A stretch of DNA of 64,000 nt, from the NCBI GenBank assembly GCA_035709005.1, contig DASTFB010000083.1, forward strand, positions 1 to 64,000, written 5' to 3'. A program made the position numbers and the translations under genes. This DNA is from Candidatus Methylomirabilota bacterium (GTDB lineage Bacteria > Methylomirabilota > Methylomirabilia > Rokubacteriales > CSP1-6). Under the pieces are notes generated by a model. It had not been told where the DNA came from, ran no database searches, and worked only from the letters and a program-made list of their open reading frames with translations. How positions within the stretch are numbered: position 1 is the stretch's first letter; each line of letters opens with the position of its first letter. This document shows positions 1 through 64,000 of this stretch, one piece after another.

Positions 1-153
1 CTCGCCGCCGGCGAAGGGGCTACGCCGGCTGGTCGGGATGTGCGTGTGCTCGGGGACGAACAGCGACTCGAAGCCCCGGCTCTCCGCCTCGCGAGCCAGC
101 TCGTCGATGCGGATCGCGTACTCGGTCGAGAAGATGCAGAGGCCGATGTCCAT
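1..153 (-). CDS. LLM-class (luciferase-like, probably F420-dependent) oxidoreductase, 3' end outside window
   Basis: Only the first 51 codons are present; the gene runs off the left edge. The N-terminus MDIGLCIF, then the strand and helix ending in a SRGFESLFVPEHTHIP stretch, is the typical first beta-alpha unit of F420-dependent LLM TIM-barrel oxidoreductases (Rv2161c-like). A good Shine-Dalgarno (GGGAGGA) lies 3-4 nt before the ATG at 153. It is the last visible gene of the minus-strand operon that begins at 3872 and follows the VOC/SnoaL-like gene by 9 nt. The substrate cannot be told. F420 use is inferred from the family, not seen. Confidence 0.75.
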   Translation of the reverse strand, partial: MDIGLCIFSTEYAIRIDELAREAESRGFESLFVPEHTHIPTSRRSPFAGGE

Positions 154-162
154 GATTCCTCC

Positions 163-936
163 CTACGTCGTCGGCGACAGCGAAAAGTGCGTGTGGGTGG
201 CGAGCCAGCGTCCGGCCCGCCGCTCGAAGAGGATCGTCAACCGCCCGGGGCGCGGAAAGGTCGACCCGTCGGGACGGGTCCCGAAGGAGTCCCAGCGGGC
301 GGCGACCCAGCCCTGGTTGCCGTGGAGGCCGCCGCGGGCGTGGTCGGCGTCGATCGTGAACTCGCGGATGTGCGGCCACACCTGCCGCCACTGCTGCTGC
401 ATGACCTGATCGATGCCCTCCACCATCTCGGCCCGGGTGCCGAAGGCCAGCATCTCGGGGGCGCACAGCGCGCGCCCTGCGATGAAGTCCTGAGCCCGGA
501 CGCAGGCCTGCAGCCGCCTGAGCCAGTCGCGGAGCGGGGCGAGGGGGTCGCCCTCGGCGACCTCGTTGGAGATCTCCACGAGGTTGCCGTCGGGGTCGCG
601 CAGGTAGATCGATTCGATGGGCCCGCGGGCGCCGGTGCGCCGCACGGGCCCCTGCTCGATCGCCACCCCGCAAGACTTGAGATGGTCGATCCACTGGGCC
701 AGCGGCTCCGCGGTGAGCAGGCACAGATCGGCCGAGCCCGGCGTGGGCCGCGCCGCCACCAGGGTGAAGCCCCCACCGGCAGGATGGATGTTGATCTTCT
801 GGTCGCCGAAGCGCAGCGCCGTGCGACCCTCGCCGAAGGCCATGACCTCCATGCCCAGCACGCGCTCGTAGAACGCCGCGGTGGCGGGGAGGTCGCGGAC
901 GGTGAGCACCAGGTGATCCAGGCGCTCGAGGTTCAC
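163..936 (-). CDS. VOC (glyoxalase/dioxygenase-fold) domain fused to a SnoaL/NTF2-like domain
   Basis: This 257-residue protein has two parts. Residues 1-125 form a VOC fold: LDHLVLTVRDL at the start with the first metal-ligand His at about position 8, and the terminal DPDGNLVEI motif carrying the usual metal Glu. Residues 135-257 look like a SnoaL/NTF2-like domain (a helical DWLRRLQACVRAQDF stretch, then strands ending in WLATHTHFSLSP). The GTG at 936 overlaps the upstream acetamidase stop as GTGA, which fixes the start. VOC proteins include ring-cleavage dioxygenases and epoxide or thiol transferases, so the reaction is open. Its place in a LigAB operon suggests processing of an aromatic or ring-cleaved intermediate. 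Confidence 0.75.
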   Translation of the reverse strand: MNLERLDHLVLTVRDLPATAAFYERVLGMEVMAFGEGRTALRFGDQKINIHPAGGGFTLVAARPTPGSADLCLLTAEPLAQWIDHLKSCGVAIEQGPVRRTGARGPIESIYLRDPDGNLVEISNEVAEGDPLAPLRDWLRRLQACVRAQDFIAGRALCAPEMLAFGTRAEMVEGIDQVMQQQWRQVWPHIREFTIDADHARGGLHGNQGWVAARWDSFGTRPDGSTFPRPGRLTILFERRAGRWLATHTHFSLSPTT

Positions 937-1865
937 AGGAGCACGCTTTCCGGCAGGAACGCCGACACGATCCAGTTGGGTGCGTCGACGATCTGGCTGA
1001 TCTTCAAATCCGCGGCCACGCTGCACAGCACGTAGGCTTCCTCCCGCGTGAGCCCCCGTTCCTCGACCAGATGCTCGATCATGTAGCGGGTGGCCTGCTG
1101 GGCCGATCGGTAGAGGTCGGGGCCGTGAGCGGTGGTGGCGTAGTGGGGGCCCACGTTGGTGCGGGCCGCGATGGGCCCGCGGGTGCGCAGGCGCGGCTCC
1201 GGCAGCTTCCGATCGGTCAGTAGATCCAGGCGCAGCGTGACCTGGGCCGCCATCTCCACCGCGTTGATACACACCTCGCCGTCGCCCTGGGCAGCGTGGC
1301 CGTCGCCCACGCTGAACAGCGCGCCGTCCACCCACACCGGCAGGTAGAGGGTCGTCCCGGCCGTGAGCTGCTTGATGTCCATGTTGCCGCCGTTCTTCCG
1401 CGGCGGCAGGGTCGTGTGGCCGCCCGGCTCGTCGAGGGCGACGCCCATGACGCCGGGGAACGGTTCGATGGGCACGGCGACACGGCTACCCAGGCGAGCC
1501 AGCAGGCCGTCGGAGAGATCCCAGATGTGCACGGAGGCCTCCAGGAATTCCTCGGGCAGCAGCCCGCGGCCGGGGATGATCTGGGTGTAGCCGAACGAGG
1601 CGGCCGGCTTCATGTCGACGATCTCGACCACCAGCACCGTGCCCGGGCGCGCCCCGCGGACGCGGACGGGACCCGTGAGGGGATGTCCGCGGAAAGGCGG
1701 CTTGGCGGCCGCATCCGCCGCCGTGGAGGTCGGGGTGAACCAGCCGTCGGCGGCGTCGCGCGTCCGGAAGACGACGGTGTCGCCGGGGTCGATCTCGAGC
1801 CGCGGCGGCAGCGCGTGGTTCCATTCGTAGTGGACCAGGCTGGCGTCCAGCTCGTGCGTGGCCAT
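933..1865 (-). CDS. acetamidase/formamidase family hydrolase
   Basis: The 310-residue product matches the FmdA/AmdA beta-sandwich amidase family over its full length. Signs are the DPGDTVVFRTRDA segment, GPVRVRGARPGTVLVVEI, the GRGLLPEEF stretch, the Gly-rich PRKNGGNMDIKQL motif and GDGHAAQGDGEV, all characteristic of the family. Members hydrolyse short aliphatic amides to acid and ammonia. It starts at ATG 1865, 2 nt after the DoxX stop, so it is co-transcribed with the dioxygenase genes. An amide-type substrate released by ring cleavage is possible but is only inferred. Confidence 0.88.
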   Translation of the reverse strand: MATHELDASLVHYEWNHALPPRLEIDPGDTVVFRTRDAADGWFTPTSTAADAAAKPPFRGHPLTGPVRVRGARPGTVLVVEIVDMKPAASFGYTQIIPGRGLLPEEFLEASVHIWDLSDGLLARLGSRVAVPIEPFPGVMGVALDEPGGHTTLPPRKNGGNMDIKQLTAGTTLYLPVWVDGALFSVGDGHAAQGDGEVCINAVEMAAQVTLRLDLLTDRKLPEPRLRTRGPIAARTNVGPHYATTAHGPDLYRSAQQATRYMIEHLVEERGLTREEAYVLCSVAADLKISQIVDAPNWIVSAFLPESVLL

Positions 1866-1867
1866 GG

Positions 1868-2320
1868 TCAGGGCACCGGCAAGCGGCGGTGGCGGCGGGC
1901 TACGTCGACGGACGGGGCGCCGGGCCCAGCCAGGACGATCGTCAGCGTGGCGGTCAGGACCAGCAGGGAGAACTCGTAGCCGGCGAGGGTGGGGCGCCCC
2001 TCCGGGCCCTCGACCACCTTCATGAAGAAACCCTGCGGCGCGTGCAACAAGAAGACCGCGGCGGCCATGATGGGGACCTGGGCCAAGGCGGCGACAAGGG
2101 TCCAGAGGCCGAGGACGAGCAGCAGCCCGCCGAGGGCGTGCGCGACGATCAGGTACCAGGCCAGCGGCGTGCTCAGCGCCGGCGGGTTGCCGAGCCGCAC
2201 GATGTAGTCGGCCATTCGGGCCGGCCCGAGGACCGCGAAGGCGAAATAGCCGTGCATGATGAAGATCACGCCCAGGACGACGCGCAGGAGGGCCAGGCCC
2301 CAGGCGGGCGCCGTGTACAT
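1868..2320 (-). CDS. DoxX family membrane protein
   Basis: A 150-residue integral membrane protein with four predicted hydrophobic segments: about 7-28 (LALLRVVLGVIFIMHGYFAF), 50-75, 80-98 and 115-133. The first segment followed by a His-Gly pair and the overall length are typical of the DoxX/DoxD-like family. Such proteins often accompany oxidoreductase operons; a role in quinone or thiol redox balance is suggested for some. It lies 1 nt after the LigB-like gene and 2 nt before the acetamidase gene. The C-terminus is basic (RRHRRLPVP). No specific function can be assigned. Confidence 0.8.
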   Translation of the reverse strand: MYTAPAWGLALLRVVLGVIFIMHGYFAFAVLGPARMADYIVRLGNPPALSTPLAWYLIVAHALGGLLLVLGLWTLVAALAQVPIMAAAVFLLHAPQGFFMKVVEGPEGRPTLAGYEFSLLVLTATLTIVLAGPGAPSVDVARRHRRLPVP

Positions 2321-2321
2321 G

Positions 2322-3161
2322 TCAGGCCAGCTCGTCCCACACGACCATGCCGGTCCCCGTGCGCCAGGCGATGGCCGGCATGTAGGCGAGCACGTCGGCC
2401 GGTCCCCGCGTGAAGGCCAGCGCCAGGATCCAGGCGTTCAACTCGGCGGTGCCTCCCGAACCCGCCTGCTCCATCCGCTCCAGCGTGCACTCCCGGAGCA
2501 GGGTCTGGTGGTCGCCCTTCTTGAGCAGATCCAGAAACCAGCGGTCGAACTCCTCGTCTACCCAGAAGTAGCGGGGCCCGCCGGGCTCGTGGCTGAGGCC
2601 GCCGGTGGCGAGGATGGCGATCCGCTCGGGTCCCGGCCAGGCCTTGAGCATGTCGCGCAAGACCAGCCCCACCTGGTAGCAGCGCTCGGGGGTGGGGATG
2701 GGCGGGACGGTGCAGTTCATGGTGATGGGCACCAGCGCCGTGCGTCCCTCGGGATTCAGGTAGTGCATGGGCACGGAGATGCCGTCGTCGAACTGCATCT
2801 GGCGCAGATAGGCGAAAGCCAGCCGCCGACGGGCGCCCTCGTTCACGACGTAGCGCGCCAGCGCCGGATGCCCGGGGATGCGGTACCGGCCGAGGGCCAG
2901 CCACTCGTCGTACCATTCCGCCGGCCCCACGTGTTCGGGGCCGATGCCCACCGTGAACTCCGGGATGTTGTTGATGGGCCAGTTCAGCAGGTGATCGTTG
3001 GAGAAGGCCAGGACGACGTCGGGGCGGGCCGCCTCGAGCCGCCGGCGCAGCTCGCCGAGCGCGCGGCGGGCCTCCTGCTGCTGCTCGAGGGGCGCGCGGT
3101 CGAACCAGCCGGTCAGGCCCGGGGAATGCGTCATGGCCAGCGCCGCCACGATGCTGGCCAT
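2322..3161 (-). CDS. class III extradiol dioxygenase, LigB-type catalytic subunit
   Basis: A 279-residue LigB-superfamily protein. Visible active-site pieces are His12 in AMTHSPG, the SNDHLLNW motif (second metal His) and GGLSHEPGG (the His used as acid/base in the family). These non-haem Fe(II) enzymes open catechol-type rings outside the diol. ATG 3161 overlaps the LigA-like stop as TGATG, which fixes the start against a longer open frame upstream. The LigA-type subunit directly before it supports a two-subunit protocatechuate 4,5-dioxygenase-like enzyme, although the natural ring substrate is unknown. Confidence 0.88.
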   Translation of the reverse strand: MASIVAALAMTHSPGLTGWFDRAPLEQQQEARRALGELRRRLEAARPDVVLAFSNDHLLNWPINNIPEFTVGIGPEHVGPAEWYDEWLALGRYRIPGHPALARYVVNEGARRRLAFAYLRQMQFDDGISVPMHYLNPEGRTALVPITMNCTVPPIPTPERCYQVGLVLRDMLKAWPGPERIAILATGGLSHEPGGPRYFWVDEEFDRWFLDLLKKGDHQTLLRECTLERMEQAGSGGTAELNAWILALAFTRGPADVLAYMPAIAWRTGTGMVVWDELA

Positions 3162-3511
3162 CAGTTCCTCGCTCGCCGCTGCAGCCGCTCGGCCTCGGCG
3201 AAGGCCCGCGCCGTCTCCTCGGGGAAGGCTCGACGGTAGGCCTCCAGGGCGGGGTGGCTGTTCGCGTTCGCGGAGGCCCCGAAGAACAGGCGCATGATCT
3301 GGGGGATGTAGTACTGGTGCACCCCCAGCTCGTTCAGGCGCCGCACGTCCCGCGCCTGGAGCGCTTCGGACTCCTCGCGACCGAGCCCGAACTCGCGGCA
3401 GAGGCCGTCGAGGTCCGTCTGCCACCGCTCGCGGAGCCGCGCGTCTTTGCGCACGTAGAACATCATCTCGTTCAGCGGCAGGGTCTTGTCGCAGCGCTCG
3501 ACGTTACCCAC
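3161..3511 (-). CDS. LigA-type small subunit of extradiol dioxygenase
   Basis: A 116-residue, all-helical protein resembling the alpha subunit of protocatechuate 4,5-dioxygenase: a helix-rich N-terminus (LREFGLG-like REFGLGREESEAL) and the closing motif NELGVHQYYIPQIMRLF. In characterised enzymes LigA caps the LigB active site. The open frame starts at a GTG (3511) that overlaps the cupin stop by 8 nt; ATGs about 15 codons later are possible alternative starts. It is immediately followed by the LigB-type gene, so the pair probably forms one enzyme. Confidence 0.8.
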   Translation of the reverse strand: MGNVERCDKTLPLNEMMFYVRKDARLRERWQTDLDGLCREFGLGREESEALQARDVRRLNELGVHQYYIPQIMRLFFGASANANSHPALEAYRRAFPEETARAFAEAERLQRRARN

Positions 3512-3872
3512 GCTTCAGGACCCGGGGATTGACCTTGACGAACATGATGACGCACCGCTCGGTGCCCAGATTACGGACGTCGTGGGGCACGTTGGCGGGA
3601 AATCTGATGATCGAGCCGGCCGGCACGACGTAGTCCTCGCCGCCCACGCTCATGGTGGCTCGGCCCTCCAGCACGAAGATCGCCTCCTCCTCGCCGGGAT
3701 GGTGGTGCATCACGGTGGACTGCCCGGGCTCGTAGCACGCGATCTCGGACCACAGCTGATCGGTCTTGAACAGCATCTTGCGGACGCGCTTGTCGGAGGC
3801 GAACTCCTTGAGGGCGTGGAGATCGAAGACCTGCGCGACGCGCTGGCTGGTCGCTACGGCGGCCTCGTTCAT
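3504..3872 (-). CDS. small cupin-domain protein
   Basis: A 122-residue single-domain cupin. Motif 1 is VMHHHPGEEEAIFVLEG, with two or three His and the metal Glu; motif 2 is FPANVPHDVRN with the last metal His. A mononuclear metal site is therefore intact. It is the first gene of the minus-strand operon. ATG 3872 is preceded by GGAGG, and a TACACT box lies on the minus strand at 3893-3898. Small cupins in such operons can be isomerases, decarboxylases or quercetinase-like dioxygenases, and the reaction cannot be told from sequence. Confidence 0.82.
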   Translation of the reverse strand: MNEAAVATSQRVAQVFDLHALKEFASDKRVRKMLFKTDQLWSEIACYEPGQSTVMHHHPGEEEAIFVLEGRATMSVGGEDYVVPAGSIIRFPANVPHDVRNLGTERCVIMFVKVNPRVLKRG

Positions 3873-3944
3873 GGCGCCTCCTCGGGGCGCCTAGTGTACC
3901 TCACGGCGGTGCGGGAGGATGGTCCTCTTGACTTCGTCGCCATT

Positions 3945-3955
3945 TGGTCTGACAG
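3945..3955. promoter_or_regulatory. possible operator for the GntR/FCD regulator
   Basis: The sequence TGGTCTGACAG matches the FadR-subfamily operator pattern TNGTNNNACNA at all but the last base. It lies in the divergent region between the cupin operon and the GntR gene, 13 nt before the regulator's ATG. A TTGACT -35-like element lies just upstream at 3928-3933. One short near-match is weak evidence. Confidence 0.25.
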
Positions 3956-3967
3956 TGACCGCGCAGC

Positions 3968-4627
3968 ATGTTCACCTCGGTCCGGGCGCCCCGCGTCTAC
4001 GAGCACATCGTCGAGCAGGTCGAGCGGGCGATCTTTGCCGGGCGCCTGCGCAGCGGCGACCGGCTGCCCCCGGAGCGGGAGCTGGTCCACCAGTTCCGGG
4101 CCAGCCGGGTGGCGGTGCGCGAGGCCCTGCGCACGCTGGAGCATCGCGGCCTCATCGAGGTGCGTCACGGCTCGAGCGGCGGCCACTTCGTCCGCCACGT
4201 CGACGCCAGCCTCCTGCGCCGCGACTTCGCGACCCTGTTCCGGCTGGGCCGGGTCACGTTGCCCCAGCTCACCGAGGCCCGCCTGATGGTCGAGCCCGAG
4301 ATCGCCCGGCTGGCCGCCGAGCGCGCCACCGAGCCCGACCTGCAGCTGCTCGCCGACGCCGTCGACGGGCAGCTGGAAGCGAAGGACCGGTTCCACCGGT
4401 TGCTGGCCGCGGCGGCTCGTAACCCGGTGCACGCCGTGCTGGTGGACGCGCTCACTGACCTGGGGCCGCGCCCGTGCCCCGAGGACGACGAGGCCGTGTC
4501 GGTCGCCCACAAGACCATTTTCGCGGCCGTGGCCGCCCGCGACCCCGAGCGGGCCCGGGCCGCGATGGCTGCCCACGTCGTCGACGTCCAGCGCCGCCTC
4601 GGGCGCACGCGATCGGAAGCGTCCTAG
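3968..4627 (+). CDS. GntR family (FadR/FCD) transcriptional regulator
   Basis: A 219-residue regulator. The winged helix covers about residues 8-75 (VYEHIVEQVERAIFAGRLR, then GDRLPPERELV and SRVAVREALRTLEHRGLI), which is the GntR signature. The C-terminal helical domain (about 90-205) contains the FCD pattern: LTEARLMVEPEIARLAAERA, FHRLLAAAARNPV, and a final HKTIFAAVAARDPERARAAMAAHV, which carries a His of the usual metal/ligand pocket. Such proteins usually repress neighbouring catabolic operons until a carboxylate ligand binds. It is transcribed divergently from the LigAB operon, 95 nt away, so that operon is the likely target. Confidence 0.88.
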   Translation: MFTSVRAPRVYEHIVEQVERAIFAGRLRSGDRLPPERELVHQFRASRVAVREALRTLEHRGLIEVRHGSSGGHFVRHVDASLLRRDFATLFRLGRVTLPQLTEARLMVEPEIARLAAERATEPDLQLLADAVDGQLEAKDRFHRLLAAAARNPVHAVLVDALTDLGPRPCPEDDEAVSVAHKTIFAAVAARDPERARAAMAAHVVDVQRRLGRTRSEAS

Positions 4628-4638
4628 CCAGGCACGTC

Positions 4639-5063
4639 CTGCCGGTCGCCGCCGCGCTCGCTGCCGTCGTCGTGGCGGCGTGGCCACTCCCCGCCGGCGC
4701 CCACGCCACCGGGGCCGGCGTCATCCTGCTCCTGCCGACCCACCTGTACATTGCGGGCGGGGCGATCACGGTGGCCGTCTCGTTCGCCCTGACGATGCGC
4801 ACCTCGCCGCGGTTCGTGGCGCGGGCGCTGTCGCTGCGGTTGGCCCTGCCCGTTCCCATCCCGGTGCGCCGTCATCTCGAGACGGCGGCGAGCCTCCTGG
4901 GGCTGGCCGTGACCGGCGTGCTCGTCGTCGCCGGCGTGGTGGGCAGCCGCGACCCGCTGGCGAATCCGCTGCCGCTCTTCGTGGCCAGCTCCCGCTCCTC
5001 GTCCTCATGATCGGCTATACGATGCTCGGTCTCTGGCTGCTGTCGACGCCCACCGCGAGTTGA
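4639..5063 (+). pseudogene. frameshifted and truncated remnant of a polytopic membrane protein (fenitrothion-hydrolase-like)
   Basis: In one frame the sequence encodes a signal-like segment (AALAAVVVAAWPLPAGAHA), a membrane segment (LYIAGGAITVAVSFAL) and the stretch GSRDPLANPLPLF, which recall membrane proteins annotated as fenitrothion hydrolase. Around 4980-5010 that frame ends in a TGA after a Ser-rich tail. Another plus-strand frame continues with a hydrophobic segment (LVLMIGYTMLGLWLLSTP) and stops at 5061-5063. No ATG or GTG start in frame precedes the first half. The family is normally about three times longer, so this looks like a decayed gene; it could also reflect an assembly error. 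The region fills the gap between the regulator and the ABC transporter. Confidence 0.5.
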
Positions 5064-5126
5064 GTCGATGACGCCGCCGTGTTAATAGACGATCGCGTCT
5101 GATCCACGTCCACCAGGAGGTCGGCC

Positions 5127-6410
5127 ATGGCGAGCAGGTCGCGACGGAATTTTCTGAAGGCCGCGGGCGCGCTCGCGGTCGCGACCTCCTTGCCCGCTCC
5201 ATGGACCCCCCGAGCCGTGGCCCAGGGCGGGTCGGCGCCCCTCCGCCTGGGCTTCCAGGTGCACCGCACGGGCATCGGCGCCGTCTACGGCCGGTGGTAC
5301 GAGCGGACGACCACGGCGGCGGTGAAGCTCATCAACGAGAAGGGGGGCATCGCCGGCCGGCCCATCGAGATCGTGGCCGAGGACGACGGCACCGATCCCA
5401 AGCGGGGCGCCGAGGTGGTCGAGAAGCTGGCCGTGCAGCACAAGGTCGATCTCATCTTCGGGACGCTGTTCTCGCACGTCGTCATCGCCTCGGCCCCGCG
5501 GGCCGGCGAGCTCAAGATCCCGTATCTCGTCGTCAGTGAGGGCTACCACGTGGCTTCCGGCCGGCTGAACCGCTACGTCTTTCAGCCCGGCATCACCGAC
5601 GTGCGGTCGCAGGTCACCGCGGTGGCGCCCTGGATCCTCAAGAACCTCGGCAAGAAGGTCACATTGATCTTTCCCGACTATGCGTTCGGCCACGATCACC
5701 GCGACTTCTTCAGCCGAATGGCCGCGGCTCAGGGCGGGACCGTCCGCGCGCTCGTGCCGATTCCGCCCACCGAGACCTCCTTCACGAAGTATTTCCCGCG
5801 CGTGCCCGCCGACACCGACGTCGTCTACCACGTCATGGTGGGCCCCGGCGTCCTGACCTTCGTCAAGGAGATGGGCGAGCATTTCGGCCGGCGGCGGCCG
5901 CAACTCTTCGGGTTCGTCGATTCGCTGGAGGGCGTCGACCTGGCCAGCCCCGGACTCGAGTTCCTCGAAGGCACCTACTTCTGGGAGGCCTTCCCCCGCT
6001 ACGCCAGCCCGACCACCCCGGCCCACGTGCGCACGTACCGTGAGCGGGTGGGCGTCAACGACAGCGGGGCCAGCGTCGGCGATCCCAAGGACGTCTCGAC
6101 CTTCTCGCACATGTTCGGCTGCTGGGAGACGCTCTTCGTCATCAAGCGAGCCGTCGAGCAGAGCCGCTACCGGAACCCCGGGGCCGGTGACTACAAGGCC
6201 TTCGTTGAGACGCTGGAGGGCTTCTCGTCCTTCCCCGAGGGCCTGGAGCACCCGCAGGGCGCCAAGCGGTTCGTGGGCCGGCTGCACCAGGTGTTCGGCC
6301 ACCAGACGATCTCCCGGGTCGAGAAGCGGCGGCTCGGCGTGGTGCACCGTACCGCGATCGAGGACTCGATGTACCCGCCCGAGGCCGACTACACCAAGCA
6401 GCCGCTGTGA
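5127..6410 (+). CDS. ABC transporter periplasmic substrate-binding protein (LivK type)
   Basis: A 427-residue type-1 periplasmic binding protein of the branched-chain amino-acid/amide (HAAT) family. A twin-arginine signal (SRRNFLK, residues 4-10) and hydrophobic stretch precede a cleavage-like AVAQG near residue 32. The mature part starts with LRLGFQVHRTGIGAVYGRWYE and includes KLINEKGGIAGRPIEIV, a LivK hallmark. ATG 5127 has a strong Shine-Dalgarno (AGGAGGTC, from 5115). It leads the livHMGF genes, so it supplies the ligand-recognition part of that importer. Many soil homologues bind aromatic or organic acids rather than leucine; the ligand is unknown. Confidence 0.9.
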   Translation: MASRSRRNFLKAAGALAVATSLPAPWTPRAVAQGGSAPLRLGFQVHRTGIGAVYGRWYERTTTAAVKLINEKGGIAGRPIEIVAEDDGTDPKRGAEVVEKLAVQHKVDLIFGTLFSHVVIASAPRAGELKIPYLVVSEGYHVASGRLNRYVFQPGITDVRSQVTAVAPWILKNLGKKVTLIFPDYAFGHDHRDFFSRMAAAQGGTVRALVPIPPTETSFTKYFPRVPADTDVVYHVMVGPGVLTFVKEMGEHFGRRRPQLFGFVDSLEGVDLASPGLEFLEGTYFWEAFPRYASPTTPAHVRTYRERVGVNDSGASVGDPKDVSTFSHMFGCWETLFVIKRAVEQSRYRNPGAGDYKAFVETLEGFSSFPEGLEHPQGAKRFVGRLHQVFGHQTISRVEKRRLGVVHRTAIEDSMYPPEADYTKQPL

Positions 6411-6415
6411 GCAAA

Positions 6416-6504
6416 TCGGAGGGGGCGACGCACTGGCGCGCCCCGTAGGGCGCGACGGCCCCCCTCCGAGGCCTCCCCCAGGATTGCGCGGGCAAAGCCC
6501 GCGC
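6416..6504. repeat. intergenic double-hairpin repeat (copy 1, GGAGGGGGC family)
   Basis: The 110 nt between the binding-protein and livH genes hold two nested or adjacent stem-loops. TCGGAGGGGG (from 6416) pairs with CCCCCTCCGA (to 6469), enclosing a perfect 7-bp hairpin 6437-6454 (CGCGCCC, loop CGTA). A second perfect 8-bp hairpin, GCGCGGGC with loop AAA, spans 6486-6504. The same two-part arrangement recurs at 18034-18102. No T-tract follows, so it is not a typical terminator, but it could attenuate or process the mRNA between the highly expressed binding protein and the permease genes. Confidence 0.7.
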
Positions 6505-6520
6505 TGGAGCACTCGCGCTC

Positions 6521-7387
6521 ATGAGCGTCGGGCCGCACCTGCTGCTCGCGCTGCTGGAAGGCACGGTCGGCGCGCTCGTACTGGCGCTGACCGCGCTGGG
6601 CCTGTCCCTCGTCTTCGGCGTCATGCGCATCGTCAACGTCGCCCACGGCGAGTTCTTCATGCTGGGCGCCATCGTGGCCTGGTACGTGTCCACGACCACG
6701 GGGAGCTTCGCGGCCGGGCTGGTGGTCGCGCCGCTCGTCGTCGCCGCCATCGCCGTCGCCGCGGATCGGCTGGTCCTGCGGCGCGTCGGCTACGAGCCCG
6801 AGAGCACTATCGTGGCCACCATCGGCCTGCTCTACATCCTGCAGCAGCTCGTCCTCACGACCTATGGGCCCTACGCGCGTCCGGTGGAAGCCCCCGTGTA
6901 CTTCCGCATCGACTTTCCCTGGTTCGGCTACTCCGGCTACAAGGTGATCGTCGCCGTGGTGGCGGCTGGCCTCCTGGGGATCACGTGGCTCGCGCTGTCC
7001 CGGACGAGGCTGGGGTTGCGCATGCGGGCCACTCAGCAGGATCGGGAGATGGCCCAGGCCTTCGCGATTCCCGTCGCCCGGATCTACACCATCGCCTTCG
7101 GCCTGGGGGCCGCGCTCACGGCCGTGGCCGGCGCCCTCATCGTCCCCGTGCAGCAGGCGCATTACCTCATGGGGCTCGACGCCTTGCTGATGTCCTTCGT
7201 CGTCGTGATCCTGGGCGGGCTGGGCAGCCTGCGGGGGACCCTGGTGGCCGCCTTGCTGGTCGGCCTCAGCGACGGCGTCGTGTCCGTGCTGTTCTCGCCG
7301 ACGCTGGCCAAGATCGTGGCCACGCTGCTGGTCGGGCTCGTGCTGGCCGTCCGGGGGCGTGGGCTCTTCGGGGAGGAGACGGCGTGA
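6521..7387 (+). CDS. livH: branched-chain amino-acid-type ABC transporter permease LivH
   Basis: A 288-residue inner-membrane permease with about eight hydrophobic segments. Diagnostic stretches are the N-terminal GLSLVFGVMRIVNVAHGEFFMLGA, and the coupling/EAA region with AILGG-like VVILGGLGSLRGTLVAALLVGLSD. It pairs with LivM to form the channel. ATG 6521 follows the double-hairpin repeat. The stop overlaps the livM GTG as GTGA, indicating translational coupling. Confidence 0.92.
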   Translation: MSVGPHLLLALLEGTVGALVLALTALGLSLVFGVMRIVNVAHGEFFMLGAIVAWYVSTTTGSFAAGLVVAPLVVAAIAVAADRLVLRRVGYEPESTIVATIGLLYILQQLVLTTYGPYARPVEAPVYFRIDFPWFGYSGYKVIVAVVAAGLLGITWLALSRTRLGLRMRATQQDREMAQAFAIPVARIYTIAFGLGAALTAVAGALIVPVQQAHYLMGLDALLMSFVVVILGGLGSLRGTLVAALLVGLSDGVVSVLFSPTLAKIVATLLVGLVLAVRGRGLFGEETA

Positions 7388-8340
7388 GGCGACGTCCCGA
7401 CGGCCCCGTGCTGGCGCTGCACGCGGGCGTGGTGGCCCTGCTCGGCCTGCTGCAGCTCCTGCTTCCCCCGTTTCACCACGGCATGATGGCCCGGATCATG
7501 GTGCTCGCCGCCTACGCGACCGGCTACAACCTGCTGCTCGGCTACACGGGGCTCATGAGCCTGGGCCACGCCATGTTCTTCGCCGCCGGCATGTACGGCG
7601 CCGGGCTCACCATCCAGCATCTGGGCCTGGGGGCGGCGGCCGGCTTCGTCGGCGGCATCGGGGGCGGGCTCGCGGTGGCGGGGCTGGTCGGTCTCATCAC
7701 GCTCCGGACGGCGGGGCCGGCGTTCCTCATCGTGACCATGATGCTGGCCCAGGCGTTCTACCTGGCCACCCTCTACTTCAACGAGCTCACGATGGGCGAT
7801 CAGGGCTTCATCCTCGCCGGACTGCACCTGCAGGTCGGGCCGTGGCGACTCGTCCTCGCCGACGCCAGTGTCAAGTACAACGTCGCGCTCGTCGTCTTCG
7901 CCGGATGTCTGTTCGGCAGCCTCGGGCTGGTGCGCTCGCCGATCGGCCGGATCCTCGTCGCCGTTCGCGAGAACGAAGAGCGGACGCGTCTGCTCGGCTA
8001 CAACACGGCCGGGTACCGCTTCGTGGCCGTGGTCGTGTCCGGCCTCATGTCGGCGGTGGCCGGCGCCGTCTACACGTTGCTCTTCTCGTATGTGGGGTCG
8101 AGCTTCGCGGGCATCCTCTACTCCATCTACCCGCTGCTGTGGACGCTGCTGGGCGGGGCGGGGACGACGCTGGGTCCCCTGATCGGCACGCTGCTCATGA
8201 CCTATCTGGTCGACGTGACGAGCGGGCTCACCACCGGCTACCTGATGGTGGTGGGCGCCGTGCTCGTCGTGACGGTCGTCTGGCTGCCGACCGGACTGAT
8301 CGGCGGCGTCAGAGGCCGGTGGGCGCGGTGGCTGCCCTGA
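7384..8340 (+). CDS. livM: branched-chain amino-acid-type ABC transporter permease LivM
   Basis: A 318-residue permease. The GTG at 7384 overlaps the livH stop (GTGA) and is preferred over the longer open frame, whose upstream part is out-of-frame livH sequence. Family marks are TGYNLLLGYTGLMSLGHAMF, the LIVTMMLAQAFY segment, the cytoplasmic loop SPIGRILVAVRENEERTRLLGYN (the LivM coupling motif) and the C-terminal LLGGAGTTLGPLIGTLLMTYL. About nine hydrophobic segments are visible. It acts with LivH in the inner membrane. Confidence 0.92.
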   Translation: MRRRPDGPVLALHAGVVALLGLLQLLLPPFHHGMMARIMVLAAYATGYNLLLGYTGLMSLGHAMFFAAGMYGAGLTIQHLGLGAAAGFVGGIGGGLAVAGLVGLITLRTAGPAFLIVTMMLAQAFYLATLYFNELTMGDQGFILAGLHLQVGPWRLVLADASVKYNVALVVFAGCLFGSLGLVRSPIGRILVAVRENEERTRLLGYNTAGYRFVAVVVSGLMSAVAGAVYTLLFSYVGSSFAGILYSIYPLLWTLLGGAGTTLGPLIGTLLMTYLVDVTSGLTTGYLMVVGAVLVVTVVWLPTGLIGGVRGRWARWLP

Positions 8341-9074
8341 GCGCCCTGCTGGAGACGCGGGCCCTCACGCGGCGCTTCGGCGGGCTGGAAGCCGTCAGCC
8401 GCGTGGACTTCCGGCTGGAAAACGCGGAGGTGCGAGCGCTCATCGGGCCCAACGGCGCCGGCAAGACGACGCTGGTCAGTCTCATCAGCGGCCGGCTGGC
8501 GCCGAGCGCCGGGCAGGTGCTGTTCGGCGGCCGGGACATCACGCGCCTTCCCGCCTGGCATCGGGTGGGGCTCGGGATCGTCTACACCTTTCAGATCACC
8601 AGCGTCTACCGGCGGCTGAGCGTGCACGACAACGTGGCCCTGGCCGCCCAGCGCCGGCGCCTGCGCGGGCTGACCGACTGGCTCGCGCTCGACCGCGCGG
8701 CAGTGGCCGCCGATGTGGACCGCGCCCTGGCCACCGTCGGACTCGGCGGGGTTCAGGACCAGCCAGCCGGCGCGCTGCCCCACGGCCACCAGCGGCTACT
8801 GGAGATCGCCATGGCCCTGGCGCTGCGTCCGGCCCTGCTGATCCTCGACGAGCCCACGCAGGGCCTGGCCGCCGCCGAGACCGACGCGGTGATCGCTCTC
8901 GTGCGGCAGGTCGCTCGGGGCGCTACGGTGCTGGTCATCGAGCACAACATGGCGGTCGTCCTGGAAGTGGCGGACCGGGTCACGGTGATGGACGGCGGCC
9001 GCATCATCGCCGAGGGCACCCCCCGCCAGATCGAGGCGGATGCCGGTGTGCAGCGCGCGTATCTGGGCCGATGA
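8328..9074 (+). CDS. livG: branched-chain amino-acid-type ABC transporter ATP-binding protein LivG
   Basis: A 248-residue ATPase. Walker A is GPNGAGKT (residues 40-47), Walker B LLILDEPTQGL, and the switch His lies in VLVIEHNM. The signature is LPHGHQRLLEIA, so His stands where most ABC proteins have Ser (LSGGQ); LivG proteins vary here. GTG 8328 overlaps the end of livM by 13 nt; another GTG nine bases upstream is possible. The last codons overlap livF as ATGA. It forms the ATPase dimer with LivF. Confidence 0.9.
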   Translation: MAALSALLETRALTRRFGGLEAVSRVDFRLENAEVRALIGPNGAGKTTLVSLISGRLAPSAGQVLFGGRDITRLPAWHRVGLGIVYTFQITSVYRRLSVHDNVALAAQRRRLRGLTDWLALDRAAVAADVDRALATVGLGGVQDQPAGALPHGHQRLLEIAMALALRPALLILDEPTQGLAAAETDAVIALVRQVARGATVLVIEHNMAVVLEVADRVTVMDGGRIIAEGTPRQIEADAGVQRAYLGR

Positions 9075-9775
9075 TTCTCCGCCTCGATCGGGTCAACGCG
9101 TATTACGGGGGCGCTCACATCCTGAAGGACGTCTCGCTGGAGCTGGCCGGCGGGCAGGTCCTGGGACTGCTGGGGCGCAACGGCGCGGGCAAGACGACGA
9201 CCCTGCGAGCCGTCATGGGCCTGGTGCGCGCGGGCTCCGGCCGGATCACGTTCGGCGATGCCGACCTCGGGCGGTTGCCGGCCCACGAGATTCCACGGCT
9301 GGGGATCGCCTATGTCCCCCAGGGGCGGCGGCTGTTCGGGGACCTCACCGTCGCCGAGAACCTCACGATCGGCCTGCTCGTCCGCGGCGGAGGCGCCGAG
9401 ACGCTGGAGCCCGTGCTGGAGCTGTTCCCCGTGCTCCGCGAGCGTCTGCGCCAGCGCGCCGGCACGCTGTCCGGCGGCCAGCAGCAGATGCTCGCCACCG
9501 CGCGAGCGCTCTGCGCGCGCCCGGCCATCCTGTTGATGGACGAGCCCGGCGAAGGCCTGATGCCGACGCTGGTGGACCGGCTGCTCACGAGCATCGCCGC
9601 GCTCAAGGCCCGCGGGGTCGGGGTGCTGCTCGTGGAGCAGAAGGTCGACGCCGTCCTCCGGGTGGCCGACCGCGTGGCCCTGATCGACAACGGTCGCATC
9701 GTCCGCCAGGCGACGCCCGCCGAGCTGGCCGCCGAGCCCGAGGTGTTGTTGCGGCACGTCGGCGTCCGGCGCTGA
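9071..9775 (+). CDS. livF: branched-chain amino-acid-type ABC transporter ATP-binding protein LivF
   Basis: A 234-residue ATPase with Walker A GRNGAGKT (residues 35-42), a canonical LSGGQQQM signature, Walker B ILLMDEPGEGL and a VLLVEQ switch region typical of LivF. The Q-loop region reads YVPQGRRLFGDLTV, also LivF-specific. The ATG overlaps the livG stop (ATGA). It completes a livK-H-M-G-F set, so the importer is probably functional. Confidence 0.92.
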   Translation: MILRLDRVNAYYGGAHILKDVSLELAGGQVLGLLGRNGAGKTTTLRAVMGLVRAGSGRITFGDADLGRLPAHEIPRLGIAYVPQGRRLFGDLTVAENLTIGLLVRGGGAETLEPVLELFPVLRERLRQRAGTLSGGQQQMLATARALCARPAILLMDEPGEGLMPTLVDRLLTSIAALKARGVGVLLVEQKVDAVLRVADRVALIDNGRIVRQATPAELAAEPEVLLRHVGVRR

Positions 9776-9863
9776 GACGTCGGAAGCGATCACGCGGTTG
9801 CCACCTGCCGGGCGGTCTGCCAGAATCGCGACGTGCGGTCAGCCGCCGCCGGACGCTAGACAC

Positions 9864-11099
9864 GTGGAGATTCTGCCGTTCCGGGGTTACCGGTACGCCG
9901 TGGCCGAGGCGCAGGACATCTCGACGGTCGTGGCCCCGCCCTACGATCAGATCAGTCCCGAGACGCAAGAGCGCTTGCTGGCTCTCAGCGCCCACAACGT
10001 CGTCCGCGTCACGCTGCCCAAGGACGAGCCGGGGTTCGACCGGTACCAGCGGGCCCGCCAGGTGCTCGAGGAGTGGCTGGCGGACGGGGTGTGGGCCCCC
10101 GAGCAGCGCCCGGCCCTGTATCCCTATCACCAGACGTACGCGGTGCAGGGGCGTCAGGTGACGCGGGCCGGTTTCATCGGGCTGGGCGAGGTCACCGAGT
10201 ACGCGCGGGGCGTGGTGCGGCCCCACGAGCGCACGCACGCCGGGCCCAAGCAGGACCGACTGCGCCTGCTCGAGGCGACCGGCGCCGACGTCGGCCTGCT
10301 CTTCATGCTGATCAGCGACCCTCGCGGCGCCCTGCTGCAGGCGACGCGCCCTCAGGGCGACCCCATCGCCGAGGCATACGACCTGCGGGGCGAGTTGCAC
10401 CAGCTCTGGCGGATCACCGACGATGTCACCATCGCCCGCCTGCGGACGCTGATGGCGGGCAAGTCGGTGATCATCGCGGATGGACACCACCGCTACGAGA
10501 CGGCGGTGGAGTACGCGCGCCAGCATCCGGGAGCGCGCCTCAAGCTCATGGCCTTCTGCACCCTGGAGGCGCCGGGGCTGACCATCCTGGCCAATCACCG
10601 GCTCGTCCGGGGCGTGGACGGCTTCTCGCTCGACCGGCTGGCGGAGGGCGCGCGGCCGTGGTTCGAGACGGCGCCCCTGGCCGACCCGCTGGGCTTCACA
10701 CCGACCAACCGTGTGATCGGCGTGGTGAGCGCGGGCCAGGCGCTGACCTTCCGTCTGCGCGACGAGGCGATGGCCAAGCTGCCGTGGCCGCCGGACACGT
10801 CATCCGCGTGGCGCGCCCTGGCCGTCTCGATCCTGCACGAGGGGATTCTCAAGCCCTTGCTGGACATCACCGAGGCCAAGCTCGACGCCCGGAGCCACGT
10901 GGACTACACCGCCGACGCCGGTGAGGCGGTGCGTTCGGCTCGCGCCGGCGCCTGCCAGGCCGCCTTCCTCATCGCCCCGACCACGCCCGACGAGCTGCGC
11001 GCCGTGGTCGAGGGGGGCGAGCTGCTGCCCCAGAAGTCCACCCACTTCTATCCGAAGCTCCTCGACGGCCTCGTGTTCCACCGGCTGACGGAGGTTTGA
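9864..11099 (+). CDS. DUF1015 family protein
   Basis: A 411-residue protein of the DUF1015 (COG4198) family, recognised by the N-terminal VVAPPYDQI motif, GQVTRAGFIGL-like strands and the invariant DGHHRYETAVEYA near residue 210. The open frame extends upstream, but GTG 9864 (protein start VEILPFRGYRY) is the most family-like start. The biochemical role of DUF1015 is not established; in other genomes it often lies near serine or phosphoglycerate metabolism genes. Here it sits between an ABC transporter and a molybdenum hydroxylase subunit, which does not clarify its function. Confidence 0.82.
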   Translation: MEILPFRGYRYAVAEAQDISTVVAPPYDQISPETQERLLALSAHNVVRVTLPKDEPGFDRYQRARQVLEEWLADGVWAPEQRPALYPYHQTYAVQGRQVTRAGFIGLGEVTEYARGVVRPHERTHAGPKQDRLRLLEATGADVGLLFMLISDPRGALLQATRPQGDPIAEAYDLRGELHQLWRITDDVTIARLRTLMAGKSVIIADGHHRYETAVEYARQHPGARLKLMAFCTLEAPGLTILANHRLVRGVDGFSLDRLAEGARPWFETAPLADPLGFTPTNRVIGVVSAGQALTFRLRDEAMAKLPWPPDTSSAWRALAVSILHEGILKPLLDITEAKLDARSHVDYTADAGEAVRSARAGACQAAFLIAPTTPDELRAVVEGGELLPQKSTHFYPKLLDGLVFHRLTEV

Positions 11100-11127
11100 T
11101 CGCCTGGCCCGGCCCCCGCGTGCGGAT

Positions 11128-13425
11128 GTGATCCGCCTGACCGGCGCGCGCATCAAGCGGGTGGAGGACCCGCGGCTGCTCCGCGGGGGCGGGCGCTACG
11201 TGGCCGACCTCGCCCTGCCCGGGATGCTGGCGGTGGCCTTCGTTCGCAGCCCCCACGCTCACGCGGAGGTCCGTGCGGTCGACGTGGCCGGCGCCCGCGC
11301 CCGGCCCGGCGTGCTGGCGGTCGCGACGGCGGCCGACCTGCGCGGGAAGGCTCGCCCACTGGCGCCCCGGCTCGACGGCGGCGGCTTCACGCCCACGGAG
11401 TGGCCCGCGCTCGCCGAGGGCCGCGTGCGCTTCGCCGGCGAGGCGGTGGCGGCGGTTGTCGCGGACAGCGCCGCGCTGGCGGTCGATGCCTGCGAGGCCG
11501 TCGTCATCAGCTACGGGCCGCTGCCCGCGGTCACCTCGATCGATACGGCTCTGGCGAGGGGCCAGGTCCTCTTCCACCGCGACTGGCGCCACGGCGAGGT
11601 CGACGCCGGCTTTGCCACGGCGCCGGTGGTGCTGCGCGAGCGGTTCAGCCACGGACGCTGTGCGCCGGTGCCGCTGGAGCCTCGCGGTCTCGTCGCGGAC
11701 TGGGACGGCGCGACCCTCACCGTGTGGGCGTCGACCCAGACGCCCCAGATCCTCCGCTCGGCCCTGGCGGCCAGCCTGGGGCTGGGTGAGGCGCGCGTCA
11801 GGGTGATCGTGCCCGACGTCGGTGGCGGCTTCGGGCTCAAGGTGCACGTCTTTCCCGAAGACGTTGCGGTCGCCGCGCTTGCTCGCACGCTGGGACGCCC
11901 GCTGAAGTGGGTCGAGGCGCGGCGGGAGAACCTGGCGGCCGCATCGCATGCGCGCGAGCAGCGGGTCGACCTGGAGGTGGCGGCCGATGGCGATGGCCGC
12001 CTGCTGGCCCTGCGGGCCCGGGTGCTGTCCGATGCGGGCGCCTATCACATCCACGGGCTCACGCAAGCGCTCGAGCCGCTGGGCACCGCCGCCATCCTGC
12101 CCGGGCCGTACCTGACGCCGGCCTACGCCTACGAGGCCGTGGCGGTGGCGACCAACAAGCCCCCGCTGGGCGCCTACCGCGGCGTGGGAATGACGATGGG
12201 CGCCTTCGTCATGGAGCGCGCGCTGGATCTGCTGGCCGGGCGGCTCGCCCTCGACCCCGCCGACGTGCGGCGCCGCAACCTGATCCCGCGCGAGGCCTAT
12301 CCGTTCACGTCGGCCAGCGGGATGACGTACGACAGCGGCGATTATCACAAGGCGCTCGATCTCGCCCTCGATCTGGCGGGCTACGAGCAGCTCAAGCGCG
12401 ACCGCCAGCGCGCCCGGGCCGCCGGGCACCGGGTGGGGATCGGGGTCGCCTGCTACACGGAGTACACCGGCATGGGGGCCGAGGTCTTCCGCCGACGCGG
12501 CATGCGGGACATCCCCGGCATCGAGGCCGCGATGGTGCGCATCGAGCCCGACGGGACCGTGCGCTGCGCGGTGAGCTTCCCTTCCCAGGGCCAGGGCCAT
12601 GCCACGGCGCTGGGGCAGATCATCGCCGACCGGCTGGGCGTGCCGGTCGAACGCGTCGTGCTGCAGCCGATCGACACGCACGGCGGGCCGGCGGGCAGCG
12701 GGACCTTCGGCAGCCGGGGGGCCGTGGGCATGATGGGCGCCGCCGGCGCGGCGGCCGATCGGGTGCGGCAAAAGGTGACGCGGCTGGCGGCGCACCTGCT
12801 GGAGGCCGCCCCCGAGGACATCGTGCTTCAGGAGGGCGGGGCCCACGTCACCGGCCTGCCCCAGCGGGCGGTGTCGCTCGTCGACATCGCGCGCGCCGCG
12901 TACGCGCCGCCTGTCGGCGGCCTGGGCCCAGGGGTGGAGCCGGGGCTCGAGGCTACGATCTATTTCGATCCCCCGGGCGCGACCTTCTCGGGGGCCGTCC
13001 ACGTGGCCGTGGTCGAGGTGGATCCCGAGACGGGCCGTGTGCGCGTGCTGGGCTACACCGTGGTGGAGGACTGCGGGCCGCTGATCAATCCCATGCTCGT
13101 GGAGGGGCAGGTGCACGGCGCCGTGTGTCAGGGCGCCGGCGAGGCCCTGCGGGAGAGTATCGTCTACGACGAGGACGGCCAGCTCCTCACCGCGACCCTC
13201 ATGGACTACGCCCTGCCGAGGGCGGACGAGCTGCCCGAGCCCCGGATCGGCCACCTGGAGACGCCTGCTCCTCATTTCCCGGGCGGCATCAAGGGCATGG
13301 GCGAGGGGGGCACCATCGGCGCCCCGGCGGCGCTCGCCAACGCCGTGGCCGACGCCGTGGGCGCGCGCGGCGTCACCATCACGCGGCTGCCCATTCGCCC
13401 CGCCGACCTCATCGGCATGCCTTGA
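11128..13425 (+). CDS. xanthine dehydrogenase family molybdopterin-binding (large) subunit, orphan
   Basis: A 765-residue CoxL/XdhB-type molybdopterin subunit. The N-terminal ald_Xan_dh domain (about 10-115, RVEDPRLLRGGGRYVAD, SPHAHAEVRAVD) is followed by Mo-cofactor regions: VVPDVGGGFGLK-like IVPDVGGGFGLKVHVFPED, GAYRGVGMTMGAF, GQGHATALGQI and the C-terminal GMGEGGTIGAP with the catalytic Glu. The enzyme class hydroxylates aldehydes, purines, N-heterocycles or CO. The partner FAD and 2Fe-2S subunits are not beside it, so it must pair with subunits elsewhere or is a stranded gene. The start is GTG 11128. Its stop codon lies inside the putative pqqA -35 box. Confidence 0.88.
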   Translation: MIRLTGARIKRVEDPRLLRGGGRYVADLALPGMLAVAFVRSPHAHAEVRAVDVAGARARPGVLAVATAADLRGKARPLAPRLDGGGFTPTEWPALAEGRVRFAGEAVAAVVADSAALAVDACEAVVISYGPLPAVTSIDTALARGQVLFHRDWRHGEVDAGFATAPVVLRERFSHGRCAPVPLEPRGLVADWDGATLTVWASTQTPQILRSALAASLGLGEARVRVIVPDVGGGFGLKVHVFPEDVAVAALARTLGRPLKWVEARRENLAAASHAREQRVDLEVAADGDGRLLALRARVLSDAGAYHIHGLTQALEPLGTAAILPGPYLTPAYAYEAVAVATNKPPLGAYRGVGMTMGAFVMERALDLLAGRLALDPADVRRRNLIPREAYPFTSASGMTYDSGDYHKALDLALDLAGYEQLKRDRQRARAAGHRVGIGVACYTEYTGMGAEVFRRRGMRDIPGIEAAMVRIEPDGTVRCAVSFPSQGQGHATALGQIIADRLGVPVERVVLQPIDTHGGPAGSGTFGSRGAVGMMGAAGAAADRVRQKVTRLAAHLLEAAPEDIVLQEGGAHVTGLPQRAVSLVDIARAAYAPPVGGLGPGVEPGLEATIYFDPPGATFSGAVHVAVVEVDPETGRVRVLGYTVVEDCGPLINPMLVEGQVHGAVCQGAGEALRESIVYDEDGQLLTATLMDYALPRADELPEPRIGHLETPAPHFPGGIKGMGEGGTIGAPAALANAVADAVGARGVTITRLPIRPADLIGMP

Positions 13426-13450
13426 CACGGGTGAGGCGGCTCCGTACCCT
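13422..13450 (+). promoter_or_regulatory. probable sigma-70-type promoter for pqqA
   Basis: A perfect TTGACA (13422-13427) is separated by 17 nt from TACCCT (13445-13450). Transcription would start near 13457, leaving about 38 nt of leader before the pqqA ATG, with AGGAGG at 13480-13485. The -35 box overlaps the stop codon of the upstream molybdenum hydroxylase gene. Confidence 0.5.
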
Positions 13451-13494
13451 TTCGACTGGTAGCCGCGGTACCAGCCGACAGGAGGTGGGCGCCG

Positions 13495-13593
13495 ATGACG
13501 TGGGAGACACCCGCGTTCGTGGAGATCAAGATGGACGCCGAGATCAACTCGTACCAGGATGATTTCGATCGCGACGACCCGGATTCCTTCTAG
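13495..13593 (+). CDS. pqqA: PqqA, PQQ precursor peptide
   Basis: A 32-residue ribosomally made peptide that is crosslinked and trimmed to pyrroloquinoline quinone. The essential pair is present at the standard positions: Glu16 and Tyr20 in AEINSY (E-x3-Y). The N-terminus MTWETPAFVEIKM resembles known PqqA leaders (WTKPAYTDL type). The C-terminal tail QDDFDRDDPDSF is unusually acidic and longer than in enterobacterial PqqA. A strong Shine-Dalgarno (AGGAGG) sits 9 nt upstream and a TTGACA promoter lies before it. The position directly before pqqB-E makes the call secure despite its size. Confidence 0.95.
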   Translation: MTWETPAFVEIKMDAEINSYQDDFDRDDPDSF

Positions 13594-13673
13594 GGGCGGC
13601 GCTCCCGCACGCTGAACAGCCCTTCCCGGCCGGCCCCGCAGGCCGCGCGAAGGGCTGTATCATCTCGGTCACC

Positions 13674-14591
13674 GTGCGCATTCGGGTCCTCGGCTCGGCA
13701 GCAGGGGGCGGAGCGCCGCAGTGGAACTGCGGCTGTGGAAACTGCCGCGGCCTGCGCCAGGGGACGGTACGGGCGCAGCCGCGCACGCAGGAATGCGTGG
13801 CCGTCAGCGCCGACGGCGACGCGTGGTTTCTCCTCAACGTCTCGCCGGAGATCCGAGCCCAGATCGAGAGTTTTCCTCCGTTGCACCCGCAGGCGGCGCG
13901 GCATTCCCCCATCGCCGGCATCGTGCTCACCAACGGTGACCTCGATCACTGCCTGGGCCTGCTGTCGCTCCGCGAGTCGTACCCGCTGACGGTGTACGCG
14001 ACCGATCGCGTGCGGCGCGGCTTCACCGAGGACAATGTCCTCTACCGCACCCTGCAGCGGTTCGACGGGCAGGTGATCTGGCGGGTGCTGAAGTTCGGCC
14101 ACGAAGAAGAGATGACGGCATCGGGCCGGCCCACCGGGCTCGTGCTGTCCGCCCTCGCCGTCCCCGGCAAGCTGCCGATCCACCTGGAGGGGCGTGTACC
14201 CCCCGATCCCGAGGACAACGTGGTCCTGCGCATTCGGCAGTCGGCAACCGGGCGCACGCTGGCCTACGCTTCCGCGGTGGGCGCGGTGACGCCGGCCGTG
14301 CGTGCCGCACTGGCCGGGGCGGACTGCGTATTCTTCGATGGGACGTTCTGGTCCAGCGACGAGCTACCCGTGCAGGGGCTCGGCACCAGTCGGGCCGAGG
14401 ACATGGCCCATGTGCCGGTGGGAGGGCCGCAGGGCAGCCTGGTCGCGCTGGGGGCGATGCCGGGGACGCGGCGAATCTTCATCCACATCAACAACACCAA
14501 CCCGTTGCTTCGCGAGGACTCGCCGGAACGGCTGGCGATCGTCGCGCAGGGCTGGGAGCTCGCCTTCGACGGCATGGAGATCGTGCTATGA
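13674..14591 (+). CDS. pqqB: PqqB, PQQ biosynthesis metallo-hydrolase-fold protein
   Basis: A 305-residue metallo-beta-lactamase-fold protein. It has the N-terminal VLGSAAGGGAPQWNC with the structural zinc cysteines CGCGNC, the modified metal motif TNGDLDHCLGL, and the C-terminal FIHINNTNPLL, all typical of PqqB. PqqB has been shown to act as an iron-dependent hydroxylase on the tyrosine-derived precursor. It starts at GTG 13674 with a TATCAT box at 13658-13663, 10 nt upstream, that could give a nearly leaderless transcript. The stop overlaps the pqqC ATG. Confidence 0.95.
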   Translation: MRIRVLGSAAGGGAPQWNCGCGNCRGLRQGTVRAQPRTQECVAVSADGDAWFLLNVSPEIRAQIESFPPLHPQAARHSPIAGIVLTNGDLDHCLGLLSLRESYPLTVYATDRVRRGFTEDNVLYRTLQRFDGQVIWRVLKFGHEEEMTASGRPTGLVLSALAVPGKLPIHLEGRVPPDPEDNVVLRIRQSATGRTLAYASAVGAVTPAVRAALAGADCVFFDGTFWSSDELPVQGLGTSRAEDMAHVPVGGPQGSLVALGAMPGTRRIFIHINNTNPLLREDSPERLAIVAQGWELAFDGMEIVL

Positions 14592-15325
14592 GCGAGGCCT
14601 CACCGCGCCCGCCGCTCTCGGCGGACGCCTTCGTGGAATGGCTGCGCCGCGAGGGCGAGACACGGTATCACGACCATCACCGCTATCACGTGCTGATGCA
14701 CGACGGGAAGCTCACCCGGCTCCAGCTCCAGCAGTGGGTGCTCAACCGCTACTACTATCAGACCCGGGTCCCCATCAAGGACGCGATCATTCTCTCCCGG
14801 TCGGAGGATCCGGCCTTCCGGAGGATGTGGATCCGGCGCATCCATGATCACGACGGTGACGAAGCGGGGGCGGGCGGGCTCGAGCTCTGGCTCCGGCTGG
14901 CCGAGGGGGTCGGGCTCGACCGCGAGGAGGTCGCGAGCTGCCGCGCGGTGCTGCCCGGTGTGAGGTTCGCCTGCGATGCCTACGTCGCGCTGGTGCGCGA
15001 GCGCAGCCTGGTCGAGGCGGTAGCGTCGTCGCTGACGGAGTTCTTCGCCCCCGATCTGATGACCCGGCGGGTCCTGGCCTGGGAGCGCCACTACCCATGG
15101 GTCAGCCGCGAGATGCTGGAGTACTTCCGATCTCGGGTGCCTCGGGCCCGACGCGATTCCCAGGAGGCGATCGACTTCGTCGCCCGTCACGCCACGACCT
15201 ACGAGTTGCAGGCCCGCTGCGTGGCGGCGCTCGTCCGGAAGACGGAGATCCTGTGGCACCTGCTGGATTGCCTGTACGCGGCCTACATCGAGCCGGGCTG
15301 GGGGCCGGCGGGTGGGCGGGCATGA
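14588..15325 (+). CDS. pqqC: PqqC, pyrroloquinoline-quinone synthase
   Basis: A 245-residue haem-oxygenase-fold, cofactorless oxidase that performs the last ring closure and oxidation of PQQ. Conserved segments are YHDHHRYHVLMHDGKL near residue 25, VLNRYYYQTRVPIKDAIIL, RIHDHDGDE, and the late active-site region FVARHATTYELQ. Length matches characterised PqqC. ATG 14588 overlaps the pqqB stop; the end overlaps pqqD as ATGA. Confidence 0.95.
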   Translation: MSEASPRPPLSADAFVEWLRREGETRYHDHHRYHVLMHDGKLTRLQLQQWVLNRYYYQTRVPIKDAIILSRSEDPAFRRMWIRRIHDHDGDEAGAGGLELWLRLAEGVGLDREEVASCRAVLPGVRFACDAYVALVRERSLVEAVASSLTEFFAPDLMTRRVLAWERHYPWVSREMLEYFRSRVPRARRDSQEAIDFVARHATTYELQARCVAALVRKTEILWHLLDCLYAAYIEPGWGPAGGRA

Positions 15326-15603
15326 TGTCGCCGGCGAGCCGGCCCCGGTTGGCTTCCAAAGCCCGGATTCGCTTCGACCGGCGGGGCCAGCAGTACATGT
15401 TGCTCTATCCCGAGAAGGGGTTGGCCCTGAACTCCACGGCCGCCGCGGTCGTGAGGCTGTGCACGGGGGAGCACACCGTCGAAGCGATCGTGGACCGGCT
15501 GGCCGCCGAGTCCGGAGGCGAGCCACGCGAGCGGGTGGAGCGGGAGATTGTGGCCTTCCTGCAGGCGCTGGCCGATCGCGGCCTGGTGAAGGACGGCATG
15601 TGA
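15322..15603 (+). CDS. pqqD: PqqD, peptide chaperone for PqqA
   Basis: A 93-residue winged-helix peptide-binding protein: PRLASKARIRFDRRGQQYMLLYPEKGLALN, then a helix-rich half ending VAFLQALADRGLVKDGM. PqqD binds PqqA and presents it to PqqE. ATG 15322 overlaps the pqqC stop, and a second ATG follows at once. The stop overlaps the pqqE GTG. Confidence 0.93.
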   Translation: MMSPASRPRLASKARIRFDRRGQQYMLLYPEKGLALNSTAAAVVRLCTGEHTVEAIVDRLAAESGGEPRERVEREIVAFLQALADRGLVKDGM

Positions 15604-16745
15604 GCAACCCCCACCGGCCGTATACGCTCGTCGCCGAGCTGACGTACCGGTGCCCGCTGCGGTGCGTGTACTGCTCCAACCCGCTCGACTACGCCCGCCA
15701 CGACCAGGAGCTGGACACGGCCGCCTGGCGCCGGGTCTTCCGCGAGGCGGAGGACCTCGGCGTGGTACAGCTCAACCTCACCGGCGGCGAGCCGCTGCTC
15801 CGGAGCGATCTGGAAGCATTGATCGAGGAGGCGCGGGGCCTCGATCTCTACACCAACCTCATCACCAGCGGCATTCCGTTGACGGTCGAGCGGCTCCGCT
15901 CGTTCCGCGCCCGCGGGCTCGACAACGTCCAGCTCTCGCTCCAGGACGTCGAGGCCAGCGCCTCCGACCGCATCGCCGGCCACCGCTCGTTCGCCCGGAA
16001 GCTGGAGGTGGCTCGCGGCGTGAAACAGGCCGGCATGTCGCTGACCCTCAACGTCGTGCTGCATCGCGAGAACCTGGGCCGGGTGTCGGAGATCGTGGCC
16101 CTGGCGGAGTCGCTCTCCGCCGATCGGCTGGAGCTCGCCAACACGCAGTATCTCGGCTGGGCGCTGCTCAACCGCGCAGCGCTCCTGCCCGGCCGCCGCC
16201 AGCTGGAGCAAGCGCGGGCGGTGGCGGCCGCCGCCCGGGACCGGCTGCGCGGCCGCATGGAGGTCCTCTTCGTCACGCCGGACTACTACGCCCGCTTCCC
16301 CAAGGCCTGTATGGACGGCTGGGGCCGGCGGTTTCTCGTGATCAGCCCGGACGGGCTCGTCCTGCCCTGCCACGTCGCCCACACCCTGCCTGGTCTGAAG
16401 TTCGACAACGTGCAGGAGCGCGGCCTCGCCGAGATCTGGGACGATTCCCCCGGCCTCAATGCCTTTCGGGGCGAGCGGTGGATGCCGGAGCCCTGTCGAA
16501 GCTGCGACCGGCGTGCCGAGGATTTCGGCGGCTGTCGCTGCCAGGCCTTTCACCTGACGGGCGACGCGGCGGTCACCGATCCGGCCTGCTCGCTCTCGCC
16601 GCACCACGCCATCGTGGAAGCCGCCCGTGAAGACGCGACGTCGATCAGCGCCCCGCCACCGGCCTTTCAGTATCGTGGGCCCCGGGCGACCGCCGCCCGC
16701 CGAGGGTTCGGGGGCGGGTCGGGCCGCCGGGCCCGGCCGCGTTGA
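15600..16745 (+). CDS. pqqE: PqqE, radical SAM peptide cyclase
   Basis: A 381-residue radical SAM/SPASM enzyme that forms the Glu-Tyr crosslink in PqqA. The SAM 4Fe-4S cluster motif CPLRCVYC is at residues 18-25, followed by LNLTGGEPLLR. The SPASM auxiliary-cluster cysteines are seen in CHVAHTLPGL, EPCRSCD, GGCRCQAF and DPAC. GTG 15600 overlaps the pqqD stop. The last 30 residues are rich in Pro, Gly and Arg and go beyond the usual end of the enzyme; the last codon and stop touch a TTGACA box used for the next gene. Confidence 0.94.
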   Translation: MSNPHRPYTLVAELTYRCPLRCVYCSNPLDYARHDQELDTAAWRRVFREAEDLGVVQLNLTGGEPLLRSDLEALIEEARGLDLYTNLITSGIPLTVERLRSFRARGLDNVQLSLQDVEASASDRIAGHRSFARKLEVARGVKQAGMSLTLNVVLHRENLGRVSEIVALAESLSADRLELANTQYLGWALLNRAALLPGRRQLEQARAVAAAARDRLRGRMEVLFVTPDYYARFPKACMDGWGRRFLVISPDGLVLPCHVAHTLPGLKFDNVQERGLAEIWDDSPGLNAFRGERWMPEPCRSCDRRAEDFGGCRCQAFHLTGDAAVTDPACSLSPHHAIVEAAREDATSISAPPPAFQYRGPRATAARRGFGGGSGRRARPR

Positions 16746-16770
16746 CAACGCCGGGTCCGCGTATTACGTT
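16742..16770 (+). promoter_or_regulatory. possible promoter for the PQQ-type dehydrogenase
   Basis: TTGACA (16742-16747), overlapping the pqqE stop, is followed after 17 nt by TACGTT (16765-16770). The dehydrogenase ATG is 61 nt downstream with its own GGGAGG. The -10 match is only partial. This would give the dehydrogenase, cytochrome and propeller genes their own transcript in addition to read-through from pqqA. Confidence 0.4.
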
Positions 16771-16831
16771 TCGCCGCGCGTCGAAGGTCCACTGCACACC
16801 GGTCGAGGCTCCTCGCTCAAGGGAGGCAGTT

Positions 16832-18028
16832 ATGGGGGTCGCACGAAGCACGGGCATCATCGTGGTCGTCCTGATCGCGCTCGGCGCCTGGCTCCTCTCG
16901 CCGGAGCCCGCTCTGGGGCAAGCATGGAAGCAGGGGCAGCCGCCGGAGCTGGCCAACTCGCCGCTGGCGCCGGTCCCGTCACCGCCGACGCCGACGCCGG
17001 CCGCCAAGATTCCCGTCAACAAGATCAAGTTGCCACCCGGCTTCAGCATCAGCGTCTGGGCCGACGGGCTGGCCAATGCCCGGCAGATGGCCTGGGGATC
17101 GAAGGGCACGCTCTTCGTGGGCACGCGCGTGGCCGGCAACGTCTACGCGGTCGTGGATCGCGGCGGCAAGCGCGAGGTCAAGACCATCGCCAAGGGTCTC
17201 ACCCAGCCCAGCGGCCTGGCCTTCAAGGACGGCGCGCTGTACGTCGCAACGATTCCTAACATCATCAAGTACGAGAACATCGAGGCCAACCTCGACAGCC
17301 CGCCGGCCCCGAAGACCATCTACGTGTTTCCGCCGGACGCGCATCACAACTGGCGGTTCCTGACCTGGGGACCGGACGGCAAGCTCTACTTCAACATGGG
17401 CGCCCCCTGCAACATCTGCATGCCGCCCGACACGCATGCCAACGTCTCGCGCGTCAACCCCGACGGGACGGGCTTCGAGTACGTGGCCTTCGGCGTGCGC
17501 AACAGCACCGGCGCCGACTTCCATCCGGTGACCAAGGAGCTCTATTTCGTCAGCCACGGTCGCGACTGGGGAGGCGACGACTTCCCCAACGACACGCTCC
17601 ACCACGCTCCCAAGAAGGGACTCCACTTCGGTTACCCGTACTGCCATCAGGGCGACACTCCTGATCCCGACTTCGGCAAGGGTCGCTCCTGCAGCGAGTT
17701 CGCGCCGCCCCTGCTGAAGCTCGGCGCCCACGTCGCGCCCATCGGCACCCGGTTCTACACGGGAAGCCAGTTCCCACCCGAGTATCGGAACCGGCTCTTC
17801 ATCGCCCAGAAGGGCTCCTGGAACCGCACGGTGAAGCAGGGCTACCGGGTGATGACGGTCGAGCTCAAGCCGGGCCAGCCGCCGAAGTACGATGCGTTTC
17901 TCAGCGGCTGCCACGAAGGCAACACCGTCCTGTGCCGGCCCACGCACATCGAGTGGATGCCCGACAGCTCGATGCTGCTGTCCGACGACTACCACGGAGC
18001 GATCTACCACATCAGCTACAAGCGTTAG
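16832..18028 (+). CDS. secreted PQQ-dependent sugar/sorbosone dehydrogenase-type beta-propeller
   Basis: A 398-residue exported protein. A hydrophobic signal segment (residues 7-26) ends in a cleavage-like ALGQA, followed by a Pro-rich linker, then a six-bladed GSDH-type propeller: LPPGFSISVWADGLANARQMAW, GLTQPSGLAFKDGALYVA, FLTWGPDGKLYFNMGAPCN, GVRNSTGADFHP and FVSHGRDWGGDDFPND. These are the soluble PQQ glucose/L-sorbosone dehydrogenase blades. ATG 16832 is preceded by GGGAGG and is preferred to an earlier ATG that lacks a signal-like context. Lying directly after pqqE and before a cytochrome c, it is the obvious user of PQQ. The substrate is not known. Confidence 0.85.
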   Translation: MGVARSTGIIVVVLIALGAWLLSPEPALGQAWKQGQPPELANSPLAPVPSPPTPTPAAKIPVNKIKLPPGFSISVWADGLANARQMAWGSKGTLFVGTRVAGNVYAVVDRGGKREVKTIAKGLTQPSGLAFKDGALYVATIPNIIKYENIEANLDSPPAPKTIYVFPPDAHHNWRFLTWGPDGKLYFNMGAPCNICMPPDTHANVSRVNPDGTGFEYVAFGVRNSTGADFHPVTKELYFVSHGRDWGGDDFPNDTLHHAPKKGLHFGYPYCHQGDTPDPDFGKGRSCSEFAPPLLKLGAHVAPIGTRFYTGSQFPPEYRNRLFIAQKGSWNRTVKQGYRVMTVELKPGQPPKYDAFLSGCHEGNTVLCRPTHIEWMPDSSMLLSDDYHGAIYHISYKR

Positions 18029-18033
18029 ATAAG

Positions 18034-18102
18034 CGGGAGGGGGCCTCGACGGCCCCCTCCCGATCCTCCCCCCAGGAACGATTGCGCCGGCGGAGCCGGC
18101 GC
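18034..18102. repeat. intergenic double-hairpin repeat (copy 2, GGAGGGGGC family)
   Basis: CGGGAGGGGGCC (18034-18045) pairs perfectly with GGCCCCCTCCCG (18051-18062) around a 5-nt loop. The spacer CTCCCCCCAGGA leads to a second perfect hairpin, GCGCCGGC / GCCGGCGC (18084-18102, loop GGA). Arrangement, spacer and the sequence ATTGCGC match the copy at 6416-6504. It begins 6 nt after the dehydrogenase stop. It could end or stabilise that transcript, but no U-run follows. Confidence 0.7.
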
Positions 18103-18159
18103 TCGGAAGCGGTGATACGCTGGGCGCCGGTGAATCTCCCGGCTCGCCTGCCTCGCATC

Positions 18160-18792
18160 ATGAACGTCGCTTCGTTCGGTGCCGGAGTCCTCATGGGAGC
18201 TGTCCTCGTTAGCCTTGCACCCGTGCGCGTTGCCGGCGGGGGTGATGTCGACCCGGGACGGAAAAAGGCCGAGGTCTGTGTGCCCTGCCACGGTCCGGAA
18301 GGCAACGCGGTCACGCCGGGCGTGCCGTCGCTGGCCGGCATGCCCGCTTTCTACACGCACTGGCAGCTCATCATGTACCGCGACGGGCGCCGCCGGGACG
18401 CCCAGATGTCGCCGTTCGCCGCCAACCTCACCGACACGGACATGGCGGACCTGGCCGCCTACTACGCCGCCCGGCGCCCGCGCGCGCGTCCGGTCGAGGT
18501 CGACGCGGCCCGGGCCGCCGCAGGCCGGCCGCTGGCCCAGCGCCTTCACTGCGGGTCGTGTCACGGCCCGCAGTTGATGGGGCAGAACCAGGTGGCACGC
18601 CTGGCCGGGCAGGACTTCGATTACCTCCTCAAGCGGCTGCGCGGCTACAAGGCCAAGACGACGAGCGATCTCGACGGCATGATGACGATGGTGGCGCAGT
18701 CCTTGAGCGAGGAGGACATCCAGAATCTGGTGCACTTCATGGCCGGGGCCGCGCCGACGACGGCCCCCGAGCCGAAAGGATCAGAGCGATGA
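18160..18792 (+). CDS. dihaem cytochrome c (c4-like), exported
   Basis: A 210-residue protein with an N-terminal signal segment (residues 5-25) and two haem c sites, CVPCH (40-44) and CGSCH (131-135). Each domain is followed by a distal Met candidate (DAQMSPF and GMMTMVAQSL). Two-domain c-type cytochromes of this kind carry electrons in the periplasm. It lies between a PQQ-type dehydrogenase and a Vgb-like propeller, so it is the probable electron acceptor of the dehydrogenase. ATG 18160 is preferred because it starts the signal peptide; the open frame extends upstream. Its stop overlaps the next ATG (ATGA). Confidence 0.88.
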   Translation: MNVASFGAGVLMGAVLVSLAPVRVAGGGDVDPGRKKAEVCVPCHGPEGNAVTPGVPSLAGMPAFYTHWQLIMYRDGRRRDAQMSPFAANLTDTDMADLAAYYAARRPRARPVEVDAARAAAGRPLAQRLHCGSCHGPQLMGQNQVARLAGQDFDYLLKRLRGYKAKTTSDLDGMMTMVAQSLSEEDIQNLVHFMAGAAPTTAPEPKGSER

Positions 18793-19775
18793 AGAAGTGG
18801 CTGCTGGTGGCCTCCACGATGCTCGCCGGCGCTCCCGCGTGGGCGGGCGGCTCCGACTACGCCATCGTGCCCGGCGCCCGTACCGCGATCGAAGGCAAGG
18901 TCTCGGAGTGGGCGGTGCCGACCCCTCGGTTCGCGCGGGACCCCGCGCCGGGGCCGGACGGGAACATCTACATCGCGGTGATGGGCGGCAATCGGATCGC
19001 CCGCTTCGACACCCGGGCCAGGTCCTTCACCGAGTGGGATCTGCCGCCGGGGGCCCGACCTCACGGTCTGCTGGTCGACCGGGCGGGCCAGGTCTGGTAC
19101 ACGGGCAACGGCAACGGCACGATCGGCCACCTCGATCCCGTCTCCGGCAAGGTGATCGAGCATACAGTGCCGTCCGGCGGCGACCCCCACACCCTGGTGA
19201 CGGACGGCAAGGGGACGATCTGGTTCACCGTCCAGGGGGGCCAGCGTATCGGACGGCTCGACACGAAGACGGGCCGGTTCACCGAGTACCGGACACGCGG
19301 CAATCCCTACGGCCTCGCGCTCGATCGCGCGGGCGCGGTGTGGTTCTGCCAGTTCGGCGGCGACCGCCTCGGCCGCCTCGACCCCCAGAGCGGCGTGATC
19401 ACGGAGCTGGCGATGGCGCCCGGATCTCGTCCGCGACGCATGGCGACGGCGCCGGACGGGTCGTTGTGGGTGACGCTCTACGGCCACGGCAAGCTGATCC
19501 GGGTCGACCCGGCCACGCGTGAGGTCGTGAAGGAGTACGCGCTGCCGGCGGGGCCGACGGGCGGGCCCTACGCGGTAACCGTGGACGCGGCCGGCGTCGT
19601 GTGGGTCAACGAGATCCAGACCGACACCGTCGTTCGGCTCGACCCGAAGACCGATGCCGTCCGCGTGGTCACGCTGCCGTCCCGGAACGCGGGCATCCGC
19701 AAGATGATCGTGGACGCCGAGGGCCGGCTCTGGTACATGGGCAGCCACAACGGACGGCTGGGAGTGATCGAGTGA
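18789..19775 (+). CDS. secreted virginiamycin B lyase-like (Vgb/streptogramin lyase) beta-propeller
   Basis: A 328-residue exported propeller with a clear signal peptide (KKWLLVASTMLAGAPAWAG). Repeating blades carry the pattern PDGxxWxT...xxIGRLDP, for example TDGKGTIWFTVQGGQRIGRLD and DRAGAVWFCQFGGDRLGRLD. This is the Vgb-like superfamily. Most environmental members are not antibiotic lyases and their substrate is unknown. Start and stop overlap both neighbours (ATGA, GTGA), so it is part of the PQQ/cytochrome operon and may act with the dehydrogenase. Confidence 0.82.
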   Translation: MKKWLLVASTMLAGAPAWAGGSDYAIVPGARTAIEGKVSEWAVPTPRFARDPAPGPDGNIYIAVMGGNRIARFDTRARSFTEWDLPPGARPHGLLVDRAGQVWYTGNGNGTIGHLDPVSGKVIEHTVPSGGDPHTLVTDGKGTIWFTVQGGQRIGRLDTKTGRFTEYRTRGNPYGLALDRAGAVWFCQFGGDRLGRLDPQSGVITELAMAPGSRPRRMATAPDGSLWVTLYGHGKLIRVDPATREVVKEYALPAGPTGGPYAVTVDAAGVVWVNEIQTDTVVRLDPKTDAVRVVTLPSRNAGIRKMIVDAEGRLWYMGSHNGRLGVIE

Positions 19776-20332
19776 TCCGCGCCGCCGCGGTCGCCGCGGC
19801 GCTGGTCGTGGCCGGGCCCGGCCGCGTCGCCGCCGGCGACGCGCTGTGGGACGTGTTGAAGGCGGGTGGCCAGGTCGTGCTGCTTCGCCACGCGACCACC
19901 ACGCCCGGTGCCGGCGACCCTCCCGGCTTTCGCGTCGAGGACTGCGGGAGCCAGCGCAACCTCAGCGAGGAAGGGCGGGCGGAGGCCCGCCGGCTCGGCG
20001 CCGCCTTTCGGGCCCGCGACATTCCCGTCGGGCAGGTGCTCTCCAGCCGCTTCTGCCGGTGCCTGGAGACGGCGCGGCTAGCCTTCGGGCGGGCCGAGCT
20101 CCACCCTCCGCTGGACAACCTGATTCACGATCGCCGCCGTGAGCCCGAGCGCGCGGCCGCCATCCGCGCCCTGGCCGGTGAGCCTCCGCCCGCCGGCAAC
20201 CTCGTCATCGTCACCCACGGTGTCAACATCGCCGCCGCCATCGGCCTGCATCCGGCGCAGGGAGAGATGATCGTCATCACTCCCCGCGGCAATGGAGCCT
20301 TCCAGGTCCGCGGCCGGATTCCGCCGCCCTAA
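19772..20332 (+). CDS. histidine phosphatase superfamily protein, exported
   Basis: A 186-residue phosphoglycerate-mutase-like protein with a short N-terminal signal-like segment (residues 3-21). The catalytic His is in LLRHATTTPG; a second His is in VIVTHGVNI. The stretch DCGSQRNLSEEGRAEARRLGAAF is typical of SixA-like or uncharacterised periplasmic histidine phosphatases. GTG 19772 overlaps the previous stop. Its TAA overlaps the stop codon of the convergent OsmC gene by two bases. The substrate is unknown. Confidence 0.83.
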   Translation: MIRAAAVAAALVVAGPGRVAAGDALWDVLKAGGQVVLLRHATTTPGAGDPPGFRVEDCGSQRNLSEEGRAEARRLGAAFRARDIPVGQVLSSRFCRCLETARLAFGRAELHPPLDNLIHDRRREPERAAAIRALAGEPPPAGNLVIVTHGVNIAAAIGLHPAQGEMIVITPRGNGAFQVRGRIPPP

Positions 20333-20796
20333 GTCTCCTCCTCCACCTCGCCGTCCCATTCGATGGCGATCCCGCGCTGGACCGACTGCGAGGCGGGACA
20401 GCCCTTCTCGTGCACCTCGATGGCCCGGCGGGCGTCATCAGCCTTGCCCGGGGGCACGCGGACCTTGTAATGGACTTTGATGCGCGTGATCAGGGGACGG
20501 CCGTCCACGTTCTCGATGAACCCCTCGGCGTCGGCCTGCAGCCGATCGGGCTGGGTGGGGATCTTCCGGGCCGCCAGCGCACCCGCTAGCGTGCCCGTCA
20601 TTCAGCCGGCGACCGCGGCGATGATGTGGTCCAGCGTCGTCGGTTGCTCCTCCTCGGGCTCGACGCCGTAGAACGCCTTGACCCCCCCGTGGAGGCCGTA
20701 AACCACCGGCTCGGCGAAGGGCGCGATGTAGGCGCGGCGGCGGGGGCCCTTGTCCTTCACAATGCGGACCCGCGAGACGTGCAGCACGTCACCCAT
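20329..20796 (-). CDS. OsmC family protein with in-frame TGA: probable selenoprotein
   Basis: Read through one TGA (20602-20604), this is a complete 155-residue OsmC-family protein. Residue 65 is the TGA-encoded position in TLDHIIAAVAG-[U]-MTGTLAGALAA, exactly where OsmC/Ohr proteins have their first reactive Cys (AxxxCxxxTL). The second conserved Cys is present as Cys133 in EKGCPASQSV. The codon before and the ATG after the TGA are in one frame, and both halves are typical OsmC sequence. The ATG at 20796 has AAAGGAG 6 nt upstream; the second half has no ribosome-binding site of its own. A SECIS-like hairpin follows the TGA. The expected role is thiol/selenol reduction of organic hydroperoxides. 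A nonsense mutation is the alternative. Confidence 0.82.
20567..20597 (-). promoter_or_regulatory. candidate bacterial SECIS element in the OsmC gene
   Basis: On the transcript, nucleotides +5 to +9 after the TGA (CGGGC) pair with +31 to +35 (GCCCG). After one bulged A, CGCUAGC (+11 to +17) pairs with GCUGGCG (+24 to +30), including one G-U pair, and leaves the apical loop GGGUGC. The first loop base is therefore 17 nt past the TGA and the loop begins GG, as in SelB-binding bacterial SECIS hairpins. The stem has 12-13 pairs. Confidence 0.72.
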
Positions 20797-20823
20797 TGAA
20801 GGCTCCTTTCGGGAGGTTCGGGC

Positions 20824-22284
20824 TCAGCCCCGGGAGGATACGACGCCCGGCTTGGCGACCGCGCTGGTCTTCGTCCGCTCCCCGCTCACGCTTCCCCGCT
20901 CTTCGTGCCACAGCAACGGCAGGGCGAGCAAGGGCAGGAGCCCCAGCATGCCGACGACGATCATGAGCTGCCCGAGGTTCGAGTAATCCTGCTGCGTGAC
21001 GTTGAAGAATTCGTTGAGGTACTGGGTGAAGAGCTGGCTGGCCGACAACGCCAGGTTCATCAGCGAGGCCATGATGGCGAACATGGTGGCTTCGGCGCCC
21101 CGGGGGGCCGTCTTGGCGATGAGCACCAGCATCGGCACCATCGTGAGCTGGGCCAGCGGCGCCGAGATCGTGGTGTCGATGAAGGCCAGCGTGCGGGCGC
21201 TGATGCCCAGCCACGTGTGCAACCCGTAGAAGAGACCGATGTTGGGCAGGTAGAGGATGGTCCCGGCGATGACGACCCACAGCAGGGTGAAGCTCACCGG
21301 GCGCGTGACGATCGTCTTGCGGAAGACGAGGAGGCCGAGCAAGCTCAGCACCGAGCCGACCTGGGCCAGGATGCCGAGGAACTTCTGATCGAAGCCGAGG
21401 CCGTCGACCGCCCAGTAGCTGTACCCCTGGCCCACGCCGGGCGTGGCTCGAAAGAGGAAGATCACGATGGAGGCCACGGCCACCCCCCGGGAGATCCCGA
21501 CCTTCTGGAGCAGCAGCCCGATGAGCACCATCGAGACGACGAGCACGATCTCCCGCGAGAACGCGACCTGCAGCGTCTCCAGGGCCACGCCGAACGCGGC
21601 GTAACAGAGACCGACCACCAGGACCAGCCGCGCCTTGCCGCTGCTCAGTGGGCCAGCCCGGTCGGCAGCCGGCGCCACCACCCGGGATGGCCGTCTGCTG
21701 CGTAGCGGCAGGACCAGGCTCAGCGCCACCAGCAGGGGCAGCACGGTGGCCACGGCGAACGTCGGGCGAGAGCCGATGGTGCCGGCCAACCAGCCGGACA
21801 GGTAGCCGACGCTGATGCCGCCGAGCAACAGGGCCATGCGACCGAGCGTCTGGATCTGACCGATCTCCTCGTCCGTCTCGGCCACTTCCACGCTCAGGGC
21901 ATCGGCGACGACGTCCTGCACCATGAAGCCGACGGTCACGAGCAGGCCGGCCACCAGGTAGGCGGCCTTGGTATCGACGCTGGTGGCCAGCAGCCCGTAC
22001 CCGGTCAAGCTGAGCCCACCCCCGAGCAACAGGTAGGCCGTGCGGCGGCTTCCCAGCAGGGGGTAGACGTCGGAAGCCACGCCGGCAACCATCTTCATGG
22101 ACCACGGCAGACTCAACCAGAACGCGATCCCGGCGGCCTCGGCCGGCGTCAGCTTGAGGACATCCTTCTGGAAGAAGAGCTCGGCCACCCCTGTCACGAC
22201 GCTGGCGCCGTAACAGAAATAGGTCATCAAGATCGGAGTCCAGGCGAGACGAAAACCGCCGAGCATTCCTCGCACTGTCCCCAT
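20824..22284 (-). CDS. MFS/BT1-like multi-pass transporter
   Basis: A 486-residue protein with about twelve membrane segments. The stretch FWLSLPWSMKMVAGVASDVYPLLGSRRTAYLLLG strongly recalls the folate-biopterin transporter (BT1) branch of the major facilitator superfamily, where an inner PW-K-x-x-x-G-x-x-S-D motif is conserved. GFMVQDVVADALSVEVAE continues this pattern. The open reading frame begins at ATG 22284. It lies 27 nt downstream of the OsmC gene's ATG in map order, with that gene downstream of it in transcription. The substrate is unknown. Confidence 0.8.
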   Translation of the reverse strand: MGTVRGMLGGFRLAWTPILMTYFCYGASVVTGVAELFFQKDVLKLTPAEAAGIAFWLSLPWSMKMVAGVASDVYPLLGSRRTAYLLLGGGLSLTGYGLLATSVDTKAAYLVAGLLVTVGFMVQDVVADALSVEVAETDEEIGQIQTLGRMALLLGGISVGYLSGWLAGTIGSRPTFAVATVLPLLVALSLVLPLRSRRPSRVVAPAADRAGPLSSGKARLVLVVGLCYAAFGVALETLQVAFSREIVLVVSMVLIGLLLQKVGISRGVAVASIVIFLFRATPGVGQGYSYWAVDGLGFDQKFLGILAQVGSVLSLLGLLVFRKTIVTRPVSFTLLWVVIAGTILYLPNIGLFYGLHTWLGISARTLAFIDTTISAPLAQLTMVPMLVLIAKTAPRGAEATMFAIMASLMNLALSASQLFTQYLNEFFNVTQQDYSNLGQLMIVVGMLGLLPLLALPLLWHEERGSVSGERTKTSAVAKPGVVSSRG

Positions 22285-22381
22285 CGTACAGCAGAATAGC
22301 TTCAGTGTTCTCGCGGGTTATGCGGACCGCGGGTGGCCGGCGCGACGCACGAGATGCGCCGTTACTCGACGCTATTGTAAG

Positions 22382-22409
22382 TTGGTAATGGCCTTGCTAC
22401 CTATATAAG
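22382..22409 (+). promoter_or_regulatory. possible promoter of the patatin gene, nearly leaderless
   Basis: The 135-nt divergent region is locally AT-rich. TTGGTA (22382-22387) and TATAAG (22404-22409) are 16 nt apart, placing transcription start about 4 nt before the ATG at 22420. No Shine-Dalgarno is visible, so a leaderless or near-leaderless mRNA is likely if this promoter is used. Confidence 0.4.
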
Positions 22410-22419
22410 TGAGAGCGCG

Positions 22420-23508
22420 ATGACCGTGATCGAGCGGGCCCTGGCGTTTTACAAGCGGCGGCAGCCCCAGCCGACCTCACCTCCCCGCTTGGCTCTGGCC
22501 CTCGGTGGCGGGGGCGTCATGGGCGGGATGTACGAGGTCGGGGCTCTGGCCGCGCTGGAAGAGCGGCTCACCGGTACGGGGCAACTGTTCCACGTCTACG
22601 TCGGCTGCAGCGCCGGCTCCGTGGTCGCCTCGCTTCTGGCCAACGGCATTCGCGCGTCGGACATCTATCGCATCCTGGACCAGGACTTGCCCGATCCTCT
22701 GAACTTCCGCCGCGGGGCCGTGTTCTCCCCGGACTCGTTCCGCCGGGCCGCTGGACGGTTCGGTCGCATGATGTGGGCGTTCAGCAAGAACGCCATGACC
22801 GGCCTGCGGGGATCGATCCCCGACATGCTGGCCAGGGCCGAACGCGACCTCCCCCCCGGGTTCTTTTCGCTCACCGCGCTCGAGCGCTTCATCGCGGAGG
22901 CGATCGCCGCGCGCGGGCTGTCCAATTCCTTTACGGAGCTGCCCCGGACCTTGCTGATCCCGGCGGTCGACCTGGACCGCGCGGAGCGGGTGATTTTTGG
23001 CCAGGGCGATCTGCAGGACGTGCCGATCAGCCATGCCGTGGCCGCGTCGTCGGCGATCCCGGGGTTCTTCGAGCCGTACATGATCGGCGGGCGCGATTAC
23101 GTCGACGGCGGCGTGGGCTTCAGCGGGCACGCCGATCTGGCCGCCGAGGCGGGCGCCGACGTGGTGTTGCTCGTCCACCCGCTGGTTCCGACGTTCCCGC
23201 CGGAGGACTCTGGCCTGACGATGCGGGCGAGGGGCCTGTACAGCATCATGGAGCAGACCAGCCGGATCTACGGACAGAACCTGCTCCAGCTGGGCCTGGC
23301 CACCCTCAGTGTGCGCTTCCCGCGCACGACGTTCTTCCTGCTCGAGCCGCCCCGGACGAACTCGCCGCTGTCCGGGCTCTGCATGGGCTTCGAGGGGGCG
23401 CGCGCGGCGCTGCGCTTCGGTTACACGTCGACGCGCGACTGGCTGGACACGCAGGGCGAGCCGCTCCTCAAGCGGCTGCTTCCCGAACCGGCCCCGGTCA
23501 CGCTCTAG
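22420..23508 (+). CDS. patatin-like phospholipase family protein
   Basis: A 362-residue patatin-fold hydrolase. The oxyanion-hole motif GGGGVMGGMYEVGAL lies near residue 30, the nucleophile Ser is in VGCSAGSVVAS, and the catalytic Asp is in YVDGGVG. All three parts of the Ser-Asp dyad are intact. The start has no clear ribosome-binding site but follows an AT-rich promoter-like region. It ends 17 nt before the convergent CoA-transferase gene. Bacterial members cleave phospholipids or other acyl esters; the substrate is unknown. Confidence 0.88.
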   Translation: MTVIERALAFYKRRQPQPTSPPRLALALGGGGVMGGMYEVGALAALEERLTGTGQLFHVYVGCSAGSVVASLLANGIRASDIYRILDQDLPDPLNFRRGAVFSPDSFRRAAGRFGRMMWAFSKNAMTGLRGSIPDMLARAERDLPPGFFSLTALERFIAEAIAARGLSNSFTELPRTLLIPAVDLDRAERVIFGQGDLQDVPISHAVAASSAIPGFFEPYMIGGRDYVDGGVGFSGHADLAAEAGADVVLLVHPLVPTFPPEDSGLTMRARGLYSIMEQTSRIYGQNLLQLGLATLSVRFPRTTFFLLEPPRTNSPLSGLCMGFEGARAALRFGYTSTRDWLDTQGEPLLKRLLPEPAPVTL

Positions 23509-23524
23509 CCGCCGCGGCGGCGAC

Positions 23525-24718
23525 CTACTCGATCACGCCCTTGTCTCGGAGAGCGGCGACGTCCGCGCTCGGCACACCGAGCTCGGCCAGCACGCTCTCC
23601 GTATGCTCGCCCGGCAGCGGGGCGGCCTGGCGCACGGCGCCGGGAGTGTCGGAGAGCTTGATGGCGATGCCGAACTGGCGCACCTTCCCGAGCACGGGGT
23701 GCTGGGTCTCCACGACCATCTGCCGGTGCGCCACCTGGGGATCGCGCACGACCTCCTCGACGTCGTAGACCTTCCCCACGCAGACGTCGGCCTTGACCAG
23801 CAGGTCGTACCATTCGTCCCGGTCGCGCGTCCTGATGATGGCCTCGATCTCCCGGCGGGCGGCTTCCTCCTCGGCATTGGCGGCCCGGACGAACTGGTCG
23901 GGGCGCCGGGCGAACCGCACGAGCTCGGGCCGGCCGATGGCCTTGCAGAAGTTCTCCCACAGCCAGGGCTCGGTGCAGCCGATGGTCAGCAGCTTGCCGT
24001 CCCGCGTTTCGTAGATCGCGTAGTACGGGTAGGAGCCGCCCAGGAAGCCCTCGCCACGCCGCGGCGCGATGCCGTCGCTGAAGAAGAACCGCATGTTCGG
24101 CGTCGCCGCCAGCAGCGCGATGGTGGTGTCCAGATAGGCGATGTCGACGTGCTGTCCCCGGCCCGTTCGCTCGCGGGCGAACAGCGCCAGCACGATACCG
24201 AGCGCCCCGTGCAGGCTGGCGCCCGCGTAGTCGGCGATGAGGTTCAGCGGGATCACGGGCTTGCGGTCCCGCTCGCCGATCAGGCCGAGCACCCCGGCCA
24301 GCGAGATGTAGTTGAGGTCGTGCGCCGGGTACGCCCGGGCCGGGCCATCCTGACCGAAGCCGGACAGCGAGCAGTAGACGAGGCGGGGATTGAGGCTGCG
24401 CAGGGTCTCATAGTCGGCGCCCAGTCTCGCCATCACGCCGGGGCGAAAGCCTTCGACGACGACGTCGGCCGAGGTCACCAGCCGCCGGAAGATGGCCTGT
24501 CCTTCGGGCGCCTTCATGTTCAAGGTCATCGAGCGCTTGTTGCGGTTGACGAAGGCGAAGGCCGTTCGCCGGTCCCACTCGGGGCCTCGCGGCCGCTCGG
24601 GGTCGGGCGTCTCGATCTTCAGCACGTCGGCGCCCATGTCGGCCAGGATCATCCCGGGCATCTCGGCGGGCGGCACCCGCGCCAGCTCCAGAACGCGGAT
24701 CCCGTCGAGCACGCCCAT
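23525..24718 (-). CDS. CaiB/BaiF family CoA-transferase (class III)
   Basis: A 397-residue class III CoA transferase: N-terminal LDGIRVLELARVPPAEMPGMILADMGADVLKIE, the SGFGQDGPARAYPAHDLNYIS core and the catalytic Asp in NLIADYAGAS. It should move CoA between a carboxylic acid and an acyl-CoA. ATG 24718 overlaps the MmgE/PrpD stop (TGATG), which argues against the longer open frame and for an operon with that gene. The acyl substrate is unknown. Confidence 0.9.
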   Translation of the reverse strand: MGVLDGIRVLELARVPPAEMPGMILADMGADVLKIETPDPERPRGPEWDRRTAFAFVNRNKRSMTLNMKAPEGQAIFRRLVTSADVVVEGFRPGVMARLGADYETLRSLNPRLVYCSLSGFGQDGPARAYPAHDLNYISLAGVLGLIGERDRKPVIPLNLIADYAGASLHGALGIVLALFARERTGRGQHVDIAYLDTTIALLAATPNMRFFFSDGIAPRRGEGFLGGSYPYYAIYETRDGKLLTIGCTEPWLWENFCKAIGRPELVRFARRPDQFVRAANAEEEAARREIEAIIRTRDRDEWYDLLVKADVCVGKVYDVEEVVRDPQVAHRQMVVETQHPVLGKVRQFGIAIKLSDTPGAVRQAAPLPGEHTESVLAELGVPSADVAALRDKGVIE

Positions 24719-26076
24719 CAGTCGATTCCGCCCACGAGCCGCGCAGTCAGCGCTCGGACATCGGGAATGTCCTCGAGGTGAGCGATCTGCTCGGCCACGG
24801 CCTCGGCCTCGTCGCGGCCGACGACCGGGCTGGCGCAACCGAGAAACTTCTCGTGCAGGGCCTGCGCGGACAGCGGCCGGTCGGGATGGCCGGAGGCGCC
24901 GCGGGGCGGCGAGTGGAGCGCCCGTCCGTCGCGCAGCCGGACGGTCACCCGGCTCCGGGCCTGCTCGGCCCCGCCCGCCAAGCTTTCATCGGCAACCATG
25001 GTGACGGCGGGCATCAGGGCCTGCACGACAGGATCGTCGACCTCCCCGTCACGGAAGGCGAGGAAATCGAGGCGGCCCTCCACCAGGGCGGTGGCCGCGC
25101 AGAACTGCATCGAGAACTTCCGTTCCAGCGCCGTGGCCGGTCGAGGATAGCTCAGGACCTCGATCGCGATGCGGCTGATGCCGATTTCAACCGCCGTGAC
25201 GTCGCCCGCCTCGAGCCCGTGTTGCCGGCGCAGATCGAGGAGCGCGTCGACCGCCGGGTGGGTGAACGCGCAGGACGGGTACGGTTTGACGGCGATGCCC
25301 GAGTCCACCAGGTGCCAGCGTCGACCCAGTCGCTCCACAGCCTCGTCCAACGGGTTGCCGCCGAAGGCGGCCGAGAAGCCGCGCTTGCCGTCGAGCGCGG
25401 ACTCGGATGCCGTCAGGCCCTCTCTGGCCAGTCGAGCCGCCAGCACCCCGCTCCGCGCCGCGTGACCGGCGTGATAGGGCTTCGTCATCGTGCCGAAGTT
25501 CTCCTGGACTCCCGAGGCCAGCGAGGCCGCCAGGGCCAGGGCCTGACGCGTCTGGGCCGGGTCCAGGCCGAGCACGCGGGCGGCCCCCGCGGCACAGCCG
25601 AAGGTGCCGATCGTCGAGGTGGCATGCCACCCGCGCTCGTAGTGCGGCGGGTTCAATCCGCTGCCGAGCGCGGCGTTCACCTCGAAGCCCACCAGGTAGC
25701 CGAGCGCCAGCGCGGCCCCGTCGGCCATCTCTGCCTCGGCGCAGGCCAGCAGCGCGGCCAGCAGCGGCACGCTGGGGTGTCCCATGAGGGCAAACGACGT
25801 GTCGTCGAAGTCGTGGGCATGACCGGCCGTGCCGTTGGCCAGGGCCGCCCACGTCGGTGCCGTGCGCAAGGCCGTGCCCAGGACCGTGCAAAGCGGTGCG
25901 CCGCCCTCGGCCCGGATGACCTCGCGTACGGCCCGGGCGGCCGGCTCGCCGGCCCCGGCGAGCATGACGCCCACGGTGTCCAGGGCCGCCCGACGGATGG
26001 CGTCGAGCGCCGGTCGCGGACAGTCCTCCAACGTGGTCTTGACGACGAAGTCGCTCAACCGCGCGATGGCCGTCAC
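24718..26076 (-). CDS. MmgE/PrpD family protein
   Basis: A 452-residue protein of the 2-methylcitrate dehydratase/aconitate decarboxylase-like family: ANGTAGHAHDFDDTSF, the GYLVGFEVNAALG helix, RGWHATSTIGTFGCAAGAARVLGL, and the C-terminal domain entered at KPYPSCAFTHPAVDALLDL. Starts at GTG 26076. It is operonic with the CoA transferase and both are common in catabolic clusters. PrpD-type dehydration cannot be assumed, since many relatives act on other hydroxy acids. Confidence 0.88.
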   Translation of the reverse strand: MTAIARLSDFVVKTTLEDCPRPALDAIRRAALDTVGVMLAGAGEPAARAVREVIRAEGGAPLCTVLGTALRTAPTWAALANGTAGHAHDFDDTSFALMGHPSVPLLAALLACAEAEMADGAALALGYLVGFEVNAALGSGLNPPHYERGWHATSTIGTFGCAAGAARVLGLDPAQTRQALALAASLASGVQENFGTMTKPYHAGHAARSGVLAARLAREGLTASESALDGKRGFSAAFGGNPLDEAVERLGRRWHLVDSGIAVKPYPSCAFTHPAVDALLDLRRQHGLEAGDVTAVEIGISRIAIEVLSYPRPATALERKFSMQFCAATALVEGRLDFLAFRDGEVDDPVVQALMPAVTMVADESLAGGAEQARSRVTVRLRDGRALHSPPRGASGHPDRPLSAQALHEKFLGCASPVVGRDEAEAVAEQIAHLEDIPDVRALTARLVGGID

Positions 26077-26093
26077 GCCCGCACCTTACCGCA

Positions 26094-26816
26094 CTACTTC
26101 GCGTTATGGAAGATGACGCCCAGCGTGTAGCGCGAGCCTCGCGTGACGCGGCTGACGCCGTGACGCATGGTCGCCCGGAAGTGGCCGCGGGAGCCGGCCA
26201 CGGGCCGCCAGCGGGTGGTGAAGATGACCGACGCCCCCTGTGCCGGGGCAATCACCTCGCCCCGGGACTGCGCCCGCGGCCGCTGCTCGACGAGCAGGAA
26301 CTCCCCGCCCTCGTGATCGACACCGCGGCGGCTGAGAAAAACGGTGAGCTGCAGCGGGAAGGCCACCTCGCCGTAGAGGTCCTGATGCAGGCAGTTGTAG
26401 CCGCCGGCCTCGTAGTGCAGCAGCAGCGGCGTCGGCTTCGTCTGACCGGCCCGCCGGCAGACGGCGAGCAAACCCGCCAGGTCGGCCGGGTAGCGCCGGC
26501 GCGCGCCCAGCGCCGCTTCCCACCGGTTGGCCACGCCCGCGAGAGGGGGATACATGCGCTCGCGCAGCTCGGCCACCACGGGCGGCAGGGGCTCGGCGAA
26601 GTACTTGTACTCGCCGACGCCGAAGCGATAGCGCTCCATGTCGACGCGGCTGCGGAAGCGGGCGTCGTCGGAGTAGAGGGTGACCAGGGCCTGGCATTCG
26701 GCCGCCGTCAGCAGAGCCGGCGTGGTGGCGTAGCCCCACCGCCACAGCGCGTCCTCGAGCCCGGTCCAGTCCAGCGCGGCCACGCGTTCGGCGATCGATG
26801 AAGGCGTCGTCGCCAT
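26094..26816 (-). CDS. 2-oxoglutarate/Fe(II)-dependent oxygenase (prolyl 4-hydroxylase-like)
   Basis: A 240-residue protein with the jelly-roll iron triad: His and Asp in CLHQDLYGEV (HxD), the distal His in RHGVSRVTRGSRYTLGVIFH, and the Arg two residues after SRV or in the following strand for 2-oxoglutarate. The stretch GGEFLLVEQRPRAQSRGEV is typical of bacterial P4H-like proteins. ATG 26816 is taken because the upstream open frame adds only unrelated residues. It precedes the PrpD gene by 17 nt. The substrate (protein or small molecule) is unknown. Confidence 0.82.
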   Translation of the reverse strand: MATTPSSIAERVAALDWTGLEDALWRWGYATTPALLTAAECQALVTLYSDDARFRSRVDMERYRFGVGEYKYFAEPLPPVVAELRERMYPPLAGVANRWEAALGARRRYPADLAGLLAVCRRAGQTKPTPLLLHYEAGGYNCLHQDLYGEVAFPLQLTVFLSRRGVDHEGGEFLLVEQRPRAQSRGEVIAPAQGASVIFTTRWRPVAGSRGHFRATMRHGVSRVTRGSRYTLGVIFHNAK

Positions 26817-26904
26817 CGGGCTGCCATCGTACCGCCGGTCGCCAGCACGCGCATTGCACGTGTCACAGCCGGAGGCCGCCGCCCGGGCGGCCAGGGAGGT
26901 GCGC

Positions 26905-27108
26905 ATGGCGAGAAGGTACGGACGCAAGGCCAGTCAATCCGTCGAGCGGGCGATGCACAAGGCCAAGCGCGGCAAGCTCACGAGCGGCCGCAGCGGCAAG
27001 AAGGTCACCAGCCGCAAGCAGGCGATCGCGATCGGGCTGTCCGAGGCGCGCCGCAAGGGGGCCAAGGTGCCGGCCCGACGGCGGCCTCGCAGAGGTCGGC
27101 GAAAGTGA
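26905..27108 (+). CDS. small basic DUF6496-type protein
   Basis: A 67-residue, very Lys/Arg-rich protein. The core GKKVTSRKQAIAIGLSEAR is the hallmark of the DUF6496 family, and the C-terminus RRRPRRGRRK suggests nucleic-acid binding. ATG 26905 has AGGGAGGT 4 nt before it, so it is preferred over an ATG further upstream. Function is not known; it is transcribed away from the oxygenase gene. Confidence 0.82.
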   Translation: MARRYGRKASQSVERAMHKAKRGKLTSGRSGKKVTSRKQAIAIGLSEARRKGAKVPARRRPRRGRRK

Positions 27109-27134
27109 AGTCGCACCGCGCGCGAATGGGGAGG

Positions 27135-27162
27135 GTGGGAGGGGGCCGCTGCCCCCTCCCAC
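27135..27162. repeat. intergenic hairpin repeat (copy 3, GGAGGGGGC family)
   Basis: GTGGGAGGGGGC (27135-27146) pairs perfectly with GCCCCCTCCCAC (27151-27162) around the loop CGCT. The stem reaches the stop codon of the convergent metallo-hydrolase gene and follows the DUF6496 gene by 26 nt, so it could serve both transcripts. The flanking CGCGAATGGGGAGG is shared with the copy near 45473. Confidence 0.7.
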
Positions 27163-27909
27163 TAATAGTAGACCGGCTCGATGGCCCGCCAGAACTGCGG
27201 GTCGTGGCCGGAAAAGAGCCGCGCGCCGAGCAGGCGGGCCAGCGTCTTGAGCCGCTTGATGGAGTGCAAGGCCAGGGTGGGATTCCAGACCACGCCGGGG
27301 ACGCGCTCGGCCGTCCAGGTGCTCCGTCCAGTAGCAGGCGTCCCCGGTGAGGATCACCGGCCCGGTCCGGGGCAGCTCGACCAGGAGCGATTGGTGGCCG
27401 GGGGTGTGGCCGTCGGTGCGCAGCACCGTGATTCCCGGGGCCAGCTCGGCGTCGCCGTCCAACAGGCGCCAGCGGCGGCCGGCCACATCGAAGTTCTTCC
27501 GGTAGTAGAACGGGGCGAAGAAGGCCGCCGGGTAGTGGGCGTAGGCGTACTCGTCCTGCTGGGCGACGAGCTCGGCCCGCTCGAGCAGCTCGATGCCGCC
27601 CGCATGGTCGTAGTGCAGGTGGGAGAGCACCACCAGGTCGATGTCGCCCGGCGCGCGGTCGAGCCCCTGCAGACGGTGAACGAGCCGGTCCGCCTCCGTG
27701 AACCGGGCCAGGGGATCGCTGCGCAGCAGTCCGGGGACGGCGCGCGGTGACAGCCCGGTGTCGAACAGGATCGTCGCGTCGCTGGTCCGCACGAGATAGC
27801 AGCCGACGGGAATCTGCACGCGCTCACCCGAGAACTCGCCATAGAACAGCAGCGACCGCGGGGCGCCCATGAACCCGTTCAGCAACGCGTGCAGCGCGTG
27901 AACCGCCAT
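27162..27909 (-). pseudogene. metallo-beta-lactamase-fold hydrolase (lactonase-like), frameshifted near its 3' end
   Basis: From ATG 27909 the frame encodes an AHL-lactonase-like hydrolase with the intact zinc motif LSHLHYDHAGG, HTPGHQS and LTGDACYWTEHLD. Near 27309-27316 the frame breaks: the expected continuation (ERVPGVVWNPTLALHSIKRL and a conserved FSGHDPQFWRAIEPVYY ending at the TAG 27162-27164) is present but in another frame. One extra G in a GGCC run accounts for it; the span is 748 nt, one more than a multiple of three. Without correction the protein would run on into unrelated sequence. A sequencing or assembly error and a true mutation are equally possible. Confidence 0.75.
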
Positions 27910-27975
27910 GGCGCGGCATGATAGCACCGGTGGGCCGGACCTCCGGGCGGTGGCCCGCTGGAGTAGAATCGCGGC

Positions 27976-29139
27976 GTGGACTTCGCCCTGACCGAGCAGC
28001 AGGAGCTGATCCGCAAGGAGGTCGCCACGCTGGCGCGGTCGTTCTCGCTCGAGTACTGGCGGGAGAAGGACCGCACCGCGGACTACCCGTGGGAGTTCGT
28101 GCGCGCCTTCGCTGCCGGTGGCTGGCTGGGCGTGGTCATCCCCGAGACGTATGGCGGTTCGGGGCTGGGCGTGACCGAGGCCTGTCTGCTTCTGCACGAG
28201 ATTTGCGCGGCGGGCGCGGGCACCAGCGGGGCGTCTCCCATTCATTTCTACGTCTTCCCGCCCATGCCCCTGGTCAAGCACGCCAGCGAGGCGCTCAAGC
28301 GGAGCATCCTGCCCCGCATCGCCACCGGCGAGATCGTGATGTCCTTCGGCGTCACCGAGCCGAACGCGGGCACGGACACCTCCCGTATCGAGACGCGCGC
28401 CGAGCGGCGGGGCGATCGCTTCGTCGTCCACGGCCGCAAGGTGTGGAACACGAACGCCCGGCAAGCCACGCACATGCTGCTCCTGGCCCGGACGTCCCCC
28501 CGCGAGGCGGACAGGCCCTTCGCGGGGCTGACGTTGTTCTTCGCCGACTTCGACCGGACGCGCATCACCGTGCGCGAGATCGAGAAGCTGGGCCGGGCCG
28601 CCGTGGACTCCAACGAGATCTTCATCGACGGCCTGGAGATTCCCGTCGAGCACGTGGTGGGCGAGGTCGGGCGCGGGTTCTACCACCTCCTGGATTCGCT
28701 CAATGCCGAGCGCATCCTCACCGCAATCGAGGCCGTGGGTATCGGCCGCGCCGCCCTCGAGCGGGCCACGCAATACGCCAGAGAGCGCGTCGTGTTCGAC
28801 CGTCCCATCGGCCAGAATCAGGCGGTGGCCCACCCCCTGGCTCTGGCCTGGGCGAAGCTGGAGGCGGCCGAGCTGATCACCTTGAAGGCGGCCTGGCTGT
28901 TCGATCGTGGCCGGCCGTGCGGCGCCGAGGCCAACACCGCCAAGCTGTTGGCCGCCGAGGCCGGCTTCGAGGCGTGCGACGTGGCCGTGCAGACCCACGG
29001 GGGATACGGGTACGCCAAGGAATTTCACGTCGAACGCCTTTGGCGCGAGATCCGCCTGTACAAGATCGCCCCCGTGTCCCAGCAGATGGTGCTGAACTAT
29101 CTCAGCGAGCACGTGCTGGGCCTGCCGCGCAGCTACTAG
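27976..29139 (+). CDS. acyl-CoA dehydrogenase
   Basis: A 387-residue FAD enzyme of the acyl-CoA dehydrogenase family: LTEQQELIRKEVATLAR, MSFGVTEPNAGTDTSRIET (FAD/substrate region), GRKVWNTNARQA, and the C-terminal QTHGGYGYAKEFHVERLWRE. It should introduce an alpha-beta double bond in an acyl-CoA and pass electrons to ETF. GTG 27976 lies only 6 nt after TAGAAT (27964-27969), so a leaderless transcript is plausible. It is divergent from the metallo-hydrolase gene. Confidence 0.9.
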   Translation: MDFALTEQQELIRKEVATLARSFSLEYWREKDRTADYPWEFVRAFAAGGWLGVVIPETYGGSGLGVTEACLLLHEICAAGAGTSGASPIHFYVFPPMPLVKHASEALKRSILPRIATGEIVMSFGVTEPNAGTDTSRIETRAERRGDRFVVHGRKVWNTNARQATHMLLLARTSPREADRPFAGLTLFFADFDRTRITVREIEKLGRAAVDSNEIFIDGLEIPVEHVVGEVGRGFYHLLDSLNAERILTAIEAVGIGRAALERATQYARERVVFDRPIGQNQAVAHPLALAWAKLEAAELITLKAAWLFDRGRPCGAEANTAKLLAAEAGFEACDVAVQTHGGYGYAKEFHVERLWREIRLYKIAPVSQQMVLNYLSEHVLGLPRSY

Positions 29140-29199
29140 CCCGGCGGGAATCCCGCGGCCGGTCGCTGGTCGCGCAAGTAGCGCATCGGGACCGTTAAA

Positions 29200-29229
29200 T
29201 TGACAGTCCGCCAGCGCCCCTGGTACGTC
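29200..29229 (+). promoter_or_regulatory. possible promoter of the receiver/methyltransferase operon
   Basis: TTGACA (29200-29205) is followed 18 nt later by TACGTC (29224-29229) in a 183-nt intergenic region that is less GC-rich than its surroundings. The -10 match is weak. The next start codons are at 29276 (short ORF) and 29323. Confidence 0.35.
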
Positions 29230-29275
29230 TGGATAGGACACCAATGTGATCTGCGCAGCCGGAGAGGAACGCTCG

Positions 29276-29326
29276 ATGGCCGGGACGTTGGCTAGGGCAT
29301 TTTCACTAGCGCGCGCCGCTGCGTGA
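29276..29326 (+). CDS. possible 16-codon leader peptide
   Basis: ATG 29276, preceded by GGAGAGGA at a suitable distance, opens a 16-residue frame (MAGTLARAFSLARAAA) whose TGA overlaps the GTG of the receiver gene as GTGA. The receiver GTG has no Shine-Dalgarno of its own, so the short frame could couple translation to it. Chance cannot be excluded at this length. Confidence 0.3.
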   Translation: MAGTLARAFSLARAAA

Positions 29327-29706
29327 CGTCCCCCCTGACGAAGCGCCGGGTCCTGGTCGTGGACGATGCCGGTGAGGTGATCGTCCTCTGCGTCAACATG
29401 CTTCAATCGCTCGGCTACGCCGTCAAGGGCGCGAACCGTCCGCAGACCGCGCTCGAGCTCCTCGGTCAGGAGAGGTTCGAGCTGATGATCGTCGACTACA
29501 AGATGCCGGAGATGAACGGCTTCGAGGTGTTCCTGCAAGCTCGCCGGCTCCAGCCCCGGATGGCGGTCCTGCTCCTGACCGGACACGGCACCGCGGACAT
29601 CGTGGAGGAGGCCGCGGCGATGGGGTTCGATGCGATCCTGCTCAAGCCCTTCACCCGTGATCAGCTGCACGCTGCCGCCAAGCAGGCGCTCCGCGGGCAC
29701 ATGTGA
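29323..29706 (+). CDS. stand-alone response-regulator receiver protein
   Basis: A 127-residue single-domain receiver. The acidic pair is in VVDDAGE, the phospho-acceptor Asp in LMIVDYKMPEMNG, the conserved Thr in LLLTGHG and the Lys in ILLKPF. There is no output domain, so it acts as a phospho-relay or protein-interaction switch. GTG 29323 overlaps a short upstream ORF; its own stop overlaps the methyltransferase GTG. Two large kinase genes 2.4 and 4.5 kb downstream on the same strand are candidate partners. Confidence 0.87.
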   Translation: MTSPLTKRRVLVVDDAGEVIVLCVNMLQSLGYAVKGANRPQTALELLGQERFELMIVDYKMPEMNGFEVFLQARRLQPRMAVLLLTGHGTADIVEEAAAMGFDAILLKPFTRDQLHAAAKQALRGHM

Positions 29707-30512
29707 GCGGCATGCTCTCGCGAGCCGAGACCGCCCGGCGCACCTCCAACTACAGGGTCGTGCGCCCGCTCGTCAATGCCGTGCAGTGGGGTCTCGACCG
29801 GACGGTGTCCGTCGGCTATGGGGTCGTGTACGATTACATCTTCGAGCGCTTCGGGCCGTACCGCGCCCTGCAGCGGGAAGTGCTGGCGCGGGTGGAGGCC
29901 TCGCTCGTCGGCGGCGCCAGTCCGCGCCACGAGATCCGCGTGCTGGAGGTCGGCTGCGGGCCCGGAAACTTCAGCTGCCTGCTGGCCGAGGCGGGCTTCG
30001 CGGTGGTGGGCATCGATCCCTACGCGGGACTGGTCGAGCTGGCCCGTGAGAAACGCCGGGCGCTGGGCCTGTCCCACCTCGCCTTTCAGCACGCCGACCT
30101 GGCCCACGGTGGGGTGTTGTGGGATGCCAGCTTCGATCAGGTCGTCTGCATCCACGCCCTCTACGCCCACCCGGAGCCGCGCCGCCTGCTCGCCGAGATC
30201 CACCGCGTCCTGAAGCCGGGCGGCCATGTCGTGATCGTCAACCACACCCGGCGGATCGCCCTGGGGTCCACCTTCACCGAGGTCCGCCGTCGCGACGGCC
30301 GGACTCCGGCATGGCAGGCGCTGCTCCTCTGGTTGATGCCCAACGCCATCTTCGAGGCGGCCCGCAAGCCGGTGGGGCCGCACTACTGGGACGAGGCGAC
30401 GTTCGCGGCCGAGCTCCGAGCCGCCGGCTTCATGGTGCGCGAAATGCGGCGCACGTTCCTCAACGCCACCAGCCTCCTGGTCTGGGCACGCAAGGACGAG
30501 GCGCCGCGGTGA
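29703..30512 (+). CDS. class I SAM-dependent methyltransferase
   Basis: A 269-residue methyltransferase with motif I RVLEVGCGPGNFSCLLAE, an acidic residue after strand 2 (VVGIDPYAGLVELA) and post-I motifs HADLAHGG and ILKPGGHVVIV-like HRVLKPGGHVVIVNHT. The N-terminal 60 residues (VYDYIFERFGPYRALQREVL) are shared with the next gene, suggesting that the two arose by duplication. The methyl acceptor is unknown. GTG 29703 overlaps the receiver stop. Confidence 0.84.
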   Translation: MSGMLSRAETARRTSNYRVVRPLVNAVQWGLDRTVSVGYGVVYDYIFERFGPYRALQREVLARVEASLVGGASPRHEIRVLEVGCGPGNFSCLLAEAGFAVVGIDPYAGLVELAREKRRALGLSHLAFQHADLAHGGVLWDASFDQVVCIHALYAHPEPRRLLAEIHRVLKPGGHVVIVNHTRRIALGSTFTEVRRRDGRTPAWQALLLWLMPNAIFEAARKPVGPHYWDEATFAAELRAAGFMVREMRRTFLNATSLLVWARKDEAPR

Positions 30513-31279
30513 AGGAGCCGGGCGCACTGGCCTGGAACGGGCAGCCGCCGATGACGGTGAGACCGATGCGGGTGCTTCTCGACCGGCTGCTGGCGATCGC
30601 CTACGGCCTCGGGTACGACGCCGTGGTGCGGGGCTTCTCACCCTACCAGGCGCTGCTCGACGAAGTGGCGGCCTGCGTGGCGCGGGTCTCGGGCGGCCCG
30701 CCGCACCGGCTGAACGTGCTCGACATCGCCTGCGGGACGGGGACGGTCGCGGCCCGGCTGGCCCGCGAAGGCTACCGTGTGGTCGGGCTCGACTCGATCG
30801 AGCACCTGGTCGCCGTGGCCCGGCGGCGGTACGGGCAGTCCGGCGCCATCGCGTTTCACCATCTCGACCTCGCCCGCCATCCCGTGCCCGAGGCCGGCAC
30901 CTTCGACGTGGTGGTCAGCATGCACACGCTCTACTGGCACCCCGATCCGCCTGGTATTCTGAACGCCTGCCGCTCGGCCCTGCGCCCGGGTGGGCACGGG
31001 ATCTTCCTGACGTATGTCCGTCCCGCCTACGTGGCCCGGACGTTCGGGCTGATCCGGGCCGAGCAGGGGCTGCTCGGAGCCCTGCAGGCCCTGCGCTGGC
31101 TGCTGCCGACCGCCGCCTTCGAGGCGGTGCGCCACTGCGAGGCCCGCTACATGAGCCGGGACGAGTTCCACCGGAGCCTGGTGCAGGCGGGTTTCGAGGT
31201 GTTGGAGTCGCGCGAAACCTTCCTGGCCGGTCTGAGTCTCCTGGCCTTGACCCGAGCCACCCGGCCGGCCGGCCGCTGA
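30509..31279 (+). CDS. class I SAM-dependent methyltransferase, paralogue of the preceding gene
   Basis: A 256-residue methyltransferase: motif I NVLDIACGTGTVAARLAREG, VVGLDSIEHLVAVAR, FDVVVSMHTLYWHPDP and ALRPGGHGIFLTYV. It shares with its neighbour the N-terminal segment ending GFSPYQALLDEV and the middle segment around LYWHPDP/LYAHPEP. The C-terminal part (ARYMSRDEFHRSLVQAGFEVLESRETFLAG) also aligns. GTG 30509 overlaps the upstream stop. The two may form a heterodimer or act in sequence; the substrate is unknown. Confidence 0.84.
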   Translation: MKEPGALAWNGQPPMTVRPMRVLLDRLLAIAYGLGYDAVVRGFSPYQALLDEVAACVARVSGGPPHRLNVLDIACGTGTVAARLAREGYRVVGLDSIEHLVAVARRRYGQSGAIAFHHLDLARHPVPEAGTFDVVVSMHTLYWHPDPPGILNACRSALRPGGHGIFLTYVRPAYVARTFGLIRAEQGLLGALQALRWLLPTAAFEAVRHCEARYMSRDEFHRSLVQAGFEVLESRETFLAGLSLLALTRATRPAGR

Positions 31280-31420
31280 GCGAGGGTGGGATACGGCCCA
31301 GGGCACTCCCCCCGGCAGGCCGCCGACCGGTATGATCGGGGCTCACGGCTATGAGCTTCAACGGCCGGCGCCCTCATCGTCCGCGACCGCGAGGGTCCGC
31401 GGGGCCAGGAGTACCGGCGC

Positions 31421-32095
31421 GTGATGCGCCTGCCGGACAGCCCGGACGAGCCCGACCAGGAGGTCGAGAACGTCATCGCCCGCGGGCGGCGCGTCTACCT
31501 GCGCACGCTGCTGCGTCGAGACCTGGAATTCCTCAGCGAGTGGGCCGACGATCCGTTCCTGCAGCGCATGGTCGGCAGCGAGTTCCTGCGGGCCTTCAAG
31601 CACGCGTACGACAAGGATCCATCCTTCTACGACGCCTGTCTGAACGATCCCACGCAGGTGGTGCTCGTCATCATGGCGGTGGAGCAGCGCGAGCCGCGCG
31701 ACAAGAAGCCCCTCGGGCTGGTGCGGCTGTTCAGCATCCACCTCCAGGAAGGCTACGCGTTCCTGGAGACCCTGCTGGGCGACCAGCACGCGATCCGGCG
31801 AGGGTTCGGGGTCGAGGCGGGCAAGCTGATCTGCGCCTACGGGATGGATGTGCTGGGGCTCCGCCGCATCGAGGCCAAGGTCTACGCGTACAACCGCTTG
31901 TCCATCAACTCCCTGCTCCGGCACGGCTTCCGGCAGGAAGGCGTCTTGCGTCAGGCCGGCTTCTACGACGGCCGACACTTCGACGTCCTGGTCTTCGGAA
32001 TCCTGCGCGAGGAGCTCGAGGCACAGCGGCAGACAGAGATCGACCAGAGCTCGTATCACTTCCCGTTCACGGGGCCGCCGGATGAGCCTGCATAA
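31421..32095 (+). CDS. GNAT-family N-acetyltransferase
   Basis: A 224-residue RimJ/RimL-like acetyltransferase. GRRVYLRTLLRRDLEFLSEWADDP opens the domain; the acetyl-CoA loop lies in the GDQHAIRRGFGVEAGKLI stretch, and AYNRLSINSLLRHGFRQEGVLRQAGFYDGRHFDVLVFGIL is the classical RimJ C-terminal motif. The start is uncertain: in-frame sequence from 31355 to 31420 (ALIVRDREGPRGQEYRRV) looks like real protein but has no start codon, while an ATG at 31351 after a TATGAT box (31331-31336) is in a different frame. GTG 31421 or ATG 31424 is used here. Confidence 0.78.
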   Translation: MMRLPDSPDEPDQEVENVIARGRRVYLRTLLRRDLEFLSEWADDPFLQRMVGSEFLRAFKHAYDKDPSFYDACLNDPTQVVLVIMAVEQREPRDKKPLGLVRLFSIHLQEGYAFLETLLGDQHAIRRGFGVEAGKLICAYGMDVLGLRRIEAKVYAYNRLSINSLLRHGFRQEGVLRQAGFYDGRHFDVLVFGILREELEAQRQTEIDQSSYHFPFTGPPDEPA

Positions 32096-34226
32096 GGTCC
32101 TGCCGCTCCTCGCGCTCCTGCTGAACGTCTCCCTGGCCGGCATCGCCCTGCTCCGCAATCCCGGCAGCCGCATCAACCGGGTCTTCGCCTACTTCGTCGG
32201 CGCGCTGGCCGTGTGGAACTTCGGGGTCTTCATGCTCCGGAGCAGCGCCGACGAGGCGACCGCCCACTTCTGGGAGATCGTCATCCACGTCGGCGTCATC
32301 ATGCTACCGGCGCTCTATTACCACTTCATCCTCATCTTCCTGGACGCGACCGTTCGCCACCGGCGTTCGCTGGTGGCCGCCTATGCCGCCTCCCTCGCGC
32401 TCATGGTCCTGAACCTGAGCGGCTCCCGGCTGTTCATGACGGGTGTGACGAACACCCACTGGGGGTGGGCCCCGGCCACCGGGCCGCTCTACGTGCCGTT
32501 CTTCGTGGCCTGGAACGCGCTGCTCGTCTACGGCATCGCCTTGCTCCTGGGTGCGTACCGCAGCATCGAGTCCAGCTTCCGTCGGAATCGGGCCCGGCTC
32601 GTGCTGCTGGGGTCGTTCGTTAGCCTGGCCGGCGGGTTCGTGGACTTCGTGCGCTTCATCCTGGCCCGGGTGTATCCGGCCGCCGATCAGATCTATCCCG
32701 TGGGGATTCCGGCCAACATGTTCTTCGCCCTGACCCTGGGGACGTCGATCGTCCGCTACCGGATGTTCGACGTCGACCTGGTGGTGAAGAAGACCGTCGT
32801 CTACTCCGGCGTCGGCGTGGCTCTCACTCTCGTCCTGGCCCTGGTGACCAGCACGGCGGAGCGCTACCTCGGCCTGCAGGGCAGCAGCGCGGTGTGGGTG
32901 GCCGTCCCCCTGGGCATGCTCATGACGCTGTTGCTGAGCCCCCTGGGGCAGAAGCTCGAGAGCCGGATCGAGCGCGTGATGTTCACGCGACGCCACGGGT
33001 GCTACGAGTCGCTGCTGGCCCTCAGCAAGCGGATGAGCGGCATCCTGCACTTCGATGGCCTGGTGGATACGCTGGTCCAGGGGTTGGTCCGCGGCGTACC
33101 CCTTACGCATTGCGTGCTCATGATCCACGACACGGAGGCCGGTGCCTTCGTGCCCTACCGCACCGAGCACGCCCTCGACGCGTCGATCACCACCAATCCC
33201 CTGCCGGCGGCCAGCCCCATCGTCCGCTGGCTGGCGACCCAGGAGGGCGTGCTGGTCAAGGAAGAGGCCAAGCTCAATCCCCGGCTCGCCGGCTTCTTCG
33301 AGGCCGCGGAGAGCGAGCTGGAGGAGATCACCGCCGCCCTGCTCGTGCCCCTGCGCGTGGAGACCAAGCTGATCGCCATCCTGCTGGTGGGGGAGAAGCT
33401 TTCCGGTGAGATCTTCGATCAGGCCGAACTGGACATGCTGTCGCTGCTGGCCAACCAGGCGGCGGTGGCGCTGGAGAACGCCCGGTTGTACGAGGATCTC
33501 GGGCGGACCAATGCCCAGCTCGTCCAGGCCAGCCGGCTCAAGTCCCAGTTCCTGGCCAGTATGTCCCACGAGCTGCGGACGCCGCTCAATTCCATCATCG
33601 GGTTCTCCAAGGTTCTGCTCAACCGCATCGACGGCGAGCTGGGCGAGAAGCAGGAAGCGTACGTGCGCTCGGTGCACAACAGCAGCACCCATCTGCTCCA
33701 GCTCATCAACAGCATCCTCGACATCTCGCGCATCGAGGCCGGCAAGCTCGATCTCAAGCGGGAGGACTTCGACCTGCCCGAGCTCATCGACGAGTGTATC
33801 GAATCGTCGCTGCCCCTGCTCCGTGGCAAGCCGCTCAAGCTGGAGAAGGACGTGCCCGTGGACGTGCCCCGGCTGACCGCCGATCGAACCAAGATCAAGC
33901 AGGTGCTGCTGAATCTGCTCTCCAACGCGGTGAAGTTCACGCCGGGGGGCCGGGCCCTGGTCCGGGCCCGCCTGGAGGGCGACCAGGTCCACGTGAGCGT
34001 GAGCGATACGGGCATCGGCATCCGCAAGGCCGATCTGAGCCGGCTGTTCGAGCCCTTCGAGCGTCTGGAGAACCCGCTGGCCCGGCAGGCCGGCGGCACC
34101 GGCCTGGGGCTGGCCATCAGCAAGAAGTTCGTCGAGCTGCACGGTGGCCAGATGTGGGTGGAGAGCCGCGAGAGCCTGGGGTCGACCTTCCACTTCACCC
34201 TGCCGCTGCGATCAGGGGCCGCGTGA
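32082..34226 (+). CDS. membrane sensor histidine kinase (multi-TM, GAF, HisKA, HATPase)
   Basis: A 714-residue kinase. Residues 1-290 hold about nine hydrophobic segments, resembling the 7TM sensor domains of bacterial kinases. A GAF domain follows at about 325-480. The phospho-acceptor is His496 in SMSHELRTPLNSIIGFSK. The ATPase has the N box LLNLLSNAVKFTPGG, G1 SDTGIGI, and G2 GGTGLGLAISKK. ATG 32082 overlaps the acetyltransferase end by 14 nt; the stop overlaps the hybrid kinase GTG. It probably passes phosphate to the N-terminal receiver of that protein. Confidence 0.9.
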   Translation: MSLHKVLPLLALLLNVSLAGIALLRNPGSRINRVFAYFVGALAVWNFGVFMLRSSADEATAHFWEIVIHVGVIMLPALYYHFILIFLDATVRHRRSLVAAYAASLALMVLNLSGSRLFMTGVTNTHWGWAPATGPLYVPFFVAWNALLVYGIALLLGAYRSIESSFRRNRARLVLLGSFVSLAGGFVDFVRFILARVYPAADQIYPVGIPANMFFALTLGTSIVRYRMFDVDLVVKKTVVYSGVGVALTLVLALVTSTAERYLGLQGSSAVWVAVPLGMLMTLLLSPLGQKLESRIERVMFTRRHGCYESLLALSKRMSGILHFDGLVDTLVQGLVRGVPLTHCVLMIHDTEAGAFVPYRTEHALDASITTNPLPAASPIVRWLATQEGVLVKEEAKLNPRLAGFFEAAESELEEITAALLVPLRVETKLIAILLVGEKLSGEIFDQAELDMLSLLANQAAVALENARLYEDLGRTNAQLVQASRLKSQFLASMSHELRTPLNSIIGFSKVLLNRIDGELGEKQEAYVRSVHNSSTHLLQLINSILDISRIEAGKLDLKREDFDLPELIDECIESSLPLLRGKPLKLEKDVPVDVPRLTADRTKIKQVLLNLLSNAVKFTPGGRALVRARLEGDQVHVSVSDTGIGIRKADLSRLFEPFERLENPLARQAGGTGLGLAISKKFVELHGGQMWVESRESLGSTFHFTLPLRSGAA

Positions 34227-37200
34227 CCGTCCCGATCCCCTCGCGCCCGACCCGCGGGGTCAAGATCCTGCACATCGAGGACAATCCCGACAACCGGGTC
34301 CTGGTGCGAGCCCTGCTCGAGGCGGAGGGCTATACCGTCGTGGAGGCCGAGGACGGCCTGAGCGGCATCGAGGTCGCCCTTCGCGAAGAGCCGGCGCTGG
34401 TCCTGCTGGATATCAACCTGCCCGGCGTCGACGGATACGAGGTCGGGGTCATCCTCAAGTCGTTCCCCAGCCTCGGTGTCACCCCGGTCATCGCCGTCAC
34501 CGCCTACGCCATGGAGGGCGATCGGCAGCGGACCCTGGTGGCCGGATGCGACGGCTACATCCAGAAGCCGATCGACGTGGACCAATTTCCCCGCCAGGTC
34601 GAGGAGTTCCTCCGCGGCAAGCGTGAGCGGGTGGACGAGGTGGAGGCCGGCCCGTACCTGCGCGAGCTGAACCAGCGACTGGTCTACCGGCTGATCAGCC
34701 AGGTCGAGGAGCTCAAGCGGCTGAACCAGCACTTCGTGCGCCGGGCCGTGCAGCTGGAGGACTTGCACGAGGCGGTGCAGGACATCACGGCCGAGCTCGG
34801 GCTCGCGCCGATGCTGGAGCGGCTGCTCCGGGCGCTGGCCCGGGCGCTGGGCACGGTGAGCCTCACCGTGGAGCTCACCGACCCGGCGGGCATGCGGGTG
34901 ACCGCCGCCGGCACGCCGTTCGAACGCGGCGCCGGCGTGCTGGGCGCGACGGTCGCCGACGAGTGGGTCGAGGTCGAATGGAGCCTGCCCCTCAACGTAC
35001 GCGGCCGCGCGTTGGGGACACTGACGGCGCGGCACGTGGTGCCGCCGGGGGCCCGGTCCGATGAGGAGCAGCTGCTCAAGATCGTGGCCAACCAGCTGGC
35101 CATTGCCGTGGAGAACACGCGCCTCTACACGGAGACCCAGGCCCGGCTGCGGCAGACGGAGACGCTGCTCGGCGTGAGCCAGGCCGTGGGCTCGGCCCTC
35201 ACCATCGCCGAGGCCGCCCGCCGCACGACGGAGGCCCTGGTCCGCGCGCTGGGCGCCGACGTGGGCGGGGCCTGGCAGCTCACGCCAGCCCGGGACCGGC
35301 TGATCCCGCTCGGCGGATACCGCGTGCCGAAGGAGGTGTTCGCGGCCGCGGCCGAAACACTGCCCGCCAGCGGAAGCGTTTTGCTCGAGCAGATGCTGCG
35401 GGGCCAGGGCCCGATCTACGCCAGCGACAGCACCGCCGATCCTCGCTTCGACCATCCGCTGCTCAGGCTGCTCCCCCACAAGTCCGCCCTCGTGGTGCCC
35501 ATGCGCGTGAAGGACGAGGTCCTCGGCGGCTTCGCGGTGGCCTGGCTGCACCAGCACCACGAGTTCCGCCCGGAAGAGCTGCGCCTGGTGGAGGGGATCG
35601 CCCGACAGGCCGCGGTCGCGATCGACAACGCCCGCCTGCTGGAAGCCGAGCGGGAGACGCGCGACCGCCTGGCCGCGTCGCAGACGCGCTACCGGGAGCT
35701 GTTCGAGAACGTCATCGACATCGTGTACCTGCACGACTTCATGGGCCGGCTGCTGGAGGTGAACGAGGCAGCCGTGCGGGCCAGCGGCTATCCCCGTGAC
35801 GAGCTGCTAACGATGAGCGTCCACGATCTGGTGGCGCGCGAGGAGCAAGAGCGGGTGATCCAGATGGTGGGGCGGCTGGCCAGCGGCGAGCGCCAGGTGG
35901 AGTCCCTGGTCGCCGAGTTCGTCAACCGCGACGGGGCCCGCCTGATCCTGGAAGCCGTGGGACGGGTGGTGGTCCAGGACGGCAGGCCCGCCGCCATTCT
36001 CGTCTCCGCGCGCGACGTCACCGTCCGCCGCCGGCTCGAGCGCCGCCAGGAGACGCTGGTGGCGCTGAGCCGCGAGCTGGCCAGCGAGATCGACCTCGAG
36101 CGCCTGCTGCCGCGCATCGTCGAGGAGGCCCGGCGGCTCATCGGTATGCACTCGGCGCTGCTGCTGCTGCTCGAGGACGACGAACTAGTCCTGCGGGGGG
36201 CGTCTGCGGTCGACGAGGCGATGCTGGTGCCCGGCGAGCTGGGGGCGACGCCTAATCTCTTGCGGATCGCCCTGCGCGAGCGCCGCCCGCTGGTCTACGC
36301 TAACCTCGCCGCCGATCCCGCCTGGCGACCCACGCGCCTGGTCGGCGAGTTCGGCTACCGCGCGATGCTCGCCGTCCCGCTGACGGTGAAGGAGCGGACG
36401 CTGGGTATTCTACAATTGCTGCATCGGGAGCCCCGGCAGTTCGCCCTCGAGGAGATCGAGTTCCTGCGCGCGCTGGCCACGCAAGCCGCGCTGGCCATCG
36501 AGAACGCTCGGCTCTTCGCCGCCCGGCGCGAGGAGGCCGAGATCTCGGCCGGGCTGCTCCGGCTGGCCAAGGCTATCGAGGGTGTCCAGGAGCTGGACGA
36601 GGTGCTGACAACGGTGGTCCGGACGACGACCGATCTGGTGGGGCGACGCCAGTGCCTGCTGTTCCTCCTCGACCCCGTCGATCAATCGTTGCTGCCGCGG
36701 GCGGCCGCGGGACTTCCCCCGGAACACCGCCCGGCGTTCGAGAGCCTCCGCGACGCCGCTCACCTGCCTTCCCTGAGCGCCGCCCTGCGCAGCCAGGACC
36801 CGGTGACCCTGGACGATGCCGGCCCGGACGCCCAGCAGTGCCCGGCCCTGGCCGCGGTGCTCGGCCTGCGGGCGATGCTGCTGGCGCCCATGGTGAGCGG
36901 CGGCCGGGTGCTGGGCGCGCTGGGCATCCACACTCCGGGCAGCCGCGAGGTCTTCTCGGCCAAGGAGGTGGCGCTGGCCCGCGGCATCGCGGCCCACGCC
37001 GCCGTCGCCATCGACAAGGCCCGACTCTTCCAGCAGACCCAGATCCGGCTTCGGGAAACCGAGACCCTGCTCAACATCACCAAGGCCGTGAGCTCCACCC
37101 TCGATCCCACCGAGACCATGCGGCGGGTGGCGCGTGAGATCGCCCGCACGCTCGGCGCGGACATGGTCGGAGCCTACCTGGCCGACGCCACCCAGGAGGC

Positions 37201-39181
37201 GCTGCACCCGATCGCCGGCTACCGCGTGCCTCGCGAGCTCTACGACGACTTCCTGCGCTTTCCCATCCCCATCAAGGGCCATCCCGCGATCGAGGAGGCA
37301 TGGCAGAGACGCCAGGCGGTGTGGTCCAACGACGCCCCCGGCGACCCCCGAATTCATCGGCCGAGCTTCGACCGCTTTCCCCACCAGTCGCTGCTGTTCG
37401 TGCCCATGATCGTGAAGGCCCAGCCGATCGGCGGCTTCTTCGTCATCTGGTGGACGGAGCGCCGCGACTTCCGGCCCGACGAGATCCGCATCGTGGAGGC
37501 CATCAGCGACCAGGCCGCCATGTTCATGGAGAACGCCCGGCTCTACTCGGAAGCGACCCGCCAGCGGCGCGAGGCCGAGGAGCTCGCCCGCCTGGCCCGA
37601 ATGCTGACGCAGAGTTTGGACGCCGCTGACGTAGGCGAACGCATCGTGGAGAGCGCCCTGGCGCTCCTGGGCGGCTCCTTCTCCGTCCTCCGCCTGCTCC
37701 AGCCGGACGGGACGCTCAAGCTCATCGCCGCCAAGGGTGACGCCCAGACGATCGCCGTCCTGCCCGCCGTCGCGCCGGCGAGAGAGGGCGTCGTCGGTCA
37801 AGCCGTGGCCCAGGGGGCGCCCGTATGGTCGGCCAGCATCGGGGAGGAGGAGCTGGCCGTTCCGCTGCGGGTCAAGCGGGAGATCATCGGGGCCCTCGGC
37901 GTGGGCGCGTCCCCCGGCCGCCGATTCACCGAAGCGGAAGTGGCGCTGGTGCAGACGTTCGCCGACCAGGCGGCCACGGCGCTGGAGAACAGCCGGCTCT
38001 ACGGCGACCTCAGGACCGCGCTGCAGGCCGTGGAGGAGTCCCAGCGGCGTATCGTGCAAGGCGAGCGGTTGCGCGCCCTCGGGGAGATGGCGGGCGGGGT
38101 GGCCCACGACTTCAACAATGTGCTCGCCATCATCGTGGGCCGGGCCGAGGTCCTCCTGAGCGAGACCGAGGACCTTGATCTGCAGCGGCAGCTCAACGTC
38201 ATCGTGAAAGTCGCTCTCGACGCCGCCCAGACGGTCAAGCGGATCCAGGAGTTCACGCGCGTCCGCCGCGCCCGGCCCTTCCAGCAGGTCACGCTCCATC
38301 AACTGGTCGAGGAGATCGTGGAGGTGACCCGGTCGCGCTGGAAGGACGAGGCGCAGTCCAAGGGCATCCGCTACGAGGTGGTCGTGGAAGCCGGCGTCAC
38401 TCCCGTCATCGCCGGCGACCCGTCGGAGATCCGCGAGGCCCTCACCAACATCATCTTCAACGCGCTGGACGCGATGCCCGAGGGCGGCCGCCTGACCCTG
38501 ACGACCGGCGTGGACGAGGGGCGGGTGTTCTGTGCCATCACCGACACCGGAATCGGCATGTCGGACGACGTCCGCCAGCGCATCTTCGATCCCTTCTTCA
38601 CCACCAAGGGCGAGCGGGGCACGGGCCTGGGGCTGAGCGTCGTGTACGGCATCATCGGCCGTCACAACGGGGAGATCGACGTGCAGAGCCGCGCCGGTCA
38701 GGGGACGACGTTCACGCTCCGGTTCCCGACGGGCGAGCCCGCCGACCGGGAGACCGTGGCTGCGATCGGGACGGCGCCGCTCAAGAGCAGCGGGCGCATC
38801 CTGGTGATCGACGACGAGACCGACGTGGGGGACGTGCTACGTGACCTCCTCACACGCGATGGACACAGCGTGGTCGTGTGCCACGACGCCGAGGCCGGGC
38901 TGCGCCAGTTCCAGGCGGAAGCCTTCGACCTGGTCATCACCGATCTGGGCATGCCCGAGGTCTCGGGCTGGGAGGTGGCCCGTCAGGTCAAGCTGGCGCG
39001 GCCGGAGACCCGTGTCGCCATGGTCACGGGATGGGGGGACCGCATCGATCTGGCCGAGGCCGAGGCGCGGGGCGTGGACTTCGTCGTCGCCAAGCCGTTC
39101 AAGCGTGACCAGATCCGCGAGGTCATCGCCGCCGCGCTCGGCGGCGTGCCCGATCAGCGTTCCTCGCCCGCCGGGACCTGA
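34223..39181 (+). CDS. giant soluble hybrid histidine kinase: REC, multiple GAF, PAS, HisKA, HATPase, REC
   Basis: A 1652-residue protein with no membrane segments. In order: receiver (Asp63 in LVLLDINLPG); GAF-like (about 195-310); GAF (325-475); PAS (490-600); four further GAF domains between about 615 and 1260; a kinase core with phospho-acceptor His1295 in GGVAHDFNNVLAI; ATPase motifs (NIIFNALDAMPEGG, DTGIGM, GTGLGLSVVYGI); and a C-terminal receiver with Asp1574 in LVITDLGMPEVSG. GTG 34223 overlaps the upstream kinase stop. Six stacked GAFs are many even for this class and imply several inputs. The end overlaps the convergent PAP2 gene by 28 nt. There is no DNA-binding output. Confidence 0.9.
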   Translation: MTVPIPSRPTRGVKILHIEDNPDNRVLVRALLEAEGYTVVEAEDGLSGIEVALREEPALVLLDINLPGVDGYEVGVILKSFPSLGVTPVIAVTAYAMEGDRQRTLVAGCDGYIQKPIDVDQFPRQVEEFLRGKRERVDEVEAGPYLRELNQRLVYRLISQVEELKRLNQHFVRRAVQLEDLHEAVQDITAELGLAPMLERLLRALARALGTVSLTVELTDPAGMRVTAAGTPFERGAGVLGATVADEWVEVEWSLPLNVRGRALGTLTARHVVPPGARSDEEQLLKIVANQLAIAVENTRLYTETQARLRQTETLLGVSQAVGSALTIAEAARRTTEALVRALGADVGGAWQLTPARDRLIPLGGYRVPKEVFAAAAETLPASGSVLLEQMLRGQGPIYASDSTADPRFDHPLLRLLPHKSALVVPMRVKDEVLGGFAVAWLHQHHEFRPEELRLVEGIARQAAVAIDNARLLEAERETRDRLAASQTRYRELFENVIDIVYLHDFMGRLLEVNEAAVRASGYPRDELLTMSVHDLVAREEQERVIQMVGRLASGERQVESLVAEFVNRDGARLILEAVGRVVVQDGRPAAILVSARDVTVRRRLERRQETLVALSRELASEIDLERLLPRIVEEARRLIGMHSALLLLLEDDELVLRGASAVDEAMLVPGELGATPNLLRIALRERRPLVYANLAADPAWRPTRLVGEFGYRAMLAVPLTVKERTLGILQLLHREPRQFALEEIEFLRALATQAALAIENARLFAARREEAEISAGLLRLAKAIEGVQELDEVLTTVVRTTTDLVGRRQCLLFLLDPVDQSLLPRAAAGLPPEHRPAFESLRDAAHLPSLSAALRSQDPVTLDDAGPDAQQCPALAAVLGLRAMLLAPMVSGGRVLGALGIHTPGSREVFSAKEVALARGIAAHAAVAIDKARLFQQTQIRLRETETLLNITKAVSSTLDPTETMRRVAREIARTLGADMVGAYLADATQEALHPIAGYRVPRELYDDFLRFPIPIKGHPAIEEAWQRRQAVWSNDAPGDPRIHRPSFDRFPHQSLLFVPMIVKAQPIGGFFVIWWTERRDFRPDEIRIVEAISDQAAMFMENARLYSEATRQRREAEELARLARMLTQSLDAADVGERIVESALALLGGSFSVLRLLQPDGTLKLIAAKGDAQTIAVLPAVAPAREGVVGQAVAQGAPVWSASIGEEELAVPLRVKREIIGALGVGASPGRRFTEAEVALVQTFADQAATALENSRLYGDLRTALQAVEESQRRIVQGERLRALGEMAGGVAHDFNNVLAIIVGRAEVLLSETEDLDLQRQLNVIVKVALDAAQTVKRIQEFTRVRRARPFQQVTLHQLVEEIVEVTRSRWKDEAQSKGIRYEVVVEAGVTPVIAGDPSEIREALTNIIFNALDAMPEGGRLTLTTGVDEGRVFCAITDTGIGMSDDVRQRIFDPFFTTKGERGTGLGLSVVYGIIGRHNGEIDVQSRAGQGTTFTLRFPTGEPADRETVAAIGTAPLKSSGRILVIDDETDVGDVLRDLLTRDGHSVVVCHDAEAGLRQFQAEAFDLVITDLGMPEVSGWEVARQVKLARPETRVAMVTGWGDRIDLAEAEARGVDFVVAKPFKRDQIREVIAAALGGVPDQRSSPAGT

Positions 39182-39783
39182 GCGGCCCAGGCCGCCGCCG
39201 AGGCCAGGGCCAGACCCAGGACGGCCCCGCCCAGCGCGTCGAGGGGCCAGTGCGCCCGTAACACGATTCGCGCCAGCGCGACCAGCAGAACGATGAGGAC
39301 CGCGCCGACGCGTACGGCCAGGCGCACGCCGCGTGAGGGCACGCCGGCGATCAAATAGCCGAGCGCGCCGAAGAAGGCCGCGGCCGCAGTGACGTGGCCG
39401 CTGGGGAACCCCAGCGAGAGGTCTTCGGGCCGGGTCCGCCCGATCAGGTGCTTCACGAGGCTCTCGGCCAGGGGCGTCGCGACGATCAGGCCCACCCAGG
39501 CCCGCCAGCGCTCGCGCGCGCCGGGGAACAGGGCGAACAGCACCACGGCGCCGGGGAGGATCAGGCGCCAGTCACCGGCGAGGTTGATCACGTCGAGGAC
39601 GGCCACGAGCGTCGGCGACGCCCAGCCCAGGAGCGCGTGCCGGACGTCGGTCTCGGCCTCCACGGTCCCGACCAGCACCAGGACCACGAGCCCGGCGAAG
39701 CCGCCGCCGGCCAGCGCCAGCACGGTGAGCGGCAGCGGGCTCCGTGGTATCAGCGAGCGCGGCCCTTCACGGTGAACGAGCAA
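39154..39783 (-). CDS. PAP2-family membrane phosphatase
   Basis: Up to 209 residues, with five or six hydrophobic segments. The three-part acid-phosphatase signature is complete: KHLIGRTRP, FPSGHVTAAAAFFG and RIVLRAHWPLDALGG. Enzymes of this type dephosphorylate phosphatidic acid, PGP or undecaprenyl diphosphate. The longest frame starts at a TTG (39783) overlapping the copC end by 34 nt; a GTG at 39723 is an alternative start. It is the last gene of the copper/cytochrome operon on this strand and may be only loosely linked to it. Confidence 0.8.
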   Translation of the reverse strand: MLVHREGPRSLIPRSPLPLTVLALAGGGFAGLVVLVLVGTVEAETDVRHALLGWASPTLVAVLDVINLAGDWRLILPGAVVLFALFPGARERWRAWVGLIVATPLAESLVKHLIGRTRPEDLSLGFPSGHVTAAAAFFGALGYLIAGVPSRGVRLAVRVGAVLIVLLVALARIVLRAHWPLDALGGAVLGLALASAAAWAAQVPAGEER

Positions 39784-40124
39784 GCGGCCTCGACGACGTG
39801 ACCGTCGACGGACAGCACGCGGTAGCGCACCGTGTAGGTGCCGGGGGAGATCGGCGGCAAGGCGACAGTGAGGCGGCGGGGATCGTCCCGGCTGACCGTT
39901 CCGTCGCCGCGGTCCACGCGCCGGCCCTCGGCGTCCTCCACCGACACCCGAGAGTAGGCGCCTTCCAGCCGCTCGCTGAACCAGAGCTCTACCCGCCCAG
40001 GGGGCTCGCTGACGACGGCGCGTCGTGCGGGCACCGACTTGACGAGAAAGGCGTGCCCCAGCACGCCGACGGGTGCCAGAGGCAGCAGGCCGATGAGACC
40101 GGCGATCAGGCGCGGCGCCCTCAC
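39750..40124 (-). CDS. copC: CopC-domain copper-binding protein
   Basis: A 124-residue exported protein: a signal-like hydrophobic stretch (RLIAGLIGLLPLAPVGVLG) is followed by HAFLVKSVPARRAVV, where the first His is the classical N-terminal copper ligand after signal cleavage. The Ig-like fold continues with VELWFSERLEGAYSRVSV and ends with GTYTVRYRVLSVDGHVVEAACSFTV, carrying the late His. GTG 40124 overlaps the preceding gene's stop. It fits the CopD-type and CusF-like genes upstream in a copper-handling operon. Confidence 0.85.
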   Translation of the reverse strand: MRAPRLIAGLIGLLPLAPVGVLGHAFLVKSVPARRAVVSEPPGRVELWFSERLEGAYSRVSVEDAEGRRVDRGDGTVSRDDPRRLTVALPPISPGTYTVRYRVLSVDGHVVEAACSFTVKGRAR

Positions 40125-40300
40125 TCCGGACGTCCGCGCCGGGCCAGCGCGCTCACGATGGCCACGAGGGCGACGCCCAGCAGCAGCACGACGGCCGCCC
40201 ACATCAGCGCCTGCGCCAGCGGGCTTGCCGGAGCGGCGCGGGTCGCATCTCCGTGATCGGCCCAGGCCGCGGCCACGGAGGCCAGGGCGCCGGCGATCAC
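40121..40300 (-). CDS. small membrane protein of unknown function
   Basis: A 59-residue protein with one clear membrane segment (ALMWAAVVLLLGVALVAIVSAL) and a basic C-terminus (ARRGRPE). The N-terminal part (VIAGALASVAAAWADHGD) resembles a signal sequence. GTG 40300 overlaps the cytochrome gene stop as GTGA; an ATG at 40318 is an alternative start. It overlaps copC likewise, so it is clearly within the operon. No family is recognised. Confidence 0.6.
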   Translation of the reverse strand: MIAGALASVAAAWADHGDATRAAPASPLAQALMWAAVVLLLGVALVAIVSALARRGRPE

Positions 40301-41304
40301 TGGCCGGCCGCCTCCCATTCGAAGACGACGGAGACGGCCCGCGTAAATCGGTCCCTGGCGAGCGGGAGCGTGGTGGGCCCGATCGACAGGGTGATCTTCT
40401 GCGTACGGGGGGGCAGGGTGAGGTCCAGACGGTAGTGAAAGCCCTGCTCGCCCATCTGCGGGACCAGGCGCAGCCGCTCCGTCGGCCGGCGTTCGGCCTG
40501 CACCGCGGCGATGATGGGCAGGTAGGGGACGGGCTCATCGAACTCCCGATCGGTGACGAACACGCTGAGCCGGCCCGGGCCGAGCATCGGTTTCGTCGCC
40601 GCGGACTCATGTCCGGCCGCGTGATGGTGCCCGGCGCCGGGGTGCTCGCGGGCGGGCGCGGGTGACACGTAGACGAGCCGGATGCGATAGTCGCCAGCCA
40701 CCTGCTCCCGCTCGATCTCATGCCCGTCGTGAGGGGCGTCTGATGCGCCGGTGAGCGACTTCAAATACGCGACGAGGTCGAGCCACTGCGCCAGCGAGAG
40801 GTTGTCCGCGAAGCTCGGCATAGTGGACAGGCCATCGGGCCCGGTATAACCGGGGCCTTCTAAGATGACGTGGTTCGGCGCCAGGACCGACTCGGCAAGG
40901 TACTCGGCCGGATGCTTGCCGCCCATGCCCGTCAGCTCCGGCCCCTTGGCCTGCGCCTCGTCGGCCGGCGTCGGTAGCAGCTCGCCCTTGATCACGTGGC
41001 ACTTGTGACACTCGAGGTCGGCGAAGAGCTGCCGGCCCCGGGCGGCGTCTCCGGCGGGCACCGCGAACTTCCAGCCCCGCGGAACGCCGCCGGCCCGATG
41101 CAGCTCCTCCATCGTCACCCGTCGGGGACTGCGCGGACCGGGCACCGGCGCGGGGCTGGTCGGCGCGGCCGGAGCGGCGGCCTCCTGGCCGTGGCCGCGA
41201 TGCGAATGCTGAGCGAGAGCGAGGCCGATGCCCGACAGGGCGAGCGCGGCCACGACGCCGACGCCCCCGAGCAGGATGGAACGCGTACCGCGGCTGATGC
41301 CCAT
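40297..41304 (-). CDS. exported cytochrome c with a C-terminal metal-binding-like domain
   Basis: A 335-residue protein. Its hydrophobic N-terminal segment is followed by a His-rich stretch (AQHSHRGHGQ) and one haem site, CHKCH, in a monohaem domain whose later Met is in STMPSFADNL. The C-terminal 130 residues form a beta-rich domain (GDYRIRLVYVSPAP, then GHHHAAGHES, then GPGRLSVFVTD) that recalls periplasmic P19/Tp34-type metal proteins. ATG 41304 is chosen because GGAGAAG lies 8 nt upstream; a TTG at 41319 is possible. Such a haem/metal fusion in a copper operon suggests redox handling of copper or a link to the CopD-type fusion upstream. Confidence 0.72.
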   Translation of the reverse strand: MGISRGTRSILLGGVGVVAALALSGIGLALAQHSHRGHGQEAAAPAAPTSPAPVPGPRSPRRVTMEELHRAGGVPRGWKFAVPAGDAARGRQLFADLECHKCHVIKGELLPTPADEAQAKGPELTGMGGKHPAEYLAESVLAPNHVILEGPGYTGPDGLSTMPSFADNLSLAQWLDLVAYLKSLTGASDAPHDGHEIEREQVAGDYRIRLVYVSPAPAREHPGAGHHHAAGHESAATKPMLGPGRLSVFVTDREFDEPVPYLPIIAAVQAERRPTERLRLVPQMGEQGFHYRLDLTLPPRTQKITLSIGPTTLPLARDRFTRAVSVVFEWEAAGQ

Positions 41305-41329
41305 GGCTATCTTCTCCAAGCGCGACGGC

Positions 41330-42268
41330 TCAGCGCGGCCGCAGCGCCATCCCGTGGGGGGCCCGGCCCACCGGGATCGTGCGCACCTCCTTGTGGGTGG
41401 CGAGGTCGATCACGGCGACCTGATCTGCGGTGCGGTTGGTCACCAGCGCGTAGCGACCGCTCGGCTCCATCACGACGAGATCCGGGTAGCCCCGCTGGGG
41501 GACGGTGGCCACCACCTTGTCGTCGGTGGTCCGCACGACGACGACCCGGTTGGTCTTGCGCAGAGTCGTGTAGAGGAAGCGGCCGTCCAGGGTGAGGGTG
41601 GCCTCGTGCACGACTCCCGGCAGCGGAATCTCGCCGACGATCCGATTGGTCGCGGTGTCGATCTTGAGGATGACCTTGTTTTCCCCGGCGGCCGCATACA
41701 GCAGCTTTCCGTTCGTGGACAGGGCCAGTCCCATGGCGTCGCCGCCCCCGTGCACGATGCGCCCGGTGACGCCCCGGGTGGCGGTGTCGATCATGGTGAC
41801 GTCACCGGCCGTCTCGCCGGAGACGTAGAACACGCGGCCGTCACGGCTGAAGACACCGTGCGCCGGCCAGGTCGAGACTTCGATCCGGGCCTCGATGCGC
41901 TCGGCTTTCAGGTCGTAGATGATCACCTCGTCGTTGCTCGTCTCGCTGGCCCAGTCCAGCACGTAGAGATACCGGCCGTCCGGCGTGAAGGCCAGGTTGT
42001 AGGGATTGCCGCCGATTTTCACCCGTTTGACGAGCTTGCGGGCCTCGGCGTCGACGATTCCGAGGTCCCGGCTCTTGTCGTAGACGACCCAGGCGATCCG
42101 TCCCTCCGGATGGAACGCGATCCGGTTGGGCTTGCCCCGGCCGAGAGGAATGGCGCCGATCACCTCGAAGGTGTCCGTGTCGATGATCGAGATGGAGTCC
42201 GACCTCGTGTTGGTGACGAACAGCGTCGCGGCGCCTGCCGGCGACGCCGCCAGGACGCTGACCAGCAC
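41330..42268 (-). CDS. secreted YVTN-type beta-propeller protein
   Basis: A protein of about 312 residues built of repeated YVTN-like blades: ATLFVTNTRSDSISIIDTDT, GGNPYNLAFTPDGRYLYVLD, GDAMGLALSTNGKLLYAAA and RYALVTNRTADQVAVIDL. A signal-like segment (VLVSVLAASPAGAA) precedes the first blade. The GTG at 42268 lacks the usual basic N-region; the in-frame sequence upstream (STWIASTLWVLV) suggests that the true start is near 42298 at a CTG, or that the annotated start is short. Function is unknown; in copper and cytochrome operons such propellers may be electron-transfer or scaffold proteins. Confidence 0.78.
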   Translation of the reverse strand: MLVSVLAASPAGAATLFVTNTRSDSISIIDTDTFEVIGAIPLGRGKPNRIAFHPEGRIAWVVYDKSRDLGIVDAEARKLVKRVKIGGNPYNLAFTPDGRYLYVLDWASETSNDEVIIYDLKAERIEARIEVSTWPAHGVFSRDGRVFYVSGETAGDVTMIDTATRGVTGRIVHGGGDAMGLALSTNGKLLYAAAGENKVILKIDTATNRIVGEIPLPGVVHEATLTLDGRFLYTTLRKTNRVVVVRTTDDKVVATVPQRGYPDLVVMEPSGRYALVTNRTADQVAVIDLATHKEVRTIPVGRAPHGMALRPR

Positions 42269-42307
42269 CCATAACGTCGACGCGATCCACGTGCTCAGGG
42301 GGCCTCC

Positions 42308-42673
42308 TCAGGGGGCGCGCTCCAGGGCCACGACGAGCACATTGGGGGCGGCGCCCCGTAAGGTGAATCGTACCTCGTCGCCGACCTGGACGCCGTCGTA
42401 AATCTCGGGAGACGCCACGCGGAAGCCCATGGTCATCGGCGTCATGTACCCGGCGATCTCCTCGTGGCTGATCACGATGAGCCCGGCCTCCGGCAAGAGG
42501 GCGCGCACGACGCCGCGCACCGTCCACTCCTGCTCGGCGGCGGCCCGCGTGTCCCGCGTCCGCGCCAGCTCCTCGGCGAGACGCTGAGCTTGCCGACCCC
42601 ACCAGAGATAGCCCCCGCCCACCCCCAGCAGGAGGGACAGGTTGAGCAAGAGCACCACCTTCCAGGGCCGCAT
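42308..42673 (-). CDS. CusF-like copper-binding protein, membrane-anchored
   Basis: A 121-residue protein with one N-terminal membrane segment (VVLLLNLSLLLGVGGGYLWW), a short helical linker and a CusF-type domain: VRGVVRALLPEAGLIVISHEEIAGYMTPMTMGFRV. The His and two Met residues (ISHEEI, MTPMTM) are the Cu(I) ligands of the CusF fold. ATG 42673 overlaps the previous stop (TGATG). The likely role is copper chaperoning at the outer face of the membrane. Confidence 0.82.
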   Translation of the reverse strand: MRPWKVVLLLNLSLLLGVGGGYLWWGRQAQRLAEELARTRDTRAAAEQEWTVRGVVRALLPEAGLIVISHEEIAGYMTPMTMGFRVASPEIYDGVQVGDEVRFTLRGAAPNVLVVALERAP

Positions 42674-44679
42674 CAGTGCACGTGCTCGTCCGGCGCCGGC
42701 GCGCCGGCCGGCTCTTCGTTGAGTTGCTGGACCTGGGCCAGGAGCGAGTTCAGATCGTCCGGGGGCGGTCCCTCGGCCGCCCAGCGAGCCCGCAGGTAGC
42801 CGGATCGGTCGATGAGGAACTCGGCGTGCGGGCCGTCGGCGAGCAGGCTATAGGCATCCACGATGGCCTCAGCGCCCTCGGTGACGATCGGGAAGAGGAT
42901 AGGGGGCCGGGAGGCCAGTTGGCGGATGGCGTCGGGCGCGGCATCGCGCGGCACGGCGATCGGTTCCACGCCCAGCAGCGCGAGCAACTGATAGTTCTGG
43001 GCGAGCTGGGCCAGCCGGGGGCGGGACTCGGGCAGGGTGTAGAGGACCAGGAGGACGATACGGCGGCCGCGAAAATCGCGAAGCCACTGCGCCGGGATCG
43101 GCCCCACCGAGAACGCGAAGTCGGGCGCCACGAGCCACGGCCGCCCGCGCTCCACCTCGGGCCCCAGCGAGCGGGCGGCCGCACGTGCCCCGAGCGCCCT
43201 GACGAAATTCACCAGGTCCCAGCGCTGGTCGACGGTGAGCCGCTCGCCGAAGCCCGGCATCCCGCCGCGAGCAATGCCGTGGGTGAGCCACCAGAACAGA
43301 TCGCCAGCCGTGTGCTGGCTGGTATGCGGGGCGCGCAGGTCGGCGGGCCGGCGAGGCAGCCCTTGGCCGGCCGGCCCGTCGCCGGCACCCGTCGCGCCGT
43401 GGCACGCGACGCAGTGGGCGCGGTAGAGCGCGGCCCCCTGGGCGATGGAGGCGGCCTGATAGGGCACCGTGGGCCGGCGATACGTGGTTGGGTACGCATC
43501 CACGGTGAGCGCTGGCAGCAGCAAGGCGAGTCCGGCCCCGCCGAAGCCGACCGCGGCGGCGGCCGTCGTCCGGCGGGCCGTGCGGAGGAGCAGCGCGGCC
43601 AGCAGCGCCGACAGCCCGAGCACGGTGAGCTGCGATCCGATCAGCGCACGCAGGCGCAGGTCGGGCGAGCCGTCCAGCGCCGTGAGCGTGAGACGGAAGG
43701 CGAACGGCCACGTGGCCTCGACGTGACGGGCCGGCGGGGTCGTGGTCAGCGCGGCGACGATGCCGATGAGGACCAGGGCGAACGCCGCCTCGATCGTCAT
43801 GCTGCGGGCCAGCCGCCGCAAGGCGGGACGACCGACGGACCTCGCCTCGCCGGCCAGCGCCGGTAGCAGTCGGCGACGGTTCAGCCCCGCCAGCGCCAGG
43901 ATCGGCGCTACCAGGGCCAGCTTGGCGAGGAGCAGGCGACCGTAGGCGGTGCCCAGGAGGCCGGCCACGCTGCCCACGTGGGTCGCGGTGTTCCACACGC
44001 CCGAGAGTAGCAGGCCCAGAACGGCGACCAGGGCCAGCCGCGAGAAGCGCCGCGCGGCCAGGACGGCGTGCGGCCGCGCGTCGGCGCCGTCCTCCGCGCT
44101 CGCCGCAGCCATCAGCGCGGCGAGGGGCAAGAGCGAGCCCGCCCAGAGCCCCGCGGCGATCAGGTGCAGCCCGTCCACGGCGATCGCGCGCGCCGTCCCC
44201 GGGTCGACGGCGGCGGCGTGCCCGGAGGCGCCCAGGAGCGCCAGGGCCGCCAGGCCCAGGAATGCGGCCTGCCCGCGGGCGGCGAGCCAGTCGACGCGTC
44301 GACTGGTGTCGCAGCGCAGCACGAGGAAGGCGCCGAGCAGCAGGAGCAGACCGTGGCGGGCAAGCCAGACATGGCCACCCTGAGTTTGCAGGAGGACGCG
44401 ACCGACCGCGCCCAGCTCCAGCGCCGCCGACATGCGTCCTTCCAGCAGGGCCGTCTGATATCCGAGCATGCCGAGGCCGGTAGCCAGCGCCAGGAGCAGC
44501 AACCGTCGCGCGTTGGCGAGCGTGCGCTCCTCCCAGACCGTTGCCGTCGGACGCGGCGCGCGCCCGGCAATGAGCGGGGCGCTGAGCGCGCCCACGACGA
44601 GCACCGAGGACAGCAGGTGGAGCCAGCGGATTGCGATCGTCGCCGCAGCGTTGAGGTCCACGAACCCGTACCTTACCAT
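42673..44679 (-). CDS. CopD-domain / cytochrome c / redoxin fusion protein
   Basis: A 668-residue fusion. Residues 1-390 contain about ten membrane segments with CopD-type sequence (WLHLLSSVLVVGALSAPL, GLHLIAAGLWAGSLLPLAALM, KLALVAPILALAGLNRRRLLPAL). Residues 410-495 form a monohaem cytochrome c (CVACH from Cys423, later GGMPGFGERL). Residues 520-655 resemble a thioredoxin-like SCO/redoxin domain (RIVLLVLYTLPESRPRLAQL, AEFLIDRSGYLRARW) but lack the CxxxC copper/thiol motif. It is the first gene of the copper operon, 8 nt from the divergent HAD gene. Combining copper transport, haem and a redoxin fold in one chain suggests delivery of copper or electrons to a periplasmic enzyme. Confidence 0.83.
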   Translation of the reverse strand: MVRYGFVDLNAAATIAIRWLHLLSSVLVVGALSAPLIAGRAPRPTATVWEERTLANARRLLLLALATGLGMLGYQTALLEGRMSAALELGAVGRVLLQTQGGHVWLARHGLLLLLGAFLVLRCDTSRRVDWLAARGQAAFLGLAALALLGASGHAAAVDPGTARAIAVDGLHLIAAGLWAGSLLPLAALMAAASAEDGADARPHAVLAARRFSRLALVAVLGLLLSGVWNTATHVGSVAGLLGTAYGRLLLAKLALVAPILALAGLNRRRLLPALAGEARSVGRPALRRLARSMTIEAAFALVLIGIVAALTTTPPARHVEATWPFAFRLTLTALDGSPDLRLRALIGSQLTVLGLSALLAALLLRTARRTTAAAAVGFGGAGLALLLPALTVDAYPTTYRRPTVPYQAASIAQGAALYRAHCVACHGATGAGDGPAGQGLPRRPADLRAPHTSQHTAGDLFWWLTHGIARGGMPGFGERLTVDQRWDLVNFVRALGARAAARSLGPEVERGRPWLVAPDFAFSVGPIPAQWLRDFRGRRIVLLVLYTLPESRPRLAQLAQNYQLLALLGVEPIAVPRDAAPDAIRQLASRPPILFPIVTEGAEAIVDAYSLLADGPHAEFLIDRSGYLRARWAAEGPPPDDLNSLLAQVQQLNEEPAGAPAPDEHVH

Positions 44680-44687
44680 CGACCGCG

Positions 44688-45422
44688 ATGGCCTCGCGTG
44701 GCGGCGGCGCCCTTCGGGCCGTGTTCTTCGACGCCGGCAACACGCTGCTGCGGATGGACTACGACGTGATCGCCGAGCGCTTGTGCGCCTGCGCCTGCGG
44801 CGTCCAGTGCCGCGCGACGGACGTGCAGCGGGCCGAGTGGCGGGCGCGGGTGCGGCTGGATGCCGCGCTCGGCCCGCCCCGGATGGGCCGACCGTCGACC
44901 GAATCCGCCGGCACCAGCGACCTCTACTCTCGGCTCCTGCTCGAGGAGCTCGGCGTCGGCGACCCGACCGTGCTCGACGCGATGGCGGCGTGGCGCCGGG
45001 CCTACAACCCTCCGGTGGGCTTGTGGAACACGGCGCAGCCCCACGCCGAGAAGGCGTTACGGCGGGTTCGGGCGGCAGGCCTGAGCGCTGCCGTCATCTC
45101 CAACTCGAACGGCTCGGTCCGCATGATCCTGGACTCGCTCGGACTCGGGGCCTACCTGGACTTCGTTCTGGATTCCTCGGAGGTCGGCGTCGAAAAGCCT
45201 GACCCACGGATCTTCAGGCTGGCGCTGGAGCGCGCTGGGCTCGGCCCCGGGCAGGCGATCTACGTCGGCGACCTTTACTCCGTCGACGTGCTCGGCGCCC
45301 GCGGGGCCGGCCTGGGCGCCCTGCTGCTGGACCCCGGCGCCTGCTGGGGCCCTCGCGACTGCCCCACCGCCCCCGATGTACTGACCGCCGTCTACCGGAT
45401 TCTCGAGCAAGCAGGGCCATAA
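44688..45422 (+). CDS. HAD-superfamily hydrolase
   Basis: A 244-residue HAD hydrolase with motif 1 VFFDAGNTLLRMD (nucleophile and acid Asp; the latter is replaced by Asn in DAGNT as in some HAD-IA members), motif 2 AAVISNSNG, motif 3 Lys in VGVEKPDPRIF and motif 4 YVGDLYSVDVLGA. The cap is helical (subfamily IA). It is divergent from the copper operon by 8 nt. A phosphatase or phosphoglycolate-like role is possible; the substrate is unknown. Confidence 0.85.
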   Translation: MASRGGGALRAVFFDAGNTLLRMDYDVIAERLCACACGVQCRATDVQRAEWRARVRLDAALGPPRMGRPSTESAGTSDLYSRLLLEELGVGDPTVLDAMAAWRRAYNPPVGLWNTAQPHAEKALRRVRAAGLSAAVISNSNGSVRMILDSLGLGAYLDFVLDSSEVGVEKPDPRIFRLALERAGLGPGQAIYVGDLYSVDVLGARGAGLGALLLDPGACWGPRDCPTAPDVLTAVYRILEQAGP

Positions 45423-45472
45423 AGCAGGACTGTTCAGGGCCGGTTCCACCGCTCCCACTGCGTTGCACCTCA

Positions 45473-45575
45473 CGCGAAATGGGGAGGTCTGGAGGGGGCA
45501 GCCTCGCCCCTTCCAGGTTCATGCCGAGGTTTGGAGGGGGCGCGCCTCGTGCCCCCTCCAAGTTCATGTCGAAGC
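45473..45575. repeat. tandem pair of hairpin repeats (copies 4a and 4b, GGAGGGGGC family)
   Basis: Between two convergent genes, a unit of about 42-44 nt is present twice. Unit a pairs CTGGAGGGGGC (45489-45499) with GCCCCTTCCAG (45506-45516); unit b pairs TTGGAGGGGGC (45531-45541) with GCCCCCTCCAA (45551-45561). Each is followed by GTTCATGCCGAGG or GTTCATGTCGAAG. The leading CGCGAAATGGGGAGG is shared with copy 3 at 27122. A short open frame reads through the repeats on the minus strand but is repeat-encoded only. Confidence 0.75.
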
Positions 45576-45581
45576 GTGAAG

Positions 45582-46952
45582 TCACTCCGGCAGCGTGACG
45601 AACGGGTAGCGGCGAAGGGCGTCGTAGAGGACGCGCTTCATCTGCTGGATCTCGCGCTCGGTGCCCGCCTCGAAGCGGAGGGTGAGGTAGGGATTGGTAT
45701 TGGAGGCGCGGACGAGGCCCCAGCCGCCGCCGGGAAACAGCACGCGGGCGCCGTCGATGTCGATGGTCTCGTAGCGCTGACGGAGGTCTCGAGCCAGCTC
45801 GTCGATCACGCGGAACTTCTCGCTGTCGGGGCACAGCGCCTTCAGCTCCGGCGTCGCGTGCAGATGGGGCACCGAGTCGAACAGCCGCGACAGCGGCTCC
45901 TCGGCCCGGGCGGCGATCGCCAGCACCTTGCCGGCGGCCAGAAGTCCGTCGTCCACTCCGTAGTAGTCCTCGGCGAAGAACATATGGCCGCTGACCTCGC
46001 CGCCCAGGAGGATGCCATCGTCCCGCATCTTGCGTTTGAGATGCGAGTGCCCGGTCTTCCACATGACGGGCACCCCGCCGTGCCGCTTGATCTCGTCGAC
46101 CAGCAACTGGGAGGACTTGACGTCGAAGACGACCTTCGCGCCGGGGTGGCGGGTCAGCAGATCGCGGGCCAGCAGGACGAGCACGAGGTCGGCCTCGTGA
46201 CGACGGCCGCGCTCATCCACGACGCCGACCCGGTCGGCGTCACCGTCCCAGGCCACCCCCGCGTCGGCGTGGACCTCCAGCACTTTGGCCTGCAGGTCCA
46301 CGACGTTCTCGGGGTCCTCGGGATCGGGCAGGTGATTGGGAAAGCGGCCATCCGACTCGCAATGCAGCTCGATCACCTCGCAGCCGAGGCGGCGGAGGAG
46401 CGCGGGGCCGTGGAGGCCGGCCACGCCGTTGCCGGCGTCGGCCACGACGGTGAGCGGACGCGTGATCGTCACCAGGCGCTCGACGGTCGCGAAGTAATCT
46501 TCCCGGGGATCGCGTGCGGTCAGGGTGCCGCTGCCCGTGGCGTAGTCCTCGTCGAGGATGAGGCGGCGGAGGCTCTGGATTTCCTCTTCGGTGAGCGGCG
46601 CGGCGCCGGCCCACACCATCTTCACGCCGTTGTACTCGATGGGGTTGTGGCTGCCCGTGATGGTGGCGCCCCCGTCGAGACGCCAGTGCGCCGTGGCGAA
46701 ATAGAGGATGGGAGTGGTCACGAGTCCCACGTCCACGACATCGACGCCGGCGGAGCGCACGCCGTCGACGAAGGCCCGCTTGAGGTCCGCTGAGGACAGC
46801 CGGTTGTCCTGGCCGACGGCGATGGTCCGGCCGTTCCGCCGGCGCAACAGCGTGGCGTAGGCCCGACCGACGCTGCGGAAGACTTCGGGATTGATGTCGG
46901 TGCCCACGCGGCCGCGGACGTCGTAGGCGCGGAAGATGTGCGGGTTCAGCAT
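45582..46952 (-). CDS. phosphomannomutase/phosphoglucomutase
   Basis: A 456-residue alpha-D-phosphohexomutase. The phosphoserine loop is TITGSHNPIEYNGVKM, the metal loop WDGDADRVG, and the phosphate-binding tail WGLVRASNTNPYLTLRFEA. The N-terminal start HIFRAYDVRGRVGTDINPE is typical of AlgC/ManB-type bifunctional enzymes. It interconverts hexose 6- and 1-phosphates for nucleotide-sugar and polysaccharide synthesis. ATG 46952 is used. It is divergent from the CMD gene. Confidence 0.92.
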   Translation of the reverse strand: MLNPHIFRAYDVRGRVGTDINPEVFRSVGRAYATLLRRRNGRTIAVGQDNRLSSADLKRAFVDGVRSAGVDVVDVGLVTTPILYFATAHWRLDGGATITGSHNPIEYNGVKMVWAGAAPLTEEEIQSLRRLILDEDYATGSGTLTARDPREDYFATVERLVTITRPLTVVADAGNGVAGLHGPALLRRLGCEVIELHCESDGRFPNHLPDPEDPENVVDLQAKVLEVHADAGVAWDGDADRVGVVDERGRRHEADLVLVLLARDLLTRHPGAKVVFDVKSSQLLVDEIKRHGGVPVMWKTGHSHLKRKMRDDGILLGGEVSGHMFFAEDYYGVDDGLLAAGKVLAIAARAEEPLSRLFDSVPHLHATPELKALCPDSEKFRVIDELARDLRQRYETIDIDGARVLFPGGGWGLVRASNTNPYLTLRFEAGTEREIQQMKRVLYDALRRYPFVTLPE

Positions 46953-47045
46953 TGTGTGGCCGGCGCTCCTGGGCTAAGGTGAGCCGGTTGCGCGATCACC
47001 CCTGGAGGGTACCACGGTCACCCGCGATCGATTCTCGAGGTTGCC

Positions 47046-47450
47046 ATGACCGACGACACCGAGCTCCGCGAGCGTACCCGACAAACCGCGCGTCTCCTCT
47101 TCCACTCCATCAGCGGTGGCGTGGGCTACGAGACGTGGCGGAAGTTCGACCGCGGCCTGGCCCGTGAGCTGTCCATGTTCTTCCTGGGCAAGCTCTACAG
47201 CCGCGAGGTGCTGTCCCAGAAGCAGCGCGAGCTCTGCGCGGTGGCCTCGCTCACCGTGCTGGACCGCCCGCGCGAGCTGAGCGCCCACATCCATGCCGCC
47301 CTCAACGTGGGCGCCACGCGGCAGGAAGTGGCCGAGACGATCTTCCAGCAGGTCACCTACGGCGGCATGCCGGTGGTCGTGGAGGCCCTCGAGGTCTACG
47401 CCGAGGTCCTGCGCGCTCGCGGCGAGCCGTTCCCGGCCGACGAGCCCTGA
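47046..47450 (+). CDS. carboxymuconolactone decarboxylase (CMD) family protein
   Basis: A 134-residue CMD-fold protein: SQKQRELCAVASLTVLDRPRELSAHIHAALNVGATRQEVAETIFQ is the conserved helix pair with the His of SAHIHAAL. There is no CxxC, so it is of the lactone decarboxylase type rather than the AhpD peroxidase type. ATG 47046 follows a weakly structured leader. Its stop overlaps the next ATG (TGATG). The role may be in aromatic ring-cleavage metabolism but no other pathway genes adjoin it. Confidence 0.82.
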   Translation: MTDDTELRERTRQTARLLFHSISGGVGYETWRKFDRGLARELSMFFLGKLYSREVLSQKQRELCAVASLTVLDRPRELSAHIHAALNVGATRQEVAETIFQQVTYGGMPVVVEALEVYAEVLRARGEPFPADEP

Positions 47451-48232
47451 TGTCCGCGCGCGCCCTGGAGGCCGCGGTGGAGGCGGCCCGGGCTGCCGGC
47501 GAGATCGCGCTGAAGTACTATCGGGCCGGCGTCGCGGTGACCCTCAAGGCCGACCGCACGCCGGTGACCCAGGCCGACCGCGAGGCGGAGCAGGCCATCG
47601 TCGAGATCCTCGGGAGAGTTCTTCCCGGCTACGGCTTCGTCGGCGAGGAGCTCGGCACGCGGGGACCGTCCGAACGCCGCTGGATCGTCGATCCCATCGA
47701 TGGGACGCAGAATTTCATCCGCCGGATCCCGTTCTGGGCGACGCTGATCGCTCTGGAGGAGGCGGGGGAGCTCACTGTCGGCGTGATTCACAACCCGGTC
47801 ACCGGCGAGCTCTACACCGCCCGGCGTGGCCACGGCGCTCAGCTCAACGGCGTCCCCCTGACGGTGTCGCCGCGGGCCGACCTGGCCGAAGCGCATCTCA
47901 TCCATGCCGGTCTCGACCTGATCCGGCGCGGCGGCCACTGGGATGGCTTCGTCAAGCTGGTCGGCGCCACGGCGCGCCAGCGGGGGTTCGGCGACTATTA
48001 CGGCTACACCCTCGTGGCCGAGGGTAAGGCGGAGATCTACCTGGAGGCCGACCTCAAGCCCTGGGACCTGGCCGCGTGCCGGATCCTGGTCGAGGAGGCG
48101 GGAGGTCGGTTCACGGACTTCGACGGCCGGGCCACCATCTACACGGGTACCGCGCTGGCAACCAACGGTCGACTGCACGAAGCGGCCCTCGCCGTGCTCC
48201 ACGGCCTTGAACCCTCCCGGGGCGTCTGTTAG
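47450..48232 (+). CDS. inositol-monophosphatase family phosphatase
   Basis: A 260-residue Mg2+-dependent phosphatase. Metal ligands are visible in FVGEELG (Glu), WIVDPIDGTQNF (Asp-Asp) and KPWDLAACRILVEEAGG (Asp). The family includes inositol-1-phosphatase, histidinol-phosphatase (HisN) and 3',5'-bisphosphate nucleotidase. The short RIPFWATLIALEE segment is similar to HisN-like sequences, so histidinol-phosphate is a fair guess but not proven. It is translationally coupled to the CMD gene. Confidence 0.87.
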   Translation: MSARALEAAVEAARAAGEIALKYYRAGVAVTLKADRTPVTQADREAEQAIVEILGRVLPGYGFVGEELGTRGPSERRWIVDPIDGTQNFIRRIPFWATLIALEEAGELTVGVIHNPVTGELYTARRGHGAQLNGVPLTVSPRADLAEAHLIHAGLDLIRRGGHWDGFVKLVGATARQRGFGDYYGYTLVAEGKAEIYLEADLKPWDLAACRILVEEAGGRFTDFDGRATIYTGTALATNGRLHEAALAVLHGLEPSRGVC

Positions 48233-48244
48233 GGTCCGATTGCC

Positions 48245-49279
48245 ATGACGGGCCGAGGCCTCGGGGTGTCGATCATGCCGCTCGACAACCGTCGCGAGGC
48301 GCTCGTCGCCGCGGCGGTGGAGGCCGACCGCCTCGGCTACGAGGCGTTCTCCCTGCCCGAGACGTGGGCGCTCGACGTCACCGTGGTGTTGGCCGAGGCT
48401 GCCGTGAAGACCCGGCACATCGCGCTGGCTACGGGCATCGTCAGCATCTGGGGCCGGAGCGCGGGCACGCTGGCCATGATGGCCGCGACCCTGGCATCGC
48501 TGTCGGGCGGTCGCTTCGTGCTCGGGCTCGGCGCCAGCACGGCCCAGCTCGCCGAAGGGCTGCACGACGTACCCTTCCAGACACCGGCTGTCCGTCTCCG
48601 GCGGACGTTGACCCAGGTGCGCGCGCTGCTGCGCGGGGAACGCATCCCGCTGGCCGCCGGGGGCGCTCGCGCGCTCAAGCTCAACCTGCCGCCGACGCCG
48701 CAGGTGCCGATCTACCTGGCGGCGCTGGCCGACGAGTCCATCCGGCTCGTCGGAGAGCTGGCCGACGGCTGGCTGCCCTTCCTCTATCCGTGCAGCCAGC
48801 TCGCCGCGGGGCGGGCTCTGCTGGCCGAGGGTCGAGCGCGGAGCGGCGCCAGCGGGGAGCTTCCGCTCATCTGTCCGTCCGTGCCGACCGTCGTGGCCGA
48901 GGACCCGGCCCGAGCACGCGAAGGCGCGGCCTGGTTCGTCGCCTTCTACCTCACCACCATGGGGCCCCTCTACCGGCAGTCGCTGGCCCGCCAGGGCTTC
49001 GGCAAGGAAGTGCAGGCGGTGCTGGCCGCGAATACTCCGCGCAATCGGGGGCTCGTTCCCCCGGAGGCCGAGATCCTGCTCGAGGAGCTGACGATCTTCG
49101 GCACCCCGGAACAGGCTCGCACCCGCGTCGCCCGCTGGTATGCCGCCGGCGCCGCCCTGCCGATCCTCTTGTTGCCGCCGAACCTGACGCCGGACGAGAT
49201 CTCGCTGGCGCTCGACGCCTTCCGGCCGCTCGTCGAAGCCCCCACCGGTGCCCGGATCCAGCGCATGGGCTCGGCGTGA
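48245..49279 (+). CDS. LLM-class (probably F420-dependent) oxidoreductase
   Basis: A 344-residue TIM-barrel luciferase-like enzyme: GLGVSIMPLDNRREALVAAAVEADRLGYEAFSLPET, then IALATGIVSIWGRSAGTLAMMAATLASLSGGRFVLGLG, which carries the cofactor-binding beta-strand order of Rv2161c-type F420 enzymes, and ADGWLPFLYPCSQL. F420 rather than FMN use is inferred from family. ATG 48245 starts 12 nt after the phosphatase gene. GTGA overlap with the next gene indicates coupling; the substrate is unknown. Confidence 0.86.
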   Translation: MTGRGLGVSIMPLDNRREALVAAAVEADRLGYEAFSLPETWALDVTVVLAEAAVKTRHIALATGIVSIWGRSAGTLAMMAATLASLSGGRFVLGLGASTAQLAEGLHDVPFQTPAVRLRRTLTQVRALLRGERIPLAAGGARALKLNLPPTPQVPIYLAALADESIRLVGELADGWLPFLYPCSQLAAGRALLAEGRARSGASGELPLICPSVPTVVAEDPARAREGAAWFVAFYLTTMGPLYRQSLARQGFGKEVQAVLAANTPRNRGLVPPEAEILLEELTIFGTPEQARTRVARWYAAGAALPILLLPPNLTPDEISLALDAFRPLVEAPTGARIQRMGSA

Positions 49280-50361
49280 GCGGCGTGACGGGACGCGACC
49301 GGGTCGTGGCCGCCTACAAGGGGGCCTACGCCGACCGGGTGCCGGCGTATCCGATCGCCGGGTCGTTCGCCGGCTGCCTCGACGGGCTCAGCATCGAGGA
49401 ATACTGCACCAATCCCACCAAGGCCGTGCGGGCGATGCTGAACTACTACGAGCGGTACGAGCCCGACATCATGATCGCCTTCAACGACCTGGCCAAGGAG
49501 GCCGAAGCGATCGGCTGCCACGTGAAGTACTCCGACTATGTGGTGCCCTCCATCGACCAGCACGTACTGCAGGACGACAAGGGCCGGCTGGCCCGCCTGG
49601 AGATTCCCGACCCGTCGCGGGACGGTCGGCTGCCCGCGTTTCTCGAGCAGTGCGCGGCGCTGTCGGCGGCCCGCCTGCCCAGCGCGCTGGGGGCCGTCCT
49701 GGTGGGGCCGTGGACGATCGCCATGCTGATGCGGAACCCCGAGCTGATGTGCCTGGATACCATCGACGATCCTCCCTTCGTCCACGAGCTCATGCGCTTC
49801 GCCACCGAATACGCCAAGCGGTTCGGCGAGGCGGTGCTCGCGACGAAGATCGGGCTCAGCTACACCGACCCCACGGCATCCTGCTCGCTCGTGGGCCCCG
49901 ACACCTATCGGGAGTTCATCAAGCCCTACCACCAGGAGCTGGTGGAGCACTTCAAGGCCAGGAAGGCCGGCACGACCGTCCACATCTGCGGCACCACCCA
50001 CCAGATCCACGAGGACCTGATGGACGTGGGGTTCGTGGCCATCACCATCGACCTCGACCAGCAGGCCGACCCGGCGCTCAAGGTGGACCAGCTCGACAAG
50101 CTGGTGACCCTGGGGAACCAGCGCAACGTGGTGGCCATCGGCAACGTGGATGTGACGATTTTCGAGCGCGCCACCCGGCAGGAGATCGAGGCCGAGGTCC
50201 GCCGCTGCATCGACACCGTCGGCCGGCGGTCGCGATTCGTCCTGTCCACCTCCTGCGAGCTGCCGCCCCGGGCCAACCCCGACTGTGTCCGCTGGTTCAT
50301 GGACTGCGCTCGGGACTACGGTCGGTACGAGCGGATCTTCGGCGCCGACAGCGCGCGGTGA
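49276..50361 (+). CDS. uroporphyrinogen decarboxylase-fold protein (MtaA/CmuA-type methyltransferase-like)
   Basis: A 361-residue protein of the UROD/MtaA superfamily: KEAEAIGCHVKYSDYVVP, GPWTIAMLM and the metal-site motifs TVHICGTTHQIHEDL (His-x-Cys) and LSTSCELPPRANPDCV (Cys), which match zinc-dependent corrinoid methyltransferases rather than true HemE. The substrate methyl donor is unknown. GTG 49276 overlaps the LLM gene stop; another GTG nine bases on is possible. The enzyme would need a corrinoid protein, which is not nearby. Confidence 0.8.
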   Translation: MSGVTGRDRVVAAYKGAYADRVPAYPIAGSFAGCLDGLSIEEYCTNPTKAVRAMLNYYERYEPDIMIAFNDLAKEAEAIGCHVKYSDYVVPSIDQHVLQDDKGRLARLEIPDPSRDGRLPAFLEQCAALSAARLPSALGAVLVGPWTIAMLMRNPELMCLDTIDDPPFVHELMRFATEYAKRFGEAVLATKIGLSYTDPTASCSLVGPDTYREFIKPYHQELVEHFKARKAGTTVHICGTTHQIHEDLMDVGFVAITIDLDQQADPALKVDQLDKLVTLGNQRNVVAIGNVDVTIFERATRQEIEAEVRRCIDTVGRRSRFVLSTSCELPPRANPDCVRWFMDCARDYGRYERIFGADSAR

Positions 50362-51302
50362 CCTGCGCCCGCGCGCAGGCCGCGGGAGCGAGCGTGCTGG
50401 CGATCCACCCGGGCCCTGTGGGCGATGTCCTGCTGGCCGTTCCCGCCCTCCGAGCCCTGAAGGCCGCGGTCCCGGACCAGCCACTGGTGCTGGCCGCCCA
50501 GCCGGCCGTGGGAAGCCTGTTGGCCGCGCTGGGCGCCGTCGACGACGTGCTGGCCTTCGAGGGCCTCGGGCTGCAATCGCTGTTCGTCGAGGACGACACG
50601 CTGCCCGAGGTCACGGCGGTCCGGCGGGCGAGCCGGATCGTGTGCTGGTTCGGCGCCCGTGATCCCGTCTTCACGCGTCGGCTTCGGGCCCTGGCGCCGA
50701 CGGCGGTCGTGGCTTCCCCGACCGGGGACGGCACGCTCCCGGTCTGGCAGCACGTGCTGGCCAGTCTGCACGCCGGGCTGGAGGTGTCACTCGCTCCCTG
50801 TGATCTCTCCCCGGCGGCGCGCCGGGCCGGGGGCCAGGCCCTGATCGGAGCGGGGTGGCGGCCGGACAGGCGGCTCGTGATCGCTCACCCCGGCGCGGGC
50901 AGCCGCGACAAACGCTGGGCCGCCGACGCGTTCGTCGAGGTGCTGGCCCCGCTGTGCGCGCGCGCAGACGTGAGCGTCGTCCTGCACGAGGGACCGGCTG
51001 ATGCCGACGCGGTCGCCCGGGTCGACACGGGTTTGGCCGGTCAGGCCGGGGTGCTGAGAGGCTTGCCTCTGGTGGACCTGGCCGGCGCCCTGGCTCAGGC
51101 CACCGCCTACGTGGGGAATGACTCCGGGGTCAGCCACCTGGCCGCCACGGTCGGCCGGCCTTCGGTGATCCTGTTCGGGGAGCAGCGCATCGCCTGGCGC
51201 CCGTGGTCGGCGTCCGCCGACGTCGTGCTCGTCGAGGCCGGATCGGCGGCGAAGGCCGATGTCGTCGCCGTAGCGCGCCGGCTGGCGGCGCGGCTCGTCT
51301 GA
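50358..51302 (+). CDS. glycosyltransferase family 9 (heptosyltransferase-like)
   Basis: A 314-residue GT-B glycosyltransferase. The N-terminal SVLAIHPGPVGDVLLAVPALRALKAAVP is the GT9 opening (ADP-heptose:LPS heptosyltransferase), and the C-terminal half holds LVIAHPGAGSRDKRWAADAF and YVGNDSGVSHLAATVGRPSVILFG, the nucleotide-sugar site. The basic-residue pattern is typical. GTG 50358 overlaps the preceding stop. It probably adds a heptose or related sugar to lipopolysaccharide; the acceptor is unknown. Confidence 0.87.
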   Translation: MTCARAQAAGASVLAIHPGPVGDVLLAVPALRALKAAVPDQPLVLAAQPAVGSLLAALGAVDDVLAFEGLGLQSLFVEDDTLPEVTAVRRASRIVCWFGARDPVFTRRLRALAPTAVVASPTGDGTLPVWQHVLASLHAGLEVSLAPCDLSPAARRAGGQALIGAGWRPDRRLVIAHPGAGSRDKRWAADAFVEVLAPLCARADVSVVLHEGPADADAVARVDTGLAGQAGVLRGLPLVDLAGALAQATAYVGNDSGVSHLAATVGRPSVILFGEQRIAWRPWSASADVVLVEAGSAAKADVVAVARRLAARLV

Positions 51303-51310
51303 GATCCGCG

Positions 51311-51487
51311 ATGGGGAAGCGACGCGGCCCCACGGCGCACCTCCTGGCTGGCGTGGCGATCGTCGCCGGCGCCGTCGGCGTCGGTGTGGTCGAGGCGCTG
51401 CGCCTGCCCAGAGGATCCACCTGGCTTGTAATCGCCGTCACCATCGTGTTCGTCGTCGTGGCGAGGTCGCTGCACCGTCGATTTTGA
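51311..51487 (+). CDS. small membrane protein, two predicted segments
   Basis: A 58-residue protein with two hydrophobic stretches (LLAGVAIVAGAVGVGVVEAL and TWLVIAVTIVFVVVARSL) and basic ends (MGKRRG, HRRF). The ATG lies 8 nt after the GT9 stop. No family is recognised. It could be a small inner-membrane protein of the same operon. Confidence 0.55.
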   Translation: MGKRRGPTAHLLAGVAIVAGAVGVGVVEALRLPRGSTWLVIAVTIVFVVVARSLHRRF

Positions 51488-51603
51488 CATCTCGCGCGTC
51501 GTGCGACGACGGCGCGACGGCGAAGTGAGATGAGATCGTGATCACTTTTCATCCACGCATAGTGTGATCGTCGTATTCGATCGTTACGATGCGGTTTCCC
51601 CTC

Positions 51604-51632
51604 TTGACACCATGCAACCCACAGCGTAATTA
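51604..51632 (+). promoter_or_regulatory. promoter-like region before the PrsK-like kinase
   Basis: TTGACA (51604-51609) lies upstream of TAATTA (51627-51632, spacing 17); the latter matches -10 poorly. The whole 187-nt gap (51488-51674) is AT-richer than its surroundings and holds repeated GATCG words (GATCGTGATCAC at 51534-51545, GTGATCGTCG, CGATCGTTACG), which may be regulator sites. Confidence 0.35.
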
Positions 51633-51674
51633 CGTTCGAGAGAAAGTTCTTTAACAGTTCGATAGGGGAGCGCA

Positions 51675-52829
51675 TTGCCGAGGCGCGTGATCGAATCGAT
51701 GAGGGCAGACGAGGGGCGTCCACGGAATGACGCGACCGCCACACTGATGCACCTGCCCGACGGCGTGTTGCTCACGGATGATCGCCAACGCATCTGCTGG
51801 AGCAACACCGCCGTCACGCGCATGACCGGCTGGACGGCGGACGAGCTCAGCGAGATGCCGCTCGGACTGCTGATCACCGGTGAGCAGCTCGAGGCCATCG
51901 CGCGCGCGCGCGGCATCGAGCCCGGGCAGCTACAGCGTTACCACTGCCTGCTGCGAGAGAAGTCGGGGGAGCATCGAGAGGTTTCCGTCTCGGTGGGACG
52001 CGCCGACATCAGCGAGACGCCGGCGACGATGTACGTGCTGCGCGATCTCCGGCGTCAGCGTGTGCTGGAGCGACGGCTGCTCGCCGAGCTCGAGGAGAAC
52101 CAGGCGCTCAAGGGGTTCGCCCGGAAGGCCACCGGCGTCGTCCACGATCTCCGCCACCTGAATCATCTGCTCGGCGTCACCGTGAAGAACCTGCAGCGCC
52201 ACCGTGACGAGCCCGCGTTCGTGGAGGAGGCCTTGCGGTTGCTCGGCACGCTCGGCGGTCGGATGCGGCACGTTCTGGGCGGGCTCGCGGTCGAGCCCGC
52301 GCACCCTGGTCTGCGCCGGCAGCTCACCGACGTCCGGGACCTGGTGCATCATGCCCTCGCGCTGCTGGGCAGCCCGGGTCGCGAGACCCCGAGCGAGGTC
52401 GCGCTCGAGGGATTCGATCAACCACTCCTCAGCGACGTGGACCCCGACGAGATCCTGCGCGTGGTGTTCAACGTCCTGGTGAACGCGCTCGACGCGGTGG
52501 CGCCGGAAGGCCACGTCACGGTACGGGCCGCCGGCGATGCCCCCACCGGCCGGGTGACCCTGGTGGTCGAGGACGACGGGCCCGGACTCGCCGCCACCTA
52601 CTTGCGCAACGACCTGTTCCGCCCCTTCCGTTCGACCAAGCCCGAAGGGCTGGGGCTCGGGCTGTACCAGGCGAAGTCCATCGTCGAGTCTCACGGCGGC
52701 ACGCTGAAGGTGGCGAACCGCGAAGAGGGACCCGGCGCGCGCGTGACGATCGTGCTGCCCGGTGTGGTGGAGCCGGGGCGGCGGACGTGGCTCGCGGCGC
52801 CAGAAAAGGAATCCCATGCAACGGCCTAG
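51675..52829 (+). CDS. PAS-domain sensor histidine kinase, PrsK-like
   Basis: A protein of up to 384 residues with a PAS domain (about 20-125, LPDGVLLTDDRQRICWSN, MTGWTADEL), a H-box-like VVHDLRHLNHLLGVTVKNLQRH that resembles the HDLKN motif of PrsK, the N box VVFNVLVNALDAVAPEGH and the G2 region GLGLGLYQAKSIVESHGG. The HDLRHL/GLYQAK combination is close to the PrsK kinases of PEP-CTERM/exosortase systems. No transmembrane segments are seen, unlike many PrsK. The longest frame starts at TTG 51675; ATG 51699 is an alternative. Its end overlaps the regulator gene by 14 nt. Confidence 0.82.
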   Translation: MPRRVIESMRADEGRPRNDATATLMHLPDGVLLTDDRQRICWSNTAVTRMTGWTADELSEMPLGLLITGEQLEAIARARGIEPGQLQRYHCLLREKSGEHREVSVSVGRADISETPATMYVLRDLRRQRVLERRLLAELEENQALKGFARKATGVVHDLRHLNHLLGVTVKNLQRHRDEPAFVEEALRLLGTLGGRMRHVLGGLAVEPAHPGLRRQLTDVRDLVHHALALLGSPGRETPSEVALEGFDQPLLSDVDPDEILRVVFNVLVNALDAVAPEGHVTVRAAGDAPTGRVTLVVEDDGPGLAATYLRNDLFRPFRSTKPEGLGLGLYQAKSIVESHGGTLKVANREEGPGARVTIVLPGVVEPGRRTWLAAPEKESHATA

Positions 52830-54216
52830 GGTGTTGATTGTCGAAGACGATCCACTGACGAGCCGGCAGCTCACCGTCGCGCTCGGGGACGAGTTCGAGG
52901 TGATGACGGCCGCCGACCGGACCACGGCCGTGACCCTGGTCCGTCGCGAGGAGCCGCACGTCATCCTGCTCGACCTCGGGCTGCCGCCGACACCCGACAG
53001 TCCCGAGGAAGGCTTCCGGTTCCTGGAGGAACTGCGGGGGGAGCCGACCATCCGGCGGGTGATCGTGGGCACCGGCCACGGACAGCGGCATCACGTCCTC
53101 CGCGCGCTGAGCGTCGGCGTGCGGGACGTCCTGACCAAGCCCTTCGACCTGGAAGCGCTCAAGCTGGTGATGCATCGCACCTCCTGGGTGGCCGAGGCCG
53201 AGCACGAGCTGGCCATGGCGCGCCAGGACGCCGACACCCCGGACGAGGAGATGATCGGCACCAGCCCGGCCATCCGCCAGATCTTCAGCTCCATCCGGAA
53301 AGTGTCCACGACCGACGTGCCCGTGCTCCTGGTGGGCGAGAGCGGAACGGGCAAAGAGCTCACCGCCAAGGCCATTCACGAGCGCAGCGCCCGCAAGGAC
53401 GGCCCGTTCATCCCCATCAACTGCGGCGCCATTCCCGAAACCTTGCTGGAGGCCGAGCTGTTCGGCTACGAGAAGGGCGCCTTCACCGGCGCCGTGCACG
53501 CCCGCAAGGGCAAGCTCGAGTACGCGCAGCGTGGCACGTTGTTCCTGGACGAGGTCGGTGAGATGTCGCTGGCCTTGCAGGTGAAACTGTTGCGCTTCCT
53601 GCAGGATCGGACCATCGAGCGGGTCGGCGGCCGCCAGACCATCGAGGTGGACGCGCGGGTCGTCGCCGCCACCAACGTCGATCTGCGGCGGGCCCTGGAA
53701 GCCGGGACCTTCCGCGAGGATCTGTTCTATCGCCTGAGCGTGGTGACGATCGCCTTGCCGCCCTTGCGGGAGCGGGGCGAGGACCCCGTCTTGATCGCGC
53801 AGATCTTCTTCAAGCGCCTCTGCGAGCAGATGCACAAGCGTCTGCGAGGCTTCACCAAGGAGGCCATCCGCGCGATCGAGACCTATCCCTGGCCGGGAAA
53901 TGTCCGCGAGCTTTCCAACAAGATCCGCCGCGCCGTGGCCATGGCGGACGGCGCCTTCATTACCCCCGACGACCTCGATCTGCCCTGGGACGGCACGCAG
54001 GCCTCGCGAACGCTGTCGCTCCGCGAGGCCCGCGACCGGCTGGAGGCCGAGATGATCGCCCAAGCGCTGGCCCGCCACGACGGCAACCTCAGCCGCGTGG
54101 CCGAGGAGCTCAAGATCAGCCGGCCGACGCTCTACGCGCTGCTCCGGAAGCATCGGATCCGGGAGCGGCGCGGCGGCGTCGCCCCGCGCCGGCACGAGGG
54201 CGCGGCCGGCGCCTAG
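52816..54216 (+). CDS. sigma-54-dependent response regulator, PrsR-like (NtrC family)
   Basis: A 466-residue NtrC-type regulator. The receiver has Asp53 in VILLDLGLPPTPDSPEEG, a variant found in PrsR (PEP-CTERM response regulators). The AAA+ domain carries Walker A VGESGTGKE, the sigma-54-contacting GAFTGA loop (EKGAFTGAVHARKGK), GTLFLDEVGEMSLALQVKLLRFLQ and the R-finger region. The C-terminal Fis-type HTH reads RVAEELKISRPTLYALLRKH. It activates sigma-54 promoters after phosphorylation by the adjacent kinase. ATG 52816; the stop overlaps the convergent gene by 4 nt. A TGGCAC-N5-TTGC promoter lies 600 nt downstream. Confidence 0.88.
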   Translation: MQRPRVLIVEDDPLTSRQLTVALGDEFEVMTAADRTTAVTLVRREEPHVILLDLGLPPTPDSPEEGFRFLEELRGEPTIRRVIVGTGHGQRHHVLRALSVGVRDVLTKPFDLEALKLVMHRTSWVAEAEHELAMARQDADTPDEEMIGTSPAIRQIFSSIRKVSTTDVPVLLVGESGTGKELTAKAIHERSARKDGPFIPINCGAIPETLLEAELFGYEKGAFTGAVHARKGKLEYAQRGTLFLDEVGEMSLALQVKLLRFLQDRTIERVGGRQTIEVDARVVAATNVDLRRALEAGTFREDLFYRLSVVTIALPPLRERGEDPVLIAQIFFKRLCEQMHKRLRGFTKEAIRAIETYPWPGNVRELSNKIRRAVAMADGAFITPDDLDLPWDGTQASRTLSLREARDRLEAEMIAQALARHDGNLSRVAEELKISRPTLYALLRKHRIRERRGGVAPRRHEGAAGA

Positions 54217-54716
54217 TCGATCGGGGCAGCCGCCGGCGAATCGGCCGGTGACTTGCCGAATCTCACCAGGGTGTAGCCGAGCGCCGACGTCTGGCCGCGA
54301 CGGACTCGCCGATCACGCCGACGCCGTTCGTACGACGCGTCGCTCGCCTGCTGGCGGCGATCGCCGCGGCGGCGCTCCATCATTACCCCGACCCCTTTGA
54401 CGCTGGCCAGCCGGCCCTGCAGGAATGCGTAGAGGGTCGGCTCTCCGGAGGCGATGATGACCAGGAGCTGGATGCCCGGGAACGACGTGGAGGGCAACGT
54501 GGACAGCAATTGCTGCTGATGGCGATCGCACACACCGTGGGTTTCCCCGGGATCCTCGAACGGCTCGCGCTCGCCGAGATTCCCGGTCCGACCCTCCTCA
54601 CGACACCACGCGCAGTACGCCTTCACGGGCTGACCTGGTTGACGGCCACATCTCTTTATACCGCGAAGCAAACGTAAAATTTCGTAGCGGTCGTGATCCC
54701 GCGGGACCGCCGTCAC
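54213..54716 (-). CDS. uncharacterised Cys-rich protein with DRRxxDRR-type repeats
   Basis: A 167-residue protein with no recognised name. Two Cys pairs (CAWCREEG and the single GVCDRH) may form a zinc site. The middle part (FPGIQLLVIIASGEPTLYAF) is hydrophobic but short, and the C-terminal part is rich in charged repeats (ERRRGDRRQQ, YERRRRDRRVRR). GTG 54716 is preceded by AGGAGG. It lies convergent with the PrsR-like gene. The charged repeat resembles tails seen beside regulators in other genomes, but its function is unknown. Confidence 0.55.
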   Translation of the reverse strand: MTAVPRDHDRYEILRLLRGIKRCGRQPGQPVKAYCAWCREEGRTGNLGEREPFEDPGETHGVCDRHQQQLLSTLPSTSFPGIQLLVIIASGEPTLYAFLQGRLASVKGVGVMMERRRGDRRQQASDASYERRRRDRRVRRGQTSALGYTLVRFGKSPADSPAAAPID

Positions 54717-54814
54717 TTCATCCTCCTGCCGGCAGTTCGTTGGATTTGACAGTTCCGTCGCGGCGCTCGGACTGACCTTTCACGGTTTCAGCAACTTAGC
54801 GAAGCGCGCCGCGC

Positions 54815-54830
54815 TGGCACACCGATTGCC
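54815..54830 (+). promoter_or_regulatory. sigma-54 promoter (TGGCAC-N5-TTGCC)
   Basis: TGGCAC (54815-54820), five bases, then TTGCC (54826-54830) match the consensus TGGCACGNNNNTTGCW, including the GG and GC dinucleotides at the correct 12-nt spacing. Transcription would begin near 54841, just before a small secreted-protein gene. The neighbouring PrsR-like NtrC-type activator is a likely partner. Confidence 0.7.
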
Positions 54831-54853
54831 ACGGCTTCGCCATTCCGGTGGGG

Positions 54854-55003
54854 ATGACGATGAGACGAGCGCTCGGGATAGTCGTGGCGCTGTTCCTGCT
54901 CGCGTGGGGACCGGTCGCCTTCGCGAAGGGATACGCCACGGGGGCCGAATGCTCGCGCGTGATCCTGTGGGACGAGGAACCTCCGCGGAGCACGCCGTCC
55001 TGA
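54854..55003 (+). CDS. tiny secreted protein under a sigma-54 promoter
   Basis: A 49-residue product with a signal peptide: MRRALGIVVALFLLAWGPVAFA, followed by a 26-residue mature part containing one Cys (KGYATGAECSRVILWDEE). An ATG two codons later (54860) has the Shine-Dalgarno GGTGGGG at a better spacing and may be the true start. No homologue is recognised. It follows a sigma-54 promoter by 13 nt, which makes it a likely direct target of the PrsR-like regulator. Its small size explains why automatic callers may miss it. Confidence 0.55.
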   Translation: MTMRRALGIVVALFLLAWGPVAFAKGYATGAECSRVILWDEEPPRSTPS

Positions 55004-55047
55004 GGGACGACCCCTATCCCAGGGGCTGTCGCAGACTTCTACACCAG

Positions 55048-55560
55048 CTAAGGGACTCGCACGAAGCGGACCGCATCCGCCGCAGCCTGACCGTTGCCGT
55101 CGCTGACGCTCACGCTGCCAGTCGTTCCCACCTCGAAGGTGTAGCGACCGTGAAGCTGCCACCGACCGCCTCCGGTCCGCTGATCGAAGGTCCGGGTCGT
55201 GCTGCCTCCGGCGTGGGTGACGGTGACCGGCACGCGTCGCGAGCGCCTCGTGCTCGACGTCCACCACACGTACACGTCATAGGCGCCGCGGGCCGGGATG
55301 CGGGGCGTCCAGCGGTAGGTGTCTCGGAAGAAGCCGCAGCTGGCGAGTGAGCCGCCACCGAATGGGCCCGGGGCCGACGAGGCGCACCAGCGCCCGCTGA
55401 AGGACCGGCCCCCGGTCGTATCCCGAAGACCTGCGGGCGCGTTGTCGATGATGAGCTCCGCGGCGGCGCAGGAGAGCCGGCCACAGCGGGGAAGGGCGGG
55501 TCCGCGTCGGCACGCCGGGAGCGGAAATCAAGAAACACGCCAGAGCTGCGGTGAGCAAAG
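55048..55560 (-). pseudogene. golvesin/xanthan-lyase-C-type domain protein, frameshifted
   Basis: Reading from about 55460 down to the stop at 55048 gives one complete domain of the golvesin C-terminal type: AELIIDNAPAGLRDTTGG, RSFSGRWCASSAPG, DTYRWTPRIPARGAYDVYVWW and ADAVRFVRV. A signal-peptide-like stretch (TTLLTAALACFLISAPG) lies just upstream, at about 55520-55560, but in another frame. No ATG or GTG start is found for the domain in its own frame. The gene is therefore either frameshifted by one indel near 55480-55500 or decayed. The region between 55004 and 55047 holds nothing recognisable. Confidence 0.55.
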
Positions 55561-55678
55561 TCGTGCGCCTGCGCGTGGGCGGTGCCCGGCGTTGCCATTC
55601 CGCCGCGCGCGCTGGCATGACTGTCAGTTTCGGGACAGCGGTCCGGCGAGGTACACTTCCACCCGGAGGATCGGGCTC

Positions 55679-56845
55679 ATGCCAGCCACGCTGCGACTGC
55701 CACGCCCCGACAGGACGCTGGGCCCCTACACCCTCATGGGAACGCCCACGGTGACGCCCCCGAGGGAGCCGCTCACCAGCCGGGTGGCCTTCGCCGCCGT
55801 GCACGTTGTCGCCGACCCGCTCGCGCCCGGCGACCCCACGGAGGACGCCGTCCTCGATTGGGAGGCGACGTTGGCCTATCGCCGCTACCTCTGGTCGCTG
55901 GGGCTGGCGGTCGCCGAGGCGATGGATACGGCGCAGCGGGGCATGGGCCTGCCCTGGGCCGCCGCCCGGGAGCTCATCCGGCGCACGGTGGCCGATGCCC
56001 GGACCACCCCGGGCGCCGTCGTCTTCTCGGGCGCGGGCACCGACGACGTGCCGGCCACGCCGCGCGTCACCACCGCGGACGTGGAGACGGCCTACGAAGA
56101 CTCGTGCGCGTTCATCGAGTCGGTGGGCGGGCGCATCATCCTGATGGCGAGCCGGGCCCTGGCTGCCTGCGCCAAGGGGCCGGACGACTACGTGAAGGTC
56201 TACAGCCGCATCCTGTCCCAGGTGAAGCAACCCGTGATCATCCACTGGCTCGGCGACATGTTCGACCCCGCGCTCGCCGGCTACTGGGGGTCTCACGATC
56301 TCGATCAGGCCGCCACGACGTTGCTCGCCCTGGTCAGCGAGCACGCCAACCGGGTCGACGGGATCAAGGTGTCGCTGCTGGATCAGCGGCGGGAGATCGC
56401 CATGCGTCGCCGGCTCCCCCGCGGCGTGCGGATGTACACGGGAGACGACTTCGACTACCCGACGACCATCGCGGGCGACGAGCAGGGTCACAGCGATGCC
56501 CTGCTGGGGATCTTCGACGTCATCGCCCCCATCGCCGCGGCCGCCCTGCACGCGCTGGATGCCGGACACCGCCGCCGTTTCGACGAGCTGCTGGCGCCCA
56601 CGGTGCCGCTGTCCCGCCACGTGTTCGGCTCGCCGACGCGCTTCTACAAGACCGGCGTGGTGTTCGCCGCCTACCTCAACGGGCACCAGACGCATTTCCG
56701 GATGGTCGGCGGTCTCGAGAGTGCCCGCTCGATCGTCCACCTGAGCCAGCAGTTCATCCTGATGGACCAGGCAGGCCTGCTCCGCGATCCCGACCTGGCC
56801 GCGGCCCGGATGCGTCACGTCCTGGCCCTGGCTGGGATCAGCTGA
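55679..56845 (+). CDS. DUF993 family protein (dihydrodipicolinate-synthase-like)
   Basis: A 388-residue protein of the DUF993 family, a TIM-barrel relative of DapA. Typical segments are AYRRYLWSLGLAVAEAMDTAQRGMGL, VKQPVIIHWLGDMFDPAL and RVDGIKVSLLDQRREI, the last carrying the Lys expected to form a Schiff base. ATG 55679 is preceded by GGAGGA; the open frame extends upstream but into unrelated sequence. A TACACT box (55652-55657) may be its promoter. It lies 26 nt before the hydroxyacid dehydrogenase gene; both may serve a sugar-acid pathway. Confidence 0.85.
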   Translation: MPATLRLPRPDRTLGPYTLMGTPTVTPPREPLTSRVAFAAVHVVADPLAPGDPTEDAVLDWEATLAYRRYLWSLGLAVAEAMDTAQRGMGLPWAAARELIRRTVADARTTPGAVVFSGAGTDDVPATPRVTTADVETAYEDSCAFIESVGGRIILMASRALAACAKGPDDYVKVYSRILSQVKQPVIIHWLGDMFDPALAGYWGSHDLDQAATTLLALVSEHANRVDGIKVSLLDQRREIAMRRRLPRGVRMYTGDDFDYPTTIAGDEQGHSDALLGIFDVIAPIAAAALHALDAGHRRRFDELLAPTVPLSRHVFGSPTRFYKTGVVFAAYLNGHQTHFRMVGGLESARSIVHLSQQFILMDQAGLLRDPDLAAARMRHVLALAGIS

Positions 56846-56871
56846 GCGCGGGCGCCGGCCGGGAGGGCCGC

Positions 56872-57918
56872 GTGGCCAAGTTCAAGATCGTCACGCCTGT
56901 CGGCGCCAGCTTCTCGGTGCCGGGTGTCGGCTACAAGCTGGAGATGGAAGCCCTTGCCCCGCTCGATGCGGAGATCGTGGAGATCGCCCCCGGCAGCGAC
57001 GAGGAGTTCGTGCGGGCCGCCCGCGATGCCGATGCGCTCTACGCCAAGGGCCGCCGCATCACCGAGAAGATCATCGACGGGCTGGAGCGGTGCCGGGTCA
57101 TCGCGCTGGGCAGCGTCGGGGTCGACTCCGTCGACGTCGCTGCCGCCACCGCGCGGGGGATCCCGGTCACCAACGTCCCCGACACGTTCATCGAGGAAGT
57201 CGCCGACCACACCATGATGTTGCTGCTGGCCACCTATCGGCGGCTCACCACCATGGACCGGTTCGTCCGGGACGGGCGGTGGGCCGAAGGCCGCCCGTTG
57301 CTGTCCCAGTGGCCCCGGCTGATGGGGCAGACGCTGGGCTTCGTCGCGTTCGGGCACGTCGCCCGGGCGGTGGCCGTCAGGGCCAGAGCCTTCGGGTTGC
57401 ACATGCTGGCCTACGATCCCTACGTGGAGGAACTGGTCATGCCCCGCTACGGCGTGGAGCCGGTGGGTCTGACCGAGCTGCTGCAGCGCTCCGACATCGT
57501 GTCGATGCACGCGCCATCGACGTCCGAAGCCCACCACCTGCTGACCGAGCACCACTTCCGGGCGATGAAGCCGGAGGCGATCTTCATCAACACCGGGCGC
57601 GGCCCGACCGTGGACGAAGCCGCGCTCATCCGCGCCCTGCAGGAGGGTTGGATCGCCGCCGCCGGCCTGGACGTGCTCGAGCAGGAGCCGGTCGCCCCGA
57701 CCAATCCGCTGTTGAAGATGGAGAATGTCATCCTCACTCCGCACGTGGCCTCGGCCTCGGTCCGGTTCGATCCCGTGCGCAAGCGCCGGGTCGGCGAGGA
57801 GATCGCCCTGGTCCTGACCGGCCGATGGCCGCGGAGCTGCGTGAACCCCTCCGTGCTGGAGCGCGGCGGGCTCCGCCGCTGGCAACCCCACTCCATGGAG
57901 CGGGGCCCAGGAGCGTAG
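56872..57918 (+). CDS. D-2-hydroxyacid dehydrogenase (phosphoglycerate-dehydrogenase-like)
   Basis: A 348-residue NAD(P)-dependent dehydrogenase. The catalytic Arg is in FINTGRGPTVDEAAL, the Glu in LDVLEQEPV and the His in LTPHVAS. The nucleotide-binding loop reads GFVAFGHVARAVA, a variant of GxGxxG. Sequence GSVGVDSVDVAAATARGIPVTN and the C-terminal ASASVRFDP resemble the CtBP-like branch. GTG 56872 has GGGAGGG directly before it. The substrate is not predictable; pairing with a DUF993 aldolase suggests sugar-acid metabolism. Confidence 0.87.
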   Translation: MAKFKIVTPVGASFSVPGVGYKLEMEALAPLDAEIVEIAPGSDEEFVRAARDADALYAKGRRITEKIIDGLERCRVIALGSVGVDSVDVAAATARGIPVTNVPDTFIEEVADHTMMLLLATYRRLTTMDRFVRDGRWAEGRPLLSQWPRLMGQTLGFVAFGHVARAVAVRARAFGLHMLAYDPYVEELVMPRYGVEPVGLTELLQRSDIVSMHAPSTSEAHHLLTEHHFRAMKPEAIFINTGRGPTVDEAALIRALQEGWIAAAGLDVLEQEPVAPTNPLLKMENVILTPHVASASVRFDPVRKRRVGEEIALVLTGRWPRSCVNPSVLERGGLRRWQPHSMERGPGA

Positions 57919-57921
57919 CCG

Positions 57922-58458
57922 CTACAGCACGTGCAGGAGGGGGCGCGCGCGGAGACTGTCCGGCGCCCAGAAGCCCGCGCCGGTGAACCACTCGATGACC
58001 GTGGCCGCGTCGCCCGCGCGGCAGAGCGCGAACGTGTCACCGCCCGCGAAGAATCCCCCGAAAGCCAGGCGTCCGGCGCCCCGCAGCTCGATCAGGGCGA
58101 ACTGGGCCATGTCGTGCTCGGCCGTGCGGCCTTCGATGATGGTGGCCGACCGCGAGCCGTCGAGCACGATCGGGGGAAGCTCCCAGGGCTCGATGAACTG
58201 GGCGAAGCTCCGCGGCGTATAGCGGACCCAGGCGCCGCCCGCCCAGTAGGGATCGTCTTCGATGAGCGTGGCGAGCTGATCGGGCCGCCCGATCCGGTAG
58301 ACGAGGTCGGCGCTGCGCCCGTCCGGCGCCGGCCCCCCGCCGATGACGACGCCGCCTTCGCGCAGCGCGGCCAGCCGCTCGATGTGCGCGCGGCGGTGGG
58401 GCTCGCGTTTGTCCGTGTAGTGCTCGGCGGTGGTGATGGCGACGTGCACGACGATCAC
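57922..58458 (-). CDS. YciI-like (tandem) protein
   Basis: A 178-residue protein with two alpha-beta barrel-like halves of the YciI fold: VHVAITTAEHYTDKREPHRRAHIERLAALREGGVVIGGGPAPDG in the first, and QFALIELRGAGRLAFGGFFAGGDTFAL in the second. The His and Asp of the first half (REPHRRAH, PAPDG) match the YciI active-site pair. It starts at GTG 58458 and ends 4 nt after the dehydrogenase gene (convergent). Its function is unknown. Confidence 0.72.
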   Translation of the reverse strand: MIVVHVAITTAEHYTDKREPHRRAHIERLAALREGGVVIGGGPAPDGRSADLVYRIGRPDQLATLIEDDPYWAGGAWVRYTPRSFAQFIEPWELPPIVLDGSRSATIIEGRTAEHDMAQFALIELRGAGRLAFGGFFAGGDTFALCRAGDAATVIEWFTGAGFWAPDSLRARPLLHVL

Positions 58459-58505
58459 GCGGGCGTCCTCCTCGGTGCGATGATCGCATGATAAGGTGAA
58501 CGGCG

Positions 58506-61088
58506 ATGGACGTTCTCGCCGAGTTCCGCGCCCGCTATCCGTTCCCCCTCGATGACTTTCAGGTGGAGGCCTGCCAGGCTATCGGCGCCGGCTCGTCGGT
58601 CGTCGTGGCGGCGCCCACCGGGGCGGGCAAGACGCTGGTGGCCGAGTTCGCCATCACGCTGGCCCTGGCCCAGGGCCGGCGAATCGCCTATACGACGCCG
58701 CTGAAGGCGCTGTCCAACCAGAAGTTCGCGGACTTCTCCCGGGCGTACGGCGAGGACCGGGTCGGCATCCTGACCGGCGACGTCAAGGTGAACCCGCAGG
58801 CGCCGGTGCTCGTCATGACGACCGAGATCCTGCGCAACATGTTCTATACCGGCGGGCTGGCCGGCCTCGGGTGGGTCGTCCTCGACGAGTGCCACTACAT
58901 GGGCGACGAGGGCCGGGGGACGGTCTGGGAGGAGATCATCGTCAACGCCCCTGCCGACGTCGGTCTGGTGGCGCTGTCGGCCACCGTCGCCAACGTGCGG
59001 GAGATCGCCGACTGGATCGCTCTGGTGCACCGCCCCATCGTCCCCGTCTACCATCCCCACCGGCCGGTGCCCCTGTCCTACGCGCTGGCCGACCTGGCCG
59101 GCGAGATCCACGACTTCGACAAGGTCCGCAAAGGCCAGGTGCGGATCGTGGGCGACGAGCGCTCCGGTCCCGACGAACGGGGCCGGTGGTTCACGCGGCG
59201 AGTGGTCGATCCCACCGTCCTCATCGAGGAGCTGGAAGCCCGGGGGTGGCTGCCCGTCATCTACTTCATCTTCAGTCGCGCCGGGTGCGAGCGGGCGATG
59301 GCCGACGTCCTTACGGAAGGCCGCGGGCTGCTCACCCGCGATCAGCGGGGCGAGGTCGACGTCGTCATCGGCGAGGCCCTGCACGAGAGTCCGGGCATGG
59401 GGGATTCCGAGCTCAACCAGACGATCTTCCGGGCCCTCGGCCTGGGGGTCGGCGTGCACCACGCGGGGATTCTGCCCAGCGTCAAGCGCCTGACCGAGCG
59501 GTTGTTCGAGCGCGGCCTCTGCAAGGTGGTGTTCGCCACCGAGACCATGAGCCTGGGCATCCACATGCCCGCGCGCTCCGTCGTGCTCCAGAGCCTGACC
59601 AAGCGGACGGAGCGGGGCTTTCGGTCCTTGTCGCACAACGAGCTGACCCAGATGGCCGGCCGGGCCGGCCGACGGGGGATCGACACCGAGGGCAAGTGCG
59701 TGATCGCGCTGGATGCCCGCGACGGCGTCGAGGACGTGGTGCGGGTCGTGGACGGCTCGCCGGAGCCGATCGAGAGCCAGTTCAAGCTGGGGTACGGCTC
59801 GGTCGCCATGCTCATCGCCACCGGCGCGCCTCCGGAGGTCCTGCGCCGGCGGGTGGAAGCGTCCTTCGGGCAGTACCAGAACCTCAAGCGCATGCGTGCG
59901 ATGGAGGACGAGGTGCAGCGTCTGGAGGCCATGGCCAACGAGGCCCGGGCCTTCGCTGCGCCCTGCGGAGACTTCGAGCGGATCGGGCGCTACCGGCGGC
60001 TGCGTCAGGAAGTGGAGGCCCGGCGCCGTGCGAGCGGCCGCGGGCGGGGCGAGCGTAGCGCGATCGAAGCCGAGCCGGGGCGCCTGGCCATCGTCAAGCG
60101 CCGGGGCGGCCCCAGCCTCGCCCTCATTCTCGGTGTCCATTCGATGCGCGGACATCGAGCGCTGGTGGAGGCGCTCCTGCCCCACGGCGCCGTGGTCCGG
60201 CTCAAAGCCGGCGCCATCAAGCAGATCCTCTGGTCGACCCCCGCGCTGACGTTGCCCCGCGATCGTGGCCGCGACCCCCGCGGCCTCCGCCACCTGAGCG
60301 CGCAGCTGAGCGAGCTCGATGCTCATGAGCTGCTCGAGCGTGAGCGGGCCCAGCGGCCGGAGGCGGCGCTCGGCAGCGTGGAGTGTCACCGCTGCCCCTG
60401 GGGCTCCACGCCCCGGTGCGATCAGGCCTGGCGCGAGGTGGAGCGGGTCGGCGAGCGGCTCGCCCAGCGTCGTCAGGCGCTCGAGTCCTTGCGCGGCGCC
60501 TACTGGCACGAGTTTCTGAGGGTGGTGGAGGTCCTGGAGCAGTTCGGCGCGTTGCGCGAGGGGCGGCTCGAGGCCAGGGGCCGATTGATCGCCGGGCTCC
60601 GGCACGACAATGAGCTGCTGGTGGCCGAGGTGATCTCCCGCGGGCTCCTGGCCGATGTCACGCTGCCGGAGGCGGCCGCGCTCTGCTCGACGCTCTCCGA
60701 GGAGGCGCGCTCCGGCGAGCCGGCGCTGGCCCGTGCCTTCCTCCGGGCCCGACCGAAGCTGCGGCGCCGGCTGGATCAGATCGCCGCCGTGGCCGAGACC
60801 GTGGCCGAGGCCCAGCGACACCGCCGGCTCGGCATGCCGGTGAGCGTGCACCCCGGCTTCATGGCCGCCGTCTATCGCTGGGCCTCGGGCGAGGCCGACT
60901 GGCAGGCCATCGTGCAGGACGCCTTCGGCGGGCACGAGGGCGACCTGGTCCGCGCCATGCGCCGGCTCATCGATGTGCTGCGCCAGCTCGGCGAGAATGC
61001 CGAGGTTCCGCCGGCCACGGGGCGGCTGCTGCTGCAGGCCGCCCGGATGATCGACCGCGATATCGTCCTCGAGTCCGCCCTGATCTGA
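58506..61088 (+). CDS. Ski2/Mtr4-type DEAD/DEAH RNA helicase
   Basis: An 860-residue superfamily 2 helicase. Walker A is AAPTGAGKTLVAE, motif Ia TPLKALSNQK, motif II the DECH box, motif III SATVAN, and motif VI QMAGRAGRRG. The N-terminal half resembles HelY of actinobacteria and the archaeal/eukaryal Ski2 group. The C-terminal third ends in a DSHCT-like domain (RRLIDVLRQLGENAEVPP). Such enzymes unwind RNA in 3' to 5' direction. ATG 58506 follows a GATAAG box. It heads a run of co-directional genes to the right edge. Confidence 0.88.
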   Translation: MDVLAEFRARYPFPLDDFQVEACQAIGAGSSVVVAAPTGAGKTLVAEFAITLALAQGRRIAYTTPLKALSNQKFADFSRAYGEDRVGILTGDVKVNPQAPVLVMTTEILRNMFYTGGLAGLGWVVLDECHYMGDEGRGTVWEEIIVNAPADVGLVALSATVANVREIADWIALVHRPIVPVYHPHRPVPLSYALADLAGEIHDFDKVRKGQVRIVGDERSGPDERGRWFTRRVVDPTVLIEELEARGWLPVIYFIFSRAGCERAMADVLTEGRGLLTRDQRGEVDVVIGEALHESPGMGDSELNQTIFRALGLGVGVHHAGILPSVKRLTERLFERGLCKVVFATETMSLGIHMPARSVVLQSLTKRTERGFRSLSHNELTQMAGRAGRRGIDTEGKCVIALDARDGVEDVVRVVDGSPEPIESQFKLGYGSVAMLIATGAPPEVLRRRVEASFGQYQNLKRMRAMEDEVQRLEAMANEARAFAAPCGDFERIGRYRRLRQEVEARRRASGRGRGERSAIEAEPGRLAIVKRRGGPSLALILGVHSMRGHRALVEALLPHGAVVRLKAGAIKQILWSTPALTLPRDRGRDPRGLRHLSAQLSELDAHELLERERAQRPEAALGSVECHRCPWGSTPRCDQAWREVERVGERLAQRRQALESLRGAYWHEFLRVVEVLEQFGALREGRLEARGRLIAGLRHDNELLVAEVISRGLLADVTLPEAAALCSTLSEEARSGEPALARAFLRARPKLRRRLDQIAAVAETVAEAQRHRRLGMPVSVHPGFMAAVYRWASGEADWQAIVQDAFGGHEGDLVRAMRRLIDVLRQLGENAEVPPATGRLLLQAARMIDRDIVLESALI

Positions 61089-61105
61089 TCTGCTATGCTC
61101 TCCTC

Positions 61106-61591
61106 GTGACGGTGCGCCTCTGGGTTCTCGTTGCCCTCCCGCTGGCGCTGGCCGCATGCGCCACCGGCAAGCCCCTCGAGCAGCGGACGAGCCAGGGACC
61201 CACGGCCGAGCACTTCTGGTTGCTCCGGATGATCGAGGCCAACGGTCGCGAGCCGGACTTCGACGAACGCCGGCACTGGCAGAATCAGATCGACGAGGAC
61301 ATCGCGCAGTACCTGCGCACGCACCCCGAGACCGCCAACAGCCTGGAGGTCTCGACGTTCCGCTTCTACCGGCGGGCGACGGTCGGCATGACCAAGGAGC
61401 AGATCGTGATTCTGCTGGGCCGGCCGGAGACCACGACCACCGATCCCGCCGAGATGGAGAAGCTGGCCCGTCAATACTGGCCGAGCGTCAAGGCCCGCGC
61501 CCAGGAGGCCTGGACCTACCCGCTGGGCTGGCGATTCTACTTTACCGACGACCGGGTGGTCGACATCACGCAGTACCTGCCCCGTGAGTAG
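61106..61591 (+). CDS. putative lipoprotein
   Basis: A 161-residue exported lipoprotein: signal segment LWVLVALPLALAACATG with lipobox LAAC and lipid-anchored Cys near residue 18. The later sequence VGMTKEQIVILLGRPETT resembles the SmpA/OmlA fold, in which a short G-x-T-x-x-x-V motif precedes LGxP. GTG 61106 lies 6 nt after TATGCT (61094-61099), so a leaderless transcript is possible. Its function is not known beyond an envelope location. Confidence 0.78.
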   Translation: MTVRLWVLVALPLALAACATGKPLEQRTSQGPTAEHFWLLRMIEANGREPDFDERRHWQNQIDEDIAQYLRTHPETANSLEVSTFRFYRRATVGMTKEQIVILLGRPETTTTDPAEMEKLARQYWPSVKARAQEAWTYPLGWRFYFTDDRVVDITQYLPRE

Positions 61592-61605
61592 CGAGGAGCT
61601 TGCCC

Positions 61606-61866
61606 ATGCCGGAGCTGGAAGAGAAAGTCATCGCGAGCTGGAGGTACAGCAAGGGGGCGCTCGACGCCAAGACCGCGGCGCTCTGTTATCTGGCGGCCAA
61701 CCTGGCCGTGGGGAACACCCACTGAGCGAAACGCGACCTGGCGGGCGCCAGGGCAGCCGGAGCCAGCGAGGCCGAACTGCGAGAGGCCATCAGCTTCGCC
61801 ATCCGGGCCAACGCGGCCCGCGCCCACGCCGACATCTTGAAGGTGTGGGCCGATGGCGGACATTAG
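61606..61866 (+). CDS. AhpD/CMD-like protein with in-frame TGA: probable selenoprotein
   Basis: Read through one TGA (61723-61725), the gene encodes 86 residues of the AhpD/CMD family. Residue 40 is the TGA position in VGNTH-[U]-AKRDLAGARAAGAS. Gapless comparison with the family pattern LDRKTREL...GCEYCxxxHxxxxxxAGAS puts U on the second, nucleophilic Cys of CxxC; the first Cys is Asn37 and the usual His is Asp44. A Shine-Dalgarno AGGAGC is 7 nt before ATG 61606. Neither half makes sense alone, and downstream sequence (EAELREAISFAIRANAARAHADILKVW) is family-like. A SECIS-like hairpin follows. The expected role is a selenol-based peroxidase or oxidoreductase. The stop overlaps the next gene. 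Confidence 0.82.
61733..61754 (+). promoter_or_regulatory. candidate bacterial SECIS element in the AhpD/CMD-like gene
   Basis: Starting 12 nt after the TGA, CCUGGC (61737-61742) pairs perfectly with GCCAGG (61747-61752) around the loop GGGC; two further G-C pairs (61733-61734 with 61753-61754) extend the stem beyond a 2-nt bulge. The loop begins 17 nt after the TGA and starts with GG, the same geometry as in the OsmC gene. Confidence 0.72.
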
Positions 61867-62164
61867 CCTGACCGCGGCTTTCTCCACGGTCCCCGTCGGC
61901 GAGCAAGAGCACATCAAGCGCGTGCTGGTCGAGACCGTCGGGCAGCTGGCGCGCGAGGACGGGACGTTCGCGCGCGCGCGCATCGTGTTCACCGAATCCG
62001 ACGAGCGCTGCGGGCTCTCCGCCGAGCTCGACGGCATCAAACGACAGGGGGTGCCGTTGCCGCTGGACCTCGAGGAGCTGGAAGAGGCGAAGACCTCAGC
62101 CGGGGCCCGGGCCCAGCTCAAGGAGTCGTTGCGCCTGTACTTCCGGAAGGTGCTCGGCAAGTGA
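61853..62164 (+). CDS. small protein of unknown function downstream of the AhpD-like selenoprotein
   Basis: A 103-residue soluble protein with no recognised family. Its sequence is mixed alpha-beta (ADISLTAAFSTVPVGEQEH, IVFTESDERCGLSAELDG, LKESLRLYFRKVLGK) with one Cys at about residue 53. The ATG overlaps the end of the selenoprotein gene by 14 nt, which indicates coupled translation. Because of this coupling, it may be a partner of the selenoprotein, but nothing else supports that. Its stop overlaps the methyltransferase GTG. Confidence 0.6.
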   Translation: MADISLTAAFSTVPVGEQEHIKRVLVETVGQLAREDGTFARARIVFTESDERCGLSAELDGIKRQGVPLPLDLEELEEAKTSAGARAQLKESLRLYFRKVLGK

Positions 62165-62868
62165 CGGACGACGCAGGGCGGCTCTTGTTCCTTTGGCGGG
62201 AGTGCCTGTTCCGAGTGCCCGATCGGGTGCAGGCGCCCAAAGCGGGCTCGCTGTTCTTCTGCCGTCACCTCGCCGTCCAGCGGGGTGAGCGCATGCTGGA
62301 GATCGGCGCCGGACTCGGGCTGGCCGCGGTGCTGGCGGCCCGCGCCGGCGCCCACGTGGTCGCCACCGACATCCTCCCCGAGGCCGTCGACGCCATCCGG
62401 GCCAATGCGGCGATCAACGGGGTGAGCGTCGACGCGCGCCAGGGCGACGGTTACGGGCCGGTCGTCGGCGAGCGCTTCGACCTGATCTGCACCAATGCGC
62501 CCCAGATGCCGACACCGCCTGGCCGTGAACGGCGCGACGCCGCGGCGGCTGCCGACAACGGCGGGTTCGACGGCTGGGACATCCTCGACCGCGTCATCGA
62601 GGGCGCCGGCGCCCATCTGCGGCCCGGTGGCCGGCTCGTCTTCTCCATCTTCGGCTTCCTGGGACGCAAGAGCGCGTTCGCCCGGCTCGAGCGCGCGGGA
62701 TTCGTGCCGATGGTGGTGGCGGTGGAGACGCAGGCGTTCCCGCGCCTGGGGTATGAGCGCCTCGATCACATCCGCAGCGTCGATGGCGAAGGGACACTGC
62801 CAGCCGGTGTGCCCGTGACCGTTGAGCGTCTGATCCTCCAGGGCACCCTGCCATGCTCCGCCGGCTGA
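62161..62868 (+). CDS. SAM-dependent methyltransferase, PrmC/HemK-like
   Basis: A 235-residue methyltransferase. Motif I is MLEIGAGLGLAAVLAARAGA, followed by VVATDILPEAVDAIRANA. Motif IV reads LICTNAPQMPTPP where PrmC-type enzymes have NPPY, so N-A-P-Q is a substitution that may change the acceptor. GTG 62161 overlaps the upstream stop; the end overlaps the ChbG gene by 16 nt. The methyl acceptor is unknown. Confidence 0.8.
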   Translation: MTDDAGRLLFLWRECLFRVPDRVQAPKAGSLFFCRHLAVQRGERMLEIGAGLGLAAVLAARAGAHVVATDILPEAVDAIRANAAINGVSVDARQGDGYGPVVGERFDLICTNAPQMPTPPGRERRDAAAAADNGGFDGWDILDRVIEGAGAHLRPGGRLVFSIFGFLGRKSAFARLERAGFVPMVVAVETQAFPRLGYERLDHIRSVDGEGTLPAGVPVTVERLILQGTLPCSAG

Positions 62869-63596
62869 TCGTCAACGCCGACGACTTCGGGATGACACCG
62901 GGGGTGAGCGCCGGGATCCTCCTCGCCGCTCGCCACGGCATCGTGACCAGCACCACAATCCTCATGACGGCGGACATCGACCGCGGCCAGCTGTCCGCCG
63001 CGCTCGATTCCGGCCTGGGGCTGGGCATCCACCTCAACCTCACGCTCGGCAAGCCGCTCACCCGCGCCCGCTCCCTGGTCGACGGCGACGGCCGCTTCGT
63101 GCGTGATCCGCGCCGGGCGGCGGCCCGGGCGGACGTCAAGGACGTCGAGAGCGAGATCGAGGCGCAGGTCGAGCGCTTCATTGCTCTTGCCCGCCGCCCG
63201 CCCACGCACCTGGACACCCACCATCACGTCGGGCTCTTCCCGCCCGTCGATGACGTCGTGCTGCGAGTGGCCCGCCGGCTGGGCGTCGCCGTGCGCAGCC
63301 AGACGGAGCTGGTCCGGGCGCGCGCCCGCGCGGCTCGGCTCAAGACCCCCGATCACTTCTTCGGCGAATCGGGGCCTGCGGCCTACTGGTCGCCGGCGCG
63401 CCTGCGCCAGGTCTTGAAGGAGGTGCCCGGCGGTGTCTCCGAGTTCATGACGCATCCCGGCCACTGCGACGAGGGCCTTGCCGGCAGCCGGTACGGGCGC
63501 CAGCGCGAGACGGAGCTGGTCGGCCTGGGGAGCGCGGCCGGCCGGGCGGCCGTGGCGAGCCTCGGTATCCGCCTCTGCCACTTCGGCGACCTCTGA
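62853..63596 (+). CDS. ChbG/HpnK (YdjC) family deacetylase
   Basis: A 247-residue carbohydrate deacetylase of the YdjC fold: RLIVNADDFGMTPGVSAGIL carries the metal Asp pair, HLDTHHHVGLFPPV the metal His pair, and SEFMTHPGHCDEGL a later His. Members deacetylate chito-oligosaccharides or hopanoid precursors (HpnK). Here no hopanoid genes are visible, so the substrate is unknown. It precedes the ROK kinase gene by 7 nt, consistent with amino-sugar use. Confidence 0.86.
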   Translation: MLRRLIVNADDFGMTPGVSAGILLAARHGIVTSTTILMTADIDRGQLSAALDSGLGLGIHLNLTLGKPLTRARSLVDGDGRFVRDPRRAAARADVKDVESEIEAQVERFIALARRPPTHLDTHHHVGLFPPVDDVVLRVARRLGVAVRSQTELVRARARAARLKTPDHFFGESGPAAYWSPARLRQVLKEVPGGVSEFMTHPGHCDEGLAGSRYGRQRETELVGLGSAAGRAAVASLGIRLCHFGDL

Positions 63597-63603
63597 TCCG
63601 GCC

Positions 63604-64000
63604 ATGACCTCTGTCGTGGTCGGGGTCGACGTCGGCGGAACGACGACGGCTGCCGGCGCGGTGACCGGGCGGGGCGAGGTGTTGATCGAGGAGCGTGCTC
63701 CAACTCACGGCGACGGCCCGGGGACTGCCGGACGGACCATCGTCGGGCTCATCGAGTCGATCCTCGACCGCGCCGCCGACCTCGGGCTGCGCCCGAGCGC
63801 GATCGGCGTCGGGTTGCCCGGCATCGTGGATCCGGCGAGTGGAGTCATCGGCGAGGAGGCTCCGCACGTCTTCGATCTCCAGGGTCAGCCTTTGAGACAG
63901 AAGCTTGCCGATCGGTTTCGATTACCAGCCTATATCGATAATGATGTCAATGCGTTAGCCATTGGAGAATATGTTTTTGGTCAAGGTATAGGTGCTCGTT
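63604..64000 (+). CDS. ROK-family sugar kinase/regulator, 3' end outside window
   Basis: The first 132 codons are present. VVVGVDVGGTTTAAGAV is the ATP phosphate loop of ROK kinases, and IGVGLPGIVDPASG and PAYIDNDVNALAIGEYVFGQG (catalytic Asp in NDVNA) follow. No helix-turn-helix precedes it, so it is probably a glucokinase-like enzyme. From about 63885 the codon usage becomes AT-rich (for example TTA, AGA, ATA, TTT codons) while the protein stays in frame and family-like. This is unlike the rest of the window. Confidence 0.85.
   Translation, partial: MTSVVVGVDVGGTTTAAGAVTGRGEVLIEERAPTHGDGPGTAGRTIVGLIESILDRAADLGLRPSAIGVGLPGIVDPASGVIGEEAPHVFDLQGQPLRQKLADRFRLPAYIDNDVNALAIGEYVFGQGIGAR

Follow-up and report, generated by a model that had tools for sequence, protein, structure and literature searches.

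The window (the whole stretch of DNA analysed, 64,000 nt) carries on its minus strand two open frames that meet end to end, in the same frame, at a TGA codon (Table 1). An earlier sequence-only reading had proposed that the two join into one full-length OsmC protein, with the TGA exactly at the first catalytic Cys and with Cys133 intact. When the TGA is read as selenocysteine (Sec), a protein of 155 residues is obtained whose only U is residue 65, in the context AVAG-U-MTGTL, and a profile search matched PF02566 to residues 50-147, covering both halves, at 48 bits (cut-off 27.5). The best sequence relative with a solved structure was the OsmC of Thermus thermophilus (1ukk, E 5.4e-9), and in this alignment the TGA column falls on the first redox Cys and Cys133 on the second, as had been proposed. 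An AlphaFold model of the window protein had a pLDDT of 84.9, and OsmC/Ohr chains topped the list in structure comparison (Z to 11.9, rmsd 2.2-2.5 over 106-110 residues). The profile score, the fold and the two redox positions (U65 and C133) place the protein in the OsmC superfamily (PF02566). That automatic callers would report fragments was also foreseen, and the ORF list does give the downstream half (20329-20601) as a separate 90-aa ORF.

The transporter-like ORF upstream perhaps forms one operon with the OsmC gene; an ORF of this kind was common to 3 of the 66 homologous loci described below, the nearest relatives only. At 13674-15325 the window carries ORFs resembling pqqB and pqqC and then a pqqE-like frame, which we take to be a PQQ biosynthesis cluster. 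A tRNA scan of the window found none.

Table 1. Features of the locus in the window, and of related genes and selenocysteine machinery on other contigs of the same genome (G000; C, contig)
Feature	Position	Strand	Details
OsmC-family selenoprotein gene, predicted	20329..20796	minus	155 residues with Sec65; start ATG 20796-20794, stop TAG 20331-20329
In-frame TGA read as Sec (residue 65), predicted	20602..20604	minus	alignment column of first redox Cys of OsmC
Cys133, second (putative resolving) Cys, in EKGCPASQS	20398..20400	minus	from alignment
Asp56	20629..20631	minus	aligned to Glu of NPEE in OsmC 1ukk; proposed partner of peroxidatic residue
Shine-Dalgarno-like AAAGGAG	20803..20809	minus	direct reading; 6 nt upstream of ATG
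Putative bSECIS hairpin	20567..20597	minus	lower stem 5 bp, bulged A, upper stem 8 bp
Hairpin loop GGUG	20583-20580	minus	GGGUGC 20584-20579 when closing G-C counted as loop
Rare Leu codon CTA, upper stem	20587..20589	minus	4/560 Leu codons in 11 likely genes of window
Transporter-like ORF	20824..22284	minus	486 aa, many hydrophobic segments; co-directional, upstream, 27 nt before OsmC start
tRNA-Sec	C64:6481-6574		68.9 bits, cut-off 47
SelA	C64:7883-9235		596 bits, above family cut-off
SelB	C94		361 bits, above family cut-off
SelD	C87		336 bits, above family cut-off; one in-frame TGA of its own
L216, UxxT OsmC, predicted Sec, AFULMT	C124:27321-27725		153.6 bits, over NF041052 cut-off
L217, Sec at second Cys, predicted, RSRUPLYRT	C71:201063-201338
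L215, U[TV]SxT-like, predicted Sec, LGSUTSMT	C77:70021-70332

The hairpin that the sequence-only reading had described after the TGA was recovered: its 13 bp (8 + 5) are interrupted by a single bulged A, and a G-C pair closes the tetraloop GGUG; the spacing from the TGA is 17 nt when counted to GGGUGC, as in that reading, and 18 nt when counted to GGUG. The limits for a bSECIS given in the available text of PMC13188914 are a loop of 3-9 nt, an upper stem of 4-16 bp, a G in the first two loop bases, a spacing of 16-37 nt and an MFE of at most -7.5, and the window hairpin lies within them (loop GGUG, 8 bp, spacing 18, -26.9 kcal/mol). None of 400 synonymous-codon shuffles folded as well (mean -14.4, sd 2.8 kcal/mol); the signal was much weaker when a broader stretch of 71 nt was shuffled by dinucleotides (z -1.71, 14/200 as good). 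A perfect stem of at least 6 bp, topped by a loop that begins with G and spaced within the limits, was present in 112 of 113 distinct sequences, compared to 33.3 expected from synonymous shuffles, and in 6 of 27 Cys-type OsmC controls.

Codon usage within the stem follows the same pairing. At the two stem Leu positions of the window clade CTA was used in 35 of 59 cases, compared to 3 of 187 at the other Leu positions of these genes; CTA pairs Watson-Crick where CTG would leave a G-U. In the Bacillales both stem Ala codons are GCG in 19/19 (background 25/225) and the stem CTG is present in 19/19 (background 19/126), and the hairpin stem has 80% G+C when the genes themselves have 46%. Such a choice of stem codons is explained only by RNA structure. 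In the window clade the hairpin codons were not exceptionally conserved at synonymous sites (39/128 windows were as low), folding of the whole 45 nt was only mildly better than that of shuffles in several clades, and judged by stem length alone many single sequences fail to beat 95% of shuffles. An Rfam scan of the 64-kb window at the gathering threshold gave no match. The distance of the loop from the UGA is ~17 nt in the window clade and ~19 nt in the MM clade; ~26 nt is the value for the MY/F clade and also for much of the Leu and Bacillales clades. As these distances differ by clade, the signal has therefore shifted inside a conserved protein segment, and the shifted registers bear on how an RNA signal can move within conserved coding sequence.

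Homologous places were found at 66 positions in 58 of the 95 genomes searched at class level, and a phylum-level search covered the same number of genomes with the same 58 positive. When translated individually, 65 of the 66 have TGA at the VAG-U column; one (L071) carries an extra TAG upstream of the conserved TGA. The exception, L070 (G024 C204, about 1444-1656), is a perfect match up to the residue before Sec and then continues with TGT and unrelated sequence; either the gene was truncated or rearranged precisely where recoding takes place, or the contig was joined there in assembly.

In a second collection, of named genomes, TGA was at the same column in all 80 of the best 80 of 222 relatives. 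These best 80 of 222 comprise, by record title, Bacillota (20), Rokuibacteriota (14), Methylomirabilota (10), Thermodesulfobacteriota (9), Nitrospinota (6), Myxococcota (6), Acidobacteriota (5), Tectimicrobiota (2), Hydrogenedentota (2), Armatimonadota (1) and 5 with no phylum, several relatives being binned contigs for which the label in the title may be wrong. The Bacillota relatives include RefSeq (NZ_) records of named strains, and cultured Bacillales are among the carriers, for example Bacillus sp. SG-1 (L148), Mesobacillus persicus (L123) and Fictibacillus solisalsi (L129). No match was found in a plasmid collection by tblastn at E 1e-8.

Pooling of both sets, which partly hold the same contigs and of which the second is the best 80 of 222, gave 145 places, with 122 distinct proteins among them. 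Four positions show no variation in these 122/122: Thr54, Asp56, the Sec column and Gly68. Cys133 is likewise present in all of the 119 that reach its column, and residue 40 is K or R in 113/122, with other residues in the rest. Among 21 same-clade relatives the mean pN/pS, computed with the 13 hairpin codons left out, was 0.31 before and 0.32 after the TGA; purifying selection is equal on both halves.

The sequence-only reading had made the proposal depend on Sec machinery in the genome, and tRNA-Sec, SelA, SelB and SelD are all present in that of the window (4.59 Mb, 134 contigs, 95% complete; Table 1). The match to the tRNA-Sec model, which also gives weak matches in control genomes, lies 1.3 kb from SelA on one contig.

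Taken alone, the window shows two fragments, which could be those of a decaying pseudogene or of a gene split by a sequencing error, and 2 of the 66 places look damaged (L070, which ends at the Sec codon, and L071, with its extra TAG). However, the same codon, and only TGA, is found in many phyla, and a PF02566 search in 40 relatives, with stops counted by hand, gave 88 OsmC places with one TGA in 61, no stop in 27 and TAA or TAG in none. Decay, a possibility that the sequence-only reading had itself raised, is not what the relatives in the phylum reveal, as they share the TGA (65/66) without frameshifts, and selection is as strong after it as before. A pseudogene or error is contradicted by these conservation data and can be given almost no weight. 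Conservation of the TGA without decay, together with equal selection on both halves, therefore almost certainly marks the gene as that of a selenoprotein.

The codon directly after the TGA in the window is ATG, as it would be if translation terminated at the UGA and re-initiated at the AUG, yielding two proteins from one message. This was rejected as extremely improbable, since the residue at that position is Leu in 43 of the 122 distinct relatives (codons CTG, CTC, CTT or CTA) and since re-initiation would cut apart the OsmC domain and both redox residues. No supporting point was found for UGA as a sense codon genome-wide, for example for Trp, and such a reassignment is scarcely credible: it is contradicted by genes ending in TGA in the same genome (the Cys-type OsmC genes L218 and L219) and in the same family (L019 and L028), and SelA and SelB have no internal stop. 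The stop-split OsmC gene thus almost certainly encodes one whole protein, with the stop codon predicted to be read as selenocysteine. Frame, TGA column, hairpin, selection, machinery and fold were each computed for the window gene; on this basis read-through of the TGA at residue 65 would be expected, and the product is, with very high probability, a selenoprotein.

Published OsmC-like selenoproteins date back to 2005, when they were described from the Sargasso Sea with the motif UxxT (PMC1088965). An OsmC-like selenoprotein of PF02566 in the GOS set also has UxxT (PMC2398784), and Table 1 of a selenoprotein review, in its available text, has one PF02566 entry, again UxxT (PMC13188914). The sequence-only reading had mentioned such proteins from marine metagenomes, which is borne out by these reports; it had also taken the window gene as support for that family, but the published family is UxxT and the window gene belongs to a different subfamily. 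According to the same review text, differing Sec motifs or positions mark distinct subfamilies (PMC13188914), and the motif here is UxxG, with Gly instead of Thr three residues after Sec in all 122 distinct proteins. The window protein scores 23 bits with NF041052 (OsmC_like_Se), below the curated cut-off of 95, and of ten relatives eight matched this model at 16.3-27.3 bits and two had no match at E 0.1. NF041052 presumably represents the 2005 family, judging from its UxxT motif.

Common to the window protein and the marine type are the fold of OsmC, Sec in place of the first redox Cys, a retained second Cys and a bSECIS after the UGA, but the window protein differs from the marine/NF041052 type in its UxxG motif, its score below the cut-off and its placement on a separate, well-supported branch. 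On sequence grounds the UxxG branch is best regarded as a variant, with a different motif, of a kind known since 2005. Compared to the OsmC of E. coli and Thermus (1nye and 1ukk) the fold (Z 11.2-11.3) and both redox positions are alike, but theirs has Cys where the window has Sec, and the window protein reaches 34.8 bits with the OsmC peroxidase model TIGR03562, under its cut-off of 85.8. The Ohr model TIGR03561 gave no match to the window protein at E 0.1; Ohr is alike in fold (Z about 10) and in the carboxylate before the first redox residue, but has Glu where the window has Asp, and a clear catalytic Arg was not located in the window protein. The UxxG subfamily, its spread to Bacillales and any OsmC in which Sec takes the resolving position were not found in the papers searched; a groundwater study, cited in the available review text for a Methylomirabilota genome with 63 predicted selenoproteins (PMC13188914), could already contain these genes.

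A paralog scan with a profile from A1 recovered 11 of 62 loci, and the places were therefore translated directly. Of the 88 OsmC places in the 40 genomes, 27 have Cys, 45 have Sec at the first Cys and 16 retain the first Cys and have Sec at the second. Those with Sec at the first Cys fall into the window family (19), a U[TV]SxT-like group (16), the NF041052 kind (8, of which L243 is a divergent member) and 2 others. Two places, L232 (G010 C96, LATUMTTT) and L227 (G091 C19, GAIGAUKLST), have TGA at the first Cys and lie outside the four main Sec groups. The window's genome itself has seven OsmC genes, four with a TGA and three without. L216 is probably of the type described in 2005; L217 and 15 similar places (16/88), with the motif RUPLYRT, form one tree branch; and L215 with 15 similar places (16/88) makes up a group that ends in CPVHRT. 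Hairpins were better than shuffles on average in all Sec groups, a modest signal (mean z -1.31 to -1.60).

In a tree of 88 rows and 109 columns each group formed one branch, with support of 99/99 for the window family, 100/100 for the NF041052 group, 99/99 for the second-Cys group and 94/86 for the U[TV]SxT group. Five changes between Sec and Cys are needed on this tree, four of them forced by well-supported branches; with few columns and several long branches the deep joins are unsafe, and the root and the direction of change are not fixed. It seems somewhat probable that the OsmC superfamily has been a repeated target of Sec recoding, with at least four Sec subfamilies in one phylum, one of them at the resolving position, and that the window subfamily, for which no Cys ortholog was seen among the places in the phylum and the best 80 of 222 relatives in the second collection, may be Sec-obligate across several phyla, its bSECIS having moved to three places with the protein sequence unchanged. 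Paralogs of one fold with Sec at the attacking or at the resolving position offer a natural comparison of the role of selenium at each site.

With regard to function, the window gene fairly likely encodes a Sec-containing OsmC-family thiol peroxidase, in which (organic) hydroperoxides would be reduced by the selenol with Cys133 as the resolving residue. SelB with Sec-tRNA-Sec would bind the hairpin, which lies 17 nt downstream of the UGA, and Sec would be inserted at residue 65, the peroxidatic position, read-through giving the 155-residue protein. The selenolate, aided by Asp56 and basic residue 40, would attack the hydroperoxide, Cys133 would resolve the selenenic acid to a selenenyl sulfide, and re-reduction of the enzyme would fall to a thiol donor. 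The thiol donor of Ohr is dihydrolipoamide. Substrate, resolving step and reductant are proposed here for the window protein. Catalysis in Ohr/OsmC involves an Arg and a Glu next to the peroxidatic residue, and the Arg of Ohr is mobile, according to the available text of PMC5962072; the K/R at position 40 may stand for this mobile Arg.

An OsmC-fold selenoprotein with a role other than hydroperoxide reduction, in which Sec65 and Cys133 would act in disulfide exchange or in electrophile or selenium/arsenic chemistry, is possible and the less likely of the two. It is suggested by the score far under the curated OsmC/Ohr peroxidase models, by the catalytic Arg not identified in the window subfamily and by an OsmC-like protein that, in the available text of PMC4069020, has no thiol peroxidase activity. 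Against such a role, neither the two redox positions nor the carboxylate vary in the subfamily, and in four relatives the subfamily gene adjoins that of a peroxiredoxin with FYRGRWUPYC. Because automatic callers break such genes in two and the standard OsmC selenoprotein model misses the subfamily, peroxide-defence capacity would be under-counted in soil and groundwater bacteria and in cultured Bacillales. As cultured relatives exist, the prediction is directly testable.

Gene context says little about function: no conserved peroxide-defence neighbour was found at the window-type locus, a point against the peroxidase reading, and the upstream transporter-like ORF is confined to the 3 of 66 loci named above. 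The four loci with the peroxiredoxin-like frame (FYRGRW-TGA-PYC) next to the window-type gene are those of a sister clade (L028, L029, L042 and L043). Some of these also have a UxxT OsmC, making up a small cluster of redox selenoproteins, and in three genomes (G047, G049 and G051) the window-type gene has a UxxT OsmC no more than about 1.5 kb away.

Follow-up and report, generated by a model that had tools for sequence, protein, structure and literature searches.

The window, the whole 64,000-nucleotide stretch of DNA that was analysed, almost certainly contains a gene for a selenoprotein of the AhpD/carboxymuconolactone decarboxylase (CMD) fold, in which selenocysteine (Sec) would be inserted at an in-frame TGA. 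The frame reads MPELEEKVIASWRYSKGALDAKTAALCYLAANLAVGNTH-TGA-AKRDLAGARAAGASEAELREAISFAIRANAARAHADILKVWADGGH-TAG, comprising 39 residues, the TGA, 46 residues and the terminal TAG, and is otherwise open. This bears out the original prediction of an 87-codon frame interrupted by TGA alone, since positions 61606-61866 hold 86 codons plus TAG with a sole in-frame TGA. The coordinates of the gene, its parts and its neighbours are compiled in Table 1.

Table 1 Predicted features of the selenoprotein locus in the window.
Feature	Coordinates	Strand	Remarks and basis
Lipoprotein gene	61106..61591	+	Lipobox LAAC, weak BamE-like stretch; upstream, adjoins the selenoprotein gene in the window
Ribosome-binding site GAGGAG	61593..61598	+	7 nt 5' of ATG; sequence
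AhpD/CMD-like selenoprotein gene	61606..61866	+	86 residues with Sec40, stop TAG; sequence, PF02627, orthologues
Active-site motif Asn37-Thr38-His39-Sec40 (AhpD Cys130-Ser-His132-Cys133)	61714..61725	+	Invariant; alignment
Sec-encoding TGA	61723..61725	+	TGA in all orthologues
bSECIS hairpin CCUGGC-GGGC-GCCAGG	61737..61752	+	Loop 61743-61746; conservation, covariation, PMC13188914 criteria
Gene for 103-aa protein, no known family	61853..62164	+	Conserved neighbour; ATG inside the selenoprotein gene, 14-base overlap
Methyltransferase gene, HemK2/MTQ2-like	62161..62868	+	Conserved neighbour; TIGR00537, 93.8 bits
YdjC-like carbohydrate deacetylase gene	62853..63596	+	Conserved neighbour

A search of the class genomes recovered a TGA-containing orthologue in 40 of the 57 genomes of the host family, with the TGA internal in all 40; among the 95 class genomes, no orthologue of the gene with the Asn-Thr-His-Sec (NTHU) motif was found outside that family. 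All 31 named loci of the orthologue belong to metagenome-assembled genomes assigned to Candidatus Rokubacteria, Rokuibacteriota or Methylomirabilota, and a plasmid search gave no match. Thirty-seven distinct orthologous sequences have the frame with its TGA, the NTH-TGA motif and the hairpin in common. In the orthologues examined, the TGA is replaced neither by a sense codon, for Cys or otherwise, nor by a different stop; the non-Cys sense codons and random stops that the original prediction named as counter-evidence were thus absent from the close homologues. The terminal stop varies among TAG, TAA and TGA, whereas the internal TGA is fixed. Pairwise codon differences among the orthologues amount to 4384 synonymous and 1651 non-synonymous upstream of the TGA, and to 4519 synonymous and 1335 non-synonymous downstream; purifying selection is thus about equal on both sides. 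As had been proposed, the halves before and after the TGA belong together: both are conserved as coding sequence, and the Pfam CMD match (PF02627, residues 14-76, 35.7 bits against a gathering cut-off of 23 with Cys put for Sec) spans the TGA. A pseudogene or an assembly error, that is, two fragments parted by a chance stop, is exceedingly improbable, for although one TGA does break the frame, the same TGA stands in every orthologue, from about 20 genera and dozens of separate assemblies, with similar purifying selection on both halves. Chance, sequencing error and decay are ruled out by the conservation of the TGA together with the synonymous bias on its two sides.

The alignment with CMD proteins suggested earlier shows Cys or Sec at the TGA position in CMD homologues, the correspondence to Cys coming from the wider CMD family only. 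A Cys form of the NTHU clade was found neither in 84,980 species, searched by peptide patterns that are insensitive to distant relatives, nor in the 95 class genomes. With no Cys orthologue found, the usual Sec/Cys pair is missing within the NTHU clade.

The host genome of the window (4.59 Mb, 95% complete) is a member of 'Candidatus Rokubacteria' and contains the complete Sec machinery (selA, selB, selC and selD) by which a bacterial selenoprotein is recognized. Absence of this machinery would have spoken against the original prediction, and all four genes were found. The tRNA-Sec at C64:6481 scores 68.9 bits, above the family cut-off, and is called SeC with anticodon tca by ARAGORN; SelA (596 bits) lies 1.3 kb past it. 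SelB (361 bits) has an intact open frame, and SelD scores 336 bits. The host SelD (L149, G000:C87:189561-190505) itself contains a UGA, in the context ...YASCAG-U-ASK..., followed by a hairpin.

A perfect 6-bp hairpin follows the TGA exactly where it had been predicted (12 nt after the TGA, with the GGGC loop 17 nt after it). The stem occupies +12 to +17 (61737-61742) and +22 to +27 (61747-61752) after the TGA and the loop +18 to +21, which leaves 17 nt between UGA and loop. The published bSECIS model comprises a loop of 3-9 nt on a stem of 4-16 bp, G in the first two loop positions within N1-G-[G/U]-N2 with N1-N2 pairing, 16-37 nt from UGA to loop, and a minimum free energy (MFE) of at most -7.5 kcal/mol (PMC13188914). 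Folding of the region after the TGA, as proposed earlier, yielded a hairpin that agrees with the model on all four counts: a 4-nt loop on a 6-bp stem, the loop consensus RGGY, the 17-nt spacing, and an MFE of -11.7 kcal/mol over nt 10-30, falling to -14.3 when the stretch is lengthened slightly.

Across the family the hairpin reads CCUGGC-RGGY-GCCAGG and spans codons +4 to +9 after the TGA. Codons +4, +5, +8 and +9 are fixed as GAC, CTG, GCC and AGG in the 37 distinct sequences, the last three each in 37/37; elsewhere in the gene most codons for invariant residues vary (mean entropy 0.80 bits). Among the Arg codons of the neighbouring genes AGG has a share of 1.1%, in contrast to 37/37 at the hairpin Arg; GCA, which fills codon +6 in 29 of the 37, has a share among Ala codons of 1% locally and 3% in the remainder of these genes. 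The hairpin codons are frozen beyond the needs of the protein. The outer loop positions N1-N2 are A-U in 28 sequences, G-C in 7, A-C in 1 and G-G in 1. When the changes are counted on a tree that omits the hairpin, there are about 6 at each of these positions and 7 for the pair, which indicates that the two positions mostly switch together; they are the N1 and N2 that pair in the published bSECIS model. Synonymous recoding of the gene gave a stem of at least 6 bp at the hairpin place in 0.6% of 100,000 trials and comparable stability over nt 10-30 in 0.1% of 2,000. Relative to dinucleotide shuffles, a 43-nt window showed no excess stability (z = 0), and the SECIS assignment therefore rests on conservation and position. 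An Rfam scan of the window returned 0 matches.

The selenoprotein product is predicted from genes, and the TGA could be a real stop that releases a 39-residue peptide, or UGA could be read as another amino acid through general recoding. Both are very unlikely. The half after the TGA is conserved as protein, several relatives end this gene with UGA, so that the codon is not generally reassigned, and the Sec machinery is present along with a SECIS-like hairpin.

The AhpD/CMD fold is peroxide-detoxifying, and the bearers of the NTHU protein are soil and groundwater bacteria. AlphaFold2 predicts the chain with a mean pLDDT of 93.9 and helices at residues 21-34, 38-50 and 55-83. The top Foldseek matches are CMD/AhpD proteins (RclX 7y4r, 3bey, TTHA0727 2cwq and 2ouw) with probability 1.00; their E-values are weak, the best being 0.043, which is to be expected of a chain of 86 residues. 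The residues of the AhpD relay, Glu118, Cys130, His132, Cys133 and His137 (PMC3141380), were used for alignment and place Sec40 at Cys133, His39 at His132, Asn37 at Cys130, Asp44 at His137 and the variable position 25 at Glu118. This agrees with the original prediction that the TGA falls on the second Cys of CxxC, with Asn in place of the first Cys and Asp in place of the usual His. Among the orthologues neither the G-N-T-H-U motif nor Asp44 varies. The NTHU protein therefore lacks the CxxC active site of AhpD, and of the proton relay only His132 (His39) and Cys133 (Sec40) are retained. Sec40 sits close to the N-terminus of the second active-site helix, at the place of AhpD Cys133, and by this alignment would be the nucleophile. 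The comparison supports a Sec site that is fixed without a neighbouring Cys.

Cys27 is invariant in the NTHU proteins and is Val in the CxxU relatives. As a candidate substitute for the resolving Cys it was set aside: situated two residues from the position of the AhpD relay Glu, it is expected on the opposite helix face, which makes a resolving role doubtful.

In the proposed mechanism, SelB, docked on the hairpin that spans nt 12-27 past the UGA, would deliver Sec-tRNA, and the ribosome would insert Sec40. The Sec40 selenolate, helped by His39, might then attack a peroxide or similar electrophile in the style of a one-Cys peroxiredoxin or GPX. The resulting selenenic acid could be resolved by an external thiol, either thioredoxin or a low-molecular-mass thiol, or alternatively by another Cys of an oligomer, for example the invariant Cys27. 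We give this one-selenol peroxidase or reductase mechanism roughly even chances. Another reading retains the selenoprotein and differs in mechanism only: the NTHU site, with His74 and Asp44, may bind a metal or metalloid or be structural, or the protein may be a regulatory CMD. The broken AhpD proton relay is consistent with such a role, as are the reported lack of peroxidase activity in the homologue TTHA0727, which has Ser at the first Cys (PMC3141380), and the occurrence of AhpD domains in selenoprotein models for arsenite methyltransferases and methyltransferases (NF041537, MduS matches). We nevertheless regard a non-peroxidase function as rather unlikely, as Sec at such sites is mostly redox-catalytic in families of known function (PMC1088965, PMC13188914) and the AhpD site keeps its His (His39). 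Tentatively, and somewhat short of an even chance, the NTHU proteins may represent a lineage-specific class of AhpD-fold enzymes with one selenol, no CxxC or CxxU dithiol and a chemistry undescribed for AhpD proteins, which the fixed Asn and Asp in place of the resolving Cys and relay His and the loss of the relay Glu would imply. That chemistry might be a one-selenol peroxidase, a selenol-based thiol transferase or metalloid handling. The naturally one-selenol active site would also disentangle what the nucleophilic and the resolving residue each contribute to AhpD chemistry.

The gene had been placed in an operon with a lipoprotein, an unknown small protein and a methyltransferase. The latter two are indeed conserved downstream, as is the YdjC gene. 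In the window and in many relatives the 103-aa gene has its ATG within the selenoprotein gene. The lipoprotein gene, on the other hand, is directly upstream in some genomes only; in many relatives other genes intervene. The 103-aa protein has 0 Pfam or NCBIfam matches and is conserved across the order at 61-82% identity, its gene lying 5' of the methyltransferase gene in nearly all loci examined. It is also present in relatives in which no copy of the selenoprotein was recovered (G002, G008 and G036-G038), and the two are consequently not obligate partners. The gene context names no substrate.

Other AhpD-like Sec proteins were seen in this lineage and its relatives. A second AhpD-like selenoprotein, of the CxxU type with motif GCTSU or GCYTU, occurs in Rokubacteria and related families (L044-L060 and L154-L183, e.g. 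L045:1843-2127) and has its own strongly conserved hairpin after the UGA, GCUUCGC-GGCY-GCGAAGC; no copy was found in the genome from which the window comes. A third group with motif NCFDU (L185-L190) is accompanied by a SECIS-like hairpin. One AhpD-like frame (L184, G063:C241) carries the motif GCYPU, and another (L192, G075:C330) has two in-frame TGAs in AG-U-LP-U (UxxU), followed by a hairpin of the GCTSU type. In all, at least five AhpD-like Sec motifs were seen in Rokubacteria and their relatives (NTHU, GCTSU, NCFDU, GCYPU and UxxU), a natural series for studying the diversification of Sec active sites. The host phylum is reported to have a very large selenoproteome (PMC13188914).

The present analysis adds a clearly bounded selenoprotein subfamily. 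No existing family model scores above its cut-off on these proteins, and standard annotation would therefore end them at the TGA. The N-x-x-U form was rightly described as unusual, as the published AhpD-like selenoprotein families are given as CxxU (PMC13188914 Table 1; PMC2398784; PMC1088965); the main text of deep-Sep makes no mention of AhpD or Rokubacteria. On sequence grounds, NTHU is a real AhpD-like selenoprotein variant, absent from the published tables consulted and restricted to Rokubacteria as far as tested.

The best NCBIfam match is the GSU3128 family NF041047 ('distant AhpD homolog', CxxU), with 48.4 bits over residues 4-80. Its members have the same length as the NTHU protein and Sec or Cys at the same place. 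However, the curated cut-off of 110 bits is not reached (the protein scores 48.4, the genome scan 41.7), and the family motif is CxxU/CxxC (PMC13188914), whereas all NTHU orthologues have NxxU, with Asn for the first Cys. The NTHU proteins also form one clade (tree support 96/88), from which the CxxU proteins found in related genomes stand apart. The CxxU relatives in the host family have another stem sequence in their hairpin, yet their 4-nt loop with GG is likewise at +18 to +21. The E. coli fdhF SECIS (K-12 record) has AGGU at +18 to +21 after the UGA, the loop found there in 28 of the 37 Rokubacterial sequences; its stem sequence is unlike the Rokubacterial one, a perfect 6 bp closed by a 4-nt loop. 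With Mycobacterium tuberculosis AhpD and PA0269 the NTHU protein has in common the two-helix active-site hairpin, including the equivalents of Cys133 and His132, but it differs from them in lacking the resolving Cys (Asn37), His137 (Asp44) and Glu118 (variable). TTHA0727 (PDB 2cwq) is its best PDB sequence match (E 1e-5). There too the first Cys is replaced (Ser70) and the second kept, although the latter is Cys rather than Sec, the chain is longer, and Ser rather than Asn takes the first position. TTHA0727 is thus a precedent within the fold for loss of the first Cys and retention of the second, and the NTHU protein extends a known kind of selenoprotein rather than founding a new one.
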